Shown here piece after piece: positions 1 through 45,515 of a stretch of DNA of 45,515 nt. The notes under the pieces were generated by a model. It ran no database searches. It had not been told where the DNA came from and saw only the letters and a program-made list of their open reading frames with translations. The position numbers and the translations under genes are program-made. This stretch comes from Desulfuromonadales bacterium (GTDB lineage Bacteria; Desulfobacterota; Desulfuromonadia; Desulfuromonadales; UBA2197), in assembly GCA_014859605.1 (NCBI GenBank), contig JACUTW010000012.1, forward strand, positions 1 to 45,515, given 5' to 3'. The stretch's first letter is position 1, and every line of letters starts with the position of its first letter.

Positions 1-72
1 CGTAAGAAAAATAACGGAATATCTGCAACAATGTGGTACTGTTGAGAAAATAAATGAAATTGGGAGGCTGCC

Positions 73-312
73 ATGCTTGCCTACAAACAATATGTGACGA
101 TCAAGGATCCGTCAAAAATTGAACTCAGTGGCCTGCCTTTCCGTGTCGGCCAGCGCGTGGAGGTCGTGATGATCGCTGAAGACGACGACCGGACAGCACG
201 GGTTCAAGAGTTAAAGGCCCTATTTCGCTCAACCCAGGCATTGCCCCAGATAAAGGCCATCACCGACGAGATGATCGCGGAAGAAGTCGAGGCTTACCGG
301 GCCGGGCGATGA
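73..312 (+). CDS. Antitoxin-like protein paired with PIN-domain toxin
   Basis: This 79-residue protein sits directly upstream of a PIN-domain gene and overlaps its start by four bases, the usual layout of a type II toxin-antitoxin pair. The first half (MLAYKQYVTIKDPSKIELSGL, then PFRVGQRVEVVMI) looks like a short beta-rich DNA-binding segment. The second half is acidic and probably helical (DDDRTARVQELKALFR to the C-terminus), as expected of the part that wraps the toxin. A GGGAGG ribosome-binding site lies about six bases before the ATG. In this family the antitoxin represses its own operon and neutralises the nuclease. The family is inferred from context and size; no defined DNA-binding motif was recognised with certainty. 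Confidence 0.7.
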   Translation: MLAYKQYVTIKDPSKIELSGLPFRVGQRVEVVMIAEDDDRTARVQELKALFRSTQALPQIKAITDEMIAEEVEAYRAGR

Positions 313-578
313 AAATTCTTATCGATACCAATGTTCTGGTTTCAGCGGTGCTCAGGGATCGTGATCCCGAGGCTGTTATTATGTTCGTGGCCAACAGTGA
401 CGACTTTGAATTCCCCCGTGACCGCAAGGACGCAAAATTCCTCTCCTGTGCCGTTGCTGCCGGCGCTGACTATTTCGTCACCGGTGACAGTGATTTCAAC
501 GAGGCCCACCAACTTCTTTCCACAACCATTCTTTCCGTCTCTCAGTTCAAAAAACTGGTGTCCGATCGTCTGGCTTGA
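309..578 (+). pseudogene. PIN-domain ribonuclease toxin, internally shortened
   Basis: The N-terminus (MKILIDTNVLVSAVLRDRDPEAV) carries the first conserved PIN aspartate in the IDTNVLVS motif. The C-terminal part (FPRDRKDAKFLSCAVAAGADYFVTG, then DSDF) carries the later conserved aspartates. PIN toxins of this group are normally about 135-145 residues; this one has 89. The missing stretch is the middle of the fold, which usually includes a conserved glutamate in a segment like EIxxEYxxVL. The join is in frame, near the residues ANSDDFEFPRD, so an internal deletion of roughly 45-55 codons is the simplest reading. The protein is probably inactive as a nuclease but could still bind the antitoxin. 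The family call is firm; pseudogene status is an inference from length. Confidence 0.7.
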
Positions 579-593
579 TTTGTCAGCGCAGTG

Positions 594-615
594 GGGGCGA
601 AAATTTTTTCGCCCC
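594..615. repeat. Short intergenic palindrome (GGGGCGAAAA arms)
   Basis: A perfect 10-base inverted repeat, GGGGCGAAAA at 594-603 and TTTTCGCCCC at 606-615, is separated by two bases and followed by TACGA. It lies 16 bases after the PIN gene. It could act as a weak terminator hairpin, but no T-run follows the 3' arm. The CTACG just outside the arm recurs beside two other palindromes in this window (15325-15352 and 20587-20632), which suggests a dispersed extragenic palindrome family. Confidence 0.6.
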
Positions 616-710
616 TACGACACCGCCCCCCACAAACATCCACTCTCGCTGCCACAAATAAGGTTTAGAGGGTCATTCTATTCATTTAATTTATCAAATA
701 GATAACAGCG

Positions 711-1022
711 TTGATTCCCAGAATCGACAGACAGCGATGGAGAAAGCTCATCGAAAAGAATCAACAACAGAGAGAGACCGAAGAGGGCGTGGTTGTGCCG
801 GTGGAGCAGATTGACCCCGTGACGCTGCGCAATCTTGTGACTGAATTTGTCACGCGAGAATGGACGGAACTCACGGATGGCGGATCATCGTTGGAGAGTC
901 AGGTTCAGCAGGTTCTTCGCCAGTTAAAAGAGGGGAAGGTTTTGATTGTCTTCGACCTCAAGAGCGAGACCTGCAACCTCGTCCCCAAAGAGAGCCTCCC
1001 TGGACAACTGCTGGAGCAATGA
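711..1022 (+). CDS. YheU/UPF0270 family protein
   Basis: Residues 27-103 match the YheU (UPF0270) pattern: VVVPVEQIDPVTLRNLVTEFV, a REWTEL segment, then QVLRQLKEGKVLIVFDLKSE and NLVPKESLP. Family members are about 70-80 residues and begin at the equivalent of VVVPVEQ. A GTG at 789 gives exactly that length, while the TTG at 711 adds a basic 26-residue extension (IDRQRWRKLIEKNQQQ). Neither start has a convincing ribosome-binding site, so the longer form is given with that caution. The molecular function of YheU proteins is unknown. The next small reading frame begins one base after this stop, suggesting co-transcription. Confidence 0.75.
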   Translation: MIPRIDRQRWRKLIEKNQQQRETEEGVVVPVEQIDPVTLRNLVTEFVTREWTELTDGGSSLESQVQQVLRQLKEGKVLIVFDLKSETCNLVPKESLPGQLLEQ

Positions 1023-1023
1023 T

Positions 1024-1188
1024 ATGTTCGAGAGCCAGTACAATGAAGAGATGGAATAGGAAGTGTTGAGGCTTGAAGCCCTCAAGCGGGCGAACGATGC
1101 CGGACACCCGGAATGGCTGAACGCCTGTGCTGTCTGTCAATGTCAGTTGATCGGCATCAACAGCAACCGTTGCGAACAGTGTCGCTAA
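1024..1188 (+). pseudogene. Small zinc-ribbon protein interrupted by an in-frame TAG
   Basis: Reading from the ATG at 1024, one base after the YheU stop, gives MFESQYNEEME, an amber TAG at 1057-1059, and then EVLRLEALKRANDAGHPEWL followed by a Cys-rich tail CAVCQCQ...CEQC ending at TAA 1186-1188. One C-to-T change from CAG (Gln) would explain the stop. The tail has two CxxC-type pairs, a likely zinc ribbon. A shorter product could start at GTG 1063, but no ribosome-binding site is evident there. TAG ends several intact genes nearby, so recoding is unlikely. The family is not recognised; the call is a nonsense-mutated small gene. Confidence 0.5.
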
Positions 1189-1204
1189 GGAAGTTTTGAG
1201 TCCC

Positions 1205-1618
1205 ATGCCGAAATCGCCGCAATTCCCGATCAGGATCTTCTATGACGGCTCATGCTCTGTCTGCGCCAGGGAGATCAATCATTATCTGCAGCGGGAGCAT
1301 GGCGGAAAACTCCTGGGCGTGGATATTAGCGTTCACGACTTCGACCCTGAATCTTATCGTATCCCCCTGGATGCTTTCATGCACGAGTTACACGTTATCG
1401 ACCAGAAGGGGGAGACGTATAAGGGAGTCGAGGCCTTCTGGGCTATCTGGCAGGCGTTTCCAGCGCGCACAATTTATGGTCTGCTGGGGACACTCATCAC
1501 CCTGCCGGTCGTGAACCCTATCGCTCGTCTTGCGTATAAGGGCTTCGCTGCAATCCGTCCCTTCTTGCCGAAGAGACACAACTGTGACAGCGGTACCTGC
1601 AAGATCGGCAAACACTGA
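1205..1618 (+). CDS. DCC-family thiol-disulfide oxidoreductase-like protein (DUF393)
   Basis: The 137-residue product begins with IRIFYDGSCSVCAREINHYL, the YDGxCxxC signature that names the DCC (DUF393, YuxK) family. The two cysteines (about residues 17 and 20) form a thioredoxin-like CxxC. Residues about 40-75 (DFDPESYRIPLDAFMHELHV, then GVEAFWAIWQAFP) match the family, where the equivalent segment resembles 'hvid..G.v..G..A...l'. The C-terminal half contains a hydrophobic stretch (YGLLGTLITLPVVNPIARLA). Two further cysteines lie near the end (CDSGTCKIG). The ATG at 1205 is preferred over the TTG at 1196 because the AGGAAG at 1188-1193 is better spaced to it. The family is considered redox-related; no substrate is known. 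Confidence 0.85.
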   Translation: MPKSPQFPIRIFYDGSCSVCAREINHYLQREHGGKLLGVDISVHDFDPESYRIPLDAFMHELHVIDQKGETYKGVEAFWAIWQAFPARTIYGLLGTLITLPVVNPIARLAYKGFAAIRPFLPKRHNCDSGTCKIGKH

Positions 1619-1703
1619 AAACGCTTAAATTCTGATAAATAAATTTTCAAGGGAGCGCTAGAATGTTTGCGATACAGTCCAACGCAGAGATAAAGGAGTG
1701 AGC

Positions 1704-1901
1704 ATGAACCGGAAATTAGCGCGATCGAAGACCGATAAAATGCTGGGCGGTGTTTGTGGCGGCATTGCGGAATATTTCGGCTGGCCGTCGTGGGTGGTGC
1801 GCTTTGTCTATGTGCTGGTCAGCATCCTCAGCGCGGCTTTCCCCGGCATTCTGATCTATCTCCTCCTTTGGTTGCTGATGCCGCTCAAACAGGACGATTG
1901 A
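1704..1901 (+). CDS. PspC-domain membrane protein
   Basis: This 65-residue protein is a lone PspC domain. It has KLARSKTDKMLGGVCGGIAE followed by YFGWPSWVVRFVYVLVSILS, with a hydrophobic hairpin (AAFPGILIYLLLWLLMPL) that probably crosses the membrane. The motif GGVCGGIAEYF is diagnostic. In enterobacteria PspC is a membrane partner in the phage-shock envelope-stress response. Stand-alone versions like this are common in many phyla and their role is less defined. No pspA or pspF neighbour is present. The ATG at 1704 has AAGGAG five bases upstream and is chosen over the GTG at 1698. Confidence 0.85.
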   Translation: MNRKLARSKTDKMLGGVCGGIAEYFGWPSWVVRFVYVLVSILSAAFPGILIYLLLWLLMPLKQDD

Positions 1902-1998
1902 TTCTTCCCGGCAGAATATGATAATCGATGCGTCGTTCCTCCAGTCGGATAGTTTTCTCCGGGGAGAGATTGAATCGTTATCAGGGAAGGAAGACAGG

Positions 1999-2265
1999 AT
2001 GAATCAGCAGCAGCAGCGTCTCAAGGCCGCCATTATCGAGGTGGTCGAAAACCAACTGGAAGCCAACGACCCGCCGGAAATCAGGGAGACCCTGGATCGA
2101 CTTATGTCCGAAGGATATTCAGATCAGGAAAGTAAAGAGCTGATCGGCAATGTCGTGGTTGTTGAAGTCTTTGAAGTCTTGAAGGAAGGCAAACCCTTTG
2201 ACCTTGATCGTTATGTCGCCGCCCTGCAGCGTCTCCCGGAAATCCCGCCGCTGCCCACCAAGTGA
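1999..2265 (+). CDS. Conserved-looking small hypothetical protein
   Basis: The 88-residue soluble protein starts MNQQQQRLKAAIIEVVENQL and ends with RYVAALQRLPEIPPLPTK. It is acidic and probably helical, with no membrane segment or cysteines. The middle (GYSDQESKELIGNVVVVEVF) reads like a conserved helix pair. The frame stays open 27 codons upstream, but AGGAAGACAGG just before the ATG at 1999 favours this start. No domain is recognised with confidence. It precedes a DUF1456 gene in the same direction by 45 bases, so the two may be transcribed together. Confidence 0.65.
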   Translation: MNQQQQRLKAAIIEVVENQLEANDPPEIRETLDRLMSEGYSDQESKELIGNVVVVEVFEVLKEGKPFDLDRYVAALQRLPEIPPLPTK

Positions 2266-2310
2266 AATCCTCCGGCAATAAAAAGCGCCCCCTTCAGAAC
2301 GGAGTCAATT

Positions 2311-2796
2311 TTGGATAATAATGATGTACTGCGGCGGATCCGCTTTGTTTTCGATTTCAGTGATTCGGCGATGATGGCGCTCTTTGGCCTGGCGGATTTT
2401 CCGGTCACGCGCGAACAGATCAGCGCCTGGCTGAAGAAAGAGGGGGATCCGGCGGGACAGCCCTGCAGCGACACCGAGTTGGCGATCTTCCTGAATGGTT
2501 TGATTATCGATAAGCGCGGCAAAAAAGAAGGGCCGCAACCGACCCCGGAGCGGCGCCTGAATAACAATATCATCTTCCGGAAATTGAAGATCGCCTTGAA
2601 TCTGCAAGCCGAAGAGATTCTGGAAATCATGGCGCTGGTGAAGGTGAAGATCAGCAAGCACGAATTGAGTGCGTTCTTCCGCGCTCCCGGTCACAACCAC
2701 TACCGTGAGTGTAACGATCAGATGCTGCGCAATTTCCTGCGGGGCTTGCAGTTGAAATATCGGGGTGATCTCACCGAGGCGGAAGCGGCTTCGTAA
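2311..2796 (+). CDS. DUF1456 (YehS-like) family protein
   Basis: The 161-residue protein has two DUF1456 repeats. The first is around NNDVLRRIRFVFDFSDSAMM to EGDPAGQPCSDTELAIFLNGL. The second is around LNNNIIFRKLKIALNLQAEE to APGHNHYRECNDQMLRNFLR. This two-repeat layout and size match E. coli YehS, whose function is unknown. The start is a TTG (2311) with CGGAG about six bases upstream; family alignment (a short lead into N-D-V-L-R) fits that codon. No membrane segments are present. It is the last gene before the AbiE pair and is separated from it by a 97-base spacer with an inverted repeat. Confidence 0.85.
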   Translation: MDNNDVLRRIRFVFDFSDSAMMALFGLADFPVTREQISAWLKKEGDPAGQPCSDTELAIFLNGLIIDKRGKKEGPQPTPERRLNNNIIFRKLKIALNLQAEEILEIMALVKVKISKHELSAFFRAPGHNHYRECNDQMLRNFLRGLQLKYRGDLTEAEAAS

Positions 2797-2820
2797 TATG
2801 TGAAGTAATGGGTTTTTCAA

Positions 2821-2853
2821 CATAGTAAGTGACATTTTTGTGGACATACTATG
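2821..2853. promoter_or_regulatory. Inverted repeat upstream of AbiE pair, candidate autoregulatory operator
   Basis: CATAGTA (2821-2827) and TACTATG (2847-2853) form a perfect 7-base inverted repeat with 19 bases between arms; weaker symmetry (AGTGACA versus TGGACAT) extends inward. It lies 41 bases before the AbiEi-like start codon. AbiEi antitoxins characterised elsewhere bind paired inverted repeats in their own promoter, so an operator role is an inference from position and symmetry. No convincing -35/-10 pair was identified. Confidence 0.5.
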
Positions 2854-2893
2854 GTGAACTTGCTATTTCTGCTTCAAGAGGTAGACTGTTGCC

Positions 2894-3547
2894 ATGGACG
2901 ACAAACTGCGCCGCGCTATACCATTTGAGGAATTCGACTATCAGTCCCTGCTCGACTCGTTGCGGGGATATGCTCATCCTCGCAAGAAGATCACCACGCT
3001 ACTGCGCAAAGGGGAGATCATTCGAGTCAAGAAGGGACTTTATCTCTTCGGCGAAGGGTATCGCCGTTCGCCATACTGCCGTGAACTTTTAGCCAACCTC
3101 ATCTACGGTCCCTCCTGTATCTCCCTCGAATACGCTCTGCATTATCATGGTCTGACGCCGGAACGGGTCGAAAGCATCACTTCTGTGGCCTGCGGTCGCT
3201 CGCGTACTTTTGTCACGCCGGTCGGTCGTTTCTGTTACCGGATGATCCCTGTGGCTGCGTTCAGTATTGGTATTGATCGCATCGAATTGGCGGATGGCCG
3301 CGCTTTTTTAATGGCTATTCCAGAGAAAGCATTGGCTGATCGGGTCATGGCCGAGCGCGGTCACGCTTTATCGACGCAACGTGCATTGACGATCTTCCTG
3401 CGTGACAATCTGCGCGTTGATGGCGAGCTGCTGAGAACGATGGATGCCGCCATCCTCCTGGCTCTCGCTAGCGCCTATGGTTCGCGGCGTTTGAAGGTGC
3501 TGGCGAATCTCATTCTCTCGCTGCAAACGGAGAAACGTGATGCATGA
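2894..3547 (+). CDS. abiEi: AbiEi-like antitoxin of a type IV toxin-antitoxin system
   Basis: The 217-residue protein starts MDDKLRRAIPFEEFDYQSLL. Its N-terminal winged-helix segment (about 15-60: LLDSLRGYAHPRKKITTLLR, then KGLYLFGEGY) ends in the phrase 'kkGlYlf', typical of AbiEi family antitoxins. The following part (LLANLIYGPSCISLEYALHY, HGLTPERV) matches the conserved 'G.sYiS.esAL.yHGL.pe' block. AbiEi proteins bind DNA to repress their operon and counter the AbiEii nucleotidyltransferase without forming a tight complex (type IV). The stop overlaps the toxin start by eight bases, so the genes are translationally linked. An inverted repeat upstream may be its operator. Confidence 0.85.
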   Translation: MDDKLRRAIPFEEFDYQSLLDSLRGYAHPRKKITTLLRKGEIIRVKKGLYLFGEGYRRSPYCRELLANLIYGPSCISLEYALHYHGLTPERVESITSVACGRSRTFVTPVGRFCYRMIPVAAFSIGIDRIELADGRAFLMAIPEKALADRVMAERGHALSTQRALTIFLRDNLRVDGELLRTMDAAILLALASAYGSRRLKVLANLILSLQTEKRDA

Positions 3548-4424
3548 CGCTATCGAGCGAATGCTTGTCAAATATCAGGCAAAGAGTGTCGACGACACGG
3601 TGCGGGCACTGCGTGAAATTTTACAGGAGATCGCCCTGTTGGGGTTATGGCGCGCTCGCTTCTTCGAGCATGGGGCTTTCTATGGAGGCACGGCACTGCG
3701 TATCCTTCATGGAATTGATCGCTTTTCCGAAGACCTTGATTTCTCTTTACTGCAACCGAATCCGGAATTTTCCCTTGAGCGCTACAGTAAATCACTGGAG
3801 GAGGAGCTGCGGGCGTTCGGCTTTAATTTGCGAGTTGAACGCATCAACAAAGCCGTGGAGAGTGCTGTCCAGTCGGCCTTTCTCAAAGCCAACACCCGCA
3901 ACGAATTGTTGGTGATCGAGACCGATGCCCGACTGGTTCGAGATGTCCCGCCCGGTCAGCTCTTGAAGATTAAAATCGAGGTGGATACCGATCCTCCCCC
4001 TGGCTTTGCGACCACCACTCGTTATCTGTTGCAACCAATCCCTTTTGCCGTTCGCTGCTATACGTTGCCCAGTCTCTTTGCCGGAAAGATGCATGCGCTC
4101 CTTTTTCGCAAGTGGAGCAATCGGGTCAAAGGGCGCGATTGGTATGATCTGGTCTGGTTCGCGGCGCATCACCCCCAGCTGAATCTGCGGCATCTCGAAG
4201 CACGGATGCGGCAGACCGGGCACTGGATCGGGGACCTCCCCTTAACGCGCCGGGAGTTTGAAGCGCTGTTGGCTGTGGCTATCGATCAGCTCAATATCGA
4301 GCAGGCGCGCCAGGACGTCGCTCCCTTTGTGAAAGATCCGCAGATGATTGCCATTTGGTCACGGGATTTTTTTCGGGATGTCGCCGCCAGGATCGTGATC
4401 GTCGAAGAAGGCGATTCCGAATAG
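3540..4424 (+). CDS. abiEii: AbiEii/AbiGii-family nucleotidyltransferase toxin
   Basis: The 294-residue protein has the nucleotidyltransferase signature FYGGTALRILHGIDRFSEDL followed by DFSL. It contains the GG-TAL substrate loop and the DxD metal-binding pair (EDLDF) that define AbiEii toxins. Later it has LPSLFAGKMHALLFRKWSNR and KGRDWYDLVWFA, matching the 'K..Al..R...KgRD.yDl.wf' block of the family. The start is the ATG at 3540, inside the antitoxin gene. AbiEii enzymes block growth, by nucleotide transfer to tRNA in studied relatives, and some give abortive phage resistance. All catalytic motifs are present, so it is likely functional. A small hairpin follows the stop, without a T-run. 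Confidence 0.88.
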   Translation: MHDAIERMLVKYQAKSVDDTVRALREILQEIALLGLWRARFFEHGAFYGGTALRILHGIDRFSEDLDFSLLQPNPEFSLERYSKSLEEELRAFGFNLRVERINKAVESAVQSAFLKANTRNELLVIETDARLVRDVPPGQLLKIKIEVDTDPPPGFATTTRYLLQPIPFAVRCYTLPSLFAGKMHALLFRKWSNRVKGRDWYDLVWFAAHHPQLNLRHLEARMRQTGHWIGDLPLTRREFEALLAVAIDQLNIEQARQDVAPFVKDPQMIAIWSRDFFRDVAARIVIVEEGDSE

Positions 4425-4459
4425 GAGCAGATCTTTTGCTCCAGTCAGAAAAAATCAGC

Positions 4460-4489
4460 TTGACAGCAGCAAGGTCTCCACGGTATACA
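4460..4489 (+). promoter_or_regulatory. Sigma-70-type promoter for tRNA-Met
   Basis: A full-consensus -35 box TTGACA (4460-4465) and a -10-like TATACA (4484-4489) are 18 bases apart. Transcription would begin near 4496, about 36 bases before the mature tRNA. It lies between the AbiEii stop and the tRNA, with no competing gene. Confidence 0.6.
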
Positions 4490-4531
4490 GACCACCGTTT
4501 TCGGGTCATCCCGATTTCTTGAGCAATCCTT

Positions 4532-4608
4532 GGCGGTGTAGCTCAGTTGGTTAGAGCATGCGGCTCATATCCGCAGTGTCCGGAGTTCGAATCTCTGCAC
4601 CGCCACCA
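4532..4608 (+). tRNA. tRNA-Met (CAU), elongator type
   Basis: The 77-base gene folds as a standard cloverleaf with CCA encoded. The acceptor stem is GGCGGTG/CACCGCC, and the D-loop region is GTAGCTCAGTTGGTTAGAGC. The anticodon stem is TGCGG/CCGCA with loop CTCATAT, giving anticodon CAU, and the T arm is CGGAG-TTCGAAT-CTCTG. A CAU anticodon could also mean tRNA-Ile2, whose C34 is modified by TilS, the product of the next gene. The acceptor and D-arm sequence resemble bacterial elongator tRNA-Met, so Met is preferred. The lack of three G-C pairs at the base of the anticodon stem argues against initiator tRNA. Confidence 0.9.
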
Positions 4609-4614
4609 TTTAAT

Positions 4615-4646
4615 AATAGCCCCCTCTGTCCCCAGAGGGGGCTATT
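4615..4646 (+). terminator. Strong hairpin terminator between tRNA-Met and tilS
   Basis: AATAGCCCCCTCTG (4615-4628) pairs perfectly with 4633-4646 around the loop TCCC, giving a 14-base stem. Only three T's (4645-4647) close the 3' side, so it may terminate partly or act as a processing hairpin, letting some transcription into tilS 15 bases on. Confidence 0.75.
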
Positions 4647-4661
4647 TGCTTAGCGGCGAAA

Positions 4662-6050
4662 ATGGCACCCTCCCGGCTTGTCGACAATTTTTTGCAGCAA
4701 CTCCAGGCCGACGGGCTGATTCGCCCGTCGGAACGGATCCTGATTGCCCTCTCCGGCGGCAGCGATTCTGTGGCCCTCCTTTATCTCCTCCGTGCTGTTG
4801 CCCCCTCTTTGCAGCTCAGGCTGATTGCCGCCCATCTTGATCACGCCATGCGCCCGCAAAGTGGCGATGATGTCGCTTTTGTCCGCTCCCTCTGTGATCA
4901 ACTGAATATTCCGTTGCTCTGCGAGCGGGTCGATGTCCCGGCTCTGGCGGTGGCAAAGAAGGTCGGGCTGGAAGAGGCGGGACGCCTGGCGCGGCAAACC
5001 TTTTTATCCACGGTCGCGGAACAATCCGGTTGTACGGCGATCGCTCTCGGCCATCATCGCGGCGATCAGGCGGAGACTCTCCTCCATCATCTTGGCCGGG
5101 GGTGCGGTTTACACGGTCTGGCCGGCATGCGGCGGCGTCGCGGGCTCTTTATCCGCCCACTTTTGTCTTACAGCAAGGCGGAGTTGCTGGACTATCTCGC
5201 CGGGATCGGCGCGGAATTTGTCGTCGATGCCAGCAATGCCGAGCTGAATTTTACCCGTAACCGGATTCGCCATCAGCTGCTACCCTGCTTTGCGACTCTG
5301 AATCCGCGCATCGAAGAGACTTTGTCCTCCCTTGCCGATTTGGCGGCACAGGAAGATGATTACTGGCAGGGGGAGACCAAGCGTCTGGCGGCGCTTTTGG
5401 TCCAAAGTAACGGTGCGGCCGTGCATCTGAGCGTGACTGAACTCCTCCTTCTTCATCCGGCGCAGCGTTATCGTCTCCTGCATCATCTCCTCACCCCCTT
5501 TGCGCAACAAGCGGCAAAGGAGGTCAGCCGCCGCCATGTTGCGACTCTTGATGGTCTCCTGCTTTCGCGCGCGCCGCAAGGGGAAGTGCATCTTCCCGGC
5601 GTTAAGGCGATCCGGCGCTATGATCAACTCTCTCTGTCGCTGCCGTCGTTAGCCCCCGTCGCCCCCTGGCGTCTGGAGATTTCCGGGCCGGGGCTCTATT
5701 CCTTGCCGTCCGGCGGCGCTTTACGGATTGAGTTTGGTGTAGTCTGGGAGGGCGCGAGCGCGGACGGGGTCGAGTTTGCTGCGGATGCTCTTGTCTTCCC
5801 CTGGATAGTGCGCACGGTGCAGCCGGGGGATCGTTTGCGTCTGGCGGGAATGGCCGGGCGAAAGCGCCTTAAAGAGTTGTTGATGGAGCAGAAAATCCCT
5901 TTGGAGGAGCGGCGCAGACTCTGCGTCCTCGAAAAGGGGGAGATCCTCTGGGTCGTCGGTTTGAGGCGCTCGGGGCTTTATCTCCCTGCTGCCAGACAGT
6001 CGTTCTGGCGGGTTGTTTACATCCCACCAAATTCCGCTAAAATCCCTTAA
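4662..6050 (+). CDS. tilS: tRNA(Ile)-lysidine synthetase TilS
   Basis: TilS attaches lysine to C34 of tRNA-Ile(CAU) in an ATP-dependent reaction, changing decoding from AUG to AUA and charging from Met to Ile. The 462-residue product has the N-type ATP-pyrophosphatase loop SGGSDS at residues 31-36 and the family motif HHRGDQAETLLHHLGRGCG (about 127-145). A central helical region follows. The C-terminal TilS domain contains VQPGDRLRLAGMAGRKRLKE and a final GLRRSGLY. Its length is normal for two-domain TilS enzymes. It is the first protein gene of the long housekeeping run; ftsH follows after about 100 bases. The start has only a weak ribosome-binding site. Confidence 0.95.
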   Translation: MAPSRLVDNFLQQLQADGLIRPSERILIALSGGSDSVALLYLLRAVAPSLQLRLIAAHLDHAMRPQSGDDVAFVRSLCDQLNIPLLCERVDVPALAVAKKVGLEEAGRLARQTFLSTVAEQSGCTAIALGHHRGDQAETLLHHLGRGCGLHGLAGMRRRRGLFIRPLLSYSKAELLDYLAGIGAEFVVDASNAELNFTRNRIRHQLLPCFATLNPRIEETLSSLADLAAQEDDYWQGETKRLAALLVQSNGAAVHLSVTELLLLHPAQRYRLLHHLLTPFAQQAAKEVSRRHVATLDGLLLSRAPQGEVHLPGVKAIRRYDQLSLSLPSLAPVAPWRLEISGPGLYSLPSGGALRIEFGVVWEGASADGVEFAADALVFPWIVRTVQPGDRLRLAGMAGRKRLKELLMEQKIPLEERRRLCVLEKGEILWVVGLRRSGLYLPAARQSFWRVVYIPPNSAKIP

Positions 6051-6149
6051 ATGCCTTGAGTGTCCCTTCTTCTTGTGGTAAATATCACAGAATTTATCAC
6101 ATCCGCAGTCGGCTTCGATTGTGGAAAATCATCCTGTACGGGGGTTCCC

Positions 6150-8009
6150 TTGAATCAATTCTATAAAAATCTTGCACTTTGGCTGGTCATCCTTTTGGTG
6201 ATGATCCTCCTTTACGACATGGTCGCCAATAAAAAGCAGGAACTTAAGGTCCTACCTTATTCTGAGTTTGTTGTGGCGGTGACCGAGGGTCAGGTCAAGG
6301 AGGTCGTCATTCAGGGGCCGAATGTCGAAGGGAAGATGCAGGATAATACCTCTTTCAAGACCTATGCTCCCAATGATCTCGGGTTGATTCCCGATCTGCG
6401 TGCCAAAGGGGTGACGATTAATGCCCGCCCCGAGGACGATCGCGGCATCTGGTTTACGCTCCTGATCTCCTGGGGACCGATTCTGCTGCTGATCGGCGTC
6501 TGGATCTTCTTTATGCGCCAGATGCAGTCGGGTGGCGGCAAGGCGATGAGCTTTGGCAAGAGTCGCGCCAAGCTCCTCACCGAGAGCGACGGCACGGTGA
6601 CCTTCAAGGATGTCGCCGGTATCGACGAAGCCAAGGAAGAGCTTGAAGAGATCGTTGCTTTCCTCAAGGATCCGAAGAAGTTTTCCCGATTGGGCGGCCG
6701 GATTCCGAAAGGGGTTCTGCTCGTCGGTTCACCGGGTACCGGTAAGACCCTCCTCGCCCGGGCGATTGCCGGTGAAGCCGGAGTCCCGTTCTACTCGATT
6801 TCCGGTTCCGATTTCGTCGAGATGTTTGTCGGCGTCGGCGCTTCGCGGGTACGCGATCTCTTCGTTCAGGGGAAGAAGAACGCTCCCTGTATCATCTTTA
6901 TCGATGAGATCGATGCAGTTGGCCGGCATCGCGGCGCCGGTTTGGGCGGCGGCCACGACGAGCGCGAACAGACCCTTAATCAGCTCCTCGTCGAGATGGA
7001 TGGATTTGAGTCGAACGAGGGGGTTATCCTCATCGCCGCGACCAACCGTCCCGATGTCCTTGATCCGGCTCTGCTCCGTCCCGGTCGTTTTGACCGCCAG
7101 GTCGTTGTCCCCCGTCCCGACGTCAAGGGCCGACGCATGATCCTCGATGTCCACGCCCGCAAGGTGCCGGTAGCTGACGATGTCAATCTCGAAGTTCTCG
7201 CCAAGGGGACGCCCGGTTTCTCCGGGGCCGACCTGGCTAATCTGGTGAACGAAGCAGCGCTTTTGGCGGCCCGCGCCGACAAGAATCAGGTCACCATGAA
7301 CGATTTCGAGTTGGCCAAGGATAAAGTCATGATGGGGGCGGAGCGGCGCTCTATGGTCATTACCGACAAGGACAAGAAGGTTACCGCTTACCACGAAGCT
7401 GGCCATGCGCTGGTTGCGTTCCTCATCCCCGGTTCGGATCCGGTTCACAAAGTTTCGATTATCCCGCGCGGCCGCGCTCTCGGTGTGACCATGTATCTCC
7501 CCCTTGAGGAGAAGTACAATGAGAACCGTGAAGGGCTGAATACGATGATCAGTGCCCTCCTCGGCGGGCGTGTTGCCGAAGAGTTGACCTTCTCGACGAT
7601 TACCAGCGGCGCGTCCAATGATATTGAGCGGGCAACGAATATCGCCAGAAAAATGGTTTGCGAGTGGGGGATGAGCGACAAGATCGGACCTCTCTCCTTT
7701 GGCGAGAAAGAGGGAGAAGTCTTCCTCGGTCGCGACATGGGGCACATGAAGAATTACAGTGAATCGACGGCGGTTGAGATCGATATGGAGATCCGCCGGA
7801 TCGTTACCGAGAATCATCAGCGCACCCGCAAGTTGTTAACCGAGCATCAGGATGCTCTGATCCGTATCGGTGAAGCTCTTCTGGAGAAGGAGACGCTGGA
7901 TGGTGCCGAAGTGCGCCGGCTGGTCTTCAATGAGGAATCAGTCGCAGAAGTGCCTGTCGAAAGCGCTCCTGCCGTGGTCGTTGAAGAGGGGACGACGACC
8001 GAGGCATGA
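6150..8009 (+). CDS. ftsH: ATP-dependent zinc metalloprotease FtsH
   Basis: FtsH is the membrane-anchored AAA+ protease that degrades misfolded membrane proteins and regulators such as LpxC. The product has TM1 at residues about 7-22 ([17 protein letters not shown]), a periplasmic domain, and TM2 near 100-120. The AAA module has Walker A GSPGTGKT (about 193-200), Walker [12 protein letters not shown], and second region of homology [20 protein letters not shown]. The zinc site is HEAGH (415-419). The frame is open to GTG 6060, but family proteins begin [16 protein letters not shown] at 6150 with GGGG about five bases upstream gives precisely that, 619 residues. The usual GPPGTGKT reads GSPGTGKT here, which should not harm ATP binding. 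Confidence 0.96.
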
Positions 8010-8845
8010 TCAGGACTTTGGTCGGGAGACGCGCTTCCCTGGTACTCGACCGGCCACGGATCATGGGGATTCTCAATGTTACCCCGGATTCTTTTTCAGA
8101 TGGGGGACAATTTCAGCAGGTAGATCGTGCTCTGCGCCGCGCCGAGGAGATGGTGGCTGAAGGCGCTGACCTCATTGATGTCGGCGGTGAAAGCACCCGG
8201 CCCGGAGCGGCGCTTGTCCCTGCCTCCCAGGAATTGGATCGGATCATTCCGGTTATTGCCGCTATTCACGCCCGTATCGATATCCCCCTTTCCGTCGATA
8301 CCAATAAAGCAACCGTGGCTGCGGCCGCTTTGGAGAACGGTGCCGATTGGGTCAACGATGTCAGCGGACTGACCTTTGATGCCGAGATGGCGACTGTGGT
8401 TGCGGCTCACGACGGCGGCCTCTTTCTGATGCACACGCGCGGCACCCCGGCGCAGATGCAGCAGAACATCCACTACGACGATATCGTCGCCGAGGTACTG
8501 GCCGAACTCAGGATTTCGCTTGCCACGGCCCGGAAAGCCGGCATCCCGGCCGAGCGTCTGGCCATCGATCCCGGCATCGGCTTTGCCAAAGATCTGGCCG
8601 GCAACCTCGAATTACTGCGGCGCCTCGATGAATTCAGAGTTCTCGATCTGCCGATTCTCCTCGGTACGTCACGCAAAAGTTTCATCGGTCAAATATTGCA
8701 GCAGCCTCTCCCTGCCGACCGTCTTTACGGTACGCTGGCAACGGTAGCCCTTGGCGTGGCCAAGGGGGCGATGCTGCTGCGGGTGCACGATGTACCTGCG
8801 GCGCGCGAGACAGCGCTGATGAGTTGGGCGATTCTGCAGTCGTAA
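8006..8845 (+). CDS. folP: Dihydropteroate synthase
   Basis: FolP condenses 6-hydroxymethyl-dihydropterin pyrophosphate with p-aminobenzoate to dihydropteroate, the sulfonamide-sensitive step of folate synthesis. The 279-residue TIM-barrel protein carries the pterin-site signatures [16 protein letters not shown] (about 20-35) and [13 protein letters not shown] (about 57-69). It also has the later motifs [14 protein letters not shown] and GTSRKSFIG. Its ATG overlaps the ftsH stop in an ATGA arrangement, so translation is coupled, and the ftsH-folP order is common in bacteria. Nothing unusual is seen. Confidence 0.96.
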
Positions 8846-8905
8846 AAATGTTGCCTGGATTTTGGAGCGCATTTCACGATAACAATCAAGATGAGCGGGT
8901 GAAGG

Positions 8906-9697
8906 ATGAGTGAACTTTTCGACATGTTCAAAGGCTTGCGCTGGCTTTTCGACCTGATCGACATCCTGCTGGTTGCGTTCATCCTTTACCGGATCATCCT
9001 GCTGATCAAAGGGACGCGAGCGGTTCAGATGCTCCTGGGGCTCGCCGTCGTCTTCCTCGTTTATCTCGCTTCCCAGTTTTTCGGTCTTTATACTCTGCAC
9101 TGGCTCCTCAACAACTTCCTGTCTTCGATTATCCTGGTCATTGTCGTCATCTTTCAGAGCGACATCCGGCGCGCGCTGATCCATTTTGGTAAAAATCCCT
9201 TTTATACCGACGACACCTATCGGGATGAAGATGAAGTCTTGGACGAGATTGTCAAAGCCTGCACCAGCATGGCGAAAAAGCAGGTCGGGGCTTTGATTGT
9301 TCTCGAACGGGAGACCGGGCTGAATGACTTTTTGGAGGTCGGTGTCGAGCTCGATGCCAAGATATCAAGCGATCTCATCGTCTCGGTCTTCCTCCCTTAT
9401 TCGCCGATTCATGACGGGGCGCTGGTAATTCAGAAGGGGCGGATTTCTCGGGCGGGTTGTTTTCTGCCGCTGGCACAGAATCCCGATATCAGCAAGAATT
9501 TCGGCACCCGCCATCGTGCCGCCCTCGGTTTGACCGAACTGGTCGATGCCGCGGTGATCGTTGTTTCAGAAGAGACCGGGCGAATCACCATTGTCGTTGC
9601 CGGCAAGATGACAAAAGATCTTGATGCGGTGGCGCTGCGCCGGGTGCTCAAGCGTCTCCTCGATTCCAAGCGTACCCATGTGCACAAGCAGGCTTGA
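8906..9697 (+). CDS. cdaA: Diadenylate cyclase CdaA
   Basis: CdaA makes the second messenger c-di-AMP from two ATP at the membrane. The 263-residue protein has hydrophobic N-terminal segments (about 18-35, 40-60 and 68-84). They are followed by the DisA_N catalytic domain with the DGA motif in PIHDGALVI (170-172) and the RHR motif in GTRHRAALG (202-204). A cdaR-like YbbR gene and glmM follow, the conserved cdaA-cdaR-glmM module in which CdaR and GlmM modulate cyclase activity and tie it to cell-wall precursor supply. The ribosome-binding site is poor (GGGTGAAGG abuts the ATG), but the start fits the family. The 60-base gap before it holds no clear promoter. Confidence 0.94.
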   Translation: MSELFDMFKGLRWLFDLIDILLVAFILYRIILLIKGTRAVQMLLGLAVVFLVYLASQFFGLYTLHWLLNNFLSSIILVIVVIFQSDIRRALIHFGKNPFYTDDTYRDEDEVLDEIVKACTSMAKKQVGALIVLERETGLNDFLEVGVELDAKISSDLIVSVFLPYSPIHDGALVIQKGRISRAGCFLPLAQNPDISKNFGTRHRAALGLTELVDAAVIVVSEETGRITIVVAGKMTKDLDAVALRRVLKRLLDSKRTHVHKQA

Positions 9698-10350
9698 TGA
9701 TGCTGTCATTTATCAATGAAAACTGGAAGATGAAGGCTCTGGCCCTTGGCTGTGCGCTGGTCCTGTGGTTTTATGTCATGGGCGAACGCCGTCTTGAACT
9801 CGCTTATGCTGTCCCGATCGAGTTGAAGAATGTGCCGCAGGGGCTGGTGGTGACCAATGACCTGCCTAAAAATATTGACATCCGCCTCAGTGGCCCGCGA
9901 GCGCTGTTGTCGGACTTAACGCAAAAAGATGTGCGAATCTCCATTGATCTGGTCGGGTTGAAGCCGGGGGTGACAACCTTCAGCCGTCTTGATGACCATC
10001 TGCGCTTGCCGGGAGGGATTCAGGCGACGCGGATCTCTCCCGCTTTTGTTGACGTCAAACTCGAACAGATTATCGATAAGTCTGTGCCCCTGCGGCCGCG
10101 TCTGGTCGGACAGCTACCGGTCGGTTTTCGCCTGGTCGCCCTTGAAATTCAGCCGGAGCGGGTGGTTGTGCAGGGGGCCGAAGGGGAGATTAGCGGTGTC
10201 AACGAAGTGCTGACCGAGCGGATAGATCTTGAAACGATCAAGGGAAACACCGAATTGATTGTCTTTCTCGATTATCGGGGAAAATACAGTCAGATCAAGG
10301 ACATTAAAAATGCCAAAGTTCGTTTGCAGATAAAGAAAGACGTTCGTTAA
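9697..10350 (+). CDS. cdaR: YbbR-domain protein, CdaA regulator CdaR
   Basis: The 217-residue protein has one N-terminal membrane anchor (about 11-27: [18 protein letters not shown]) and then an extracytoplasmic part with two YbbR-type repeats. These begin near [20 protein letters not shown] (then [11 protein letters not shown]) and near [20 protein letters not shown] (then EPERVVVQG). Firmicute CdaR proteins have up to four repeats, so this is a short form. The ATG overlaps the cdaA stop by one base. CdaR homologues bind CdaA and modulate c-di-AMP synthesis; here that role is inferred from the neighbourhood. An ATG one codon downstream (9700) is an equally possible start. Confidence 0.9.
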
Positions 10351-10384
10351 AAGTTCCGGTGACCAGCCCGGTGGAAGGAAAATT

Positions 10385-11755
10385 ATGAGAAAAATTTTTG
10401 GTACTGACGGCGTTCGGGGTGTAGCCAATATCGATCCGATGACGACCGAAATGGCGATGCAACTCGGTCGGGCGGCAGGCTATATCTTCAAAAAAGATGA
10501 CCGTCGTCATCGCATCGTCATCGGTAAAGATACCCGCCTTTCCGGCTATATGCTGGAAAATGCCCTGGTCGCCGGGATCTGCTCCATGGGGGTCGATGTT
10601 ATGCTGGTCGGACCGTTGCCGACTCCGGGGATTGCGTTTATCACCAGTTCAATGCGAGCCGATGCTGGAGTGGTGATCTCGGCTTCGCATAATCCCTATC
10701 AGGACAACGGCATCAAGTTCTTTTCTGCTGACGGTTTCAAACTGCCGGACGAACTCGAACTCAAGATCGAAAATCTCATCTTTTCCAAAAAGATCGAATC
10801 GCTGCGCCCGACGGCCGCCGAAGTCGGCAAGGCTTACCGGATTGACGATGCCAAGGGACGCTATATCGTCTTTCTCAAGAATACCTTTCCGCGTGATCTG
10901 GATCTCAAGGGGTTGAAGATTGTCCTCGATTGTGCCAATGGCGCTGCTTACAAAGTCGCACCGGCTGTCCTTGAGGAACTCGGGGCGGAGGTCATCGCCC
11001 TCGGGGTGTCGCCGAACGGGACGAATATCAATGCCGGCTGCGGTTCGATGCATCCCGAATTGATGGCAGAGGCGGTGCGTGAGCATCGCGCCCATCTCGG
11101 TATTGCTCTTGACGGCGACGCCGATCGGGCGATCTTTGTCGACGAATTCGGCCATGAAGTCGATGGCGATCAGATCATGGCGATCTGCGGCATCGACATG
11201 ATCAAGGCCGGCACGCTGGCGCACAAGACGGTGGTGGCGACGGTCATGAGCAACATGGGGCTCGATATCGCCCTGCGTCGTGCCGGCGGGCAGGTGGTCA
11301 AGACCGCGGTCGGTGACCGCTATGTTGTCGAAGAGATGTTGCGCTGCGGGTATAACCTCGGCGGTGAGCAGTCCGGTCATATGATCTTTCTTGATCACAA
11401 TACCACCGGTGACGGCACCCTGTCCGCCCTGCAGGTCCTGGCGATTATGCAACGCAGCGGCAAGCCCCTCTCCGAGTTGGCACAGGTGATGATCGCACTT
11501 CCCCAGGTGCTCCTCAATGTTCGTGTCGAGCGCCGTGCCGATCTTGCCGAACTTCCCGAGATTTGTCGAATCATTCAAGAGGTTGAGGCAAAGCTCGGCG
11601 AGGATGGCCGGGTTCTGATCCGTTACTCCGGCACTGAGCCGCTGCTGCGGATTATGCTTGAAGGTCCGGATAAAGTTGAGATTACCGGGATGGCGCATGC
11701 CATTGCCGATTGTGTGACCCAGCACCTTGGCGGCAAGAAGGAGGGTAAAAAATAG
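10385..11755 (+). CDS. glmM: Phosphoglucosamine mutase GlmM
   Basis: GlmM converts glucosamine-6-phosphate to glucosamine-1-phosphate for UDP-GlcNAc, the precursor of peptidoglycan and lipopolysaccharide. The 456-residue protein starts [15 protein letters not shown] and has the active-site phosphoserine loop [14 protein letters not shown] (Ser101). The metal-binding DGDADR motif lies near residues 241-246, and the sugar-binding GEQSGH motif near 331-336. The C-terminal phosphate-binding loop is [22 protein letters not shown] precedes the ATG. The gene completes the cdaA-cdaR-glmM module. All catalytic loops look intact. Confidence 0.97.
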
Positions 11756-12468
11756 TGGCGAGATTAGGAGTCAATGTTGATCACGTTGCCACCGTGCGCC
11801 AGGTGCGCGGGACGAACGAACCCGATCCGGTGACGGCGGCGGCCCTGGCGGAGTTAGCCGGTGCGGAAGGGATCACTGTGCATCTGCGCGAGGATCGGCG
11901 TCACATCCAGGATCGCGATGTCGAAATCCTCCGGCAAACCGTGCAGAGTCGCTTGAATCTGGAGATGGCGGCCACGGATGAAATGGTGGCGATTGCCCTG
12001 CGGCTGCGTCCCGACTGTGTGACCCTCGTCCCCGAAAAGCGTCAGGAGCTGACGACCGAGGGGGGGCTCGATGTCCTTGGCCAGAGTGAACACCTCCGTC
12101 CGCGGATTGCGGCTTTGCAGGCGGTGGGGATCGTCGTCAGTCTCTTTGTCGATCCGGTGCGGCAGCAGATCGAGGCAACGAGTCACGTCGGGGCCGACTT
12201 TATTGAAATTCATACCGGCTGCTATTGCGAGGCCGTGACTGCAGAAAGCCAGGCGCTGGAGTTGGCAAAGATTGCCGAGGCGATCCGGCTCGGTAAGCAG
12301 TGTGGCCTGGGTGTCAATGCCGGGCACGGGCTTAATTACCGTAACATCGCTCCGGTCGTCGCCCTCGGCGGGATTGAGGAGTATAATATCGGTCACAGCA
12401 TCGTTTCGCGGGCGGTCCTTGTCGGCATGGAGCGGGCCGTGCGCGAGATGGTGGAGTTGATCCGTTAG
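11755..12468 (+). CDS. pdxJ: Pyridoxine 5'-phosphate synthase PdxJ
   Basis: PdxJ closes the pyridine ring of vitamin B6 from 3-amino-2-oxopropyl phosphate and deoxyxylulose-5-phosphate. The 237-residue TIM barrel opens with [20 protein letters not shown], the family signature with the active-site histidine. It continues through [19 protein letters not shown], the catalytic glutamate region [16 protein letters not shown], and the HTGCY and [12 protein letters not shown] motifs. Translation begins at GTG 11755, sharing one base with the glmM stop; AGGAGGG lies 11753-ward upstream within glmM. The pdxJ-acpS pairing downstream is widespread in proteobacteria. Confidence 0.96.
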
Positions 12469-12846
12469 ATGATTATCGGTCTCGGTGTCGATCTTGCCCG
12501 CGCCAGTCGCTTTAGCAAGCTGCTGGCAAAGGAGAAGCGCGGGGTGATTAACCGGGTCTTTACGGCGGGGGAACTCGCTTACGCGCTGGCGATGAAGAAT
12601 CCCGCTCCGCATCTGGCGGCACGGTTTGCGGCTAAGGAGGCTTTTCTCAAGGCTTTGGGGCTGGGGATGCGCGACGGCATGAGTTGGCAGGAGATTGAGG
12701 TTGTGCGGAATGGGTTGGGCGCGCCGTCACTGCGGCTTTCAGGTCATGCAGAAGGACATGCCGCAGCAAGGGGGGTGAAGAACATTCATCTTTCCTACAG
12801 CCATGAAGGGGATTATGCCACCGCTACAGTTATTCTGGAGAGCTGA
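12469..12846 (+). CDS. acpS: Holo-[acyl-carrier-protein] synthase AcpS
   Basis: AcpS transfers 4'-phosphopantetheine from CoA to a serine of acyl carrier protein, activating it for fatty acid synthesis. The 125-residue product has the two Mg-binding signatures: IIGLGVDLARASRF near the start and RFAAKEAFLKALG in the middle (about 53-65). It also has the late motif HLSYSHEGDYATATV. Its ATG follows the pdxJ stop with no gap, and its stop overlaps the next start by one base, so the three genes are translationally coupled. The length is normal. Confidence 0.95.
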   Translation: MIIGLGVDLARASRFSKLLAKEKRGVINRVFTAGELAYALAMKNPAPHLAARFAAKEAFLKALGLGMRDGMSWQEIEVVRNGLGAPSLRLSGHAEGHAAARGVKNIHLSYSHEGDYATATVILES

Positions 12847-14393
12847 TGAAGATTCTCACTGCTGAACAGATGCGGGAAGCGGATCGCCGCAGCGTTGTAG
12901 ATCTGGGGATTCCCGGCGTCGTGCTGATGGAGAGTGCCGGGCGTGCTGTAGCGTGCGAGATCCTGCGCCGCTATTCGCATCTTGCGCCCGGTCCGGTCCT
13001 GGTCCTTTGCGGCAAAGGGAATAATGGCGGCGATGGTCTGGTTTTGGCCCGCACTCTGCTGCAACATGGCTGGCAGGTGACAACAGTCCTTCTCGCAGCA
13101 GAAGCGGCGATCACTGGTGATGCCCGCCTTCATCTTGAGATCCTCCAGCGTCTCGGTGCGACCCTCGAATTTGCCGGAGATCTGCACGGTGTAGACACTC
13201 TTCTCCCCCTCCTGCCGGTGCCGGCTTTGATCGTCGATGCCCTTCTTGGCACCGGTCTTTCCTCCCCGGTTACAGGACATTATGCGGCGGCGATTGACTG
13301 GATGAACCGTTCGCCGGCGCTGAAGGTCGCCATTGACATTCCCTCCGGCCTCGATGCCAGTCGTGGCGCGATTCTTGGCCCGGTTCTTTATGCCGATCTG
13401 ACTGTGACCCTGGCTGCCGCCAAGCTTGGTCAGGTGATTTATCCCGGTGTGACTTGTTGCGGCGAGTTGGCCGTCGCCGAAATCGGCATCCCGCAAGTTG
13501 TGCTGGATGAACTCGCCGCAGGCATCCTCCTTGAGGCCGGCGATGTCCGCGATTTTCTCCCGGCGCGCCCGGCGGTTGGGCACAAAGGGACTTTCGGCCA
13601 CCTTCTCCTTGTTGCCGGTTCTTGCGGTAAGTCCGGTGCCGCTGTTTTGGCAGCCAGTGCGGCACTGCGGGCCGGTGCCGGCCTGGTCACCGTCGCCACC
13701 CCGGCTTCGCAGCAAGGAACGTTGGCGGTCAAACTCACCGAAGCGATGACTACCTCTCTTGACGAAGTCGCTGGTGAACTGGCCGGGACGGCCTTTGCGC
13801 AGATTGCGGCCCTCTGGTCGGATAAGAAAGTTCTCGCCATCGGTCCCGGTTTGGGGCGGAGTCCGGCGACTGTGGCGGTGGTCCGCAAAGTTGTGGCGGA
13901 ATGTCCTTTGCCGCTGGTAATTGATGCTGATGCCCTCTTTGCCCTCGCTGATGCAACGGAGTTGTTGAAGGCGCGGCCAGTCGGCACGACGATTCTGACC
14001 CCGCATCCCGGCGAGATGGCGCATTTACTCGGAATCTCTATTGCTGAGGTTGAGGCCGATCGCATCGCTACGGCGCGTTGCTTTGCTGAGGCACACGGCG
14101 TCATTCTCGTCCTCAAGGGCGCTCGTACCGTCATTGCTGCCCCGGATGGCGGCATTATGATCAATCCGACCGGTCATGCCGGTATGGCCAGCGGCGGGAT
14201 GGGGGATCTCCTTACCGGCATCATTGCCGCCCTGCTTTGTCAGGGCGCCCCGCCCCTGGCAGCGGCGGCGGCCGGTGTCTGGCTGCATGGTCGGAGCGGT
14301 GATCGTCTCCGCCCCCGCTTCGGGGATGCCGGCTTGTTAGCGCGTGATCTCTTGACGGAGATTCCCGGTGCCCGCCTCGAAATCGTTCAATAA
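12846..14393 (+). CDS. nnr: Bifunctional NAD(P)H-hydrate epimerase / ADP-dependent dehydratase
   Basis: This enzyme repairs damaged NAD(P)H hydrates. The N-terminal epimerase domain (about 1-210; YjeF_N) includes ILTAEQMREADRRSV, LCGKGNNGGDGLVLAR and ALLGTGLSSPV. The C-terminal carbohydrate-kinase-like dehydratase domain (about 220-510) has GHKGTFGHLLLVAGSCGKSG, KKVLAIGPGLGRSP and LTPHPGEMAHLLG. It ends with the catalytic block GTGD-equivalent in ASGGMGDLLTGIIAALLCQG. At 515 residues both domains are full length, the same fused layout as E. coli Nnr (YjeF). The ATG overlaps the acpS stop by one base. Confidence 0.95.
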   Translation: MKILTAEQMREADRRSVVDLGIPGVVLMESAGRAVACEILRRYSHLAPGPVLVLCGKGNNGGDGLVLARTLLQHGWQVTTVLLAAEAAITGDARLHLEILQRLGATLEFAGDLHGVDTLLPLLPVPALIVDALLGTGLSSPVTGHYAAAIDWMNRSPALKVAIDIPSGLDASRGAILGPVLYADLTVTLAAAKLGQVIYPGVTCCGELAVAEIGIPQVVLDELAAGILLEAGDVRDFLPARPAVGHKGTFGHLLLVAGSCGKSGAAVLAASAALRAGAGLVTVATPASQQGTLAVKLTEAMTTSLDEVAGELAGTAFAQIAALWSDKKVLAIGPGLGRSPATVAVVRKVVAECPLPLVIDADALFALADATELLKARPVGTTILTPHPGEMAHLLGISIAEVEADRIATARCFAEAHGVILVLKGARTVIAAPDGGIMINPTGHAGMASGGMGDLLTGIIAALLCQGAPPLAAAAAGVWLHGRSGDRLRPRFGDAGLLARDLLTEIPGARLEIVQ

Positions 14394-14414
14394 CCCCTGA
14401 CAGGAGATTTTTTA

Positions 14415-14864
14415 ATGTTGACTGCCCGCGATATCATGACGACAAATATTCATACAGTCACACCGGAGATGTCGATCGATGACCTGGCCCGTGCCTTTGT
14501 TGAGAAAAAAGTCAGCACCCTGCCGGTGGTCGATGCCGCCGGAACGCTGGTCGGGATTGTTTCGGCCACTGATTTGATCGAACAGGATAAACCTCTGCAT
14601 ATTCCGACCGTCGTCGCCATCTTTGATATGGTCATCTATCTTGAGAGTGAAAAGAACTTCCGTGACGAGGTCGAAAAGATGACGGCTCGGACCGTCGGTG
14701 AAATCTGCAAGCACGACGTGATTACCTGCTCCCCGGGCATGGAGGTTGCTGCCATCGCCGCCCTGATGACCGAGAAAAAGGTGCATTTGCTGCCGGTGGT
14801 TGAGGGTGGGAAGTTGGTTGGCGTTGTCGGACGGCATGATATTCTTCGCTCGATGAACCTTTAA
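14415..14864 (+). CDS. CBS-domain pair protein
   Basis: The 149-residue protein is a tandem pair of CBS domains and little else. The first is residues about 3-60 (TARDIMTTNIHTVTPEMSID, LPVVDAAGTLVGIVSATDLI). The second is about 90-148 (VGEICKHDVITCSPGMEVAA, HLLPVVEGGKLVGVVGRHDI). Such Bateman modules bind adenosine nucleotides and often act as energy or ligand sensors. No effector domain is attached, so it probably acts on a partner; which one cannot be told here. AGGAG precedes the ATG and tsaE starts two bases after the stop. Confidence 0.92.
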   Translation: MLTARDIMTTNIHTVTPEMSIDDLARAFVEKKVSTLPVVDAAGTLVGIVSATDLIEQDKPLHIPTVVAIFDMVIYLESEKNFRDEVEKMTARTVGEICKHDVITCSPGMEVAAIAALMTEKKVHLLPVVEGGKLVGVVGRHDILRSMNL

Positions 14865-14865
14865 C

Positions 14866-15336
14866 GTGCAACGCTTCACCTTTTTCAGCACCTCACCGGA
14901 AGGCACTGAAGCTCTGGGGCGACGTCTGGGTGCGATCCTTTCTCCACCGGCGCTGCTCCTCTTAAACGGTGACCTCGGAGCCGGCAAGACCTGTTTCGTA
15001 CGCGGCCTTGCGCGTGGTCTGGACGTTGCTGCCGATGAGCCGGTTACCAGTCCCACTTATGCCCTGATGCACCATTATCAGGGGCGTCATGATCTTTACC
15101 ATTTTGACCTGTACCGTCTCGCCGGTTGGGGGGATTTACACGAAATCGGTTTTGACGAATATGTCGAATCGGACAAAATCGTCGTTGTCGAATGGGCAGA
15201 GCGTGCCGCCGGTGCCGGCTTGGAAGGTTTAGAGATTTCCTTTTCTCTGCAAGAGGAGAACAGTCGTTCTATTGAAGTCAGCGCGACGTCCGCAAAAGAT
15301 ATTGCCTTGCTCCAAAGACTGGCAGTAGAGACGTAG
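14866..15336 (+). CDS. tsaE: tRNA threonylcarbamoyladenosine biosynthesis ATPase TsaE
   Basis: TsaE is the ATPase that works with TsaB and TsaD to place threonylcarbamoyl on A37 of ANN-decoding tRNAs. The 156-residue protein has Walker A LNGDLGAGKTCFVRG (about 34-48). It also has the switch-like segment DEPVTSPTYALMHHY and the family motif YHFDLYRL, followed by GFDEYVESDKIVVVEWAE. The start is a GTG one base after the CBS gene stop; length and alignment support it despite no clear ribosome-binding site. The stop codon falls inside a perfect palindrome. It is the last gene of the long housekeeping run. Confidence 0.95.
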   Translation: MQRFTFFSTSPEGTEALGRRLGAILSPPALLLLNGDLGAGKTCFVRGLARGLDVAADEPVTSPTYALMHHYQGRHDLYHFDLYRLAGWGDLHEIGFDEYVESDKIVVVEWAERAAGAGLEGLEISFSLQEENSRSIEVSATSAKDIALLQRLAVET

Positions 15337-15352
15337 CATGCTACGTCTCTAC
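15325..15352. repeat. 28-bp perfect palindrome overlapping the tsaE stop
   Basis: The half GTAGAGACGTAGCA (15325-15338) is followed immediately by its exact reverse complement (15339-15352), then GAGCATC. The tsaE TAG (15334-15336) lies inside it. It would form a 12-base stem with a CATG loop. No T-run follows, so it is not a textbook terminator. It resembles dispersed 'GTAGAGACG...CGTCTCTAC' palindromes known from many bacterial genomes and shares the flanking CTACG with two other palindromes here. Confidence 0.8.
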
Positions 15353-15375
15353 GAGCATCATCCTGAAAAAACGTT

Positions 15376-15404
15376 TTGACCGACTGCAACTTATCTGATA
15401 TTAA
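15376..15404 (+). promoter_or_regulatory. lysC: Sigma-70-type promoter for lysC
   Basis: TTGACC (15376-15381) and TATTAA (15399-15404) are 17 bases apart. A TG at 15396-15397 supplies an extended -10 element. Transcription would start near 15411, leaving about 75 bases of leader before the lysC ATG. The leader shows no lysine riboswitch features and is too short to hold one. Confidence 0.6.
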
Positions 15405-15487
15405 AAGTCTTCTTGAGTGTTATATTTTGTTGAGATCGTTCCGGTGACGGGTCCGTCGCATAATCGAAAGAAGGAGGATGCACAAGT

Positions 15488-16720
15488 ATGGCTCTGGTGG
15501 TGCAGAAGTACGGTGGAACATCAATGGGTTCCATCGAGCGGATTCGCAACGTCGCCAAGCGTGTGGCTAAAACCTACGACGAAGGAAATGATCTGGTCGT
15601 GGTGGTTTCGGCGATATCGGGGGAGACCAATAAACTGGTCGCTCTGGCCAACGAGATGTGCGAATTTCCGAGTGAGCGCGAATATGATGTGATGGTCGCC
15701 ACCGGTGAGCAGGTCTCGATGTCGCTGCTGGCGATGGCGCTTCAATCGATGGGCTACAAAGCGAAGAGTTACTGCGGTTTTCAGTTGCCGATTATCACCG
15801 ATAGCGCTTTCTCGAAAGCGCGCATTGAAGAGATCGACGATAAACGGGTGCGCGAGGACCTGAAAAACGGCGTGATCGTTGTCGTTGCCGGTTTTCAGGG
15901 GATCGACCGGCAGGGGAACCTGACCACCCTCGGGCGCGGCGGTTCCGATACTTCCGCCGTTGCCGTTGCCGCCGCTATGAAGGCCGATGTTTGCGAGATT
16001 TACACCGACGTGGACGGGATTTACACCACCGACCCGAGAATCGTCCCGGAAGCTTCGAAGTTGGAGAAGATCTCTTACGACGAGATGCTGGAGATGGCGT
16101 CTCTCGGTTCCAAGGTCTTACAGATTCGCTCTGTCGAATTTGCCAAAAAATATGACGTCGTTGTTCATGTCCGTTCAAGTTTCAATGACAATCCAGGAAC
16201 CCTGGTGACGAAGGAGGATGCCGAGATGGAGGCAGTGCTGGTTTCGGGGATCACATACAATAAAGATGAAGCTAAAATTTCGGTTCTTCGCGTCCCTGAC
16301 CGCCCCGGGATTGCGGCGAAGCTCTTCTCGCCCCTCTCCGCGGCGAATATTACTGTCGACATGATCATTCAGAACGTTTCCCATGACGGCCTCAATGACA
16401 TGACCTTTACCGTCCCCAAGTCTGACTTTAAAAAAGCCCTGAAGATCGTTCAGGAGACCGCCGCGGAGATCGGCGCCGGCAGCGTCACCAGTGATGAAAA
16501 TATTGCCAAGGTTTCGATCATCGGCGTGGGGATGCGTTCGCATTCCGGGGTCGCCTGCAAAATGTTTGAAACCCTGTCCTGTGAAGGGATCAATATCCTG
16601 ATGATCTCCACCAGCGAGATCAAGATCTCCTGCATTATCGAATTAAAGTACTCAGAACTGGCGATTCGGGTTCTGCATGATGCGTTTGGCCTCGACAAGT
16701 TGAGTGTCAGAGCGGAATAG
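15488..16720 (+). CDS. lysC: Aspartate kinase
   Basis: Aspartate kinase phosphorylates aspartate at the entry to lysine, threonine, methionine and diaminopimelate synthesis. The 410-residue product begins [18 protein letters not shown], the KxGGTS signature, and continues with the kinase-domain motifs [24 protein letters not shown] and [17 protein letters not shown] (to about 245). Two ACT domains follow: [20 protein letters not shown], and [23 protein letters not shown] domains mediate feedback by lysine or threonine. The length fits the monofunctional beta-type enzyme. AAGGAGG lies ten bases before the ATG. cimA follows in the same direction. Confidence 0.96.
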
Positions 16721-16756
16721 ATGCGTTTAACGGATCCCAGGGTATTGTGAATGAGC

Positions 16757-16780
16757 AGGGGCGCAGAGGATTGCGCCCCT
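16757..16780. repeat. Hairpin in the lysC-cimA spacer
   Basis: AGGGGCGCA (16757-16765) pairs perfectly with TGCGCCCCT (16772-16780) around a 6-base loop. It ends 24 bases before the cimA start. It may be a processing or attenuation hairpin. No T-run follows, and no leader peptide rich in Ile, Leu or Val codons was found. Confidence 0.55.
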
Positions 16781-16804
16781 CAATTCATTGTGAAGGGTGA
16801 AAAT

Positions 16805-18379
16805 ATGAGTCTGGTTAAAATCTACGACACAACCTTGCGCGACGGCACTCAGGCAGAAGACATCTCTTTTTCGGTCGAGGATAAAATCCGCATTGCGCAA
16901 AAACTTGACGAACTCGGCGTCCATTATATCGAAGGCGGCTGGCCGGGATCCAACCCCAAGGATATCGCTTTTTTCAAAGAGATTCGTTCCGTCAAGCTGA
17001 AGCAGGCCAAGATCGCTGCTTTTGGCTCGACCCGCCGCGCCAAGACAACACCGGATCAAGACAACAATATTATTACCCTGATCCAGGCGCAGCCCGATGT
17101 GGTCACCATCTTTGGCAAAACCTGGGATTTTCATGTCCGCGAAGCATTGCGCATCTCTTTGAATGAGAATCTCGAACTCATTTATGACTCTCTGGCTTAC
17201 TTGAAAGAGCATGTCGGCGAAGTGATCTACGATGCCGAGCACTTTTTTGACGGGTACAAAGCCAATCCCGAATATGCTATGCAAACCCTCCTGGCCGCGC
17301 AAAAGGCCGGTGTCGATTGTATCGCCCTCTGCGACACCAATGGCGGGACGCTCCCCCATGAGTTTCCGGCGATTATCAATGCGATCAAAGCGGTGATCTC
17401 AACACCGTTAGGAATTCATACCCATAATGATGGTGATTGCGCGGTTGCCAATTCTTTGGTCGCTGTCGATCTCGGGATTGTTCAGGTGCAGGGGACGATC
17501 AACGGCTTCGGCGAACGCTGCGGCAATGCCAATCTCTGTTCGATCATTCCCGCCCTGCGCTTGAAGATGGGGAAGGAGTGCATCAGCGATGAGCAACTCC
17601 GTAATCTCCGTTCGGTCTCGCGTTATGTCTTTGAGTTGGCCAACCTGGTACCGCATAAGCATCAGGCGTATGTCGGTAACTCGGCCTTTGCCCATAAAGG
17701 CGGGGTGCACGTTTCAGCGATTCAACGCCACCCCGAGACCTATGAGCATATTCGACCTGAGTTGGTCGGCAATCAGACCCGCGTCCTTGTTTCGGATCTC
17801 TCCGGTCGGGCCAATGTCCTGGCCAAAGCTGAAGAGTTTAATCTCAATGTCGACAGCAAGGACCCAATCACCCTGGAGATCCTTGAGAACATCAAAGAGA
17901 TGGAGAACAAGGGCTATCAATTCGAGGGAGCGGAAGCGTCTTTCGAGCTGATTATGCGCCGTGCCCTTGGGACGCTGCGCCACTACTTCTCGGTCATCGG
18001 TTTTCGGGTGATCGACACCAAGCGCCGGGAAGATGATGCCCCGACCTCGGAGGCGACCGTCCAGATTAAGGTCGGTGGACGGATCGAGCATACCGCGGCA
18101 GAAGGGAATGGTCCGGTTAACGCTCTCGATAATGCCATCCGCAAGGCTTTGGAGAACTTCTATCCGCAACTGCTTGACATGAATCTTCTCGATTACAAAG
18201 TGCGTGTTCTCCCTGCCGGGAAGGGGACAGCGTCGATGACCCGCGTTTTGATTGAGTCTGGCGATGAAAACTCACGATGGGGGACTGTCGGGGTCAGCGA
18301 TAATATTATCGATGCTTCCTACCAGGCACTCATCGACGCCATCCAGTACAAGTTGCTCAAGGATGAACAATCGAATTAA
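16805..18379 (+). CDS. cimA: (R)-citramalate synthase
   Basis: CimA condenses pyruvate and acetyl-CoA to citramalate, the first step of threonine-independent isoleucine synthesis known from Geobacter and relatives. The 524-residue product begins [20 protein letters not shown], the HMGL-like barrel signature. It follows with [14 protein letters not shown], which separates the 500-residue citramalate/2-isopropylmalate-like group from true LeuA. The metal-binding [14 protein letters not shown] motif and the [11 protein letters not shown] motif are present. A C-terminal LeuA-dimer regulatory domain (about 390-515) probably senses isoleucine. The frame is open to 16751, but GAAGGGTGA before the ATG at 16805 favours this start. 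Confidence 0.93.
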
Positions 18380-18398
18380 GTTTTAAGTCGGAGGGGGG

Positions 18399-18971
18399 AT
18401 GCGCGGCACAGGTTTAATACTTTTTCTTTTCCTTATAATAGTCTGTTTTCATTACGGCCGGTGGGCGTTTCCTGAAAAGGAAAACCTGCCGGCTGTTATG
18501 CGTTTACAGCCGCAACTGGCGACGGTTGCAGTTACTGATAATGACGGCAGTTACCGTTTATATCAATTCCATGACGGCGGTAAGTTGCGAGATGTCATAA
18601 AATTGACGGAAGGATTTTCAGTAGCGGGAAAGGTCCTTGAAAAATTTCCCAGGGAGCCGATTCATTCCGGGGAAGTCCTTAAAGTCAGCAAAACAGAAGG
18701 GGAATCCTTTCGTCTTGAGCGTTCATGGCTTTCGGCTCGACATCGGATACTGCTGCAAATACCTTTACATCCGGATAGGATGACCGCCCTTGATTGGGAA
18801 ACTTTGCCGGGTATCGGCCCGAAATTAGCGATGGCAATCGAAAGCGATCGTCAAAAAAATGGCGAATTTAACGAATTTTCTGCATTGAAAAGGGTCAAAG
18901 GGGTTGGTGCGAAGAAGTTAGAGACCTGGCAGGAGTATTTTGGAGGAAAGAGTGCAAAAGGAGAAAATTGA
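18399..18971 (+). CDS. Membrane-anchored helix-hairpin-helix (ComEA-like) protein
   Basis: The 190-residue protein has an N-terminal membrane segment or uncleaved signal (RGTGLILFLFLIIVCFHYG, 2-20). A poorly conserved extracytoplasmic part with beta character (to about 125) follows, then a C-terminal helix-hairpin-helix unit: LDWETLPGIGPKLAMAIESD and FSALKRVKGVGAKKLETW. The paired LPGIGPKLA and VKGVGAKKL hairpins match the DNA-binding module of ComEA. The spacing to cimA is 19 bases with a strong GGAGGGGGG site, so it may be in the same transcript. A role in DNA uptake is possible, but it is not a standard ComEA, which lacks the middle region. Confidence 0.75.
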   Translation: MRGTGLILFLFLIIVCFHYGRWAFPEKENLPAVMRLQPQLATVAVTDNDGSYRLYQFHDGGKLRDVIKLTEGFSVAGKVLEKFPREPIHSGEVLKVSKTEGESFRLERSWLSARHRILLQIPLHPDRMTALDWETLPGIGPKLAMAIESDRQKNGEFNEFSALKRVKGVGAKKLETWQEYFGGKSAKGEN

Positions 18972-19116
18972 TAATCAAGTTAAAACAGATGGTTAGTGAA
19001 AAACAAGAAAGAACTCCCTGCCGTAAATGAAAAGTGGCATAAGTAGTGTAATTGTTTCCTTACACTTGAAGAGCAAGACTTGGGACTGATCATTTGCTGA
19101 AAAAGGGAGAAAGATC

Positions 19117-19272
19117 ATGACATGTCCGAAATGTAGAGGGAGGATGTATTCCGAGAAGTTTTATGATTTTGTCCGCGCCTTCAGCGCTTGGAAATGTACT
19201 TGCTGCGGGGAGGTTCTCGACCCGATTATTGTTGCTAATCGTATGCGCCAACGGAATACTCTGGTTGGTTAG
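19117..19272 (+). CDS. 51-residue zinc-ribbon protein
   Basis: Translation from the ATG at 19117 gives MTCPKCRGRMYSEKFYDFVR, then AFSAWKCTCCGEVLDPIIVA and a short tail ending at TAG 19270-19272. CPKC and CTCC form a classic four-cysteine zinc ribbon. GGGAGA lies about seven bases upstream of the start. A strong bidirectional terminator follows 26 bases later, consistent with a real single-gene transcript. Similar tiny zinc ribbons are remembered from Geobacter-like genomes, sometimes multi-copy; their role is unknown. Confidence 0.8.
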   Translation: MTCPKCRGRMYSEKFYDFVRAFSAWKCTCCGEVLDPIIVANRMRQRNTLVG

Positions 19273-19298
19273 TTTTACAAATAGCTTCAGACCTGAGC

Positions 19299-19336
19299 AA
19301 AAAGGGTGGTGGCCGAAAACGGTCACCACCCTTTTT
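19299..19336. terminator. Bidirectional Rho-independent terminator
   Basis: AAAAAGGGTGGTG (19299-19311) pairs with CACCACCCTTTTT (19324-19336), with an inner GCCG/CGGT stem and AAAA loop. It has an A-run on one side and a T-run on the other. It lies between the zinc-ribbon gene (forward) and mgtC (reverse) and can serve both. Confidence 0.92.
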
Positions 19337-19351
19337 GCTGCCAAGTGAAAC

Positions 19352-20053
19352 TCACTGATATTCGATTTTCTTAACCCCGTCAAGCTCCGCAACCGTTCTG
19401 GCCAGTTCTCTCCCTATCCTCGTGCGATGCTGCGTAAGGACAAATTTGTAATGGGTTTCGCCGCTGCGTGGTTGCAGGCTGCAGGAGACATCAGTGATGA
19501 TGATGCTGTGTTCAGCGAAGACTTGTTCCAGTTGCGGATAGATATCGACACCACCGTCAACTTCAACACGAAAGGTAAGAAAGCGATCTTTGTTAATGTA
19601 GGGTTCAAGCCTCTTCAAAAAAATCAGTGCACTGATGCCGATAACGGTGCTGACGACGGTCGGGAGGTAAATGCCCATGCCGAAGCCCATGCCGATGGCA
19701 GCAGCAAGCCATAAGCAGGCAGCGGTAGTCAGACCGCGGACTGTAAGTCCTTCTTTGAGGATGACGCCGGCGCCGATAAAGCCGATACCTGCAACGATCT
19801 GCGCGGCAATACGGGAGGGGTCAATCCGTAAAATACTTGTGCCGGGAACCTGCCCATATTTGAGGTAGACACTTTCGGAAATAATCATCATTAAACAACT
19901 GGCGAGAGCGACAATGAGGTGGGTGCGTACGCCGGCAGGTCGCCCGTGTTTTTCCCTTTCCATGCCGATCAAAGCACCAGCAAGGGCAGCAAGGAGCAGT
20001 TTGATGATAATGGTGAGAGAGGATGGGCCAAAGGTATTAAGTTCGTGCAGCAT
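19352..20053 (-). CDS. MgtC/SapB family membrane protein
   Basis: The 233-residue protein has four or five N-terminal membrane helices with the family motif LLAALAGALIGMEREKHGRP followed by AGVRTHLIVALASCL (about 20-60). It continues with DPSRIAAQIVAGIGFIGAGV and the TVRGLTTAACLWLAAAIGMG block. A cytosolic ACT-like C-terminal domain runs from about 150 to the end. MgtC-type proteins are linked to magnesium limitation and, in pathogens, to control of the F-type ATP synthase; in free-living bacteria the role is less clear. The ATG at 20053 with GAGG eight bases away is preferred to the GTG at 20062. The vanZ-like gene ends 18 bases upstream. Confidence 0.9.
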   Translation of the reverse strand: MLHELNTFGPSSLTIIIKLLLAALAGALIGMEREKHGRPAGVRTHLIVALASCLMMIISESVYLKYGQVPGTSILRIDPSRIAAQIVAGIGFIGAGVILKEGLTVRGLTTAACLWLAAAIGMGFGMGIYLPTVVSTVIGISALIFLKRLEPYINKDRFLTFRVEVDGGVDIYPQLEQVFAEHSIIITDVSCSLQPRSGETHYKFVLTQHRTRIGRELARTVAELDGVKKIEYQ

Positions 20054-20071
20054 CAAGGGCACCTCGGTAAG

Positions 20072-20491
20072 TTACAATTTTTCTTTCTTTAGCAGGGCGA
20101 CGGTAAAAACCAGGCCTGCCCCGAGGGTATTCGCAACGAAATCTTTCCAGTCCGCATGACGGGAGGTGGAGATGGTCTCTTGTGCGATCTCCATCAGGAG
20201 ACCGAATCCAACGGTGAAGAGAAATCCGGTGATCCAGCCCTTGCGGCGATGTTTCAGCAAGGACCTGAAAAAGTTGCCAGAGAAGAACATGAGGATTGCA
20301 TAAGCAGAAAAGTGCTGGAGTTTGTCCCAGGCAAAGATCTTTGGAACGGTGGGGAGGTGCGACGCCAGCGATGACCACAAAAGGCATCCGATCCAAGTTG
20401 CTAACAACGCCGCATAGAGCACTAATGCAACCTCATCACTTATCAGGTGCGTTGGAGTTTCCTTCTTCTCGTGGCGCTGCCCGGTCAGCAT
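20072..20491 (-). CDS. VanZ-like family membrane protein
   Basis: The 139-residue protein has about four hydrophobic segments and the VanZ-family signatures. These are FAWDKLQHFSAYAILMFFSG (about 50-69), the FGLLMEIAQETISTSRHADW stretch, and DFVANTLGAGLVF near the end. Family members are small integral membrane proteins of unknown activity, named for a teicoplanin-resistance accessory gene; resistance should not be inferred here. The ATG at 20491 has AAAGGG nine bases upstream and is preferred to the TTG at 20530. Confidence 0.85.
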   Translation of the reverse strand: MLTGQRHEKKETPTHLISDEVALVLYAALLATWIGCLLWSSLASHLPTVPKIFAWDKLQHFSAYAILMFFSGNFFRSLLKHRRKGWITGFLFTVGFGLLMEIAQETISTSRHADWKDFVANTLGAGLVFTVALLKKEKL

Positions 20492-20586
20492 GCGTATGTA
20501 CCCTTTCAGTCCCCTATAGCAAATAAACAAACAATATCTGCCGGAAGCAGAAAAAACAACAACGAAGTCGCGGTAAAGAGTTCGCG

Positions 20587-20632
20587 GCGTAGAAATGGCC
20601 GTACCGGGAAGTCGGTACGGCCATTTCTACGC
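20587..20632. repeat. Long perfect inverted repeat downstream of typA
   Basis: Positions 20587-20606 (starting GCGTAGAAATGG) pair perfectly with 20613-20632 (ending CCATTTCTACGC) around a 6-base loop GGAAGT, a 20-base stem. It lies 24 bases beyond the typA stop. No T-run follows on either strand, so it is either an mRNA-end-stabilising hairpin or a dispersed palindromic repeat. The CTACG at its edge matches the two other palindromes. Confidence 0.75.
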
Positions 20633-20655
20633 TACTAATTATCTTCTATTAAAAC

Positions 20656-22464
20656 TTAAGATTTTTTGGAAAACTTTTTCCGTTCGTTTTCAGTTAGATA
20701 CTTTTTGCGCAGACGGATATTCTTCGGAGTGACCTCCACTAGTTCGTCGTCATCGATAAACTCAAGAGCTTGTTCGAGGGTCAAAAGGCGGGGCGGAATG
20801 AGGCGAATAGCTTCATCGGCGCCGGAGGAGCGTACGTTCGACAGCTTCTTTTCACGACAGGCGTTGACAACCAGGTCGCTGTCTTTGGCGTTCTGCCCGA
20901 TGATCATCCCTTCGTAAAGTTCGGTGCCGGGAGAGACAAAAAGTAGTCCGCGCTCTTGCAGGCTCCACAGGGAGTAGGCAACCGAGACACCGGCTTCGAT
21001 CGAGACGAGGGTTCCGTTCTTGCGGCCGGCAATCGGCCCTTTGTAGGGAGCATATTCATGGAAAGTGTGGGTCAGGACACCGGTGCCGCGGGTATCAGTC
21101 AAGAACTCTGTGCGGAAACCGATGAGACCGCGCGCCGGAATGATGAATTCAAGACGGTTGATGCCGTCCATCGGCTGCAGGGAAACCATCTCTGCTTTGC
21201 GGGGCCCGAGTTTCTCGATAACGGTCCCTTGGTATTCTTCCGGGACATCGATCACCAGATATTCCATCGGCTCGGATTTGACGCCATCGATCTCCCGAAA
21301 GATAACTTCCGGCTTGGAGACAGCGAGTTCAAACCCTTCGCGACGCATGTTTTCGATGAGAATGGAGAGGTGAAGCTCGCCGCGCCCGGAGACTTTGAAG
21401 GTGTCAGTGCTATCGGTATCTTCGACCCGCAGGGAGACGTTGGTACGCAGTTCGCGGAAGAGACGCTCACGGATATTACGGGAAGTCACCAGTTTCCCTT
21501 CTTTGCCGGCAAAGGGGGAGGTGTTGACTATGAAGTTCATCGACAGGGTCGGTTCGTCGATACAGACATAGGGGATGCCAACCGGATTGGTTGCCGAAGC
21601 GAGGGTCTCGCCGATGCCGATTTCATCAAAACCGGCGATCGAGACGATGTCTCCGGCAATGGCTTCTGGAATATCGATCTGTTTGAGGCCTTCATAGCCG
21701 AGGAGTTTGCTGATGCGCCCCTTGCTGATCGTGCCGTCGCGGTGGACAAGAGCAATGTTCTCACCGGTCTTGACCGTACCTGCGAAGATCTTGCCCGTGG
21801 CAATGCGGCCGATATATTCGTTGTAGGCAATGCTCGAGACCAGCATCTGGAAGGGGGCGGCTGGATCGGCGACCGGCGGGGCGACCCGCTCGCGGATCAT
21901 GTCGAAGAGGGGCTGCATGCCGACGGCCGGCTCGTCGAGGGTGCGCTTGGCGTAACCCTGCTTGGCGCTGGCAAAGACCACGGGGAAGTCGAGTTGATTT
22001 TCATCGGCATTGAGTTCGCAGAAGAGGTCAAAGACCTGGTCGACAGACCATTCAGGACGGGCGCCGGGACGATCAATCTTGTTGATGACAACGATCGGTC
22101 TGATGCCAAGATCAAGAGATTTTTTCAGGACAAAGCGGGTCTGCGGCATCGGCCCGTCAAAAGCATCAACCAGCAGCAGAACCGAGTCGACCATCTTCAG
22201 GACGCGTTCGACTTCGCCGCCGAAGTCGGCGTGACCCGGTGTGTCAACGATATTGATCTTCATTTCATCGATGTGAATGGAAAGATTCTTGGAGAGGATG
22301 GTGATGCCGCGTTCCTTCTCCAGATCGTTGCTGTCCATAACCCGTTCAGTGATGACCTGGTTTTCGCGGTAGACTCCGGACTGGCGTAACATGGCGTCAA
22401 CGAGGGTCGTTTTACCATGGTCAACGTGGGCGATAATTGCAATGTTGCGGATATTCTCGGACAT
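20656..22464 (-). CDS. typA: Translational GTPase TypA/BipA
   Basis: TypA is a ribosome-binding GTPase of the EF-G/LepA group that assists large-subunit assembly and stress adaptation. The 602-residue product opens [20 protein letters not shown] (G1), with the switch motif [11 protein letters not shown]3 [20 protein letters not shown] and G4 [10 protein letters not shown]. It then has domain II, an EF-G-like domain III/V region ([20 protein letters not shown]) and the BipA-specific C-terminal domain ([19 protein letters not shown] onward). The ATG at 22464 has GAAGGA six bases upstream; two codons earlier a second ATG is less well placed. A divergent protease gene originally lay next to it, now separated by the inserted islet. 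Confidence 0.96.
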
Positions 22465-22562
22465 GATCATTCCTTCGTGAGAGCTTGCGGATACGGCAAA
22501 GTCCTCTTTTATAATTGAAAACAGTTGAGATTACAAGGTAAAAGTTCGTAAAATCAAGGTTT

Positions 22563-22786
22563 TTTCGATTCTTTCCAGTGCGGGGACTTCTTGGTAAACT
22601 TTCTCCGCTTTATAATCGAACTTTCAGGAGTGACGATGACAATACCTGTGGATAGCTTGAGAGTAGCGATTGAGGATTTGTCCTGGCAGTGCGATCCACT
22701 AAACTCTTTGACTTCGAAACGACGGCCAACCTCCCTTGTCTTGAAGAGACCCTCGGTCAGGAACGGGCCCTCGCCGCCATCGATTT
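22563..22786 (+). repeat. Left direct copy (A) of the Lon-like protease 5' region
   Basis: This ~224-base segment matches 28357-28577 in the same orientation. Shared blocks include CCAGTGCGGGGACTTCTTGG, GCGATTGAGGATTTGTCCTG and ACGACGGCCAACCTCCCTTG. By eye the two differ at roughly 20 positions plus a 2-base length difference. Similarity stops abruptly at ATCGATTTT (about 22786), where the intact gene continues ATCGACTTC and then GGTCTGG. Confidence 0.93.
22636..22786 (+). pseudogene. Truncated, frameshifted 5' fragment of the Lon-like protease gene
   Basis: From the ATG at 22636 the fragment reads MTIPVDSLRVAIEDLSWQCD, like the intact gene at 28429. A net two-base insertion after GATCC (near 22696-22710) then shifts frame; the correct frame resumes as FDFETTANLPCLEETLGQER, then ALAAIDF. 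Homology ends after about 50 codons, before the ATP-binding loop. CAGGAG still precedes the ATG, but the product would be a short nonsense peptide. It is a remnant, not a working gene. Confidence 0.9.
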
Positions 22787-22852
22787 TAAGGTACAGGGCA
22801 GGGTCAACTTTAGCCAGACCATGGTTGAGTCCTCCTCGGTCAAGGTGCTAGT

Positions 22853-23974
22853 TCACGCCATCGTCCCGATGGTTTTGCGGAAGCGAGCCAGCGCCAGGGC
22901 AAAAAGGGCCGTTCCAATCAGGACAATGGCGAGGAACTGCGGCCAGACCGCCGTGATGCCCGCGCCCCGGTACAGGATCGACTGAGCCAACATCACAAAA
23001 TGCGTGTTGGGCGCGGCGAGCATGATGTACTGGACGACCTCCGGCATGCTCTCGCGCGGCGTCGAACCACCGGAGAGCATTTGCAACGGTAGCAGCACCA
23101 GCAACAGCAACAGGGCGAACTGCGGCATGGAGCGGGCGACGGTGCCGAGGAAAATGCCCATCGAGGTGGTCGCGAACAGATGCAGCGCCGTGCCGGCCAG
23201 AAACAGCGCGAGCGAGCCCTGGATCGGCACGGAAAGCCAGCCCTGCACGACGACGGTGAGTGCCGTGGCGGTGGCGGCAAGGACGACCAGTCCCATCGCC
23301 CACACCTTGCTCGTCATGATCTCGAATGGCGTGACCGGCATGACCAGCAAATGCTCGACCGTGCCGTGCTCGCGCTCGCGGATCAGCGCCGCGCCGGTCA
23401 GCACGATGGAGAGCATGGTCACGTTGTTGATGACCTGCATGACGGCGCCAAACCATGACTTGTTGAGCTGGGGATTGAAGCGCACGCGCAGCGCCAGATC
23501 GACCGGCAGCGCCGGCACCTCGCGATAACGCTGCACGAAAGTGCGCACCTCGTCGCTCACGATAGTCTGGATATAACCACTGCCGGTGAACGCTTGGCTC
23601 ATCCGTGTGGCGTCCACATTGAGTTGGATCGTGGGTTGGCGCCCGGCGAGCAGATCGCGCTGGAAGTTCGGCGGAATATTCAGGGCGAAGGTGTCGAGGC
23701 CGGCATCCATGCGGGCGTCCATCTCGGCCTGGTCGATCACCTCGGGGAGAACAAAGTACGGCGGGTAAAAGGCGCTGACGATGCGCCATGACAGCGGCGA
23801 GCGATCCTCGTTGACGACCGCGATCGGTGCCTTGTTGAGGGTCTCCGGCATGGCCGTGGCCGCCGTGTAGACCGAAACGGTAAAGGCGTAGACGATCAGC
23901 ACCAGCATGATCGGGTCGCGCACCAGGCTGCGCAACTCCTTGATGCCGAGATGAAGGACGTTGGCCGGGCGCAT
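22853..23974 (-). CDS. yhhJ: ABC-2 type export permease, YhhJ-like
   Basis: The 373-residue protein has an N-terminal membrane helix (about 22-40: LVLIVYAFTVSVYTAATAMP) and a large extracytoplasmic loop (about 45-170). The loop begins ETLNKAPIAVVNEDRSPLSW. Five or more membrane helices follow to the C-terminus, with EREHGTVEHLLVMPVTPFEI in a cytosolic loop, the ABC2_membrane_3 layout. It is the last gene of the yhiI-rbbA-yhhJ set and starts three bases after the rbbA stop. It likely forms a heteromeric pore with the membrane domain of RbbA. The substrate is unknown; the E. coli counterparts are annotated as an export system. High GC composition fits the islet. Confidence 0.88.
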   Translation of the reverse strand: MRPANVLHLGIKELRSLVRDPIMLVLIVYAFTVSVYTAATAMPETLNKAPIAVVNEDRSPLSWRIVSAFYPPYFVLPEVIDQAEMDARMDAGLDTFALNIPPNFQRDLLAGRQPTIQLNVDATRMSQAFTGSGYIQTIVSDEVRTFVQRYREVPALPVDLALRVRFNPQLNKSWFGAVMQVINNVTMLSIVLTGAALIREREHGTVEHLLVMPVTPFEIMTSKVWAMGLVVLAATATALTVVVQGWLSVPIQGSLALFLAGTALHLFATTSMGIFLGTVARSMPQFALLLLLVLLPLQMLSGGSTPRESMPEVVQYIMLAAPNTHFVMLAQSILYRGAGITAVWPQFLAIVLIGTALFALALARFRKTIGTMA

Positions 23975-23977
23975 GGA

Positions 23978-26770
23978 CTAGCGCTCCTGCTTCTTGAGCA
24001 GCGCGGCGGCGAGCGCGATCAGGATCGGCACGGACAGCGCCAGCGGGACGAAGGCCGCCTGCAGGTCGGAGAAGTCGAGCGCCTTCGTGAAGGTGCCGCG
24101 TGCAATAGTCAGGAAATGGGTGGTCGGGTAGAGCTGGCCGATCAGCCGGCCCGCTCCTTCCAGCGATGAGACTGGATCGATCATGCCGGAGAAGTTGACC
24201 GCCGGCAGGATGGTGAGCACCGCCGTGCCGAAGATCGCCGCGATCTGGCTGCGCATGAAGGTGGAAATCAGCAGCCCCACGGCCGTGGCGGCGCCGACAT
24301 AGAGCAGAGCGCCCGCCGCCAAGGTCAGGAAGCTGCCCTTCAGCGGCACGCCGAAGACGGTCACCGCGAGCAGCGTGAGCAGCAGGAAGCTCAGGAAGGA
24401 CAGCACGACATAGGGCAACTGCTTGCCGAGCAGGAATTCGAGCCGCGTCGTTGGCGTGACGTAGAAGTTGGTAATCGAGCCGAGTTCCTTTTCCCGCACG
24501 ACGCTGAGCGCCGCGAGCATGGCCGGGATCAGCATGAGCAGCAGCGGGATCACCGCCGGCACCATGGCGACCAGGCTCTTGACGTCCGGGTTATAGCGGA
24601 ACCGGGTCTCGATATTGACGAGCCCCGCCAAAGCCCCGCCGTGGCCGGCCTCGCGCGCCCTGGTGGCCAGCCAATGGGCATGCATACCCTGCACATAGCC
24701 GCGGACGGTCTCCCCCCGTGTCGGCATGGCGCCGTCGATCCAGGCGCCGATCTCGACCCGCCGGCCCCGGGCGATGTCGCGCGCGAAGCCCGGCGGGATC
24801 TCGATCGCCAGACTGATGTCGCCTTCGCGCATGCGCCGGTCGAGATCGGCATAACCGGTAATCGGCGCCCGCTCGACGAAGTAACGGGAGCCGGCGAGGT
24901 TGAGCGTATAGTCGCGGCTGACGGTGGTCTGGTCGCGATCCAGCACCGCGAAGGTGAGATCCTCCACATCGAGGCTGATCCCATAGCCCATCACGAACAT
25001 CAGGATGGCGCTGCCGAGCAGCGCCAACGTCAGCCGGATGGGATCGCGGCGCAGCTCCAACCCTTCGCGCCGGGCATAGCTGATCATGCGTCGGGGGTCG
25101 AATCGGCGCCGCCAGCCCTGTGGTTCGGCATGACCGGGCGAGGCCTCGACCGAAGCGAGCGAAGTGCTTGCGTTCACTTGGCGTGCCTCGCCCGCGCCCT
25201 CCGCTTCGGCCTCCTCCAGATAGGTGACAAAAGCCTCTTCCAGGCTGCCCTCGCCGCGTTTGCTTGCCAGGGCGGCGGGCGCGTCAGTCACTAGCACCCG
25301 ACCCGCATGCATCAGCGATATCCGGTCGCAGCGCTCGGCCTCGTTCATGAAGTGGGTGGAGATGAAGATGGTCACCCCATCGCGGCGCGACAGCTCGACC
25401 AGCATGCGCCAGAAGGCGTCGCGCGCCACCGGATCGACACCCGAGGTGGGCTCGTCGAGGATCAGCATCTCGGGCTTGTGGATCATGGCGACCGCCAGCG
25501 ACAGGCGTTGCCGGTGGCCGAGGGGCAGGCGGCCCGGCAAGCTGTCAATCACCGCGGCCAGATCGAATCGCTCAACCATTTCGTCCACGCGCCCTGAAAT
25601 CTCGGCAGCGGGCACGTGAAACAGTCGGGCATGCAGCGCCAGGTTCTGCCGCACCGTCAGTTCGGTGTAGAGCGAGAAGAACTGCGACATGTAGCCGACG
25701 CGGTGGCGGGTCGCAAGGTCGTGCGGGTCCACCTCGTGTCCGAACAGCCAGGCCCGGCCTTCGCTCGGCGGCAGGAGGCCGGTCAGCATCTTCATCGTCG
25801 TGGTCTTGCCACAGCCGTTGGAGCCGAGAAAACCGAAGATCTCACCCCGTGGGACACGCAGGTTCACATGATCGACCGCGGTGAACTCGCCGAAGCGCAT
25901 GGTCAGATCCCGGGCCTCGATCGCGGTATCGCCATCGTCTTGCGGCCGCGGCGGAATCTCGACCGCCCGATAATCCCGGCGCTTGTCTTCCGGCAGCAGC
26001 CGGATGAAGGCCGCCTCCAGCGAAGCCGCCCCCGTGCTCTGCAGCAGGCCTTCGGGCGTGTCGCTGGCCAGCACTCGCCCACCGTCCATCGCCGCCAGCC
26101 AGTCGAAACGTGCCGCCTCCTCCATATAGGCCGTGGCCACCAGCACGCTCATGCCTGGCCGGGAACGACGGATGCCGGCGATCAACTCCCAGAACTGGCG
26201 CCGTGAGAGCGGGTCGACGCCGGTCGTCGGCTCGTCGAGGATGAGCAGGTCCGGATCGTGGATCAGCGCGCAGCAAAGGCCGAGCTTCTGCTTCATGCCG
26301 CCGGAGAGCTTGCCTGCCGGGCGAGCGAGAAACGGCCTAAGGCCGGTGGCCTCGGTCAGGGCCTCGATGCGGCGCGTCCGTTCGCCACGATCCTGCCCGA
26401 ACAGCCGTCCGAAAAAGTCGAGGTTCTCGGCCACCGAGAGCGTCGGATAGAGGTTTCCTCCCAGGCCCTGGGGCATGTAGGCGATCCGCGGGCCGAGTGC
26501 GCGCCGATAGCGCGCATCGGCCATGTCGCCGCCCAGCACCTCGACCCGGCCCGTCTGAACCGCGCGGGCGCCCGCGATCAGCGCCAGCAGACTTGACTTG
26601 CCGACCCCGTCCGGGCCGATCAGCCCGGCCATGCAGCCCGCAGGGAGATCGAGGCTGACCTCGTCGAGCGCACGCACCTTGCCGTAGCGCAGGGACACAT
26701 CCCGCAGGCGGGCAACCGGCGCGGCAGCCCCCCCTCCATCCTCGATCTGTGCATGTACATCCCGGCTCAT
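23978..26770 (-). CDS. rbbA: RbbA-like fused ABC ATPase-ATPase-permease
   Basis: The 930-residue protein has two ABC ATPase domains followed by an ABC-2 membrane domain, the layout of E. coli RbbA (YhiH). Domain 1 (about 20-260) has Walker [10 protein letters not shown], signature [11 protein letters not shown] and Walker [14 protein letters not shown]. Domain 2 (about 285-520) has Walker [10 protein letters not shown], a degenerate signature [11 protein letters not shown] and Walker [14 protein letters not shown]. The C-terminal part (about 565-930) has a first helix at [20 protein letters not shown], a long outer loop and several helices with [21 protein letters not shown]. coli RbbA is reported as ribosome-associated, yet the fused permease and neighbours point to export. 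It overlaps yhiI by four bases. Confidence 0.92.
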
Positions 26771-27840
26771 TGCGGCAGCCTCGTCTGCAGTTCCGGCGGC
26801 CAGTCCACCGTGGAATCAAATCGCACATAGGCCATGCCCGGCAGGCCGGTCTTGACCTGACGCAGATGCCGGCGCAGCAGCGCCGGATCGATCCGCGCCT
26901 TGACCCGGAACATCAGCTTCAGACGTTCTTCCGTTGTCTCCACCGTTTTCGGGGTGAACTGGGCCTCATCGGCGACGAATGAGATCTCGGCCGGGACCAC
27001 GTATTGCGGGGCGGCATCGAGCACGAGCCGCGCTTCGGTCCCCAGTGCGACCCGTCCGGCCGCTTTCGTCGGCAGGAAAAAGGTCATGTAGACATCGGTG
27101 AGGTCGATCATGTTCAGGACAGTGCCGCCGGAGGCCAGCACCTCGCCAGGCTGGGCCACACGGTATTGCACCCGTCCTTCCCGCGGCGACTTCAGCACGC
27201 TGTCGTCGAGGTCCGCCTCGATCCGCTCCAGGGCAGCCTGGGCTGCCTCGACATCCGATTCCGCTCCGATCACCTGCGATCTGGCCGTAACGATGGCCGC
27301 GTCGGCCGCCACTACTTCGGCCTCGGCCGCGCGGAAAGCGGCCCGCGCGCTAAGGAAGGCGGTGCGGTCATCGTCGACTTGCTGCGCGGCAATGGCCTGA
27401 TCCGTGAGCAGCGCTTCTGAACGCGCCAGGCGCCTTTTCGCCGCCTCGACCTCGGCCTGGTGCTGTACCACAACGGCCTGTCCGGCAGCTCTTTCGCTTT
27501 GACGCTGGGTCACCTGGCTGCGGGCGGTCTCGATGGCGTTCTGCGCTTGGCGCAACCGGGCCCGCGCTTCTCTCCGCTGAGCTTCAAGTACGGCGGTGTC
27601 CATCTTCGCCAGAACTTGTCCGGCCGTGACGAAATCACCTTCGTCCACCAGGATCTCCTCGATCCGCCCCGCCGTCTTGGCGGCGATGTCGATCTCCACC
27701 GCTTCAATGCGGCCGTTGCCACTGGCGAAACCGTCGGGAAGATCCTTTTTCTGCAAGGATTGCCAAGCAAAGAGTGCGGCCCCGATACCGACCACCCCTA
27801 TGGCGATGGCCAGTAACTGGCCTTTATTGAGCTTCGGCAT
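26767..27840 (-). CDS. yhiI: HlyD-family membrane fusion protein, YhiI-like
   Basis: The 357-residue periplasmic adaptor has one N-terminal membrane anchor (about 8-27: [20 protein letters not shown]). It then has a lipoyl/biotinyl half ([20 protein letters not shown]) and a long alpha-helical hairpin (about 85-210) rich in Ala, Gln and Arg. The second lipoyl half and a beta-barrel ([20 protein letters not shown]) close the fold. Such proteins bridge an inner-membrane exporter to an outer-membrane channel; no TolC-like gene is present here. It is the first gene of the operon and overlaps rbbA by four bases (ATGA). The ATG at 27840 has GGAG nine bases upstream and is chosen over the GTG at 27855. 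Confidence 0.92.
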
Positions 27841-27874
27841 TTTTTGACACTCCACTTTGCCCCGTACTCTGAAA

Positions 27875-27907
27875 AGGCATTCCAGGGACGTAGTTCAGAG
27901 GCATTCC
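27875..27907. repeat. Two 9-base direct repeats upstream of yhiI
   Basis: AGGCATTCC occurs at 27875-27883 and again at 27899-27907, 24 bases apart start to start, about 35-67 bases upstream of the yhiI ATG. They could be binding half-sites for a regulator of the operon or chance repeats. Confidence 0.4.
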
Positions 27908-27993
27908 GAGTAATCAGGGCCACTCACCAGATTTATACCTTAAAATCACTCATGCCCCATGTTCCCAAAATCATTAAAAAAATCCGATTTCAA

Positions 27994-28127
27994 TCTTCCG
28001 CAATAAGCTTGTCATCCCCGAATTTTTTTATCGGGGATCCATGATTTTTTGATTTTGGTCGGTTAGAACAGCTGGACTCCCGATCAGAATCGCTTCGGGA
28101 ATGACACATTTAGGGTTCTGCGGAAGA
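27994..28127. repeat. Twin-hairpin inverted-repeat element (REP/MITE-like)
   Basis: The outer arms are TCTTCCGCA (27994-28002) and TGCGGAAGA (28119-28127). The middle arms are TGTCATCCCCGA (28010-28021) and TCGGGAATGACA (28095-28106), with one mismatch. The inner arms are ATCGGGGATCCA (28030-28041) and TGGACTCCCGAT (28073-28084), with two mismatches. Each side can also fold alone: ATCCCCGA/TCGGGGAT on the left and TCCCGA/TCGGGA on the right. It has no coding capacity. The TGTCATTCCCGA-type terminus recalls dispersed palindromic elements seen in many proteobacterial genomes. Confidence 0.75.
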
Positions 28128-28216
28128 CGAGCTTATCTATTTTAAAAAAATAATGAGCTAAAATTAACACGGAGGCGCGGCGGCAACAAGAAGTTTTGTT
28201 GCAAATTTCCCTCGCT

Positions 28217-28243
28217 CCCCCTTTGTCCAAGGGGGACTTTTTT
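28217..28243 (+). terminator. Terminator-like hairpin without an upstream forward gene
   Basis: CCCCCTT (28217-28223) pairs with AAGGGGG (28229-28235) around TGTCC, followed by ACTTTTTT. It has the form of a Rho-independent terminator on the forward strand, but no forward gene precedes it closely. It could end antisense or readthrough transcription, or be another dispersed repeat of the CCCCCTTT...AAAGGGGG type. Confidence 0.5.
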
Positions 28244-28356
28244 CTTTTCGCCAGCGCGGCGTTGCGACCGATTGTAGCAATGCTCTCCTTGTCGTGGTAG
28301 CGGAAGAGGGAGAGGGCGAAGCTTCAGTTTTCGATTCTGCTTTCGACAATTCCGCT

Positions 28357-28577
28357 TTCGATTCTTGCCAGTGCGGGGACTTCTTGGTAAACTTTCTCCG
28401 CCTCAAAATCGAGTATTAAGGAGTGACGATGACTATCCCTGTGGACAGTTTGAAAGTAGCGATTGAGGATTTGTCCTGGCAGTGCGATCCCGCCCTTTTT
28501 GACTTTGAAACGACGGCCAACCTCCCTTGTCTTGAAGAGACCCTCGGTCAGGAACGGGCCCTCGCTGCCATCGACTT
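28357..28577 (+). repeat. Right direct copy (B) of the Lon-like protease 5' region
   Basis: This is the counterpart of 22563-22786. It contains about 70 bases upstream of the start codon and the first ~50 codons of the intact protease gene, and carries on without a break into the full gene. See the left copy for the shared blocks. Confidence 0.93.
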
Positions 28578-30846
28578 CGGTCTGGGAATGCAGGACAGTG
28601 GCTACAACATCTTTATCCTCGGGGAACCGGGGACGGGCCGCTCTTCGGCCATCCGCAAGATTCTTAGCCGGCGGGCGGTCTCCCAGGCTGTTCCGGAGGA
28701 CTGGTGCTACGTTAATAATTTTCAGGATAATACCCGGCCGCTGCAAATTAATCTCCCAGCCGGGAATGGCCGTAAAATTCATCGCGACATGGAAAATCTC
28801 GTCGTGCGATTGGCGGAAGAGATCCCCAAGGTCTTTGAAAGTAAAGAATACGAAAAGCACAAGAATGAAATTACCGGAGAATTTCAGGAAAAGAACCGGC
28901 GGCTTTTTCAGGAGATGGATGAATCGGCCAGTGAGCAGGGATTTATTTTGCAGCGCTCGGTCAATGGTCTGGTTCTGGTGCCGGTGCGGGATGGGACTCC
29001 CCTGACACAACAGGATTTTGAAAATCTCACCGCCGAGGAACGCAGTGACCTCGATGCTCGCGGGACGGTGCTGCAAGGCCGTCTCAACGAAGTGCATCGT
29101 GAGGCGCGCGATCTCGAAAAGGAGTTACGGCTCGCCATGTCCACCATGGAGAAAGCGGTCCTCCTTGCTTCGGTCGGTCACCTCTTTGAGGAGTTATGCG
29201 ATCGCTATGCCCCTTACCCGAAAGTGATCGATTACTTTAATAACTGTAAAAAGGATATCCTGGAGCGGATCGATGAGTTCCGACCGAACGAAGAACCCGC
29301 CATCAAGCTGCCCGGCTTCAAGTTTGGCAGCAATGAACGCCCGACTTTTGAGCGTTACAAGATCAATCTCCTTCTCGATAATCATGAACAGCAGGGGGCG
29401 CCGGTCATTTATGAAGCGAATCCGACCTATTTTAATCTCTTCGGCCGGATTGATCACCTGATTGAAATGGGCAATGCCGTTACCAACTTCACCATGATCA
29501 AGGCTGGTGCCCTGCATCGCGCCAATGGCGGTTATCTCATCCTCGACTGTCGGGAACTTCTCCTCTCCCCCTTCTCCTACGATGCCCTGAAGCGGGCGAT
29601 TCGCAATCGCGAGATCAAGATTGAAGATGTCACCGAACAGTATCGCTTCATTGCCACCGTGTCACTCAAACCGGAAGCGATCCCGCTGAATTGCAAAATC
29701 ATCATTATCGGCACGCCGGAGCTTTACTATCTCCTCCATCACTACGATCCGGATTTTCGGAAGTTTTTCAAGACCAAGGCGGAATTTGACGGACGGATGG
29801 ACAATAGCCAGGAGAATGCCAGGCAATATGCCTCCTTTGTCGCGGCAAAATGTTCCGAAGAAACGCTCCTCCCCTTTGCCGCTGATGGCGTAGCGCGCAT
29901 TGTCGAATATTCCGTGCGCCTGATCGCCGATAAAAAGCGGCTCTCTTCCCGTTTTTTGGATATTGCCGATTTGATTCGCGAAGCATCTTTCTTTGCCGGT
30001 CGCGACACCGCTGCAAGTGTTGCCCGTAAGCATGTCGACCTCGCCGGAGAGGCGCGAATTTATCGCTCCAATCAGCTGGAGCAACGCATTCAGGAATTGA
30101 TCGATGAAGGGACTCTGCTCATCGATACGACCGAGGCGGTGGTTGGGCAGGTCAATGGTTTGTCGGTTTATCAGCTTGCCGATTACTCTTTTGGCCGTCC
30201 GTCGCGGGTGACGGTCCGGACTTATCTTGGCCGCAGCGGTGTGATCAATATCGAGCGTGAAGTCAAGCTTTCCGGACCGATTCACGACAAAGGGGTCTTG
30301 ATTCTGACCGGATTTCTCGGCGATCGCTTTGCCCAGGATAAACCCCTCTCGCTGGCCGCGACGATCTGTTTCGAGCAATCCTACAACGGTGTCGAAGGGG
30401 ATAGTGCTTCGTCAACCGAACTCTACGCCCTCCTTTCCTCTTTGGCCAACGTGCCGATCCGGCAGGGGATTGCGGTCACCGGCTCGGTCAATCAGCGTGG
30501 TCAGATTCAGCCGATCGGCGGCGCGAATGAAAAGATCGAGGGATTCTTTGCCGTCTGCAAAAATCGCGGCCTTGACGGCACGCAAGGGGTCATCATCCCG
30601 ATCCAGAACGTCCAAAATCTCATGCTCAAGGAAGAGGTCGTGACCGCCGTTCGTGAGCAACTCTTTACGATCTGGGCGGTTGCTAGTATCGATGAGGGGA
30701 TGGAGATCCTCACCGGGGTCACCGCCGGGGTGCGTCAGGAGGATGGCAGCTGGACCGCTGACAGTATCAATGCCAAGGTAGACAGCCGCCTGCGGCAGAT
30801 GTTTGAAGCGCTCAAGGGGGCAGCGGACAGCAAAGATAAAGAATAA
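28429..30846 (+). CDS. Lon-like ATP-dependent protease (AAA_32 / S16 family)
   Basis: The 805-residue protein starts MTIPVDSLKVAIEDLSWQCD, with the ATG at 28429 five bases after AAGGAG. It belongs to the Lon-like group with an N-terminal AAA_32 ATPase region and a C-terminal Lon proteolytic domain, not canonical LonA. The nucleotide loop reads GEPGTGRSS (about 65-73), with Arg where the Walker A lysine is usual. The middle has NGGYLILDCRELLLSPFSYD and an AAA lid with IVEYSVRLIADKKRLSSRFL. The protease catalytic dyad is Ser659 in EGDSASS and Lys702 in GGANEKIEGFF. Both catalytic residues are present, so peptidase activity is expected. A truncated copy of its start lies at 22636. Confidence 0.9.
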   Translation: MTIPVDSLKVAIEDLSWQCDPALFDFETTANLPCLEETLGQERALAAIDFGLGMQDSGYNIFILGEPGTGRSSAIRKILSRRAVSQAVPEDWCYVNNFQDNTRPLQINLPAGNGRKIHRDMENLVVRLAEEIPKVFESKEYEKHKNEITGEFQEKNRRLFQEMDESASEQGFILQRSVNGLVLVPVRDGTPLTQQDFENLTAEERSDLDARGTVLQGRLNEVHREARDLEKELRLAMSTMEKAVLLASVGHLFEELCDRYAPYPKVIDYFNNCKKDILERIDEFRPNEEPAIKLPGFKFGSNERPTFERYKINLLLDNHEQQGAPVIYEANPTYFNLFGRIDHLIEMGNAVTNFTMIKAGALHRANGGYLILDCRELLLSPFSYDALKRAIRNREIKIEDVTEQYRFIATVSLKPEAIPLNCKIIIIGTPELYYLLHHYDPDFRKFFKTKAEFDGRMDNSQENARQYASFVAAKCSEETLLPFAADGVARIVEYSVRLIADKKRLSSRFLDIADLIREASFFAGRDTAASVARKHVDLAGEARIYRSNQLEQRIQELIDEGTLLIDTTEAVVGQVNGLSVYQLADYSFGRPSRVTVRTYLGRSGVINIEREVKLSGPIHDKGVLILTGFLGDRFAQDKPLSLAATICFEQSYNGVEGDSASSTELYALLSSLANVPIRQGIAVTGSVNQRGQIQPIGGANEKIEGFFAVCKNRGLDGTQGVIIPIQNVQNLMLKEEVVTAVREQLFTIWAVASIDEGMEILTGVTAGVRQEDGSWTADSINAKVDSRLRQMFEALKGAADSKDKE

Positions 30847-30888
30847 TGCGGGATTTATTTTCTTTTTGTAGAAACGAAGGGATGAAGG

Positions 30889-32373
30889 ATGAATGTTAAT
30901 GCGTTGAGGCTCCTGCTGTTTTTATTTTTATGTCTGCCGAATATTGCCGCGGCCGGCCTCGCTGAACGGGTGCAGGAACATCGCTTTGCCAATGGTCTGA
31001 CTCTGCTCGTTGTCGAGCGTCACGATTCTCCGACATTGGCGGCTTATATCACCCTGCGGGTCGGTTCTGTCGATGAAACGAGTGAAAACCGGGGCGTCGC
31101 ACACCTGTTGGAACATATGCTCTTCAAGGGGACCAAGACCCTTGGCACCAAAGATTATCGTCGGGAAAAGCCGCTTTTGGAGGCGATCGAGGCCGCCGGC
31201 GCTGAATATGATCGACTCCGCCTGGCGCCGCAGCTGAATGCCAGTCGCATCGCCGAGCTTGAGATTCAGCTGAAGGAACTGCAGGAACAGCGCCGTCAGT
31301 TTGACGTCCCGCAGGAGGTGGCCGAACTTTACGCCAAGAATGGCGGGGTCGGTTACAATGCTTTTACCAGCAAGGATCTGACCAGTTATGTGATCGAACT
31401 CCCTGCCAACAAACTCGAACTCTGGGCAGCCATTGAATCAGACCGGATGCGTCACTCTATCTTCCGTGATTTTTATACGGAGCGGCAGGTGGTCATGGAA
31501 GAGCGGCGGCGTTCCTATGATACGAACCCGGATGGCCTCCTTTACGAGAACCTCCTTGCCACAGCCTTTACCCTCCATCCCTACCGGCATCCGATCATCG
31601 GCTGGATGTCTGACATCGATCATTTGAGCCTGGAGAAGACTCGGGCCTTTCATGATCGCTATTATGTCCCGGCCAACACCGTGATCGCCCTGGTCGGCGA
31701 TATCGATTTTGTCGCCGCCAGAGAGATGGTAGAGCGTTACTTTGGCAAGATTCCGGGCGGCATGCCGACACCGCCGATCGTTGCTGGCGAACCGGAGCAG
31801 CGCGGGGAAAAACGGGTGGCGATCAGCTTTGATGCTGAACCGCGCGTGATGATCGCTTATCATAAGCCGACCCTGCCGAGTCGCGACGATTATATCTTTG
31901 ATCTGATCAATGGCCTGCTCGGCGACGGCCGGACTTCTCGTCTTTATCAAACACTGGTCGTCAAGGAACAGCTCGCCGCGACGCTATCGACCTTTACCGC
32001 GCCGGGTTCACGCTTTGATAACCTCTTTGTTATCAAGGCCACACCGCGCGCGCCGCATACCTCTCTGGAAGTGGAGGCTGCTGTTTATCGTGAATTAAAG
32101 CGGTTGGCGGATGAAGAAGTCGGTGCTGCCGAACTCGAACGCGTGCGCAACCGTTTACGCGTCGATTTTTTACGAAATCTCCAGAAGAATAGCGCCCTTG
32201 CGCATATGCTCACTTATTACCAGACGGTCGCAGGGGATTGGCGCTATCTCGTTCGTTATGATGAGGAGTTGGCGAGCATTACCCCGGCGGAGATCCAGAC
32301 TGCAGCGCACCGCTATTTTACTTCGGAGAATCGTACCGTCATCACTCTTGCCCGCACCGGAGGTGGTGAATGA
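30889..32373 (+). CDS. M16-family zinc metalloprotease, active subunit
   Basis: The 494-residue protein has a signal peptide (about 1-24: NALRLLLFLFLCLPNIAAAG) and the inverted zinc motif HLLEHMLFKGT (HxxEH), preceded by LRVGSVDETSENRGVA. An Ala/Glu/Gln-rich, probably coiled insertion (about 95-150) separates it from GYNAFTSKDLTSYVIELPAN and LELWAAIESDRM, which supplies the distal zinc-binding glutamate. A second, non-catalytic M16 half follows. It is likely a periplasmic M16B peptidase acting on small peptides or unfolded protein, paired with the next gene. The stop overlaps the next start by four bases. Confidence 0.9.
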   Translation: MNVNALRLLLFLFLCLPNIAAAGLAERVQEHRFANGLTLLVVERHDSPTLAAYITLRVGSVDETSENRGVAHLLEHMLFKGTKTLGTKDYRREKPLLEAIEAAGAEYDRLRLAPQLNASRIAELEIQLKELQEQRRQFDVPQEVAELYAKNGGVGYNAFTSKDLTSYVIELPANKLELWAAIESDRMRHSIFRDFYTERQVVMEERRRSYDTNPDGLLYENLLATAFTLHPYRHPIIGWMSDIDHLSLEKTRAFHDRYYVPANTVIALVGDIDFVAAREMVERYFGKIPGGMPTPPIVAGEPEQRGEKRVAISFDAEPRVMIAYHKPTLPSRDDYIFDLINGLLGDGRTSRLYQTLVVKEQLAATLSTFTAPGSRFDNLFVIKATPRAPHTSLEVEAAVYRELKRLADEEVGAAELERVRNRLRVDFLRNLQKNSALAHMLTYYQTVAGDWRYLVRYDEELASITPAEIQTAAHRYFTSENRTVITLARTGGGE

Positions 32374-33791
32374 AAAAAATATTGTATCTCCTTTGCGTTC
32401 TTTCCGTCCTGCTGGTCGGCTGTAGCGCCCCCTCATTCCGCCCGGATCAGATTTCGACTCCGCCGTTGCACTTCGCGGTGCCGCAGATTGAACCGATAAT
32501 TTTAACCAACGGCATCCGTGTCTACTTCAAGGAGAATCACGAACTCCCCTTGCTTCAGCTGACAGTGCTGGCGCCGGGCGGCGCGATCGATGATCCCGTA
32601 GAAAAGGTCGGTTTGGCCAGTCTTCTGGTGAGGGGGATGCGCACCGCCGGGACTGCAAGCCGCTCGGCCGATCAGGTCGATACGGATCTCGAACAGTTGG
32701 CCGCCGATCTTTCTATTACCGCTGATACTTATGCACTGACCCTTGATCTCTCTCTTTTGGCCAGCGATTTTGCGCATGGGCTCGATCTGCTGCAGGAGGT
32801 GCTGCGCGCCCCTGCCTTTGAGCCGGAACGGATTGAACTGGCCCGCAAACAGATGCTCGAAGCGGTTCGCCGGCAGAACGATCATCCCCAATCGATCGCC
32901 AGTCGGGAATTGCTGAAGGCGATTTATGGCGATCATCCCCTCGGGCGCACTCCGACCGAAGCGACAGTACAGGCGATCAGTCGCGAGGATCTTCTTGCCG
33001 CTTATCAATCCACCTTCTCGCCGGAAAAGCTCTGGATTGCCGTCTCCGGTGACTTTAACCGGACGCAGCTCCGCGCTGAACTGGAAGCCCGTTTTGCTTC
33101 CTGGGCCGCACAAGAGAGTAAACCTCGCATCCTCCCGCCCTTGGTTGCCGGGAATGACGGGGTTGCACTCATTGTCCAAAAAGAGTTGCCACAAAGTGTT
33201 GTCATGCTCGGTCAGGTCGGTGTTGATAAAAACGCCCCCGATCTGCACGCGGTGCGGGTGATGAATTTCATCCTCGGCGGCGGTGGGTTTAATTCGCGGA
33301 TGATGAAGGAGATTCGAGAGGAGCGCGGTCTGGCTTATTCGGTTTATTCCTATTTTCAGGTTGGTCGACTCCTCCCCGGACCCTTTATTGCTCAGTGTGA
33401 AACCAAGAGCAGCACGACTATCGAGGCTCTGGAGCTGATGCTGGCGGCGATGCGTACGATCCGGGAAGAACCGGTGCGACCTGAAGAACTGCAAGTTGCC
33501 AAAGAGAGTCTGAATAATTCTTTTGTCTTCTCCTTTGCCGAACCCCATGAGGTGGTCACCCAGGCCATGCGTCTCGATTTCTACGATTATCCCGCCGGAT
33601 ATCTCGAGAGCTATCGCGCCAAAAACGCGGCATTGAGTCTTACCGACATTCAGCAAGCCGCTCGCGATTACCTGCAGTCAGAACGGATGTCAATCGTTCT
33701 GGTCGGCAATGAGCAGGAGTTTGAGGCCCCTTTGTCTCAGTTGGGATTCCCGCTGCAACGGCTCGCGCCTCCGGCAAAGAGCGCGCAATAA
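32370..33791 (+). CDS. M16-family partner subunit, lipoprotein lacking the zinc motif
   Basis: The 473-residue protein has a lipoprotein signal with the lipobox VLLVGC (Cys about 19), so it is probably membrane-anchored in the periplasm. The M16 fold is clear (LTNGIRVYFKENHELPLLQL near the start), but the position of HxxEH reads LASLLVRGM, with no zinc ligands. The C-terminal half has EIREERGLAYSVYSYFQVGR, the R/Y substrate-binding motif of non-catalytic M16 subunits. This matches the two-subunit M16B arrangement in which one chain carries zinc and the other the R/Y pair. Translation is coupled to the active subunit (ATGA overlap). Confidence 0.9.
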   Translation: MKKILYLLCVLSVLLVGCSAPSFRPDQISTPPLHFAVPQIEPIILTNGIRVYFKENHELPLLQLTVLAPGGAIDDPVEKVGLASLLVRGMRTAGTASRSADQVDTDLEQLAADLSITADTYALTLDLSLLASDFAHGLDLLQEVLRAPAFEPERIELARKQMLEAVRRQNDHPQSIASRELLKAIYGDHPLGRTPTEATVQAISREDLLAAYQSTFSPEKLWIAVSGDFNRTQLRAELEARFASWAAQESKPRILPPLVAGNDGVALIVQKELPQSVVMLGQVGVDKNAPDLHAVRVMNFILGGGGFNSRMMKEIREERGLAYSVYSYFQVGRLLPGPFIAQCETKSSTTIEALELMLAAMRTIREEPVRPEELQVAKESLNNSFVFSFAEPHEVVTQAMRLDFYDYPAGYLESYRAKNAALSLTDIQQAARDYLQSERMSIVLVGNEQEFEAPLSQLGFPLQRLAPPAKSAQ

Positions 33792-33874
33792 TCAACTATT
33801 AGTTGCAACGTCGGCGTTTTGTGTTTTACTCTTATTGTCTGTTTACTATTTAACTCATCAAGGAGTTTAACTGC

Positions 33875-34264
33875 ATGTCGTATATTTCTTTGGTGTTCAT
33901 TGCGGTCATTGCCTTTATTGTTCTGGTCGGATATGTGGTTTGGGCGATGCTACAACTACGTCGGACCATGCAACGTGTCGATGAAATGATCGTCAATACC
34001 GAGCGGGAGTTGACGCCGCTCCTCGCTAATCTGCGGGAGTCGTCAGAGCGCATGAACAACTCCATCGTTCACTTGGAAAATGGGTTTACCCGTGCCGGGG
34101 GGCTGTTGGAAGCGATCGGCGAGGTCGGAGATTCGCTTCATAGCGTCAATGATTTTCTCCGCGGCGGAACCCGGCAATATCTGAATCAGGGGATGGTCCT
34201 CTGGACAGGATTTCAGGCATTTCGTAATTACTTCAAAAAATCACATGTAACGAAAGGAGAATAG
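33875..34264 (+). CDS. DUF948-domain membrane protein
   Basis: The 129-residue protein has one N-terminal membrane helix (about 3-24: YISLVFIAVIAFIVLVGYVV). A heptad-like region follows (LRRTMQRVDEMIVNTERELT, LLANLRESSERMNNSI), which is the DUF948 layout. AAGGAG lies nine bases before the ATG. It is followed three bases later by a YtxH-domain gene. The pair recalls Bacillus general-stress genes of the ytxG-ytxH type; the function is unknown. The short spacer upstream carries a 13-base palindrome (CAACTA-T-TAGTTG, near 33792). Confidence 0.85.
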   Translation: MSYISLVFIAVIAFIVLVGYVVWAMLQLRRTMQRVDEMIVNTERELTPLLANLRESSERMNNSIVHLENGFTRAGGLLEAIGEVGDSLHSVNDFLRGGTRQYLNQGMVLWTGFQAFRNYFKKSHVTKGE

Positions 34265-34266
34265 CC

Positions 34267-34602
34267 ATGTCAGACGAAAAGAGTCAGGTCGGTAATGTTT
34301 TGGTCGCTTTTTTGGCCGGAGCTGCTATTGGCGGCGGGATTGCCCTTTTGACGGCACCTCGTTCCGGGCGTGAAACCCGAGACCAGCTGCGCGGTCTCGC
34401 CGGCGAGACCAGCGATCGCATCCGTAAAATCGCTGAAGAAGCGGAGGAGCGGATTGCGGCAGTGTTGCAAGAAGGGAAAGAGACCATGACTGAAGCCATG
34501 AATGAAGGAAAAGAGGCCCTCGCTGTGAAGCGTGACATGCTCAAGGCCGCTGTCGAAGCCGGTCGTGAAGCCATGTCTGCTGAGAAAACCAAGCACGGCT
34601 AA
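34267..34602 (+). CDS. YtxH-domain protein
   Basis: The 111-residue protein starts with a short hydrophobic Gly-rich segment (NVLVAFLAGAAIGGGIALLT) and APRSGRETRDQL, the YtxH signature. It continues as a charged amphipathic helix with repeated Glu-Ala-Lys patterns to the end. It probably sits at the membrane with a long helical tail. It pairs with the DUF948 gene just upstream and is followed by a strong terminator. Function is unknown; homologues are associated with general stress. Confidence 0.87.
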   Translation: MSDEKSQVGNVLVAFLAGAAIGGGIALLTAPRSGRETRDQLRGLAGETSDRIRKIAEEAEERIAAVLQEGKETMTEAMNEGKEALAVKRDMLKAAVEAGREAMSAEKTKHG

Positions 34603-34632
34603 GAGATCGCAATTTTTACTCACGGAATTTTC

Positions 34633-34667
34633 AAGGAAAAGCCCACTTTCAGAGTGGGCTTTTCCTT
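34633..34667 (+). terminator. Rho-independent terminator after ytxH-like gene
   Basis: AAGGAAAAGCCCACT (34633-34647) pairs perfectly with AGTGGGCTTTTCCTT (34653-34667) around TTCAG. The T-rich 3' arm (CTTTTCCTT) suits termination of the DUF948-YtxH transcript. It also argues that the downstream yihY-like gene does not start upstream of it. Confidence 0.85.
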
Positions 34668-34711
34668 GCTCGCCCCTTGAAGATTTTTTTGTACTGAAAT
34701 GGGATAGTAAA

Positions 34712-36067
34712 GTGACGAAAAGAAGCCGTCTGCAACAAGTCCGGGAATTTCTTCTGCGCGGTCTTTGGGAGCTTGATCCTGTTGAGCTGCGCGCCGGGAA
34801 ACGTTTGTTTCTTAAGTCGCTACAGTTTGTCATGGCGGTTGCACGGGAGTTTTTTGCTGACAACTGTCTCCTCCATGCTTCGGCCCTGGCCTTTACGACG
34901 ATCCTCTCGTTTGTCCCTTTCCTTGCTGTCATGTTTGCGCTGCTAAAGGGTTTTGGCGCCGAGATTGAGTTGGAAATTCTCTTCCTTAATCATCTGGCTC
35001 TCGGCTCCGAAGAGGCGGTCGATGCCATCTTCACTTATATCAGTAATACCAATATGGCAAAACTCGGGACATTCGGGGTCATATTCTTGTTGGTAACGGT
35101 CTTGACCCTGCTTAACAGTATCGAAAAGAGCTTTAATCATATCTGGCGAGTCAACGAGACGCGTTCCATGGCGCGGCTCTTTTCAGATTATCTCTCAATT
35201 ACCATCTTCGGGCCGGTGTTAATTCTGGCGGCAATTTCAATGACGACGACCCTGGAGAGTCAGGGGGTGGTCCAGTATTTCATCGGTATCGATGTCATCG
35301 GGATTATCATCCTGTACTTCTTTAAAATCTTCCCTTATCTCGCCATGTGGGCGGTCTTTACCGGCCTGTACCTCTTTATGCCGAACACCCGCGTCTCATT
35401 CCGGGCGGCCCTTCTTGGCGGCGCTTTCGGCGGCATCTTGTGGCAGTTGCTGCAGTGGGGATATGTCACCTTTCAGATCGGGGTCACCCGCAATAACGCT
35501 ATTTACGGCACGATGGCAGCGCTGCCGGTCTTTATGCTCTGGATTTACATCTCCTGGGTGATCGTCTTGCTGGGACTCGAAGTGACTTTCGCCATTCAGA
35601 ACTTTCGCACGATTCGTCAGGAGTTTCGCGGTGACAAGCTCAGTGCTGATGGCCGCGAGTCTGCCGCTCTCGCCATTTTGCTTACGGCCGCTGCCACCTT
35701 TATTCACGGGGAAAAACCCCTGACCGTTGAGGATTTTTCCCTGCGTTTAAACCTTTCCCATCGTTTTACTCAAAAGAGTCTGACTTTTTTGGTCCATTGT
35801 GGTTTTTTAAATGAAGTTGCACAGGGGAAGGATGCTCTGAACGCATATCAGCCGGCCATAGATATCGGTAGTCTGCCGCTGTACGAAGTGTTGCAGCGGA
35901 TGCGGCTTGATGGCGAAAAGCTCAAATTGGTGCGGATGGGGGCGACAGGGCGGGTTGTTGAACAGTTACAGCAGACTCTTCTTGCCGCTCAAACAAGTGC
36001 GTTGGAGGGGGTGACTCTGCGGGAACTGGTCGGGAAGATGGGCGACAATGGCGCGGACGGGGCGTGA
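34712..36067 (+). CDS. YihY/BrkB-family inner-membrane protein
   Basis: The frame is open from 34532, but the upstream part runs through the YtxH gene and its terminator. The GTG at 34712 (TKRSRLQQVREFLLRGLWEL) is taken as the start, giving 451 residues. The YihY core spans about 40-310: FFADNCLLHASALAFTTILS, FVPFLAVMFALLKGFG, LTLLNSIEKSFNHIWRVNET, then several helices ending PVFMLWIYISWVIVLLGLEV. A cytosolic C-terminal extension (about 325-450) looks like a winged-helix region. Once called ribonuclease BN, the family is now regarded as membrane proteins of unknown transport role. No clear ribosome-binding site is seen. Confidence 0.87.
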   Translation: MTKRSRLQQVREFLLRGLWELDPVELRAGKRLFLKSLQFVMAVAREFFADNCLLHASALAFTTILSFVPFLAVMFALLKGFGAEIELEILFLNHLALGSEEAVDAIFTYISNTNMAKLGTFGVIFLLVTVLTLLNSIEKSFNHIWRVNETRSMARLFSDYLSITIFGPVLILAAISMTTTLESQGVVQYFIGIDVIGIIILYFFKIFPYLAMWAVFTGLYLFMPNTRVSFRAALLGGAFGGILWQLLQWGYVTFQIGVTRNNAIYGTMAALPVFMLWIYISWVIVLLGLEVTFAIQNFRTIRQEFRGDKLSADGRESAALAILLTAAATFIHGEKPLTVEDFSLRLNLSHRFTQKSLTFLVHCGFLNEVAQGKDALNAYQPAIDIGSLPLYEVLQRMRLDGEKLKLVRMGATGRVVEQLQQTLLAAQTSALEGVTLRELVGKMGDNGADGA

Positions 36068-36084
36068 GATTTGCCTTGATGTTT

Positions 36085-36846
36085 TTAAAAAGCTGCGTGG
36101 CGGAAATCACCATCTTCGTAAATGACATAAGAGGCTTGCTCCATAGCGTCACCGAGGGCGATCACTAGCCCTCCGTTCATCTTTTCGATGAAAGGGAGGT
36201 GAAAATGACCGGTGATAACGATTTCGCAGCCCGCGTTAAAACGTTGCTGGGCATGGGCCATGAGCAGCGGTCGCGGGTCACGGGCGGGACGATGGTGCCG
36301 TTTGGCTTTGCTCCGCGCACTTAAAAAGCGTGAAAAACGCCAAAGGCGGTCAGGGGAGACAAAGAGGTCGACGAGTTTACCGACAAAGCGGCTGCGTAAA
36401 AGGGCACGGTAGAGTCGATAACCGGTATCCTGGCGATTGATCAAGTCACCGTGACACAGGAAAATCTTTTTGCCGTCGAGGGTGATGATCGCCTCTTCCG
36501 GGTAGATCGTCGCCTGCAGTGTGTCGCGGACAAAGGGGCCGAGATGAAAATCGTGATTGCCTTCGATCCAGACGATTTTGGTGCCGCTTTCGTGCAAGCG
36601 GCGCAGGGCTTCGAGGATCGGCACATAGGGGGAGAAGACGACGTGCTCGTAGCCGACCCAGAATTCAAAGATATCACCGAGGAGATACAGGGTGCGGATC
36701 TGCCCCTCTTCACGCTGAAATAGTGTCAGGAGACGGCGATAGTTGTCGTCTTTTGGATTTATGAGGTGCGCATCGGCAAGAAAAAGGTCTTTCATGGCCG
36801 GCACTATAGGGTTTTGCACTTTTTTCGTCAAGATCGCAGCTGACAT
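36085..36846 (-). CDS. lpxH: UDP-2,3-diacylglucosamine diphosphatase-like metallophosphoesterase
   Basis: LpxH hydrolyses UDP-2,3-diacylglucosamine to lipid X and UMP in lipid A synthesis. The product has the calcineurin-like motifs in order: LFLADAHL (D-x-H), LLGDIFEFW (GDxxE), WIEGNHDFHLG (GNHD), IFLCHGDLIN and ITGHFHLP. It also has the LpxH-like helical cap region between (RLYRALLRSRFVGKLVDLFV). An ATG at 36846 has AAGG six bases upstream; an ATG at 36795 (MKDLFLADAHL) would give a 236-residue form closer to typical LpxH, so the exact start is open. The gene converges on the yihY-like gene. Assignment to LpxH rather than another phosphoesterase is likely but not certain. Confidence 0.78.
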   Translation of the reverse strand: MSAAILTKKVQNPIVPAMKDLFLADAHLINPKDDNYRRLLTLFQREEGQIRTLYLLGDIFEFWVGYEHVVFSPYVPILEALRRLHESGTKIVWIEGNHDFHLGPFVRDTLQATIYPEEAIITLDGKKIFLCHGDLINRQDTGYRLYRALLRSRFVGKLVDLFVSPDRLWRFSRFLSARSKAKRHHRPARDPRPLLMAHAQQRFNAGCEIVITGHFHLPFIEKMNGGLVIALGDAMEQASYVIYEDGDFRHAAF

Positions 36847-36905
36847 GATCAACCTTCGTATCTGTTTCTTTTGAGGAACAGTGTCGCCCCGATGTTGTGA
36901 CCAGA

Positions 36906-36942
36906 AAAAATGCCCGACAATTCACAATTGCCGGGCATTTTT
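36906..36942. terminator. Bidirectional terminator hairpin
   Basis: AAAAATGCCCG (36906-36916) pairs with CGGGCATTTTT (36932-36942), with an inner CAATT/AATTG stem. It lies just beyond the stop of the reverse-strand ABC ATPase gene (36962) and probably ends that operon before the lpxH-like gene. Confidence 0.9.
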
Positions 36943-36961
36943 GTGTGAAGTGCTGCATCAA

Positions 36962-37636
36962 TCAGGCGGCTATCAGCCCGTCTTTGACGCGGATAATCCG
37001 TTCGGCCCGCTTGGCAACTTCGTCACTGTGGGTGACGATGACCACGGTTTTGCCCTGACGATGCAATGCCTGCAGGAGGTTGAGAATTTCTGCTTCAGCG
37101 ACGGAGTCGAGGTTGCCGGTCGGTTCATCGAGGAGGAGGATGTCGGGATCATTGGCCAACGCCCGGGCAATCGCCACGCGCTGCTGCTGGCCGCCGGAGA
37201 GTTGTCCCGGTTTCGATCCGGCTTTTTCAGCCAGACCGACCAGTGCCAGTAACTTTTCGGCGCGCTCTCTTTGTTCCGGCTCGGCTACGCCGGCCAGCAT
37301 CATCGCAATCTCGATATTTTCACGAGCGGTCAAACCCTGCAGCAGATTGAAAAACTGAAAGACAAAGCCGATGCGTTGGCCGCGCAAGCGGGCCAGGTCG
37401 CTGTTGACGATGGTACTGATCTCTGTGTCGCCGATGTAGATTTTGCCGCTGCTCGGGCGATCAAGTCCGCCGATGAGATGCATGAGGGTGCTTTTACCGT
37501 GCCCGGAGGGGCCGACAATGCAGGTGAACGAGCCTTGGAGGATCTCCAGAGAGACGTCCTTGAGGGCGCTGGTGGTGATTTCTCCGACCGTATAAGTTTT
37601 AGCCGCATGTTCGGTGCGGATGATAGGGTTATTCAT
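36962..37636 (-). CDS. LolD/MacB-type ABC transporter ATPase
   Basis: The 224-residue ATPase has Walker [10 protein letters not shown] (about 41-49), the Q-loop, signature [15 protein letters not shown], Walker [13 protein letters not shown] and the H-loop histidine in [15 protein letters not shown] after Walker B is typical of the LolD/MacB/FtsE subfamily, which power mechanotransmission rather than classical transport. The ATG at 37636 overlaps the permease stop by eight bases and is preferred to the upstream GTG-type starts, which would extend into the permease gene. It works with the FtsX-type permease upstream. Substrate is not identifiable. Confidence 0.92.
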
Positions 37637-38792
37637 AGCTGATCGCCTCCACCGGAGTGAGTCGCGCTGCTTTCCAGGCCGGGTAGAGACCGGCGATGAT
37701 GGCGACAAGGGCTGAAAAGAAGATGGAGCTGATGATAATGTTTAGATCGAGTAGCGAGCCGCTTCCCGAGCCTTTAACCAGCGTCGTGAAGGCATTCTGG
37801 CTGATGTACGGGGTGGCAAGGGTGGCGGTTGCCAGGCCGAAGATGACACCGGTGAGGCCGCCGATGAGGCCGTAAAATCCGGATTCGAGCATGAAGAGGG
37901 TGAAGATCGTCCGCCGCCTTGCGCCGAGGGCCTGAAGGATGCCGATTTCCCGCTTCCGCTCATAGGTGGCCGCCATCATCGTATTGACGATGCCGAAGGC
38001 GGCAGCGATAACCGCTACCGCAGCAATCATCTGCAGAGTGATGTTGACGGTGCCGACAATGCTGAGGACCGATTGGAGCATCTGCTTGTCAGAGACCACC
38101 CCCAGGCCGGTTGCGACCCGGATCTCTTCGATGTAGCGTTCGGTCTCGGCCAGATTCTCAACACGGATGGCAGCGTAAGAGACATTGTCGGCGGCGTTGA
38201 AGAGGCGCTGTGCCAAGGGGAGGGGGAGAAAAATGGTGGCATCATCACGGCCGCCGGTTTCGCCAAGGATGCCGAGGATCGGTAATATTTCGCCGCGGAT
38301 GGTGACACTTCCGCCGGGTTTGAGTTCGAACTGGCGGGCCGCGGCCGATCCGAGCATGACGCCATTTTCATCCGGAGACTGGAAGTAGCGTCCCGCGCTG
38401 ATCTCCCAGCGTTTAAAGTCCAGAGTGGCCGCCGGTTCAATGCCGCTGACCGTGACCGGCTTGTTATTGATGGCGCTTTGCTGGGCGAGGAAGGGGACGA
38501 CCGTCACCCCTTTGATGGCGCGGATACTGGTAACCTCAGCTGCGGAGATGTTGGTCGGCATCTGATCGCCGGTGAGAATCGACAGTTGCTCATAGCCGCA
38601 GGAGCCCTTGGGGATGACGACAAGGTTGGCGCCGAGAGCGGCGGTTTCCCGATAGATCTCCTTCTTCAGGCTCCCCCCCATCGACATAAAGGTGACAAAA
38701 GAGGCGATACCGATGGTGATGCCGAGGAGGGTAAAGACAAATCGTCCGCGGCGACGGGTGATATTCTTGAAAACCAGTTTCGTGAGGGTCAT
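37629..38792 (-). CDS. FtsX/MacB-type ABC transporter permease
   Basis: The 387-residue protein has the MacB-like topology. One helix lies near the N-terminus (about 18-40: FTLLGITIGIASFVTFMSMG). A periplasmic MacB_PCD domain (about 45-250) follows, then three C-terminal helices in the FtsX domain (MIAAVAVIAAAFGIVNTMMA, FYGLIGGLTGVIFGLATATL, IIISSIFFSALVAIIAGLYP). The last loop [17 protein letters not shown] is the usual FtsX C-terminus. Partners are the downstream ATPase and the upstream OB-fold protein, whose stop abuts this ATG with no gap. A single periplasmic cysteine (CGYEQL, about 65) is notable next to a Cys-rich secreted neighbour. Confidence 0.92.
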   Translation of the reverse strand: MTLTKLVFKNITRRRGRFVFTLLGITIGIASFVTFMSMGGSLKKEIYRETAALGANLVVIPKGSCGYEQLSILTGDQMPTNISAAEVTSIRAIKGVTVVPFLAQQSAINNKPVTVSGIEPAATLDFKRWEISAGRYFQSPDENGVMLGSAAARQFELKPGGSVTIRGEILPILGILGETGGRDDATIFLPLPLAQRLFNAADNVSYAAIRVENLAETERYIEEIRVATGLGVVSDKQMLQSVLSIVGTVNITLQMIAAVAVIAAAFGIVNTMMAATYERKREIGILQALGARRRTIFTLFMLESGFYGLIGGLTGVIFGLATATLATPYISQNAFTTLVKGSGSGSLLDLNIIISSIFFSALVAIIAGLYPAWKAARLTPVEAISYE

Positions 38793-39179
38793 TTATCCCC
38801 CAATCTGGTGGTTGCGCAACACTTTGATCTTCTCGGCGGTAAAGACCGCCCCTTGTGGCACCTTGCTGAAGCTGCCGGTGACCCGGACTTCATCGCCGAC
38901 TTTGGGCATGGCCCCCTGGTAGCGGACCGGAACATAAAGTTTGTTGCAGTTGGCGGTCGTGCACTGGAGTTCCTTGATATCGTAGATGCCGAAGATGCTC
39001 GGGTCACTATTGGAGACCCCGGCCATGATTCCGGTGACGGTAATGGTGCCGCTGTAGGCGAGAGGGTCGGCGCCGACTTGGTTGACGTGGAGAATGTCGC
39101 TATCGCCTTGGGAGGTGATGACAATTGCTAATGCGATGCCGACAAAGAGGGCCGCAATGATAAATATTTTCTGTTTCAA
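38793..39179 (-). CDS. Membrane-anchored OB-fold protein, distantly CcmE-like
   Basis: The 128-residue protein has one N-terminal membrane anchor (about 3-20: QKIFIIAALFVGIALAIVIT). A beta-rich periplasmic domain follows, with the OB-fold pattern GTITVTGIMAG, KLYVPVRYQGAMPKVGDEVR and VTGSFSKVPQGAVFTAEKIK. It resembles CcmE-type OB-fold domains, but the CcmE heme-binding histidine motif is absent. Instead it has a cysteine pair, ELQCTTANCNKL. The TTG at 39179 has AAAGGA eight bases upstream. It is fused in transcription to the permease gene. A role as periplasmic adaptor of the transporter, perhaps metal- or redox-responsive, is an inference. Confidence 0.72.
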   Translation of the reverse strand: MKQKIFIIAALFVGIALAIVITSQGDSDILHVNQVGADPLAYSGTITVTGIMAGVSNSDPSIFGIYDIKELQCTTANCNKLYVPVRYQGAMPKVGDEVRVTGSFSKVPQGAVFTAEKIKVLRNHQIGG

Positions 39180-39229
39180 GGAGCAAATCCTTTTTGAGGT
39201 GGAAGTGACAGGCCAGGCAACATCCTTGC

Positions 39230-39250
39230 GCACAACGGAAAGAGTTGTGC
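39230..39250. repeat. Inverted repeat between Cys-rich and OB-fold genes
   Basis: GCACAAC (39230-39236) pairs with GTTGTGC (39244-39250) around a 7-base loop; flanking CTTG/CAAG extends the pairing across a one-base bulge. It may be an operator or processing hairpin in the reverse-strand operon. Confidence 0.4.
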
Positions 39251-39298
39251 AAGAAGTGCTGGACGCAGAGACGTTAACGAAAATAGGTGCTGGTCTTG

Positions 39299-39628
39299 TC
39301 AGGCCGGCTCGGGGGGGTAGTCGATCGCGGGTTGGTGGCCGGGGGGGAAGGTGGTCAGTGGGGCTGGGGGTTGAAGCCGCATTTCAAGGGAGGGATTCAG
39401 TAGCAGGAGGCGATAAGAGATGTCAAGCCCCTGGCAGTTAGAGCAATGACAGTCCTGGTTGCAGTCGGGGAGGTCAAAGGGCGTTTCACCACTCTTTTTT
39501 TCGTGCGGACAGCAGGGCGCAGTCGTCTCCATGCTCAGCAGGGCCGATGCCGTCTGAGCAATGCCGGTCAGGGTGGAGAGGGCCAGCAGGAGGAGTATGC
39601 AGGTGATAATACGCCATAGGGAGTTCAC
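39299..39628 (-). CDS. Secreted cysteine-rich protein, hypothetical
   Basis: The 109-residue protein has a signal peptide (SLWRIITCILLLLALSTLTG, then IAQTASA with likely cleavage near residue 29). Its short mature part contains two cysteine clusters: TTAPCCPHEKK and CNQDCHCSNCQG. The tail is proline-rich (QPPAPLTTFPPGHQPAIDYP). Clustered Cys with His suggests metal binding, as seen in small secreted proteins near metal-efflux genes, but no known family was recognised. The start is a GTG at 39628. It lies 119 bases upstream of the OB-fold gene, with an inverted repeat between, so co-transcription is possible but not certain. Confidence 0.6.
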   Translation of the reverse strand: MNSLWRIITCILLLLALSTLTGIAQTASALLSMETTAPCCPHEKKSGETPFDLPDCNQDCHCSNCQGLDISYRLLLLNPSLEMRLQPPAPLTTFPPGHQPAIDYPPEPA

Positions 39629-39722
39629 CCCGATAAAATACAGAAATCACCGTAGATCTGTCAATGGCCAGAGCTGATTATCTCGATCAATCACAAAGAG
39701 GAGGTTGTTTTTTACACGAAAA

Positions 39723-39748
39723 AACCCGTTGATCGAAATCAACGGGTT
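39723..39748 (-). terminator. Rho-independent terminator of tRNA-Leu
   Basis: On the reverse strand AACCCGTTGAT pairs with ATCAACGGGTT around TTCG and runs into TTTT. It starts 12 bases beyond the 3' end of the tRNA-Leu gene. Confidence 0.85.
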
Positions 39749-39759
39749 CAGACGCTAAT

Positions 39760-39846
39760 TGGTGCCGAAGGCGAGACTCGAACTCGCACGAGCAATTGCC
39801 CGCCACCCCCTCAAGATGGTGTGTCTACCAATTCCACCACTTCGGC
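39760..39846 (-). tRNA. tRNA-Leu (GAG)
   Basis: On the reverse strand the 87-base gene begins GCCGAAGTGGTGGAATTGGT and ends GCCTTCGGCACCA, with CCA encoded. The anticodon stem is CCATC/GGTGG with loop TTGAGGG, giving anticodon GAG. The long variable arm (GCGGGCAATTGCTCGT region) is typical of class II leucine tRNAs. The T arm GCGAG-TTCGAGT-CTCGC is intact. It is followed by a clear terminator. Confidence 0.95.
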
Positions 39847-39902
39847 AAAAAGTTCGCTACTTATAATGGAAGGAGCGTTGAGTGTCAATAACAAATTTAA
39901 GA

Positions 39903-40226
39903 CTATTTTGTTTCGCCGCCGGCCGAAGGAATCGTTGGCAGGGTGGGAGTTGTTGCCGGAGCAGCGACCGAAGATGGCATGATGCTGCCGGCGCTCGGTT
40001 GATCCATGAAGTAGGCCAGGGTCAGGCTGGTCAACATAAAGATGATTGCGGCTGCGGTCGTTAATTTACTGAGAAAATCGCGGCTGCCAGTGGCACCAAA
40101 GACCGTCTGGCTGGATCCGGCCCCAAATGTTGCCCCGACTTCAGCCCCTTTGCCGGCTTGCAGCAGGACAATAATAATCAGGGAAATACAGACAAGAACA
40201 TGGAGCGTAATCAACAAGGTTGTCAT
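39903..40226 (-). CDS. secG: Preprotein translocase subunit SecG
   Basis: SecG is the small auxiliary subunit of the SecYEG protein-export channel. The 107-residue product has two membrane helices (TTLLITLHVLVCISLIIIVL at 2-21, and LTTAAAIIFMLTSLTLAYFM at about 56-75). Between them is the family motif QAGKGAEVGATFGAGSSQTV followed by FGATGSRDFLSKLT. A low-complexity Pro/Ala/Thr tail follows. The frame is open well upstream, but GAGGAG about ten bases before the ATG at 40226 and family length fix this start. It lies downstream of tpiA, a very common pairing. Confidence 0.94.
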   Translation of the reverse strand: MTTLLITLHVLVCISLIIIVLLQAGKGAEVGATFGAGSSQTVFGATGSRDFLSKLTTAAAIIFMLTSLTLAYFMDQPSAGSIMPSSVAAPATTPTLPTIPSAGGETK

Positions 40227-40308
40227 GGAAATGTTACTCCTCGATTCGTTTTTTTCATTGAAGCGCTGTTTAATACCATATCTTGGGGTTCGAAGAACAG
40301 GTAAAAAA

Positions 40309-41067
40309 TTACTGGCGCGTAAAACGGACGATGCGGATAAAGTCTTCGGCCTTGAGGCTGGCCCCCCCGACCAGGGCGCCATCGATGTCGCCCTGCGCCA
40401 TCAAGCCGTCGACATTGTCCGGTTTGACGCTGCCGCCATAAAGAATTCTGGTCTGCTCTTCCACACACTTGTCAAAGAAACCGGCGAGCAGGCCGCGAAT
40501 AAAGACGTGGGCGTCCTGAGCCTGATCGACACTGGCGACCTGTCCGGTGCCGATCGCCCAAACCGGTTCATAGGCGATGATAACGTGGCGCATGGCGTCA
40601 TTGTCAAGTCCCCTCAGACCTTCGCGTACCTGACGGGCGAGAACGTCGAACATGGCCCCGGAATCGCGTTCCTCCAGAGTCTCGCCAACGCAGAAGATCA
40701 CTTGCATGCCGGCGGCCAGAACGGCTTTGACCTTGGCATTGATAAAGTCGTCAGTCTCCCCGAAGAGTTGCCGCCGTTCGGAGTGCCCGACGATCACGTA
40801 GCTGCAGCCGGCATCTTTGAGGAGGGCGGCCGAGACTTCGCCGGTAAAGGCGCCGCTGGTAGCGGGATGGCAATTCTGCGCGGCGAGTTGAATCTTGCTC
40901 CCCGCCACTGTGCTGGCGAGCGACGCCAAGGCAGTAAAGACCGGCGCGACAATGATCTCGCAGTCGCTGACGTCCGCAACGCTTTCCTGGAGTTGCTGGA
41001 CCAGTTCCCGTGCTTCTGAAATCGTTTTGTGCAGCTTCCAGTTGCCGGCGATGATCGGTTTACGCAT
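40309..41067 (-). CDS. tpiA: Triosephosphate isomerase
   Basis: TpiA interconverts dihydroxyacetone phosphate and glyceraldehyde-3-phosphate in glycolysis and gluconeogenesis. The 252-residue TIM barrel starts RKPIIAGNWKLHKTISEA. It carries the catalytic histidine in IVGHSERR, the catalytic glutamate in IIAYEPVWAIGTGQVAS, the CVGETLEERDSG loop and the phosphate-binding ILYGGSVKPDN. The gene follows pgk by 32 bases on the reverse strand. Length and motifs are normal. Confidence 0.97.
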   Translation of the reverse strand: MRKPIIAGNWKLHKTISEARELVQQLQESVADVSDCEIIVAPVFTALASLASTVAGSKIQLAAQNCHPATSGAFTGEVSAALLKDAGCSYVIVGHSERRQLFGETDDFINAKVKAVLAAGMQVIFCVGETLEERDSGAMFDVLARQVREGLRGLDNDAMRHVIIAYEPVWAIGTGQVASVDQAQDAHVFIRGLLAGFFDKCVEEQTRILYGGSVKPDNVDGLMAQGDIDGALVGGASLKAEDFIRIVRFTRQ

Positions 41068-41099
41068 AGGCCGAATGTCCTTTATATGGCTGGTAGCCG

Positions 41100-42290
41100 T
41101 TATTTGTCATTGAGGGCAGTGACGCCGGGGAGTTCTTTCCCTTCCAGAAATTCCAGGCTGGCGCCGCCGCCGGTCGAGATGTGGGTCATCTGGGCATCGA
41201 GTCCGGCCTTGTTGACGGCGGCCACTGAATCGCCGCCACCGATGATCGAAAGGGCGGATGAATCGGCCAGGGCCTGGGCCACGGCAAAGGTTCCGGCGGC
41301 GAAAGCCTCAAATTCAAAGACCCCCATCGGCCCGTTCCAGACGACAGTTCCGGCCTTGCTGACTTCTTCGGCATACATTTTTGCGGTCTGCGGACCGATA
41401 TCGAGCCCCATCCACCCGGCCGGGAAGTCGCTGTTGCTGCAGACGCGGTGTTCGGTATCAGCTTTGAATTCGGCGGCGATCACATGATCGACCGGCAGGA
41501 GGATTTTAACCCCGCGCTCTTTTGCTTGTTGCAGCAGTTTCGCGGAAAGTTCAATCCGGTCACTTTCGACCAGGGATTGACCGACTTCGATCCCTTGCGC
41601 CCGGAGGAAGGTGTAAGCCATGCCGCCGCCGATGATCAGGGTCTCGACCTTGGACAGGAGATTTTCGATGACCGGGATTTTGTCACTGACCTTGGCGCCG
41701 CCGAGGATGGCAACGAAGGGGCGTTTCGGCGCCGCCAGCGCGGTGCCGAGGTAGTCGAGCTCCTTCCCCATCAAAAAGCCGGCAACCGCCGGTTGGAGGA
41801 GGTGTGCCACCCCTTCGGTGGAAGCGTGCGCGCGGTGCGCCGTCCCGAAAGCGTCATTGACGTAACACTCTGCCAGGCTGGCGAGTTCAGCGCAGAAGGC
41901 CGGATCGTTCTTCTCTTCACCGGCGTGAAAACGGACATTTTCGAGGAGGAGGAGATCACCGTCCTGCATCGCGGCAATCAGCGATTGAACCTCGGGGCCG
42001 ATGCAGTCGTTGGCCATCGCCACCGGTCGTCCCAGCAGTTTAACCAGGTAGGGAGCCACCGGTGCGAGGCTGTATTTTGCTTCCGGCTTGGCTTTGGGGC
42101 GACCCAGATGGGAAGCGAGAATCAGTCGTCCGCCGTGGTCGAGGATGTAGCGAATGGTCGGCAGGGAAGCGACAATTCGTGTGTCGTCACTGATTTGTCC
42201 GGCATCGTTGATCGGCACATTGAAGTCGACCCGGCACAGAACTTTTTTCCCCTTAAAGTCGACGTCTTTGATCGTCTTTTTACTGAACAT
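41100..42290 (-). CDS. pgk: Phosphoglycerate kinase
   Basis: Pgk transfers the acyl phosphate of 1,3-bisphosphoglycerate to ADP. The 396-residue product has the substrate motif [20 protein letters not shown], the basic HLGRPK patch and NDCIGPEV. It also has the hinge region [29 protein letters not shown], and the nucleotide site [17 protein letters not shown], with [12 protein letters not shown] and the final GGGDSVAAV and [18 protein letters not shown]. The ATG at 42290 with GGAGAG just upstream is chosen over the longer frame. It lies between gap and tpiA, as in many bacteria. Confidence 0.97.
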
Positions 42291-42321
42291 CGCACTCTCC
42301 TTTTTTAAACGACAATAAAAG

Positions 42322-42351
42322 CGGGAGGAATCCAGAATCGGCTTCCTCCCG
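42322..42351 (-). terminator. Hairpin between gap and pgk, possible partial terminator
   Basis: CGGGAGGAA (42322-42330) pairs with TTCCTCCCG (42343-42351). On the reverse strand the hairpin is followed by CTTTTATTG. It may stop part of the transcription from the gap promoter or protect the gap message; gap messages are often more abundant than pgk. Confidence 0.55.
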
Positions 42352-42377
42352 TTCATGTTAAGCGGGAAAATTTAACT

Positions 42378-43382
42378 TCAAGCTTGTTTGCGCAGAAAGT
42401 GGACGAGGTCGACGATACGATTGGAGTAGCCGGCTTCGTTATCATACCAGGCCATCACCTTGACCATATTGCCGCCGATCACGGTAGTCATCAGTGAGTC
42501 GACAGTTGAGGAAGCACGGTTGCCATTAAAGTCGATAGAGACGAGGGGGGCGGTGCAGTAGTCCAGATAACCTTTTAAAGGACCGGCAGCGGCGGCGGCG
42601 AGTGCGGCATTGACCTCGGCGGCGGTGGTCTCTTTTTCGGTGTTGACGACCAGATCGATGAGTGACACGTTCGGGGTCGGAACCCGCACCGCCATGCCGT
42701 CAAGTTTCCCTTTGAGTTGTGGCAGGACGAGAGCCACAGCCTTGGCTGCCCCGGTCGTGGTCGGAATCATCGAGACGGCAGCAGCTCGCGCCCGGCGCAG
42801 GTCGCTATGAGGCAGGTCGAGAATCTGCTGGTCGTTGGTATAGGAGTGAATGGTTGTCATCAACCCCTTGCTGATGCCGAAATTTTCGAGGAGGACTTTA
42901 GCGACGGGGGCGAGGCAGTTGGATGTGCACGAGGCGTTGGAGATGACATGGTGCTTGGCCGGATCGTAATCCGCTTCGTTGACCCCCATGACGATGGTCA
43001 CATCTTCTCCTTTGCCGGGAGCGCTGATGATGACCTTCTTTGCGCCGGCTGTCAGGTGCTTGGCAGCATTTGCCCGGTCGGTGAAACGACCGGTCGATTC
43101 GATGGCGATCTCGACTCCCAGTGCCCCCCAGGGAAGGGCGGCTGGATCTTTTTCGGCAAAGACCTTGATCTCACGCCCATTGATGATCAGGGCATCTGCC
43201 GTCGCTTGGACGTCGCCAGCGTAGATGCCGTGTACCGAGTCATATTTAAGCAGGTGCGCGAGAGTGGCGGGATCAGTCAAATCGTTGACCGCGACAATTT
43301 CGATCTTCGGGTTGCCGCTTGCAGCCCGAAGGACGTTTCTTCCTATGCGGCCAAAACCATTGATAGCAATTTTTACAGACAT
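42378..43382 (-). CDS. gap: Glyceraldehyde-3-phosphate dehydrogenase, type I
   Basis: This enzyme oxidises and phosphorylates glyceraldehyde-3-phosphate using NAD(P). The 334-residue product has the Rossmann start [19 protein letters not shown] and [20 protein letters not shown]. The active-site cysteine is Cys152 in [11 protein letters not shown], with the general-base histidine in [13 protein letters not shown]. It also has the phosphate-binding [20 protein letters not shown] and [11 protein letters not shown] near the end. AGGAG precedes the ATG. The dinucleotide-binding Asp (VND) suggests NAD preference. A strong promoter lies about 60 bases upstream. Confidence 0.97.
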
Positions 43383-43440
43383 GGACGACTCCTGAATGAA
43401 ATGTATCTGGTGAATAGAACGAATCTGCTGAACGAATTTT

Positions 43441-43468
43441 ATTATAGCGGTTGCAAGCTGATTGTCTA
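43441..43468 (-). promoter_or_regulatory. gap: Sigma-70-type promoter for the gap-pgk-tpiA-secG genes
   Basis: On the reverse strand TAGACA (43468-43463) and a consensus TATAAT (43446-43441) are 16 bases apart. Transcription would start near 43434, giving an untranslated leader of about 50 bases before the gap ATG. The same 270-base spacer must hold the divergent promoter of the histidine kinase, which was not identified. Confidence 0.7.
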
Positions 43469-43652
43469 TAACTTGTCGATATTTTAATCAGTCAGCAGCC
43501 AAAAATGTAATCCAAACTGATGGTTGTCGTCAATAACAAAGGGTCTTCTGGCGGCGGACAAGGTTAAAAAATCCTTTTGATAATTCATTGTCAGGGAAAG
43601 ATTGTCATGCTATGTTCAAATTTAACTAATTTTCTGGGTAGATATTCTTTTG

Positions 43653-45515
43653 ATGATTCGCACTCTCGGCAAACGCATCCTTCTCTTTGTTTTTGCTATC
43701 CTGCTCGTGACCCTTGCTGTCGATAATATCTTGACGATCCGGCAGGTGAGTCGCGATTATTTGCAGAGTCTTACCGTCCGCAGCCGCTTCCTCAGTAAAG
43801 AGCTAACTTCCGGAATTGAAAAGGTTCTTTCCCTCGGCATCGATCTCAAAGAGCTTGACGGGATGAATAACCGCTGCCAGCAACTGGTCGCAAGTGATCC
43901 CGAAATTATTTACTGTGCGATTGTCGACGCGAATCACGCCCCTCTTTATTCGCATGATCCGCTCGCACCGCCGCCCGTCATGCTTAGCGAGGTGAAGGCA
44001 GGAAATACGGCAACCTCCCTCCTCTTTAATTCCCGCTTCGGCAATGTTTACGATACCACAACCCGCATCTTTGCTCCGGACGGGACAACCGCCGGTTGGG
44101 TCAGCCTCGGTTTCCCTGAGTCAGCCCTTTCGGCGATGACCACAAAATTATTACGTTATACCGTGATTGTTCTGGTGGTGGCCGCATTCATTGTCTTGCT
44201 GGTTCTGGCCTTCTTTGTTCGCATTAATCTCACGGTGCCGATTGAACAGCTCTGCACGGTTGCCCGGCGCATCGCCGGCGGCGATTTTAATGTGCCGCTG
44301 CCGAAAATGTCGACCCTGGAATTCTCCTCCCTCGCCAATGCGCTCGATTCTATGGCGAAATCCTTGCGCGAACGTGATGGCAAAATTCAAGACAGTTATG
44401 CCGAACTCGAACGCTCCAACCGCGAATTGCAGGCATCGTATGAACAGCAGGAGCGGGTTACGGTTGAACTTGCCGCCAATCGTGAGATGTACCGCACCCT
44501 CCTCGAACACGCCAGTGATGCCATTCTGGTTGTCGATGAAGATGATTCCATCCTTTTGATCAATCGGGCGGCTGAGACCTTCTTTGGCGTCACCCGTGCG
44601 GCGGCCGTGGGTGAAGATTTTCTCGCCCTTTTCTCCAGCTTTCACCAGGGATTGGTTGAGCAGGAAGAGTCACTGATGGGTGATTTGCGGGCCGGAAAAC
44701 TCAGTGAATTTGAGTTGAATTTTGTCCGTCCGCAAAGTGGCGAGCGGGTCGTCGGCTGGCTGCGCGGTTCGGTGGTCTTTGATCCGGATGGCAAGAAGAT
44801 GGTGCAGATGACGATTCGTGACATCACCCGGGACAAAGAGATCAAGGAGAACCTCGAAAAAGTCACGGCCGATTTGCAAAACCTTAATCAAATGAAGAAT
44901 TCTTTTCTGGGCATGGCGTCCCATGAATTGAAGACCCCCCTGACCGTTGTCTCCGGTTACTCTGAACTGATCCTGAGCGGCATTGCCGGCCAGGCCGATG
45001 AATCCGTCCTTTCGATGGTGCGCTATATCTCTGACGCTTCCGATCGATTGACCGCCATTGTCCGTGATATCGTTGATGTGACTCTGCTTGATCGTCGCGA
45101 GTTGCCGCTGCGTGTTCGTCTTGTCGACTTCAACGAGCTGATTCGCACTGCCACCAAGGAGCTCGAATATTTCTTTCACGTCCGCCAGCAAACGCTGCAC
45201 TTCAATCTCGATTCCGATCTGCCGCAAGTCTTCTGCGATCCCGACCGCATCTTTCAGGTGGTTACCAATCTCGTCGGTAATGCGGTTAAATTCACGCCGG
45301 ACAACGGCACCATTACCTTGACGACGCGTTTGGTCCGGATTATGCGCGCTCCTGCCAAATCGGCGGGGAGCGGTGACCTTGAAAGCCTCGATACGCAGCA
45401 GCACACTTATGTCGAGATGGTTGTGGAGGATAGCGGCATCGGGATCGACCTGGAAGAGCAGGTGCAGATTTTTGAAAAGTTTTACGAGATCGGCAAGATA
45501 GAAGAGCACTTCACC
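43653..45515 (+). CDS. Sensor histidine kinase (Cache-HAMP-PAS-HisKA-HATPase), partial
   Basis: The frame is open from the ATG at 43653 to the window edge, 621 codons, so the C-terminus is missing. It has TM1 (about 8-28: RILLFVFAILLVTLAVDN), a periplasmic sensor domain of about 140 residues, TM2 (about 169-189: TVIVLVVAAFIVLLVLAFFV) and a HAMP linker (NLTVPIEQLCTVARRIAGGD). A coiled segment and a PAS domain (about 279-385: TLLEHASDAILVVDEDDSIL) follow. The HisKA phospho-acceptor box MASHELKTPLTVVSGYSEL begins near 420, and the ATPase domain has N-box VVTNLVGNAVKF and G1 VEDSGIGID. It is a membrane-bound autokinase; its response regulator is not in view. A TTG one codon earlier is an alternative start. 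Confidence 0.92.
   Translation, partial: MIRTLGKRILLFVFAILLVTLAVDNILTIRQVSRDYLQSLTVRSRFLSKELTSGIEKVLSLGIDLKELDGMNNRCQQLVASDPEIIYCAIVDANHAPLYSHDPLAPPPVMLSEVKAGNTATSLLFNSRFGNVYDTTTRIFAPDGTTAGWVSLGFPESALSAMTTKLLRYTVIVLVVAAFIVLLVLAFFVRINLTVPIEQLCTVARRIAGGDFNVPLPKMSTLEFSSLANALDSMAKSLRERDGKIQDSYAELERSNRELQASYEQQERVTVELAANREMYRTLLEHASDAILVVDEDDSILLINRAAETFFGVTRAAAVGEDFLALFSSFHQGLVEQEESLMGDLRAGKLSEFELNFVRPQSGERVVGWLRGSVVFDPDGKKMVQMTIRDITRDKEIKENLEKVTADLQNLNQMKNSFLGMASHELKTPLTVVSGYSELILSGIAGQADESVLSMVRYISDASDRLTAIVRDIVDVTLLDRRELPLRVRLVDFNELIRTATKELEYFFHVRQQTLHFNLDSDLPQVFCDPDRIFQVVTNLVGNAVKFTPDNGTITLTTRLVRIMRAPAKSAGSGDLESLDTQQHTYVEMVVEDSGIGIDLEEQVQIFEKFYEIGKIEEHFT

Follow-up and report, generated by a model that had tools for sequence, protein, structure and literature searches.

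Organization of the Four-Gene Locus

The window (the whole stretch of DNA analyzed here, 45,515 nucleotides in length) carries a set of four genes on its minus strand, spanning positions 36962–39628. The first of these, CYS (39299..39628, minus strand), begins with GTG and encodes a secreted Cys-rich protein with a signal-like N-terminus, in line with the earlier note on this DNA, which had placed such a gene just upstream of the remaining trio. It is followed by OB (38793..39179, minus strand; TTG start, AAGGA site), which encodes a membrane-anchored OB-fold protein, by PERM (37629..38792, minus strand), a Type VII ABC permease with MacB_PCD and FtsX domains, and by ATP (36962..37636, minus strand), a LolD/MacB-type ABC ATPase (PF00005) whose start we take as the ATG at 37636, the start at 37708 in the list of open reading frames being mechanical only. 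The tight packing described previously also holds, in that the OB stop codon (TAA) directly abuts the ATG of PERM, and ATP overlaps PERM by 8 bases. Upstream of CYS lies a sigma-70 promoter (39635..39664, minus strand), with TTGACA at 39664, an 18-nt spacer, and TATTTT ending at 39635, and just beyond the ATPase stop codon is a hairpin flanked on each side by A/T runs (36910..36938), which was read by eye, is absent from the list of our automated pattern scan, and, judging from its sequence, is likely a bidirectional terminator.

The same arrangement was present in all the named relatives retrieved and is thus not due to chance: the four genes are a real operon. Beside it, we found no HlyD adaptor among the open reading frames and no metal gene, and no other transporter gene directly flanks the operon, which holds a single permease. 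An outer-membrane exit and an adaptor are missing from the operon itself, which we counted against the metal reading set out below.

OB adjoins PERM in 80/80 named loci, from many phyla, among the matches listed; these loci (at least 80) were picked by two permease patterns, one of which holds the Cys residue of PERM described below. When searching by OB, PERM stood beside it in 23 of 24 loci of the window's order, with the window excluded. Carriers are recorded in at least the Thermodesulfobacteriota, Nitrospirota, Actinomycetota, Pseudomonadota, and Bacillota, and they include culturable, non-pathogenic species such as Geomonas paludis and Dechloromonas hortensis. This recurring linkage supports the suggestion of the earlier note that an OB-fold protein sits in the place of the MacA adaptor in a distinct Type VII system, and the use of an OB-fold dithiol protein in place of this adaptor is our best reading of the arrangement. 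OB is a Type VII partner class that is covered by no Pfam family, and we found no published description of the OB/PERM/ATP trio in the open-access literature.

The OB-Fold Partner Protein

The OB fold is backed by an AlphaFold2 model (pLDDT 84, with 92–95 in the core), for which the alignment comprised the window sequence and 66 of the 80 loci, and the PDB matches of this model are themselves OB folds, such as RPA14, Ten1, and YgiW. The protein is anchored by a transmembrane segment in the window and carries a lipobox in many relatives. The CTTANC pair pointed out previously is real, and forms part of an invariant motif, E-x2-C-x4-C, in which the Glu and both Cys are kept in 81/81 cases. The window protein has no Pfam family above cut-off, and neither OB nor CYS matches HlyD at E ≤ 10; in view of this lack of HlyD similarity, a MacA-like role of OB by homology was rejected. 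An in-frame TGA at two strong places (G118 and G318) raised the question of selenocysteine in OB, which we dismissed as this is an ordinary terminal stop.

CcmE likewise has an OB fold and a membrane anchor, but OB differs from it in lacking a family match (for the window protein), in its invariant Cys pair, and in that its His is not conserved. Specifically, the window OB protein gives no PF03100 (CcmE) match at E ≤ 10, and matches in the OB family are weak and limited to 2 of 67 members (best 0.0034). CcmE is missing from the 50 PDB rows shown in each structural comparison, which excludes nothing. The statement that OB lacks the heme His stood only in part: within the window's clade, a His that is almost invariant (RNHxLGG) comes after the last strand, at what we take to be roughly the position of the CcmE heme His, but it is lost in most distant relatives, and is thus not a family-wide site.

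OB also occurs without such a permease at 10 of 19 places in the window's phylum (19 stretches were fetched of the 26 OB places listed), and so also functions independently of the ABC part; this, too, was counted against the metal reading. The stand-alone OB has a small membrane protein as its partner.

The CYS Protein and Its Promoter

The CYS protein contains CC and DCxC/CxxC motifs (the alignment holds 32 of 36 rows, leaving out L083, which has masked bases, as well as L057, L085, and L093), and has no Pfam family above cut-off. It resembles CopL-like or CzcI/MerP-like proteins in being small, Cys-rich, and tied to metal operons, but unlike these, it has no NCBIfam match at E ≤ 10 and ends in a C-terminal IDYPPE. 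The earlier note had proposed that this gene would be unrelated if the trio mostly occurred without it, and the outcome depends on the taxonomic range considered. Across phyla, the trio lacks CYS at 40 of 76 evaluable loci, making CYS a lineage-specific accessory; within the window's order, by contrast, CYS is the gene directly ahead of OB at 22 of the 25 strong OB places, and there it belongs to the operon. CYS is also the first gene of a TlpA-CcdA-DsbB-DsbA operon (L181) and of a second OB-PERM-ATP trio (L182).

The CYS promoter has 10/12 consensus matches, with 6 nt between TATTTT and the start codon of CYS, and the same placing was found in 33 of 36 CYS-bearing relatives versus 16 of 942 other genes. 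We note that L057 was scored as a miss in the former count, yet shows the promoter when upstream stretches are compared, and that the 16 other genes include one that is in fact the CYS of L071, labeled differently, as well as five ArsR genes. With a sigma-70 promoter so near the start codon, the CYS mRNA should be leaderless, as has been reported for merP, czcI2, and copJ of C. metallidurans (accessible part of PMC7563307). A common operator upstream of CYS was considered and rejected, as no inverted repeat is common to the 23 upstream stretches, which share the promoter alone.

Family Placement of the Permease and ATPase

ATP matches PF00005 at 4e-36, and PERM matches MacB_PCD and FtsX at 6e-24 and 3e-20, respectively; an FtsX/MacB_PCD permease with a periplasmic domain, together with an ABC ATPase, belongs to the Type VII (MacB/LolC/FtsX) ABC superfamily. 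The PERM model (folded from an alignment of 36 of the 80 loci) matches the pneumococcal permease 5xu1_M (Z 28.0, rmsd 6.7, 356 aligned), with LolE also among the best matches; both outscore HrtB, the HrtBA permease 7w7a_J giving Z 21.6 (rmsd 6.0, 332 aligned). Where the periplasmic domain of PERM begins, the motif PKGSCGYEQ contains an invariant Cys, Cys65, which is present in 19/19 sequences reached through OB, a count free of pattern bias, and in 80/80 reached through PERM among the matches listed, where one of the two search patterns held this Cys.

The system shares its permease fold and MacB_PCD domain with MacAB-TolC, but here the ATPase is encoded by a separate, overlapping gene rather than being fused to the permease, there is no HlyD adaptor, and the scores (68 bits for the permease and 230 for the ATPase) lie below the NCBIfam MacB cut-off of 966 bits, although this model describes the fused protein. 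With LolCDE it shares a separate LolD-like ATPase, an FtsX-type permease, and the structural match to LolE; it differs in its single permease, its OB partner, and scores below the LolD (221 vs 307.75 bits) and LolC/E (108.7 vs 362.45 bits) cut-offs. In a tree that includes 27 of the 80 OB loci, the OB permeases are set apart from the MacB, HlyD-linked, and Lol permeases (OB-group support 50/84), and one row from the window's own genome, on a very long branch, has no clear placing. According to the accessible part of PMC12646458, Type VII machines can be sorted by periplasmic partner; OB adds a partner class to these, and resembles YbbAP-TesA and other partner-defined systems described there in combining one machine with a dedicated periplasmic-side partner, which here is an OB-fold dithiol protein and not a hydrolase.

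Within the same genome, the paralogous permease closest to PERM is encoded behind an FtrD-like (DUF2318) thiol protein; this protein, the only DUF2318 match of the genome, lies on another contig. Such FtrD-like (DUF2318, PF10080)/FtsX permease/ABC ATPase cassettes, for example, C. jejuni 81-176 genes 1651–1654 or that of the Pelobacter plasmid pPRO1, likewise encode a Cys-rich anchored periplasmic protein immediately ahead of a Type VII permease and a LolD-like ATPase. The OB operon differs from them in its OB-fold dithiol protein (neither OB nor CYS matches PF10080), in having one permease rather than two with FTR1 and P19, and in its Cys65 motif, which is missing in 14/14 DUF2318-linked permeases. 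In a second OB class (C-x4-C, DUF4920/BOF-like), the permease has a Cys at the same place in 8/8 loci. The C. jejuni cluster has thioredoxins nearby, and the substrates of its ABC part are called unknown (both from the accessible part of PMC6083913).

Metal and Thiol Genes near the Trio in Relatives

Among 47 distant loci, the nearby genes include ArsR (28 loci), TlpA (21), P1B ATPases (15), DsbD-N (9), MtrA-like (8), CusA (6), and CcdA (5), with any of nine metal/thiol families lying near 35 of the 47, and metal regulators or efflux genes (ArsR, P1B, or CusA) near 32; neighbor genes were called from mechanical open reading frames, using profiles built on the same loci. The OB partner class is thus tied to metal and thiol stress genes. 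Densities per kb, near and far from the trio, are 0.091 and 0.013 for ArsR, 0.054 and 0.007 for TlpA, and 0.042 and 0.013 for P1B. CusA is not enriched near the trio (0.012 near, 0.030 far), which was counted against the metal reading. All four P1B neighbors scanned score above the NCBIfam heavy-metal and cadmium-family cut-offs. The ArsR regulators beside distant relatives are CadC-like, presumably pointing to Cd/Pb/Zn-type ions, and we take the CusA neighbors to point to Cu/Ag/Zn/Co-type ions. On a Vibrio plasmid the order is Tn3-ArsR-OB-PERM-ATP-TlpA-SMR-SMR-hypothetical-P-type ATPase-thioredoxin, and in a Geobacter MAG (L062) it is small Cys protein-TolC-CusB-CusA-OB-PERM-ATP.

In the window's own clade (L057–L089), a metal/thiol family lies close by in just 5 of 33 loci, again counted against the metal reading. 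As no metal gene lies beside the window operon, its function is carried over from the relatives and from the Cys motifs. As named precedents, antimonite AntA/AntC and P1B-7 (labeled "P1B-7, CSC") yielded nothing usable in the literature listings. The C. glutamicum copper cluster was set aside because, in the accessible part of the source, its ftsX sits elsewhere.

Proposed Function and Alternative Explanations

We propose, with a probability of roughly 0.55, that the four genes together specify a Type VII ABC machine with an anchored OB-fold dithiol partner, and that this machine counters soft-metal or metal–thiol stress on the periplasmic face of the inner membrane. The Cys pair of OB would bind a thiophilic metal ion or metal–thiol adduct, perhaps assisted by the nearby Glu and, in the window's clade, by the C-terminal His, with Cys65 of PERM as a putative handover or docking ligand. 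ATP-driven motion of the periplasmic domains could then detach this species from the membrane or from OB and release it to a periplasmic acceptor, which may be CYS or, where present, a CusCBA-type pump, with TlpA/DsbD-type proteins holding the thiols reduced. Extrusion by the trio is a matter of inference. Of the "metal-, heme- or thiol-linked" system envisaged earlier, the metal and thiol parts are supported by the neighbor genes of relatives and the Cys motifs, and the heme part is not.

A thiol-redox machine, in which the ABC unit would either transfer a small thiol or reducing equivalent or power the reduction of OB in support of TlpA/Dsb-type disulfide chemistry, with metals as one inducer only, would account for the TlpA, DsbD-N, and CcdA neighbors (21, 9, and 5 of the 47 distant loci), for CYS heading the TlpA-CcdA-DsbB-DsbA operon, and for a C-x4-C pair that could cycle as a disulfide. 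We nevertheless consider this unlikely, since partners such as P1B ATPases and CadC-like ArsR regulators are of the metal type, C-x4-C differs from the CxxC thioredoxin motif, and Type VII machines generally act on the periplasmic side instead of moving small solutes across the membrane (accessible part of PMC12646458). Quite unlikely is metal acquisition, in which the unit would help to bring in or deliver a metal that the cell needs instead of detoxifying it, as in the Campylobacter FTR1-P19-DUF2318-ABC cluster, which aids growth of C. jejuni on limited iron (accessible part of PMC6083913): the paralogous permease behind the DUF2318 protein speaks for it, but FTR1 and P19 were not seen among the window's open reading frames (by reading, not by profile), relatives adjoin P1B ATPases and a resistance-like block carried by Tn3, and the pPRO1 DUF2318 cassette itself lies between a heavy-metal P-type ATPase and a TolC-family gene.

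A conventional role in drug efflux (MacB-like) or in the release of lipoproteins (LolCDE-like), in which OB and CYS would be passengers, draws on the matches to MacB and LolE at the level of fold and family, yet is very unlikely given the scores below the NCBIfam cut-offs, the missing HlyD adaptor, the OB linkage (80/80 among the matches listed), and the separate position in the tree, one long-branch row being unclear. As for heme handling, with OB as a CcmE-like chaperone and the ABC unit moving heme as in HrtBA, the OB fold, the C-terminal His of the window's clade, and the resemblance of the PERM model to the HrtBA permease are set against the CcmE profile results, the loss of this His in most distant members, the higher scores of 5xu1 and LolE, and the lack of heme or ccm genes among the recurrent neighbor clusters listed. 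This makes it highly improbable, and heme as the main reading was rejected for want of a family match and a conserved His.

Returning to the soft-metal reading, a broader version of it is more tentative, and we would put it somewhat short of even odds: that of an unnamed Type VII branch with a thiol-protein partner, which would perform mechanical work on metal–thiol chemistry, with the C-x4-C of OB handing a soft metal to the PERM Cys. It would comprise three sister cassettes (the OB class, the second DUF4920/BOF-like OB class, and the FtrD/DUF2318 class) and, in the window's lineage, the leaderless Cys-rich secreted CYS may lead the operon as a buffer or sensor. The OB trio also suggests a possible function for the ABC components of the DUF2318 cluster.

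Operon Organization and Conservation of the Permease

The operon lies on the minus strand and comprises genes for a secreted Cys-rich protein (CYS, 39299–39628), a membrane-anchored OB-fold protein (OB, 38793–39179), a Type VII MacB/FtsX-like permease (37629–38792) and a LolD-like ATPase (36962–37636), the last three forming what we call the trio. This four-gene stretch is bounded on one side by tRNA-Leu (39760–39846), with its own terminator-like hairpin (39749–39722), and on the other by a metallophosphoesterase gene (36085–36852); a hairpin with A/T runs is located 3′ of the ATPase gene. The tight packing claimed in the earlier note is exact, with a TAA-ATG junction between OB and permease, and an 8-base overlap between permease and ATPase. 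No metal gene was seen among the ORFs beside the operon, a point against a metal-linked role.

Using a permease segment as a query against named genomes gave at least 80 loci, mostly in metagenome bins, with record titles including Geobacteraceae, Nitrospirae, Nitrospinota, Coriobacteriia, Clostridiales, Methylobacterium, Burkholderia, Dechloromonas and Omnitrophota. OB adjoins the permease in all 80 of the loci listed, as does the ATPase, bar six loci truncated by a contig end; in three (L109, L110, L112), the ATPase is followed by OB. Cys65, at the start of the permease periplasmic domain (PKGSC[A/G]YEQ), is present in all 80 listed sequences gathered in this way, and in 19/19 gathered via OB. 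In structure comparison, the permease model resembles Type VII permeases, with 5xu1_M the best match (Z 28.0, rmsd 6.7, 356 aligned), followed by LolE, HrtB and MacB.

Distribution and Motif of the OB Protein

OB was found in 24/98 genomes of the order in our first search (25 by profile, one of these weak) and in 21/297 genomes drawn from the phylum, and its distribution is thus patchy. The Glu and both Cys of its E-x2-C-x4-C motif are invariant in the window and 80 loci (81/81), with one additional residue in the spacing of some. The C-terminal His is a feature of the window clade and not general across relatives. No Pfam family covers OB; the structural matches of its AlphaFold2 model are OB folds.

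A permease adjoins OB in 23 of the 24 first-fetched loci (window not counted), the exception being L051. In the phylum, however, 10 of the 19 places retrieved have an OB gene but no such permease, and OB therefore has a job independent of the ABC unit. Several of these OB genes have a gene for a small membrane protein on their 3′ side; a Pfam scan of three such proteins gave no match. We note that this protein (~150–200 residues; L170, L171, L172, L174, L175, L177, L051) carries a YWLGYSYAL-like motif, the L171 copy being read inside a longer ORF, and that ArsR and an MtrA-like protein are adjacent in L170 and L171.

CYS and Its Promoter

Of the 76 named loci that could be evaluated, 36 have CYS immediately 5′ of OB, every one inside L057–L097; in the order, this holds for 22 of the 25 strong OB places (exceptions G062, G026 and G072). 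Intact strong copies away from OB occur in only two genomes, heading TlpA, CcdA, DsbB and DsbA genes in one (G049, L181) and a second set of OB lipoprotein, permease and ATPase genes in the other (G033, L182); CYS thus moves with thiol-protein modules. At 33/36 loci, a sigma-70 promoter close to consensus ends 5–8 nt 5′ of the CYS start codon, compared to 16/942 other genes, and window CYS has one at this placing. From this placing, CYS mRNAs are predicted to be leaderless, as described for the merP, czcI2, copJ and arsR messages of Cupriavidus metallidurans (PMC7563307). Promoters are also found just 5–7 nt 5′ of the start codon of ArsR genes near the trio (L073, L101, L105, L126, L127), and thus leaderless heads may be common in trio-type operons.

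Gene Context of the Trio in Relatives

Outside the window clade (L090–L136, n = 47), the neighbors of the trio include ArsR (28), TlpA/ResA (21), P1B ATPases (15), DsbD-N (9), an MtrA-like protein (8) and CusA (6), such that at least one of nine metal/thiol families is near the trio in 35/47 loci, compared to 5/33 in the window clade (L057–L089), where CusA directly precedes the trio in L062. Many of the ArsR proteins carry C-x3-CF and ELCVCD motifs, which we take to be the CadC pattern, and CSC replaces the CPC membrane motif in some neighboring P1B ATPases (those adjoining the trio in L108, L114, L124, L125, L129, L131 and L094). The MtrA-like protein, with a DUF4346 domain, lies between ArsR and OB in L101, L105, L119, L122 and others. 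On a Vibrio campbellii plasmid, Tn3 transposase, ArsR, OB (annotated "hypothetical protein"), permease and ATPase are followed by TlpA, two SMR proteins, a further hypothetical protein, a P-type ATPase and a protein with a thioredoxin domain.

Related Cassettes

The best permease paralog in the window's own genome (30%, 2.6e-38) is encoded directly 3′ of genes for a DUF2318/FtrD-like thiol protein and an HMA protein; DUF2318 (PF10080) is present in 39/58 relatives. OB- and DUF2318-linked permeases group together in our tree, with MacB, HlyD-linked and Lol rows apart, although the long-branched row L055 disturbs the topology (OB group support 50/84). The permease Cys motif is absent from all 14 DUF2318-linked permeases examined. 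In L178 (5288–8322, minus strand), one operon encodes an FtrD-like protein, a DUF2318-type permease, an ATPase and an OB-like protein.

A second OB class, a lipoprotein with C-x4-C (CQSNGCW) that is DUF4920/BOF-like from Pfam matches below threshold, likewise forms a trio with permease and ATPase (L182–L190). It lies beside a PSGCAHE permease in 8/8 loci, this permease being found in 8/98 genomes of the order. The emerging rule is that an OB dithiol partner pairs with a Cys-bearing permease.

Proposed Function

The gene context of relatives provides good support for thiol/soft-metal stress as the function class; the direction, substrate and acceptor of the machine are what we infer. Type VII machines perform mechanical work at the periplasmic side and can be sorted by partner (PMC12646458). 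We think that OB is the periplasmic partner of such a machine, a dithiol protein that handles a soft metal or a metal-thiol species; in this view, Cys65 would be the handover ligand and CYS a buffer or sensor. The closest studied relative found is the Campylobacter jejuni DUF2318 cluster, for which the substrate of the ABC part is described as unknown (PMC6083913).

Other Features of the Window

An AbiEii nucleotidyltransferase toxin gene (3537–4424, plus strand; PF08843, 3e-37) is overlapped at its 5′ side by a short gene without a Pfam match (2894–3547), presumably the AbiEi antitoxin. Finally, 22853–27855 (minus strand) encodes an HlyD-type protein, a double-ABC/ABC-2 protein and an ABC-2 permease; its GC content of 62–67%, compared to 50–60% in the rest of the window, suggests that this stretch was likely acquired.
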